Shown here: positions 1-10,715 of the stretch, one piece after another
Position numbering within the stretch: the first letter of the stretch is position 1
Layout of the letters: every line of letters starts with the position of its first letter
From: Nitrososphaerota archaeon
Lineage (GTDB): Archaea > Thermoproteota > Nitrososphaeria > Nitrososphaerales > UBA183
Direction: 5' to 3'
Assembly: GCA_029785685.1 (NCBI GenBank)
Contig: JAFLZE010000031.1
Coordinates: forward strand, 1-10,715
DNA length: 10,715 nt
Notes under the pieces: generated by a model
The model's input: the letters and a program-made list of their open reading frames with translations, nothing else
The model's database searches: none
What the model was told of the DNA's origin: nothing
Translations under genes and position numbers: made by a program

Positions 1-208
1 CCGCCTCAGGCCCCTTCGCTTCCCTTTTGTCGTCGGAGGATATCAAGTCTTAAAAAAGTGGCTGTCATATCACGAGTATCGGCTTATATCGGCGAAACCC
101 GACCTCCTTTATCCAGGAGTCCCCCCAAGGGGATCATTGGGAAGAGCGGGAGAGGGCAACGCCGAGGGAAGTCCAATGGGAATTCAGCACCCGACCAGAT
201 GGAAGAAG
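1..208. other. No gene seen; probably 5' part of intron
   Basis: No convincing coding frame. The stretch has short GC-rich inverted segments, for example CTCC/GGAG around 111-119 and CCCC/GGGG around 122-133, which could be paired regions of the intron core. No 23S exon sequence expected upstream of position 2500 (the helix ending in GGCACCU) is present, so the 5' splice site must lie before the window, unless the assembly joins unrelated DNA here. Confidence 0.3.
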
Positions 209-352
209 TCATTCGATGACGCCGTGAATGGCGTCCCAACAGCAGCACATATCGAGCTTGCAGGCAGGGCAGTCGACAGCGGAGGGGGCCTCACGGCACT
301 CTTCCTGGGCGCAGCCGCAGTCTGCACAGCGCATAACAAATCTCGCTGCCAT
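209..352 (-). CDS. Small cysteine-rich, probably zinc-binding protein (47 aa)
   Basis: The minus-strand frame starts with ATG at 352 and ends at TGA 211-209. The protein has nine cysteines in 47 residues: Cys9, Cys12 and Cys14 (CADCGC), Cys19, Cys28 and Cys31 (CPAC), and Cys36-38 (CCCW). Two CxxC pairs 16 residues apart suggest a zinc ribbon or knuckle. A second in-frame ATG at 334 would give 41 residues and keep every cysteine. A TATA-like stretch on the minus strand at 382-375 sits about 26 bases before the first ATG and there is no ribosome-binding site, as expected for a leaderless archaeal transcript. Small cysteine-rich proteins of this kind are frequent in archaea, but I recognise no named family. 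It runs antisense to the rRNA, inside what appears to be the intron. The spacing of the cysteines is the main argument that it is real. Confidence 0.5.
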   Translation of the reverse strand: MAARFVMRCADCGCAQEECREAPSAVDCPACKLDMCCCWDAIHGVIE

Positions 353-459
353 GACAGGGACGCCACAGCTTCGTCTAATACGACTTTCATCTGATTGGAA
401 ACGCAGGTTCGGTCAGGCATCACCGCGGATGGCATGCGCAGATTCAGGGAGGGCGCGCC

Positions 460-564
460 TCAGAGGTGCGCGAGGATAGGATACACGGCGAGCAGCATTA
501 TCGCCAGCATGGCGACGATGAGGACCGCCGCGGCCAGGGCAAAGAACTTGCTCGTCCTGTCCAT
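460..564 (-). CDS. Small single-helix membrane peptide (34 aa)
   Basis: The minus-strand frame starts with ATG at 564 and ends at TGA 462-460. The sequence opens MDRTSKFF, carries one hydrophobic helix (about residues 7-28, rich in Ala, Val, Leu, Ile and Met), and ends in a short tail, YPILAHL. The basic N-terminus (Arg3, Lys6) suggests the N-terminus stays in the cytoplasm. A TATA-like sequence on the minus strand (GGTTTATT, 597-590) lies about 29 bases before the ATG, the right spacing for leaderless transcription. It follows the same orientation as the cysteine-rich gene at 209-352 and lies upstream of it, so the two could be co-expressed. No family is recognised. Short hydrophobic frames can arise by chance, so the promoter spacing and clean ends are the support. 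Confidence 0.45.
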   Translation of the reverse strand: MDRTSKFFALAAAVLIVAMLAIMLLAVYPILAHL

Positions 565-589
565 GCGCGTCTCGCCAGCGCGGCACCCA

Positions 590-597
590 ATAAACCC
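590..597 (-). promoter_or_regulatory. TATA-like box for the 34-aa peptide gene
   Basis: GGTTTATT on the minus strand, about 29 bases upstream of the ATG at 564. The distance matches the archaeal TATA-to-start spacing of a leaderless mRNA. No clear purine-rich BRE is visible. Confidence 0.35.
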
Positions 598-663
598 TGG
601 GTATGCGCAGGTCAAACATCCCGGATGCCACCGTTAAAGAGGTCCGGCCGTTCCGTTGTGACC

Positions 664-879
664 CCGTAACGACTGAGCGCGCAGAAGTGTGCGTAATGAG
701 ATGGCCACGCGGCTAGCTCGAGATCCCGCAAGGGACACATCGCGTTCCGACGCGATGCGACATGGGCGCAAGCCCGCTCGGGTGTGCCACACAAGAAACG
801 CGGCCATCATACGCCGACCCCACGAGTGCTCGTGGGTGAAGACATAGTCTAACTCCGGGCGTAAGCCTGGGTATAGTTG
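664..879 (+). other. Group I intron, 3' half, in 23S rRNA (site L2500)
   Basis: The last 65 bases fit a group I intron core. A P8-like hairpin (819-825 paired with 830-836, loop GTGC) is followed by TGAAGA (837-842) as J8/7 and CATAGTC (843-849) as the 3' strand of P7, close to the classical AUAAGA-UAUAGUC motif. A P9 hairpin follows (855-860/865-870, GTAA tetraloop), and the terminal omega-G is G879. Exon sequence resumes at C880, matching C2501 of E. coli 23S, so the insertion is after position 2500, a known group I site. Upstream are further stems: 700-706 with 802-808, 724-727/732-735 (GCAA loop), 738-744/751-757 and 764-767/772-775 (GCAA loop). The 5' P7 strand could be GACTG at 671-675, which is not certain. 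No endonuclease gene is seen. Group I introns are documented in archaeal rRNA. Confidence 0.7.
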
Positions 880-1306
<427 letters not shown>

Positions 1307-1342
1307 ATGAGGTATTCCCGGCGGAGGCGCAATGAACCCTAT

Positions 1343-1399
1343 GTGCGGCGAAACTAGCCCTACATGCTGGTAACCCGGGTTCAAATCCCGGCGACCGCA
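1343..1399 (+). other. tRNA-like sequence without a D arm; probable attachment site
   Basis: A perfect T arm is present: CCGGG (1375-1379), loop TTCAAAT, CCCGG (1387-1391). Before it is a five-pair anticodon-type stem (1354-1358 with 1366-1370) enclosing a seven-base loop CCTACAT, then a four-base variable region. Outer ends can pair (GTGCGG 1343-1348 with CCGCAC 1395-1400; as a tRNA acceptor only GCGG 1345-1348 with 1395-1398). Only four or five bases separate the acceptor-like strand from the anticodon stem, so the D arm is missing and position 33 is C rather than U. It cannot be a normal tRNA; the nominal anticodon would be TAC (Val). The 3' half of a tRNA overlapped by an integrase N-terminus is the hallmark of an SSV-type attachment site. 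Confidence 0.6.
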
Positions 1400-1604
1400 C
1401 GCTCTTCGTGGCGTGGGCAGAATCCGTTGCAGGGGCCGGGTTGGTTGTTATTTTGACAACAATCCTGTCTGCCAGGGCTTCAACCAGTTGCTCGTTGCCC
1501 ACAACGCCCTCTGTGAGGGCTCTGGCGTAGTCGCCCATCGTCTTGAAGCCGAGCTGTTGAAGGCGTTGGTTCAGGACGGCGATCTGGTCGTCAGTCATGT
1601 GCAT
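1353..1604 (-). pseudogene. SSV-type tyrosine integrase, N-terminal fragment (int(N))
   Basis: The reading frame starts at ATG 1604 (a second ATG is at 1598) and enters the tRNA-like sequence antisense, where it reads VRSPGFEPGLPA (residues 69-80). That peptide is the usual translation of a tRNA T arm read backwards in archaeal integrases. Residues 1-58 look like the helical N-terminal segment of such proteins (LNQRLQQLGFKTMGDYARAL, then ADRIVVKI). No catalytic residues (R, HxxR, Y) are present, as expected for the N-terminal piece left when the integrase gene is split at attP on insertion. Past about 1353 the frame stays open into antisense 23S rRNA, which is not coding. The matching C-terminal remnant appears to lie at 5063-5299. 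The piece is unlikely to be functional by itself. Confidence 0.65.
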
Positions 1605-1681
1605 TGAGACGGTACGCCACTTGGACAGAGATCCTTACCACAGGTGAGCGTAGGACGTCACTTATAGCCCTGGGTAACGTC

Positions 1682-1780
1682 CGCAACATAGTCTATTTAA
1701 CTGACAAAGCTGTTTGTGGGTCCTGTTGCGCAACATGTACAAACTGTGACGTCTCATGTTTTGTAGAAATTGCGCAACAT
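1682..1780 (+). repeat. Three CGCAACAT repeats, 44-47 bases apart
   Basis: CGCAACAT occurs at 1682-1689, 1729-1736 and 1773-1780. The last two share a longer TTGCGCAACATG (1726-1737 and 1770-1781), and the middle one sits in the perfect palindrome TGTTGCGCAACA (1724-1735). Even spacing in a non-coding stretch upstream of int(N) suggests protein-binding sites, such as iterons or operators. A further CGCAACAT lies at about 2519, inside a gene. Confidence 0.45.
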
Positions 1781-1792
1781 GATTAGCATCAC

Positions 1793-1813
1793 GTTAACCA
1801 CAGTTGACCACAG
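1793..1813 (+). repeat. Tandem GTTRACCACAG repeat
   Basis: GTTAACCACAG (1793-1803) and GTTGACCACAG (1803-1813) are 11-base units differing at one position, with a 10-base period, about one helical turn. ACCACAG also occurs at 1637-1643, 39 bases before the start of int(N) is reached from the right. This looks like a paired binding site near the CGCAACAT repeats. Its function is unknown. Confidence 0.4.
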
Positions 1814-1852
1814 CCGTTAAGCTCCAGAATCCTGCTATGGAGCCCTGGTAAT

Positions 1853-1996
1853 AATAACGGCAGGAGCCGCGTGGAGCGCGACCCCCGCCGGGCACAGCAC
1901 GAACCGGGCTGCGGGGTTGAACCTCCCCGAGAAGCGAGAGCGACCCCGTAGCCTCTCTGTCCGATTCGGCTGCAGTAATCCCTAGTGATTAGCGAA
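1853..1996. other. GC-rich cluster of hairpins; possible structured RNA or origin
   Basis: A dense set of inverted repeats falls in a stretch with no coding frame. These include CGCG around 1868-1880 (loop about TGGAG), CCCCGC (1883-1888) with GCGGGG (1911-1916), CGGGG (1912-1916) with CCCCG (1925-1929), GCTGCGGGG (1908-1916) with CCCCGTAGC (1944-1952, one G-U pair), and TAATC with GATTA (1976-1990). Several share the same strand and so are mutually exclusive. No match to tRNA, RNase P RNA or SRP RNA consensus could be seen. The strand is undetermined. Confidence 0.35.
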
Positions 1997-2053
1997 TATA
2001 TTTCTCACACCTGACTTTCTGTTCACTTCCCTTCGTGGGATCGGCGATAGCAA

Positions 2054-2265
2054 CTACGCAATGAAGTGGGAGCTCGGTAAATTCTTCTTGACCAGGCTGT
2101 TGTAGCGCTCTTTTGCCTTATAACGGGTAGGGCATTCGTACAGCCATCCATTTCCTAGCTGTCGTCAACGTCAGGCCTCCCCCCCTCCTCGCTGTCGAAA
2201 GGCACGAACTCGGGCAGCTCGCCGTACACGATGTGTCTGAACTCCCGCAAGCGTGGGCCTCGTAT
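2054..2265 (-). pseudogene. Frameshifted C-terminal gene remnant, unknown family
   Basis: Two minus-strand frames join into one protein-like sequence. The first (2265-2118) reads LREFRHIVYGELPEFVPFD, then TARKWMAVRMPYPL and a stop. The second, shifted by one base at about 2122-2126, continues RYKAKERYNSLVKKNLPSS HFIA to a stop at 2056-2054. There is no start codon at the 5' end: the frame is closed by TAA at 2268-2266. This is therefore the C-terminal end of a broken gene, probably from the decaying integrated element. Composition is protein-like (charged, few rare residues), but the family is not recognised. The frameshift could also be a sequencing error, although the missing N-terminus could not. 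Confidence 0.45.
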
Positions 2266-2267
2266 TT

Positions 2268-2346
2268 AGCCGCTGGTACCTGTCCTTGACCTGTGCTCGA
2301 TTAGAGAGATATGCCGCAGCTAACCGTGCTTGACCTGTCAGCGGCT
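2268..2346 (+). promoter_or_regulatory. Operator-like repeats before the RHH gene
   Basis: An inverted pair AGCCGCTG (2268-2275) and CAGCGGCT (2339-2346), and a direct pair CTTGACCTGT (2285-2294 and 2329-2338) 44 bases apart, frame the DNA just before the ATG at 2350. A TATA-like TATTTAG is at 2263-2269. Ribbon-helix-helix proteins commonly bind such paired sites and repress their own genes, so autoregulation is plausible. Confidence 0.35.
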
Positions 2347-2349
2347 ACC

Positions 2350-2505
2350 ATGGTCAAGAGATACCGCAACGTGAGCATCCCTGAGGATCTGTACGCGAAG
2401 CTGGAGAAGCTGGTGGAGTCGGAGAAGGCGGGGTACGTCAGCGTGTCGGATGCGGTGAAGGATACCTCAAGAGAGCTGCTGAGGAAGCACAAGCTGCTAC
2501 CGTGA
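2350..2505 (+). CDS. Ribbon-helix-helix DNA-binding protein (51 aa)
   Basis: The protein starts MVKRYRNVSIPEDLYAKLEK, a short basic beta strand (residues 2-9), and then two helices (about 10-22 and 29-45) separated by a GYVSVSD turn. This is the CopG/Arc/MetJ-type ribbon-helix-helix layout. Such proteins dimerise, insert the strand pair into the DNA major groove and act as repressors or antitoxins. The ATG at 2350 is preferred over one at 2311, because the extra 13 residues are not part of the fold and the upstream repeats would then sit inside the gene. The end overlaps the convergent minus-strand gene by 9 bases. Nearby operator-like repeats suggest self-control. A partner toxin is not obvious. 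Its position in the decayed element suggests an element regulator. Confidence 0.75.
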   Translation: MVKRYRNVSIPEDLYAKLEKLVESEKAGYVSVSDAVKDTSRELLRKHKLLP

Positions 2506-3468
2506 TACCTCGAAGTCTCGCAACATTGCCTGAGGAACAGCATCTGAGAAAGCAGACTTGATTTCGCCGAATTTTGGAGACAGTTCCTCAAATTTCTCCA
2601 ATTGCACAATCATTCGCTTGTAAGACGTTAGTTCTGAATAGAACAGCCTGGCCAATCCACCCACGATTGCGATGGCCAAGCCGTAAGACAGGTTGAACGC
2701 AGAGGCGATTGCAGCTACGGTGGCTAGCAAAAAGTTCGACATACGGTGTGAAGACCGACTGGCGGTGTACTCTGAGAGTGCTTTTTGCGCTTCGTATGTT
2801 ACGTCTACTCTGGCCTTTAGATATTGGATGAACTCCTTGTTACTTGCCTCTAGCTTGACAAGGCCCCTTTCGACGTACACTCTTGCAGCCGCAACTGAGT
2901 GGGTCCTCCAAAGATCCTCCTCGTCGTTGAGGAACTGACTAACTGCCTGAACGCGCTCAGTCAGCATATCATAGGCGGCAACAAAGCTCTGGTCCAGCTT
3001 CCTGAGCGCGATGCCTAGCTGCTTCTCGGCAGGGTCGAGTGTCTCCTCGTACTTGTCAGCTTGCAAGCGAGTTTGGCACTGCTCGAACAGTCTTGTGTAG
3101 ACTTGCAATACCCTCTTGTCGACCCATTTTCTTATGATGCCGTGTTTAATCGGGGCCTTGAGATACGTGATAAACCAAACTCGATATGCCCGGATCGCTC
3201 TTTGGAGCTTGGACCTTTCGCGGACTACGTCGAAGTTCTTGTCTAACAACACGAAGCCAGTGTGTTTTGTGCTAGGCGGGGGTAGGAATGTTGATGCATA
3301 GACGGCCAGATAGTAATCAGAGTCTTGAATTTGGCACGGCCAAACTTTGAGCTTTTCGCCTGGCTCTTGGTGGTTTTGAGCTATTGAACGTGCAAACGGG
3401 GGAGCATAGAAAGGCTTCCACTCATAGTTTACAGTTCTGGACGTCGGCTTGGGTTCAGTGCCCGACAA
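2497..3468 (-). CDS. Membrane-associated protein of unknown function (323 aa)
   Basis: The start is TTG at 3468, the only start codon between the upstream in-frame stop and the body of the protein; a TATA-like stretch lies about 37 bases upstream. Residues 1-75 form a Pro-rich soluble segment. Residues 80-235 are mostly helical and charged, probably coiled coil (EASNKEFIQYLKARVDVTYEA region). Two adjacent hydrophobic helices at about 244-262 and 263-278 form a hairpin with a short turn, and a charged tail follows (279-323). No signal peptide or catalytic motif is recognised. It is divergent from the Mrr gene, with 65 bases between starts, and shares an AT-rich promoter region with it, so it may belong to the same cassette. 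A membrane-attached effector or regulator is one idea; no family is assigned. Confidence 0.7.
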   Translation of the reverse strand: MSGTEPKPTSRTVNYEWKPFYAPPFARSIAQNHQEPGEKLKVWPCQIQDSDYYLAVYASTFLPPPSTKHTGFVLLDKNFDVVRERSKLQRAIRAYRVWFITYLKAPIKHGIIRKWVDKRVLQVYTRLFEQCQTRLQADKYEETLDPAEKQLGIALRKLDQSFVAAYDMLTERVQAVSQFLNDEEDLWRTHSVAAARVYVERGLVKLEASNKEFIQYLKARVDVTYEAQKALSEYTASRSSHRMSNFLLATVAAIASAFNLSYGLAIAIVGGLARLFYSELTSYKRMIVQLEKFEELSPKFGEIKSAFSDAVPQAMLRDFEVSR

Positions 3469-3499
3469 AGGTGTGAGCCATTACAATGACAGTAGAAGT

Positions 3500-3510
3500 A
3501 CCTTTTTAGA
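3500..3510. promoter_or_regulatory. Shared divergent TATA-like element
   Basis: The AT-rich CCTTTTTAGA lies about 28 bases before the TTG of the Mrr gene (3534) and, read on the other strand as TCTAAAAAGG, about 35 bases before the TTG at 3468. The 65-base divergent gap has no other TATA-like sequence, so one site, or two overlapping ones, may serve both genes. Confidence 0.4.
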
Positions 3511-3533
3511 ATCTGCTCGTAGTAGGCAAGCCG

Positions 3534-4025
3534 TTGCCTCTCCCGCCAAAAGACAACATTCGCTTGCCCGTGCTCAAAGTAATCAATGATGCTGGAGGGA
3601 GTCTTCCGATGCGAGATACATTCGAGCGGGTCAAGAAATACTACGACCAACTTACCCCAGACGACATCGCAAGCAGACTAGACTCTGGGGGCAACCGGCT
3701 AAACAACCGAATACAGTGGGCGAGACAAGACCTTGTGCTTTCGGAAGACGTTGAAAGGTCCTCATCCGGTATCTGGAAGATTACAGAGAAAGGGAAGAGG
3801 AGATTGGAAGCTGGATGGTCCTTTTGGAAGCCTGCGTATTACGCGACCCCTGCGAACAAGGGCACGCGGATACAGGTCAAGCACGCGGTCGAACCTGATC
3901 ACGTTACAGACCCGAGAGAAGCTTTGGAATTCGCGCGGCGTGAGCTGGTAGAGCAGGTCCAAGACGAAGTGCTCGAGCGGTTGCATAGCGTTGACCCAAG
4001 CAACTTCGAGAACATAATTGCCTAG
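3534..4025 (+). CDS. mrr: Mrr-family restriction endonuclease, N-terminal part, ended by in-frame TAG
   Basis: The TTG at 3534 starts the typical Mrr N-terminus (MPLPPKDNIRLPVLKVINDA). Residues 1-95 match the Mrr N-terminal winged-helix DNA-recognition domain: paired helices, NRLNNRIQWARQDL recognition region, then SSGIWKITEKGKRRLE. Residues 96-155 are a linker rich in charged helix, and DPSNFENIIA (154-163) is the first helix of the catalytic domain. The frame then meets TAG at 4023-4025 and continues without shift into the rest of the catalytic domain (4026-4421). Mrr enzymes cut modified DNA. Without the downstream part this product would bind DNA but lack the nuclease centre. A TATA-like box 28 bases upstream suggests a leaderless message. 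The TAG stands where families usually have a polar residue, and one base change from CAG would explain it. Confidence 0.85.
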   Translation: MPLPPKDNIRLPVLKVINDAGGSLPMRDTFERVKKYYDQLTPDDIASRLDSGGNRLNNRIQWARQDLVLSEDVERSSSGIWKITEKGKRRLEAGWSFWKPAYYATPANKGTRIQVKHAVEPDHVTDPREALEFARRELVEQVQDEVLERLHSVDPSNFENIIA

Positions 4026-4421
4026 CTACTTGAGACACTGGAGTACGGCAGTATTGTTGATGGAACAATCAAGGTTACCGGAAGGACCGGCGACGGAGGC
4101 ATTGATGGAGAGTGCGCGATGGACAGACTAGGCCTCTACAAAGCGAAGTTTCAGGCAAAAAGATGGAAGAACTCGGTGTCCTCCGGCGAGGTTCGCGATT
4201 TCATAGGAGCATTGACAACTGAACGTGTCGACCAGGGAATCTTCGTGACCACCTCAAGCTTCACGCCCGACGCAGTTACCACAGCGCAGAAGTCTGGCAA
4301 AGTCAAACTCATCGACGGGAAGGAGCTGGCGAGGATGATGGTGGAATCTGGGCAGGGAGTAACGAAGAAGACCTTGGACATCCCTAAGATTGACGAGGAG
4401 TACTTCAGTGGACTGACGTAG
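4026..4421 (+). pseudogene. mrr: Mrr-family restriction endonuclease, catalytic part after the TAG
   Basis: This continues in the same frame as 3534-4025. It contains the complete PD-(D/E)xK centre of the Mrr catalytic domain: GRTGDGGIDG with Asp191 (full-length numbering, TAG as 164), then FQAKRW with Gln207-x-Lys209. After these comes the conserved VRDFIGAL and GIFVTTSSFTPDA stretch and a normal end at TAG 4419-4421. The only available restart, ATG 4119 (residue 196), would leave out Asp191, so a re-initiated product should be inactive. An active enzyme needs readthrough of the TAG or the ancestral codon. Apart from the TAG the sequence is undamaged, so the mutation is recent, or the codon is read through, or it is a sequencing error. 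The end overlaps the next gene by one base. Confidence 0.8.
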
Positions 4422-5062
4422 TGGTGTCATCTACTACATTCGTTGAGCCCCTGAGAAGGCGGATGTTTGAGGTCATGACGTATCTCATCCTTGCCGGCCT
4501 CCCCGTTGCCAGCCTATTGACCAACGGTTTCCAGTTGTCTGCAGAGACGAATGTAGCACTGCTTTTCTTGCTGGCATATACAGTGCTGCTGGTCCTTCCA
4601 ATTAGCAAGTTCAAGTTGGGGCCCTCTGGATTTGAGGGCGACATCGACCGCCTGGTTAAGAATGCCCCCTCGCCACCGCCCTCGCCAACGGCGGCTCCTA
4701 TCACAAGGACCTCTGCTGTACGCTATGAAAATTTGGTGGATCCAAGAAGTGTGTTCCTGCAACTCTCAATTGACATTGAGACAAAGTTGAGAGCGATGGG
4801 AGAGCGTTCGAAAGTTCAGGGTAAACTTCCTCTGGGCAATCTCATTGAACAACTTCGCCGCAGAGAGGTACTCACGGACCCATGGCTTTTGGATGCTCTC
4901 TCGGTGTTCAGGAAGCATAGGAATGCCATTGTACACGAAGGTTCCATGCGAGACATCAATGCAGCTATTGACATTGGTAATACCGTGCTGGTTAAGCTGA
5001 ACGAGATAGAAGGCTCGGGGCCTCAAGGTTCTGTTGTGGTCCGGACTGACAGTCTGGGTTGA
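4421..5062 (+). CDS. Two-helix membrane protein with C-terminal HEPN-like domain (213 aa)
   Basis: The GTG at 4421 overlaps the Mrr stop codon by one base (TAGTG), indicating translational coupling. Two hydrophobic helices (about residues 18-36 and 44-62) anchor the protein, and a Pro/Thr-rich linker (81-100) leads to a helical domain (106-195). That domain carries FRKHRNAIVHEG with Arg167-Asn168 and His172, an RNxxxH arrangement typical of HEPN ribonucleases or of DUF4145-like HEPN relatives. HEPN proteins are frequent toxins and effectors in defence systems. Coupling to a restriction nuclease, plus membrane attachment, suggests a defence effector acting on RNA near the membrane. That is inference from motif and context: many RNxxxH helical proteins have no proven activity. 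The last residues (from about 200) may derive from fusion with flanking integrase debris. Confidence 0.7.
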   Translation: MVSSTTFVEPLRRRMFEVMTYLILAGLPVASLLTNGFQLSAETNVALLFLLAYTVLLVLPISKFKLGPSGFEGDIDRLVKNAPSPPPSPTAAPITRTSAVRYENLVDPRSVFLQLSIDIETKLRAMGERSKVQGKLPLGNLIEQLRRREVLTDPWLLDALSVFRKHRNAIVHEGSMRDINAAIDIGNTVLVKLNEIEGSGPQGSVVVRTDSLG

Positions 5063-5299
5063 TGAGTGCGCGGAGTCCCGCCTGTTCGTACACCTGCTTT
5101 AGCTTGCTTGGCGACAGATCCACGTAGTGCTTCGCAAGAACGCTCCCCGGGGCCCTGCCTGCGAATCAGACGTGCCTCCAGTCTCCCTCAAAACTGGACC
5201 TGGTTGTCCAAACGGGTTGGTTGGAATACGGTTTCACACCGCGACTCTCGAAGCGCCTCTCCGGCACTTTTCATACTCCACCCTTATGTAACCCGCTCC
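5063..5299 (-). pseudogene. Degraded tyrosine recombinase (integrase), C-terminal remnant
   Basis: The minus strand reads GRAPGSVLAKHYVDLSP (5159 downward) followed by SKLKQVYEQAGLRAL, the usual end of archaeal tyrosine recombinases; the Tyr of AKHY is the expected nucleophile. Just upstream in the same frame is VKPYSNQPVW...DWRHV, then an in-frame TGA (5168-5166). Further up another frame gives YIRVEYEKCRR. At least one frameshift and one nonsense change are present, no start exists, and the native stop has been lost at the junction with the HEPN gene at about 5062. It lies on the same strand as the int(N) piece at 1353-1604, with its C-terminus pointing inward. That is the arrangement expected of the int(C) half of a split SSV-type integrase, here truncated by deletion. 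Confidence 0.65.
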
Positions 5300-5322
5300 C
5301 TACCAATCGGTGTCAAGAGGAC

Positions 5323-7155
5323 ATGCGCTTCAGAGCCCACTCTCGAGACGAGCAGCATGTATTCTTCACGTTGGAACTCGTGGGAGCGAGAAGCGTCGGG
5401 ACAGATTTCATAAGTGGCGGTCTAAGAGACTACGCAGCATCGACATCCGGGGGGTATGTCCTGACCGCGAAGGGGGAACACACCACCGACCCAAAGAAGC
5501 TCATCAATTGCATCAGGAAGGAGGTCGAGAGGCTTACGGGCCGGCCCCCGGCGGCGATGCCGCCAGGGCACGCTTCGGGGATCATCGAATTCAGGTTCGA
5601 TGCGAATCTCTCAGAGTCAGAAATCGTCAGCGCCGTCTCATCTGTGATCAGTCAAGCGGAATTACATCGCGAAGAGATCAATCGGGCTGAGCCTCCGCAA
5701 GCGGCCGTCAGAGAGCCTCCGATCGCCGACGATCCCATCCCTACGGAGCGCGTCCATAACGGCATGGAGAGCGAAGGACCCCTGCACTTCCGCCGTGCGA
5801 GGGAATCTAGCCCGAACCAGAGGCGTTCTGGGAGGCGGATGAAGGTACGGAAAGCCTACGTCTATCTGGGCTTGTTGATTGTCACATTCGCACTAGGCCT
5901 TGAATCGACGCCGGGCATGAACCTGGCTGCGCTGGCTCTAATGTCCTTGGTCTTCTCTGCCATGATTTTCGGGTCGTCTTTTGCAATCTTCCGCCTATTG
6001 AAGGGAAACGCCGGCGCCAAAGTAGTCGGGGTTTTCATTCTGCTTATTCTGGCCGGAGCGGCGTATCAGAACCAGGCGGCTCTGAGTGGGCTGACGATAT
6101 CAGGTGTGTTCCAGTCGGGAGAGTCTGCTATCAGTAACCTGGCGTCTTCGTACTCCCCACCGGCACCCTCGAACTGGTTAGTTGCCAACCCCTCCTTCGA
6201 GAACGGAAGCGCCAGGATAGACTACCCGCCAGATTACGGGGCCCTCGCCAACTTCACGCTCGCGCTGATAAACAAGGACAGAGCCTCCGCCGGCGTAGGT
6301 CCGGTGTCGCTGAGCCCCATCCCCTCCGGGCAGCAGCATGCGGACTCATTGGACTATTATGGCACAATCGGCCACTGGGACGTCCAGGGGTACAAGCCGT
6401 ACATGAGATACACACTGCTCGGCGGGACGGGGTACGTTGCCGAGAACGCAGCGTTGGGTTACTGCACCGATTCGGCGCCGTCGTCAACCATGGTCACGCC
6501 CACCCAATGCAACACTCAAACTATCGAGAACGCGCTGAACGGCTCCGAGTACAGCATGATGTACGCAGATGCTACGTGCTGCAACAACGGCCACCGGGAC
6601 AACATCCTCAATCCGTCTCACAACCGGGTCTCAATCGGGATAGCGTACAACTCGACTACCGACGCTGTTTACCTGGTGGAAGACTTCGAAGATTACTACT
6701 TCAACTCGTTCTCGCTCCAGGTGTCTGGCGGTGTGGTTACGCTCCAGGGCTCGACGTCGGAGGACCTCACGGGATGGACGGGGAGCTCGTCAGGCGCCTT
6801 GATTTCCGTCTACTATGATCCTTTGCCAGCCGGCATCCCCACTAGTGAATTGTCATATTCCCCGTCGTGCTCTCAGTTCAACGAGCTCAACGAGCCGCCT
6901 TCATGCCAGTACCAGGGAGCATACAACGCGGGCCAGCAGATCTCCACGGTCTTGGCGCCCTGCCCGGCGGGGTACACGTGCGGATCAGGGAACTTCATCT
7001 ATGCTGAGACCTGGCAAGAAGGCTCAGGGAGCTTCAGAATTGTGTTCTCGTTGAGCGCGCTCGAATCGGCTCATGGGACCGGAGTGTACACCCTGTATCT
7101 ATGGCCAGCGGGAGACTCGGGAGAGCCAATCACTAGCTTGTCGGTTTTTGCTTGA
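5323..7155 (+). CDS. Membrane-anchored CAP/SCP-domain protein (610 aa)
   Basis: ATG 5323 is chosen because AGAGG (5316-5320) precedes it and the conserved-looking sequence begins there; the frame is open back to 5221, but that part is integrase debris. Residues 1-120 form a small alpha/beta domain of unknown type, followed by a charged linker (121-175). Three membrane helices follow at about 177-194, 200-224 and 231-250. The C-terminal half, outside the cell if topology is as drawn, contains a CAP domain (about 303-458). Its expected pocket residues are His351 (GHWD), Glu374 (AENAA), His424 (GHRDNIL) and Glu453 (VEDF). A Cys-containing beta-rich extension follows (461-610). CAP proteins act in cell-surface or lipid-related roles and are expanded in Thaumarchaeota. 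The gene is probably host DNA flanking the decayed element. Confidence 0.85.
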   Translation: MRFRAHSRDEQHVFFTLELVGARSVGTDFISGGLRDYAASTSGGYVLTAKGEHTTDPKKLINCIRKEVERLTGRPPAAMPPGHASGIIEFRFDANLSESEIVSAVSSVISQAELHREEINRAEPPQAAVREPPIADDPIPTERVHNGMESEGPLHFRRARESSPNQRRSGRRMKVRKAYVYLGLLIVTFALGLESTPGMNLAALALMSLVFSAMIFGSSFAIFRLLKGNAGAKVVGVFILLILAGAAYQNQAALSGLTISGVFQSGESAISNLASSYSPPAPSNWLVANPSFENGSARIDYPPDYGALANFTLALINKDRASAGVGPVSLSPIPSGQQHADSLDYYGTIGHWDVQGYKPYMRYTLLGGTGYVAENAALGYCTDSAPSSTMVTPTQCNTQTIENALNGSEYSMMYADATCCNNGHRDNILNPSHNRVSIGIAYNSTTDAVYLVEDFEDYYFNSFSLQVSGGVVTLQGSTSEDLTGWTGSSSGALISVYYDPLPAGIPTSELSYSPSCSQFNELNEPPSCQYQGAYNAGQQISTVLAPCPAGYTCGSGNFIYAETWQEGSGSFRIVFSLSALESAHGTGVYTLYLWPAGDSGEPITSLSVFA

Positions 7156-7274
7156 GGAGGTAGAATTTGTAATGCGCATGGGAATCCAAGCCGCATTCGT
7201 AATCGGTAAAAGTGGTCCGACTGCTTAACCTGGCTGTCAACTTCGAAACACTAATTCCACACTCATAGTCATTA

Positions 7275-8045
7275 TCATAACAGGCTCAGTTCTTCGAGAG
7301 CTTTCTTCTTCGCGTGCTTGTCCACACCATTGCTTTCAGACCTGAAACGCAGACTAAATTCACCAGAAGTCTTATCGATGATATACGCCCCCGCTCTAGC
7401 TCCCTTCAACTTCTCAATGACTTTCGACTCCGCGTCAGAGACTTGGCCATATTTCTTGCCCGCTTCAAGGATTAACCCTGGGGTCGCTATCAAGTACACT
7501 TCTTCTGAGAACTTATGGAAGTCATCCGCTTGGTTGAGAAAGCGGTCAAATGCGGCTGGATTTGTCTTCGCGTCAAGTGACAGAATCTTGGTGCCTGTCA
7601 GGCCTCTCTTCGCTACTGTGAAGTCCGCGAACCTTACGAACTTGCTACGAACGTTGGAGGTGTCGAAAACCTCTTCGGACTTGTACTTGCTCTTTAAGAA
7701 TCTTAGGATTGCGGGGTAGAGGGTCTTCTCTTCGTCCGCATGACCGAAGACGTAATTGAATTTCTTTCTAGGTAGCTTGATTGAAGCAAGAGTATCCAAG
7801 ATAACTTCTTCCCATCCAAGCTTGTTGAACTTCGGCAACTTTCCAGCGCATTGTTCTGCAAGTGACTTGAGTTGCTTGAGCTTCCCATTCTGTTTGAATT
7901 TCAGATATGCTTTGAACTTCAGATGCGCGTCGGCCGAAGAGAAATAGTCTGCACACAGAGCCTTGTAAGCATCGGCATCGACTCCGAGTTTTGTAATTCG
8001 GTTGGCAATGTCCTCAAACTGCAAGGAAGCGAAATCGAAGCCCAA
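7275..8045 (-). CDS. Putative PD-(D/E)xK-fold protein (256 aa)
   Basis: The start is TTG at 8045: a TGA lies two codons upstream, and a TATA box (8070-8084) sits 28-31 bases before it, fitting leaderless transcription. The N-terminal half (1-100) is helical and lysine-rich (KFKAYLKFKQNGKLKQLK). The C-terminal half has RFADFTV (Asp141), then ILSLDAKTNP (Asp158-Ala-Lys160), then FLNQADDFHKFSEEVYLIATPG. The spacing Asp-x16-Asp-x-Lys with a following Gln-bearing helix is that of a PD-(D/E)xK nuclease core. Sequence outside the motif is not recognised. It could be a restriction-like nuclease or a repair protein, or a nuclease fold used only for binding. The neighbouring genes on the same strand also include a nuclease-like domain, so a defence role is possible. 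It ends convergent with the CAP gene. Confidence 0.7.
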   Translation of the reverse strand: MGFDFASLQFEDIANRITKLGVDADAYKALCADYFSSADAHLKFKAYLKFKQNGKLKQLKSLAEQCAGKLPKFNKLGWEEVILDTLASIKLPRKKFNYVFGHADEEKTLYPAILRFLKSKYKSEEVFDTSNVRSKFVRFADFTVAKRGLTGTKILSLDAKTNPAAFDRFLNQADDFHKFSEEVYLIATPGLILEAGKKYGQVSDAESKVIEKLKGARAGAYIIDKTSGEFSLRFRSESNGVDKHAKKKALEELSLL

Positions 8046-8069
8046 CCATCAAACATGTGCTACCGCCGT

Positions 8070-8084
8070 CTTATATGCTTAAAG
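8070..8084 (-). promoter_or_regulatory. TATA box for the 256-aa gene
   Basis: The minus strand reads TTTAAGCATATAAG, centred about 29 bases upstream of the TTG at 8045. Spacing matches a leaderless archaeal promoter and supports the TTG as the true start. It also shows that the 256-aa gene can be transcribed apart from the operon upstream. Confidence 0.55.
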
Positions 8085-8189
8085 AATCATGAACATGGTG
8101 AGGTTTATCTTGAGGATCTCCCCATCTGGCCCGAACCACCTTCACGACCGCATGGTGAGCTTCCTTGACTGCCGCCTTCGGGAGATGCG

Positions 8190-8756
8190 CTACGACTCCG
8201 CCTCTACAAGCTTGTTGTATTCCGTCTTGAGCCATCGGCCTACTCGCTCATCAAAACCCATTAACGCACGCACGTTCCGTCGCACCGATTCAACATCAGC
8301 GGAAGTCAACTTCGCTTCCACCGAGATCAAGCCGCTATCCCCTCCCACGAACTTTGCATTGCAAGAATATTTCTTGTTGACATCTGCCAGCACTCGATCT
8401 GCCTCGTCGAGAAGAGCCACTATTGCAGGGATTCGTTTTTCAAATCTGTGGCGGACATCGCTTTCTACGAGGTTGGGCATTGCTTTTACAAGCCTCTTTC
8501 GTCCCACCTGTCCGGGATAGTCGAATTCAATCCTCCTCCTCACGTCGAGGAACACCGATGTCTCCAACGTTAGCACGCCGCCTTTCTCCGAGGCGCTGTC
8601 AACCCATCCCTTCCCTTCTCCGAGGGGAAGGTGGACCAACCACGAGGTTCCGTCTTTGTGAACGAGTTCTGAAGCTCGTTTCAAGACGTAATTGTCGCTG
8701 GTTTCCTCCTCAAGCAGACGTTTGATGTTTTCGCCGTTTACAACCTGTTTCTGCAT
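8190..8756 (-). CDS. Protein of unknown function (188 aa)
   Basis: ATG 8756 follows the stop of the upstream large gene after 3 bases, so the two form an operon. The protein has no signal peptide or membrane helix. Residues 1-35 are helical (NGENIKRLLEEETSDNYVLK). Residues 36-80 look beta-rich (SWLVHLPLGEGKGW, then GGVLTLETSVFLDV). Residues 95-125 are a helix-rich part with VRHRFEKRIPAIVALLDEAD, and a conserved-looking FVGGDSGLISVEAKLTSADV precedes a final helix. The phrase SVEAK resembles the E-x-K of nuclease folds, but no partner Asp is placed convincingly, so I do not call a nuclease. No family is recognised. Partnership with the large upstream protein is the best clue to function. Confidence 0.65.
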   Translation of the reverse strand: MQKQVVNGENIKRLLEEETSDNYVLKRASELVHKDGTSWLVHLPLGEGKGWVDSASEKGGVLTLETSVFLDVRRRIEFDYPGQVGRKRLVKAMPNLVESDVRHRFEKRIPAIVALLDEADRVLADVNKKYSCNAKFVGGDSGLISVEAKLTSADVESVRRNVRALMGFDERVGRWLKTEYNKLVEAES

Positions 8757-8759
8757 CTT

Positions 8760-10715
8760 CTAGGCTCTCCTGGATTTGATGTACTTGAGGTATATAACGC
8801 CCTTGCCCTCTCTGTACGACCAATGAACCTGCATTGCGATTCCTCCAGCTATTTCTCTTCCAACCTTTTCTTCCAGCATTGCGAGACGTTCCTCGCTCCC
8901 TAGAATAGCTTGGACATCGGCTTCGCCTCTTGCCATGCCCTTGTACGACTCTCGCCAGTGTTTGACCATCACAAGGACAGCTTGTTTGTCTTTCTCGCAG
9001 ATTAAGTCAGGACCCTTCCTCTCAGACACATGCGTTTTGGAGAAAATTGGCTCACCTACTGGCTCCTTTGCTGCTATCTCGAACCCCGATTTCCGAAACA
9101 CAATCTCTGCCACGGACTGCCCGATGTCTCCAATGTGGATTCTCCGTTCGCTTTTGGACGAAGCCATGCGCCAGTACTCCCAGGCAACAGCTTGATTCTG
9201 AGAAGACAAATCAATTTTCACGGTGCTGGTATTGAAATCCAAGGGCCTGTCGATTCTCACTCCAGTCGAATCGATTTCCACCCTGTGCACTTCGAGTGAT
9301 TGGCGCTCGAGTCTGCCAATGGGGACCAGTTTGACATGAGGAAACTTATCGCTCGCGGTCCGTCTATATTCGAACTTGTAGGAGTTTCCTTCGACCCTCA
9401 GGGACTCAACCTGCGAATGGTCTCGCAATCGGAAGTCGAAACTATCCGACGACCTCGCAATCTTCACTTGCCCCACTCCCGCAAGTTCTCCGTCCAGAAC
9501 CGCCTTGCCTTCACGAGACCTGAGCGCGAAGTTGTTGAACTTCAACTGGCCAGTCTCGACCCCCAACGAGAGGCGCCCTTCGTTCTCTATCAGCCGAGTA
9601 GCCTCCATCCCTTTTGGCGGGTTCCCGTTGTACTCTTCTGCGAATGACTTGGGGAGAAGAGGTTCGATCCTCTTGATTCTAACTCCCTCCCCGATTTCAG
9701 CTCCCATATGGCGGAGGTCTAGGTAGGTCTTCTGCTGCCCGGCCATGTGGTTACAATAGATGACATAATCCCTCGCCTGTTCCTTCTCTCTAGTCAGCTT
9801 CACTTCGAACACACCCTCTTTTATGCTGTCAGGAAACTTGGAGCCCGGCACAATCAGCATGGGCGATCCCATGTGCTCCACAACTCGCCGAACCGCATCA
9901 GACTCGCCACCGCGCTCCTGGCGAGAAGGCCTATCCACTCCTTCAGGAGGTGGGCCCCTCCCTTGTTGAATCACCACAAGGCGACTGCCCTCTTGGCTAT
10001 AGCGCACCACCTCGCCGACGGCCTGATTGAGAGGGAGAGGTGTGCTTCCCCTATCCTCAACCACGGCAGTAGCGTTTTCTTTGAAATTCACGTCACGCTC
10101 ACGCACTGATTCGCCAGACCCAGAAAGCGAAACCGCACTCGGGGCGAACACCCCAACTGTTTGCAAACGTTGCAAACCCGGCGTTTCCGCCTGTTCTTCC
10201 CTCTCATGCCCGGGGCTAGCATGCTCGATCACAAGCACCTGGCCGTCGTTTCTGGTGTAACTCTCTGACTGTGATTGGGAAGGCTTGCCCTGTTCGATTA
10301 CAAGTGGCTTCTCCACCTCAGCCTGGGTCCCCGCACCGCTCTCTTGGACGGGCTTGGGTTGCTCGGAATGCTGGGACTCGCCTTCGACAGGTGGATTCTC
10401 GGCGCCGGCTTCTGATCGTCCGTCCTTGACCTCTTCCTCGTCCTTTGCATCAGCTGCCTCGGCCGGGACCTTACCACTCCCTTTCTCCTGACCCTTGGCC
10501 TCCTCCCCTTCTTCGCTCCCCTTGTCAGGGCCATCTACCGTCTTGGTGTCCTCCTTGCCGGGCCCTGCCTCCGCCTGGGCCCCGCCAGCATCCAGCTCGC
10601 CCTTCTCTTGGTCCTTCCCCACCTCGGCCGCTTCGCCCTTCGCATCGACGGCCTTCTCTCCTTCCTCTCCTTTCTCGCGAGCTCCTGCGCCCTTCCCGTC
10701 CTCCTTGCCCGCTAT
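8760..10715 (-). CDS. Large protein with disordered N-terminus and nuclease-like C-terminus (5' end outside window)
   Basis: The frame is open to the window edge. A GTG at 10622 is not convincing as the start, because 31 more codons upstream have the same K/E/G/A composition, so at least 651 residues are visible. Numbering from that GTG, residues 1-100 are low-complexity and charged, certainly disordered. Short motifs LVIEQGKPSQ (107), LVIEHASPGH (130) and VVIQQGRGPP (216) recur in the disordered part. A folded, beta-rich region follows (about 245-535). The C-terminal 84 residues open with GPDLICEKDKQAVLVMVKHW, the layout of a PD-(D/E)xK core (Asp539, Lys554) but with Met where Glu is usual, so catalysis may be lost. 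There is no signal peptide or membrane helix in the visible part. It heads the operon with the 188-aa gene. Confidence 0.75.
   Translation of the reverse strand: MAGKEDGKGAGAREKGEEGEKAVDAKGEAAEVGKDQEKGELDAGGAQAEAGPGKEDTKTVDGPDKGSEEGEEAKGQEKGSGKVPAEAADAKDEEEVKDGRSEAGAENPPVEGESQHSEQPKPVQESGAGTQAEVEKPLVIEQGKPSQSQSESYTRNDGQVLVIEHASPGHEREEQAETPGLQRLQTVGVFAPSAVSLSGSGESVRERDVNFKENATAVVEDRGSTPLPLNQAVGEVVRYSQEGSRLVVIQQGRGPPPEGVDRPSRQERGGESDAVRRVVEHMGSPMLIVPGSKFPDSIKEGVFEVKLTREKEQARDYVIYCNHMAGQQKTYLDLRHMGAEIGEGVRIKRIEPLLPKSFAEEYNGNPPKGMEATRLIENEGRLSLGVETGQLKFNNFALRSREGKAVLDGELAGVGQVKIARSSDSFDFRLRDHSQVESLRVEGNSYKFEYRRTASDKFPHVKLVPIGRLERQSLEVHRVEIDSTGVRIDRPLDFNTSTVKIDLSSQNQAVAWEYWRMASSKSERRIHIGDIGQSVAEIVFRKSGFEIAAKEPVGEPIFSKTHVSERKGPDLICEKDKQAVLVMVKHWRESYKGMARGEADVQAILGSEERLAMLEEKVGREIAGGIAMQVHWSYREGKGVIYLKYIKSRRA

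What the first reader, a model, noticed from the sequence alone, without database searches (positions are those of the whole stretch)
3534..5062. Coupled Mrr nuclease and membrane HEPN protein: candidate defence system
The two genes overlap by one base (TAGTG). The second protein has two membrane helices and an RNAIVH (RNxxxH) motif typical of HEPN effectors. A DNA-cleaving sensor coupled to a membrane RNase-type effector would resemble abortive-infection designs. I do not know this exact pair as a named system.
Basis: partly seen in the sequence, partly recalled or inferred. Interest (0 to 1): 0.7.

Follow-up and report, generated by a model that had tools for sequence, protein, structure and literature searches.

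The report
Membrane HEPN protein beside broken Mrr
Two neighbouring genes of an uncultured, probably archaeal microbe encode a DNA-cutting enzyme that is cut short by a premature stop and a membrane-anchored protein that resembles RNA-cutting HEPN toxins; nothing found shows that the two work as a pair.

Summary
ORF 3534-4025 holds only the Mrr N-terminal domain; an in-frame TAG (4023-4025) ends it and the catalytic domain continues in the same frame to 4421. No ATG/GTG/TTG in that frame lies between this stop and the catalytic GDGGIDG motif. The 1-base overlap TAGTG (4419-4423) is real.

The second protein (4421-5062) is well supported as HEPN-like: two membrane helices, a helical domain whose best fold matches are HEPN/HepT structures, and a profile match to DUF4145, an accepted HEPN family (P 4.4e-8). 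RNxxxH is in 47 of 49 family clusters. The family is rare and unannotated.

The coupled system is not supported: no longest-contig length is shared between the 49 HEPN clusters and 119 listed Mrr clusters, and none of 10 fetched bacterial Mrr loci shows a two-helix RNxxxH neighbour (three end just after Mrr). One relative, P0162, joins the membrane HEPN to a nuclease-like tail. Best reading: a new membrane-anchored HEPN family beside an inactivated type IV restriction gene.

The parts
3534..4025 (+). First part of an Mrr-type restriction endonuclease gene: TTG start, Mrr_N (winged-helix type) domain, 163 aa, ended by an in-frame TAG
   Evidence: PF14338 E 5.1e-19; PADLOC mREase_IV E 1.8e-10; start agrees with relatives that begin M-x-LP
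4023..4025 (+). Premature stop (TAG) between the two Mrr domains
   Evidence: 25 of 25 aligned relatives read through this column with an amino acid
4026..4421 (+). Same-frame continuation with the Mrr catalytic domain (GDGGIDG at 4089, QAK motif in FQAKRW at 4149), ended by TAG at the place where the relatives end
   Evidence: PF04471 E 3.8e-27; first ATG/GTG/TTG in frame is at 4119, after GDGGIDG
4421..5062 (+). Membrane-anchored HEPN-like protein, 213 aa, GTG start overlapping the Mrr stop by one base
4445..4594 (+). Two membrane helices (model residues 9-34 and 41-58)
   Evidence: Hydropathy; model
4742..5014 (+). HEPN (DUF4145-like) helical domain, residues 108-198
4919..4936 (+). RNAIVH, the RNxxxH motif (residues 167-172)

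Best explanation
The second gene encodes a membrane-anchored HEPN protein: two N-terminal membrane helices hold a DUF4145-type HEPN domain, most likely on the cytoplasmic face. Most likely it is a metal-independent RNase (RNxxxH active site) that is held off until a stress or infection signal reaches it and then cuts RNA. The first gene is an Mrr-type (type IV) restriction endonuclease gene that has recently lost function through a premature stop between its DNA-reading and DNA-cutting domains. The two are neighbours, perhaps in a patch of defence genes, not a conserved two-part system. Shown: membrane helices, HEPN-type domain, conserved motif, interrupted Mrr frame, no recurrence of the pair in what could be searched. 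Inferred: RNase activity, trigger, topology, defence role, recency of the loss.
For: Interrupted frame with both Mrr domains; relatives uninterrupted there; part after the stop 78-83% identical to six relatives, so decay is not advanced. HEPN: fold rows 1-11 (first model), DUF4145 profile score 42.9 against a maximum of 19.4 in 150 column shuffles, 30.5 with the motif columns masked, motif in 47 of 49 clusters. No pair elsewhere. Known precedent for membrane-attached DUF4145-type HEPN proteins and the RNase prediction: PMC3710099 section 15 and passages.
Confidence: 0.55

Rival explanations
1. A true two-gene abortive-infection system: Mrr reads and cuts modified foreign DNA, and the membrane HEPN RNase is released as a second line when Mrr is engaged or defeated, as proposed for PrrC with its restriction enzyme. 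In this genome the Mrr part has just been lost.
For: One-base overlap, which often means co-translation; HEPN-REase fusions and operons are common (PMC3710099 passages); P0162 joins the membrane HEPN to a nuclease-like tail.
Against: No shared longest-contig length in 49 HEPN and 119 Mrr clusters; the 369-kb contig of Mrr relative P0013 is longer than the longest contig of any HEPN cluster (181,952), so it holds no listed member. No such neighbour seen in 10 bacterial Mrr loci, 3 of them cut off just after Mrr.
Confidence: 0.15
2. The HEPN-like domain is not an RNase: it is a membrane-bound binding or signalling module, with the motif kept for structure or nucleotide binding.
For: No enzyme activity was tested; the paper describes HEPN families that lack the motif and are taken as non-catalytic (PMC3710099 passages).
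Against: The motif is near-invariant in the family (47 of 49 clusters), and the paper predicts RNase activity for HEPN domains that keep it (passages).
Confidence: 0.2
3. The TAG is read as an amino acid (pyrrolysine or a suppressor tRNA) and a full-length Mrr is made.
For: Frame otherwise undamaged and catalytic motifs kept.
Against: TAG also ends this gene at its natural C-terminus and ends three other long ORFs of the window (323, 188 and 620 aa); ARAGORN found no tRNA in the window by default. The host genome is not held, so its tRNAs could not be checked.
Confidence: 0.05
4. The TAG is an assembly or sequencing error and the Mrr gene is whole.
For: A single lesion without other decay in a contig for which no genome is held.
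Against: The window's HEPN cluster stands for 16 contigs and 3 member sequences, yet the listed best 120 of 532 Mrr relatives are at most 75% identical. How many of the 16 contigs reach the Mrr gene is unknown.
Confidence: 0.1

Closest known systems
DUF4145 (PF13643) HEPN family and its membrane subgroup (Anantharaman et al. 2013, PMC3710099: section 15 and passages seen)
   Same: Same kind of helical domain by profile comparison; HEPN motif; attached to membrane helices; family found fused to REases and near R-M genes in that paper
   Different: Two membrane helices with a conserved LVLPI..FKLGPSGFEG stretch instead of a single helix with a WP signature; RNxxxH instead of the GNxxxH seen in the DUF4145 domains aligned here; no Pfam hit for the window protein at E up to 1
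Mrr-type (type IV) restriction endonuclease (Mrr_N + Mrr_cat)
   Same: Both domains in order, catalytic motifs present, PADLOC mREase_IV E 1.9e-48 when read through
   Different: Interrupted by TAG between the two domains
HepT of MNT-HepT toxin-antitoxin pairs
   Same: HepT/HEPN structures are the best fold matches; RNxxxH motif
   Different: Profile similarity to HepT is not above shuffles; no nucleotidyltransferase domain in the eight window gene models scanned; membrane helices
PrrC with EcoPrrI (seen in passages of PMC3710099)
   Different: PrrC carries an ABC ATPase domain and sits with hsdMSR genes; here a membrane HEPN protein lies beside an interrupted Mrr gene

Membership tests
HEPN superfamily | HEPN helical fold | tested here: met
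HEPN superfamily | Rx4-6H motif with a polar residue after R | tested here: met
   RNAIVH at 167-172; RNxxxH in 47 of 49 clusters; definition from PMC3710099 passages
HEPN superfamily | Metal-independent RNase activity | not testable with these tools
   Needs protein
DUF4145 (PF13643) | Match to the Pfam model over its cut-off | tested here: not met
   No Pfam family at E up to 1 for the window protein
DUF4145 (PF13643) | Profile-level similarity across the domain | tested here: met
   Score 42.9, probability 94.9%, 73 columns, P 4.4e-8; 150 shuffles at most 19.4. Not significant with only 4 DUF4145 domains
MNT-HepT toxin-antitoxin | Adjacent MNT nucleotidyltransferase gene | tested here: not met
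   None in the eight window gene models scanned with Pfam
Mrr type IV restriction endonuclease | Mrr_N and Mrr_cat domains with catalytic motifs | tested here: met
Mrr type IV restriction endonuclease | One uninterrupted reading frame | tested here: not met
   TAG at 4023-4025
Two-gene Mrr plus membrane-HEPN defence system | The two genes recur as neighbours | tested here: inconclusive
   No recurrence seen, but DNA around the HEPN relatives could not be read
Two-gene Mrr plus membrane-HEPN defence system | Protection against viruses | not testable with these tools
   Needs infection tests

The most novel reading that the evidence does not exclude
A rare, undescribed family of membrane-tethered HEPN RNases is repeatedly teamed with DNA-cutting nucleases (by adjacency to Mrr here, by fusion to a nuclease-like tail in P0162), so that foreign DNA sensed near the membrane would trigger both DNA cutting and RNA decay.
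Probability: 0.15. Interest if true: 0.6.

Novelty: new variant of a known kind. Interest (0 to 1): 0.3.

Why it matters
Membrane-attached HEPN proteins were proposed in 2013 as a route from a signal at the membrane to RNA decay (PMC3710099, section 15). This adds a rare family with a different membrane part and, in one member, a nuclease-like tail. It would matter if a member proved to be an RNase that protects against viruses. The Mrr half is ordinary and here interrupted.

Tried and rejected
Conserved pair: genome contigs with A1 (none) and with the Mrr alignment A3 (10 bacterial loci at 29-37% identity); viral contigs with A1, A3 and A4 (none); plasmids and phages by tblastn with the HEPN protein (none); plasmids with Mrr (71 records, each under 60% identity, 15 listed). 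None of these shows the pair. (6 genomes of one family, none with a match) shows nothing by the tool's own note.

HepT as the nearest family by sequence: score 17.6, not above 150 shuffles (maximum 18.4), so DUF4145 is preferred. Weak Pfam hits of family members (HepT-like, best 0.0079, 5 of 43 members; a Mu Gam-like model, best 0.00062, 10 of 43) were taken as leads only.

P0162's C-terminal tail as an Mrr domain: no match; Phage_endo_I only at E 0.17; no solved-structure match. It is called nuclease-like from its motif, by eye.

Viral origin of the window: the 256-, 620- and 323-aa proteins and the 88-aa integrase-like piece found nothing in viral contigs; the 88-aa piece nothing in phages and plasmids. 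Repeats: no direct repeats of 18 bases or more, one inverted pair.

Naming the host: no genome is held. The 23S piece is 73-75% identical to archaeal and bacterial records alike in the ten rows listed of 544. An archaeal group could not be set as a search centre. 'Probably archaeal' rests on recalled 23S signatures and on the look of the genes.

Literature: searches listed no paper that I could see describes this pair; I looked inside three of the listed papers. Seen: PMC3710099 section 15 and passages; PMC9519451 and PMC9122126 passages; PMC6125680 abstract and outline. The rest only as listings.

Full report
What is in the window. The frame that opens at TTG 3534 gives 163 residues with an Mrr N-terminal domain (PF14338, E 5.1e-19) and stops at TAG 4023-4025. 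The same frame goes on for 131 residues of Mrr catalytic domain (PF04471, E 3.8e-27) and stops at TAG 4419-4421.

The Mrr gene is interrupted. In an alignment with 25 relatives, 25 of 25 have an amino acid at the place of the stop. The part after the stop is 78-83% identical to the six relatives compared, more than the part before it (55-70%), and the catalytic motifs GDGGIDG and QAK are in place. The lesion therefore looks recent. The first ATG/GTG/TTG after the stop in this frame (4119) lies beyond GDGGIDG (4089), so restarting cannot give a complete nuclease. Amber read-through is unlikely, because TAG also ends this gene where its relatives end and ends three other long ORFs. The listed Mrr relatives in a 5.8-billion-protein database are at most 75% identical (best 120 of 532 listed), although the window's HEPN cluster stands for 16 contigs.

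The second protein is HEPN-like. It has no hit at E up to 1 in Pfam, PADLOC or NCBIfam and none at 0.1 in PHROGs. Two rounds of search found 11 and then 49 clusters, the window's own included (in one search only 7,996 candidates were scored). Alignment A4 holds the window protein and 42 of the 48 others (P0005, P0006, P0007, P0164, P0166 and P0169 left out). It shows two hydrophobic helices, a conserved stretch like LLVLPI..FKLGPSGFEG and a C-terminal helical domain with HRNELIHEG. RNxxxH is in 47 of 49 clusters; P0152 has Y for H, and the marginal P0169 lacks it.

Is it a pair? The protein database lists the longest contig of each cluster. None of the 49 HEPN lengths equals any of 119 Mrr lengths (120 listed, one without a length). 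Contigs of at least 5 kb were 22 of 49 and 56 of 119. The two best-scoring Mrr relatives, P0012 and P0013, lie on contigs of 50 and 369 kb. The 369-kb contig is longer than any listed for a HEPN cluster (at most 181,952), so it carries no listed member; the 50-kb contig could at most hide in the two clusters with longer contigs. This test sees only the longest contig per cluster, the best 120 of 532 Mrr relatives and the scored HEPN candidates. For the closest HEPN relative, P0002 (contig 1,156 bases), the neighbour cannot be told.

Fetched loci. Ten bacterial Mrr loci at 29-37% identity have no neighbour with two hydrophobic helices and the motif within 3 kb (ORFs of 70 aa or more, longest non-overlapping kept). 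In 3 of the 10 (L001, L006, L010) the held DNA ends within about 300 bases of the Mrr gene. L005 has a soluble HepT-like gene (PF01934) behind a probable MNT gene, 1.3-1.9 kb downstream with one other gene between. No locus of the HEPN family was found in genome contigs or viral contigs.

One fact points the other way. P0162 (317 aa) belongs to the family and has an extra C-terminal region bearing PDFVLP..YVIEVKG, which resembles a PD-(D/E)xK nuclease site by eye, without a significant family match.

How it likely works. By analogy with other membrane-attached HEPN proteins (PMC3710099, section 15), the helices would hold the HEPN domain on the cytoplasmic face, and a signal there would switch on RNA cleavage. 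RNase activity, topology, trigger and any link to viruses are inferred. If the HEPN gene depends on translation of Mrr through the TAGTG overlap, the premature stop should lower its expression; this too is inference.

Verdict. A good observation with one important omission (the stop) and one unsupported step (the coupled system). The membrane HEPN family is a new variant of a known kind; the Mrr is an ordinary type IV restriction gene, interrupted here.

Noticed in passing
window 727-1298 (+): 3' end of a 23S rRNA gene (RF02541, 197.9 bits; the well-aligned part begins near 880). Just before it, a group I intron tail (819-869, E 0.0035, 23.4 bits, below the gathering score of 50). Group I introns are reported in archaea (PMC6125680, abstract).
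   Followed up: partly
window 1345-1399 (+) and ORF 1101-1604 (-): A tRNA-like 3' part without a D-arm (23.4 bits, below the gathering score of 29) overlaps an ORF whose first 88 aa look to me like the N-terminal piece of an archaeal integrase, as at an integration site. The integrase reading is recalled; searches found no relative.
   Followed up: partly
window 7275-8045 (-) and 8760-10715 (-): Two proteins without family matches carry strings that by eye resemble PD-(D/E)xK nuclease sites (ILSLDAKTN; PDLICEKDKQAVLVMVKHW). The second has a long low-complexity N-terminal part and runs off the contig end.
   Followed up: partly
window 5221-7155 (+): Protein with hydrophobic segments and a CAP (SCP-like) domain just under Pfam's cut-off (20.6 bits against 21.1).
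   Followed up: no
L005 10111-10741: A HepT-like gene (PF01934) behind a probable MNT gene, 1.3-1.9 kb downstream of a bacterial Mrr gene with one other gene between.
   Followed up: no
P0162 residues about 200-317: Membrane HEPN protein joined to a nuclease-like tail, the only member of the 49 clusters longer than 250 aa.
   Followed up: partly
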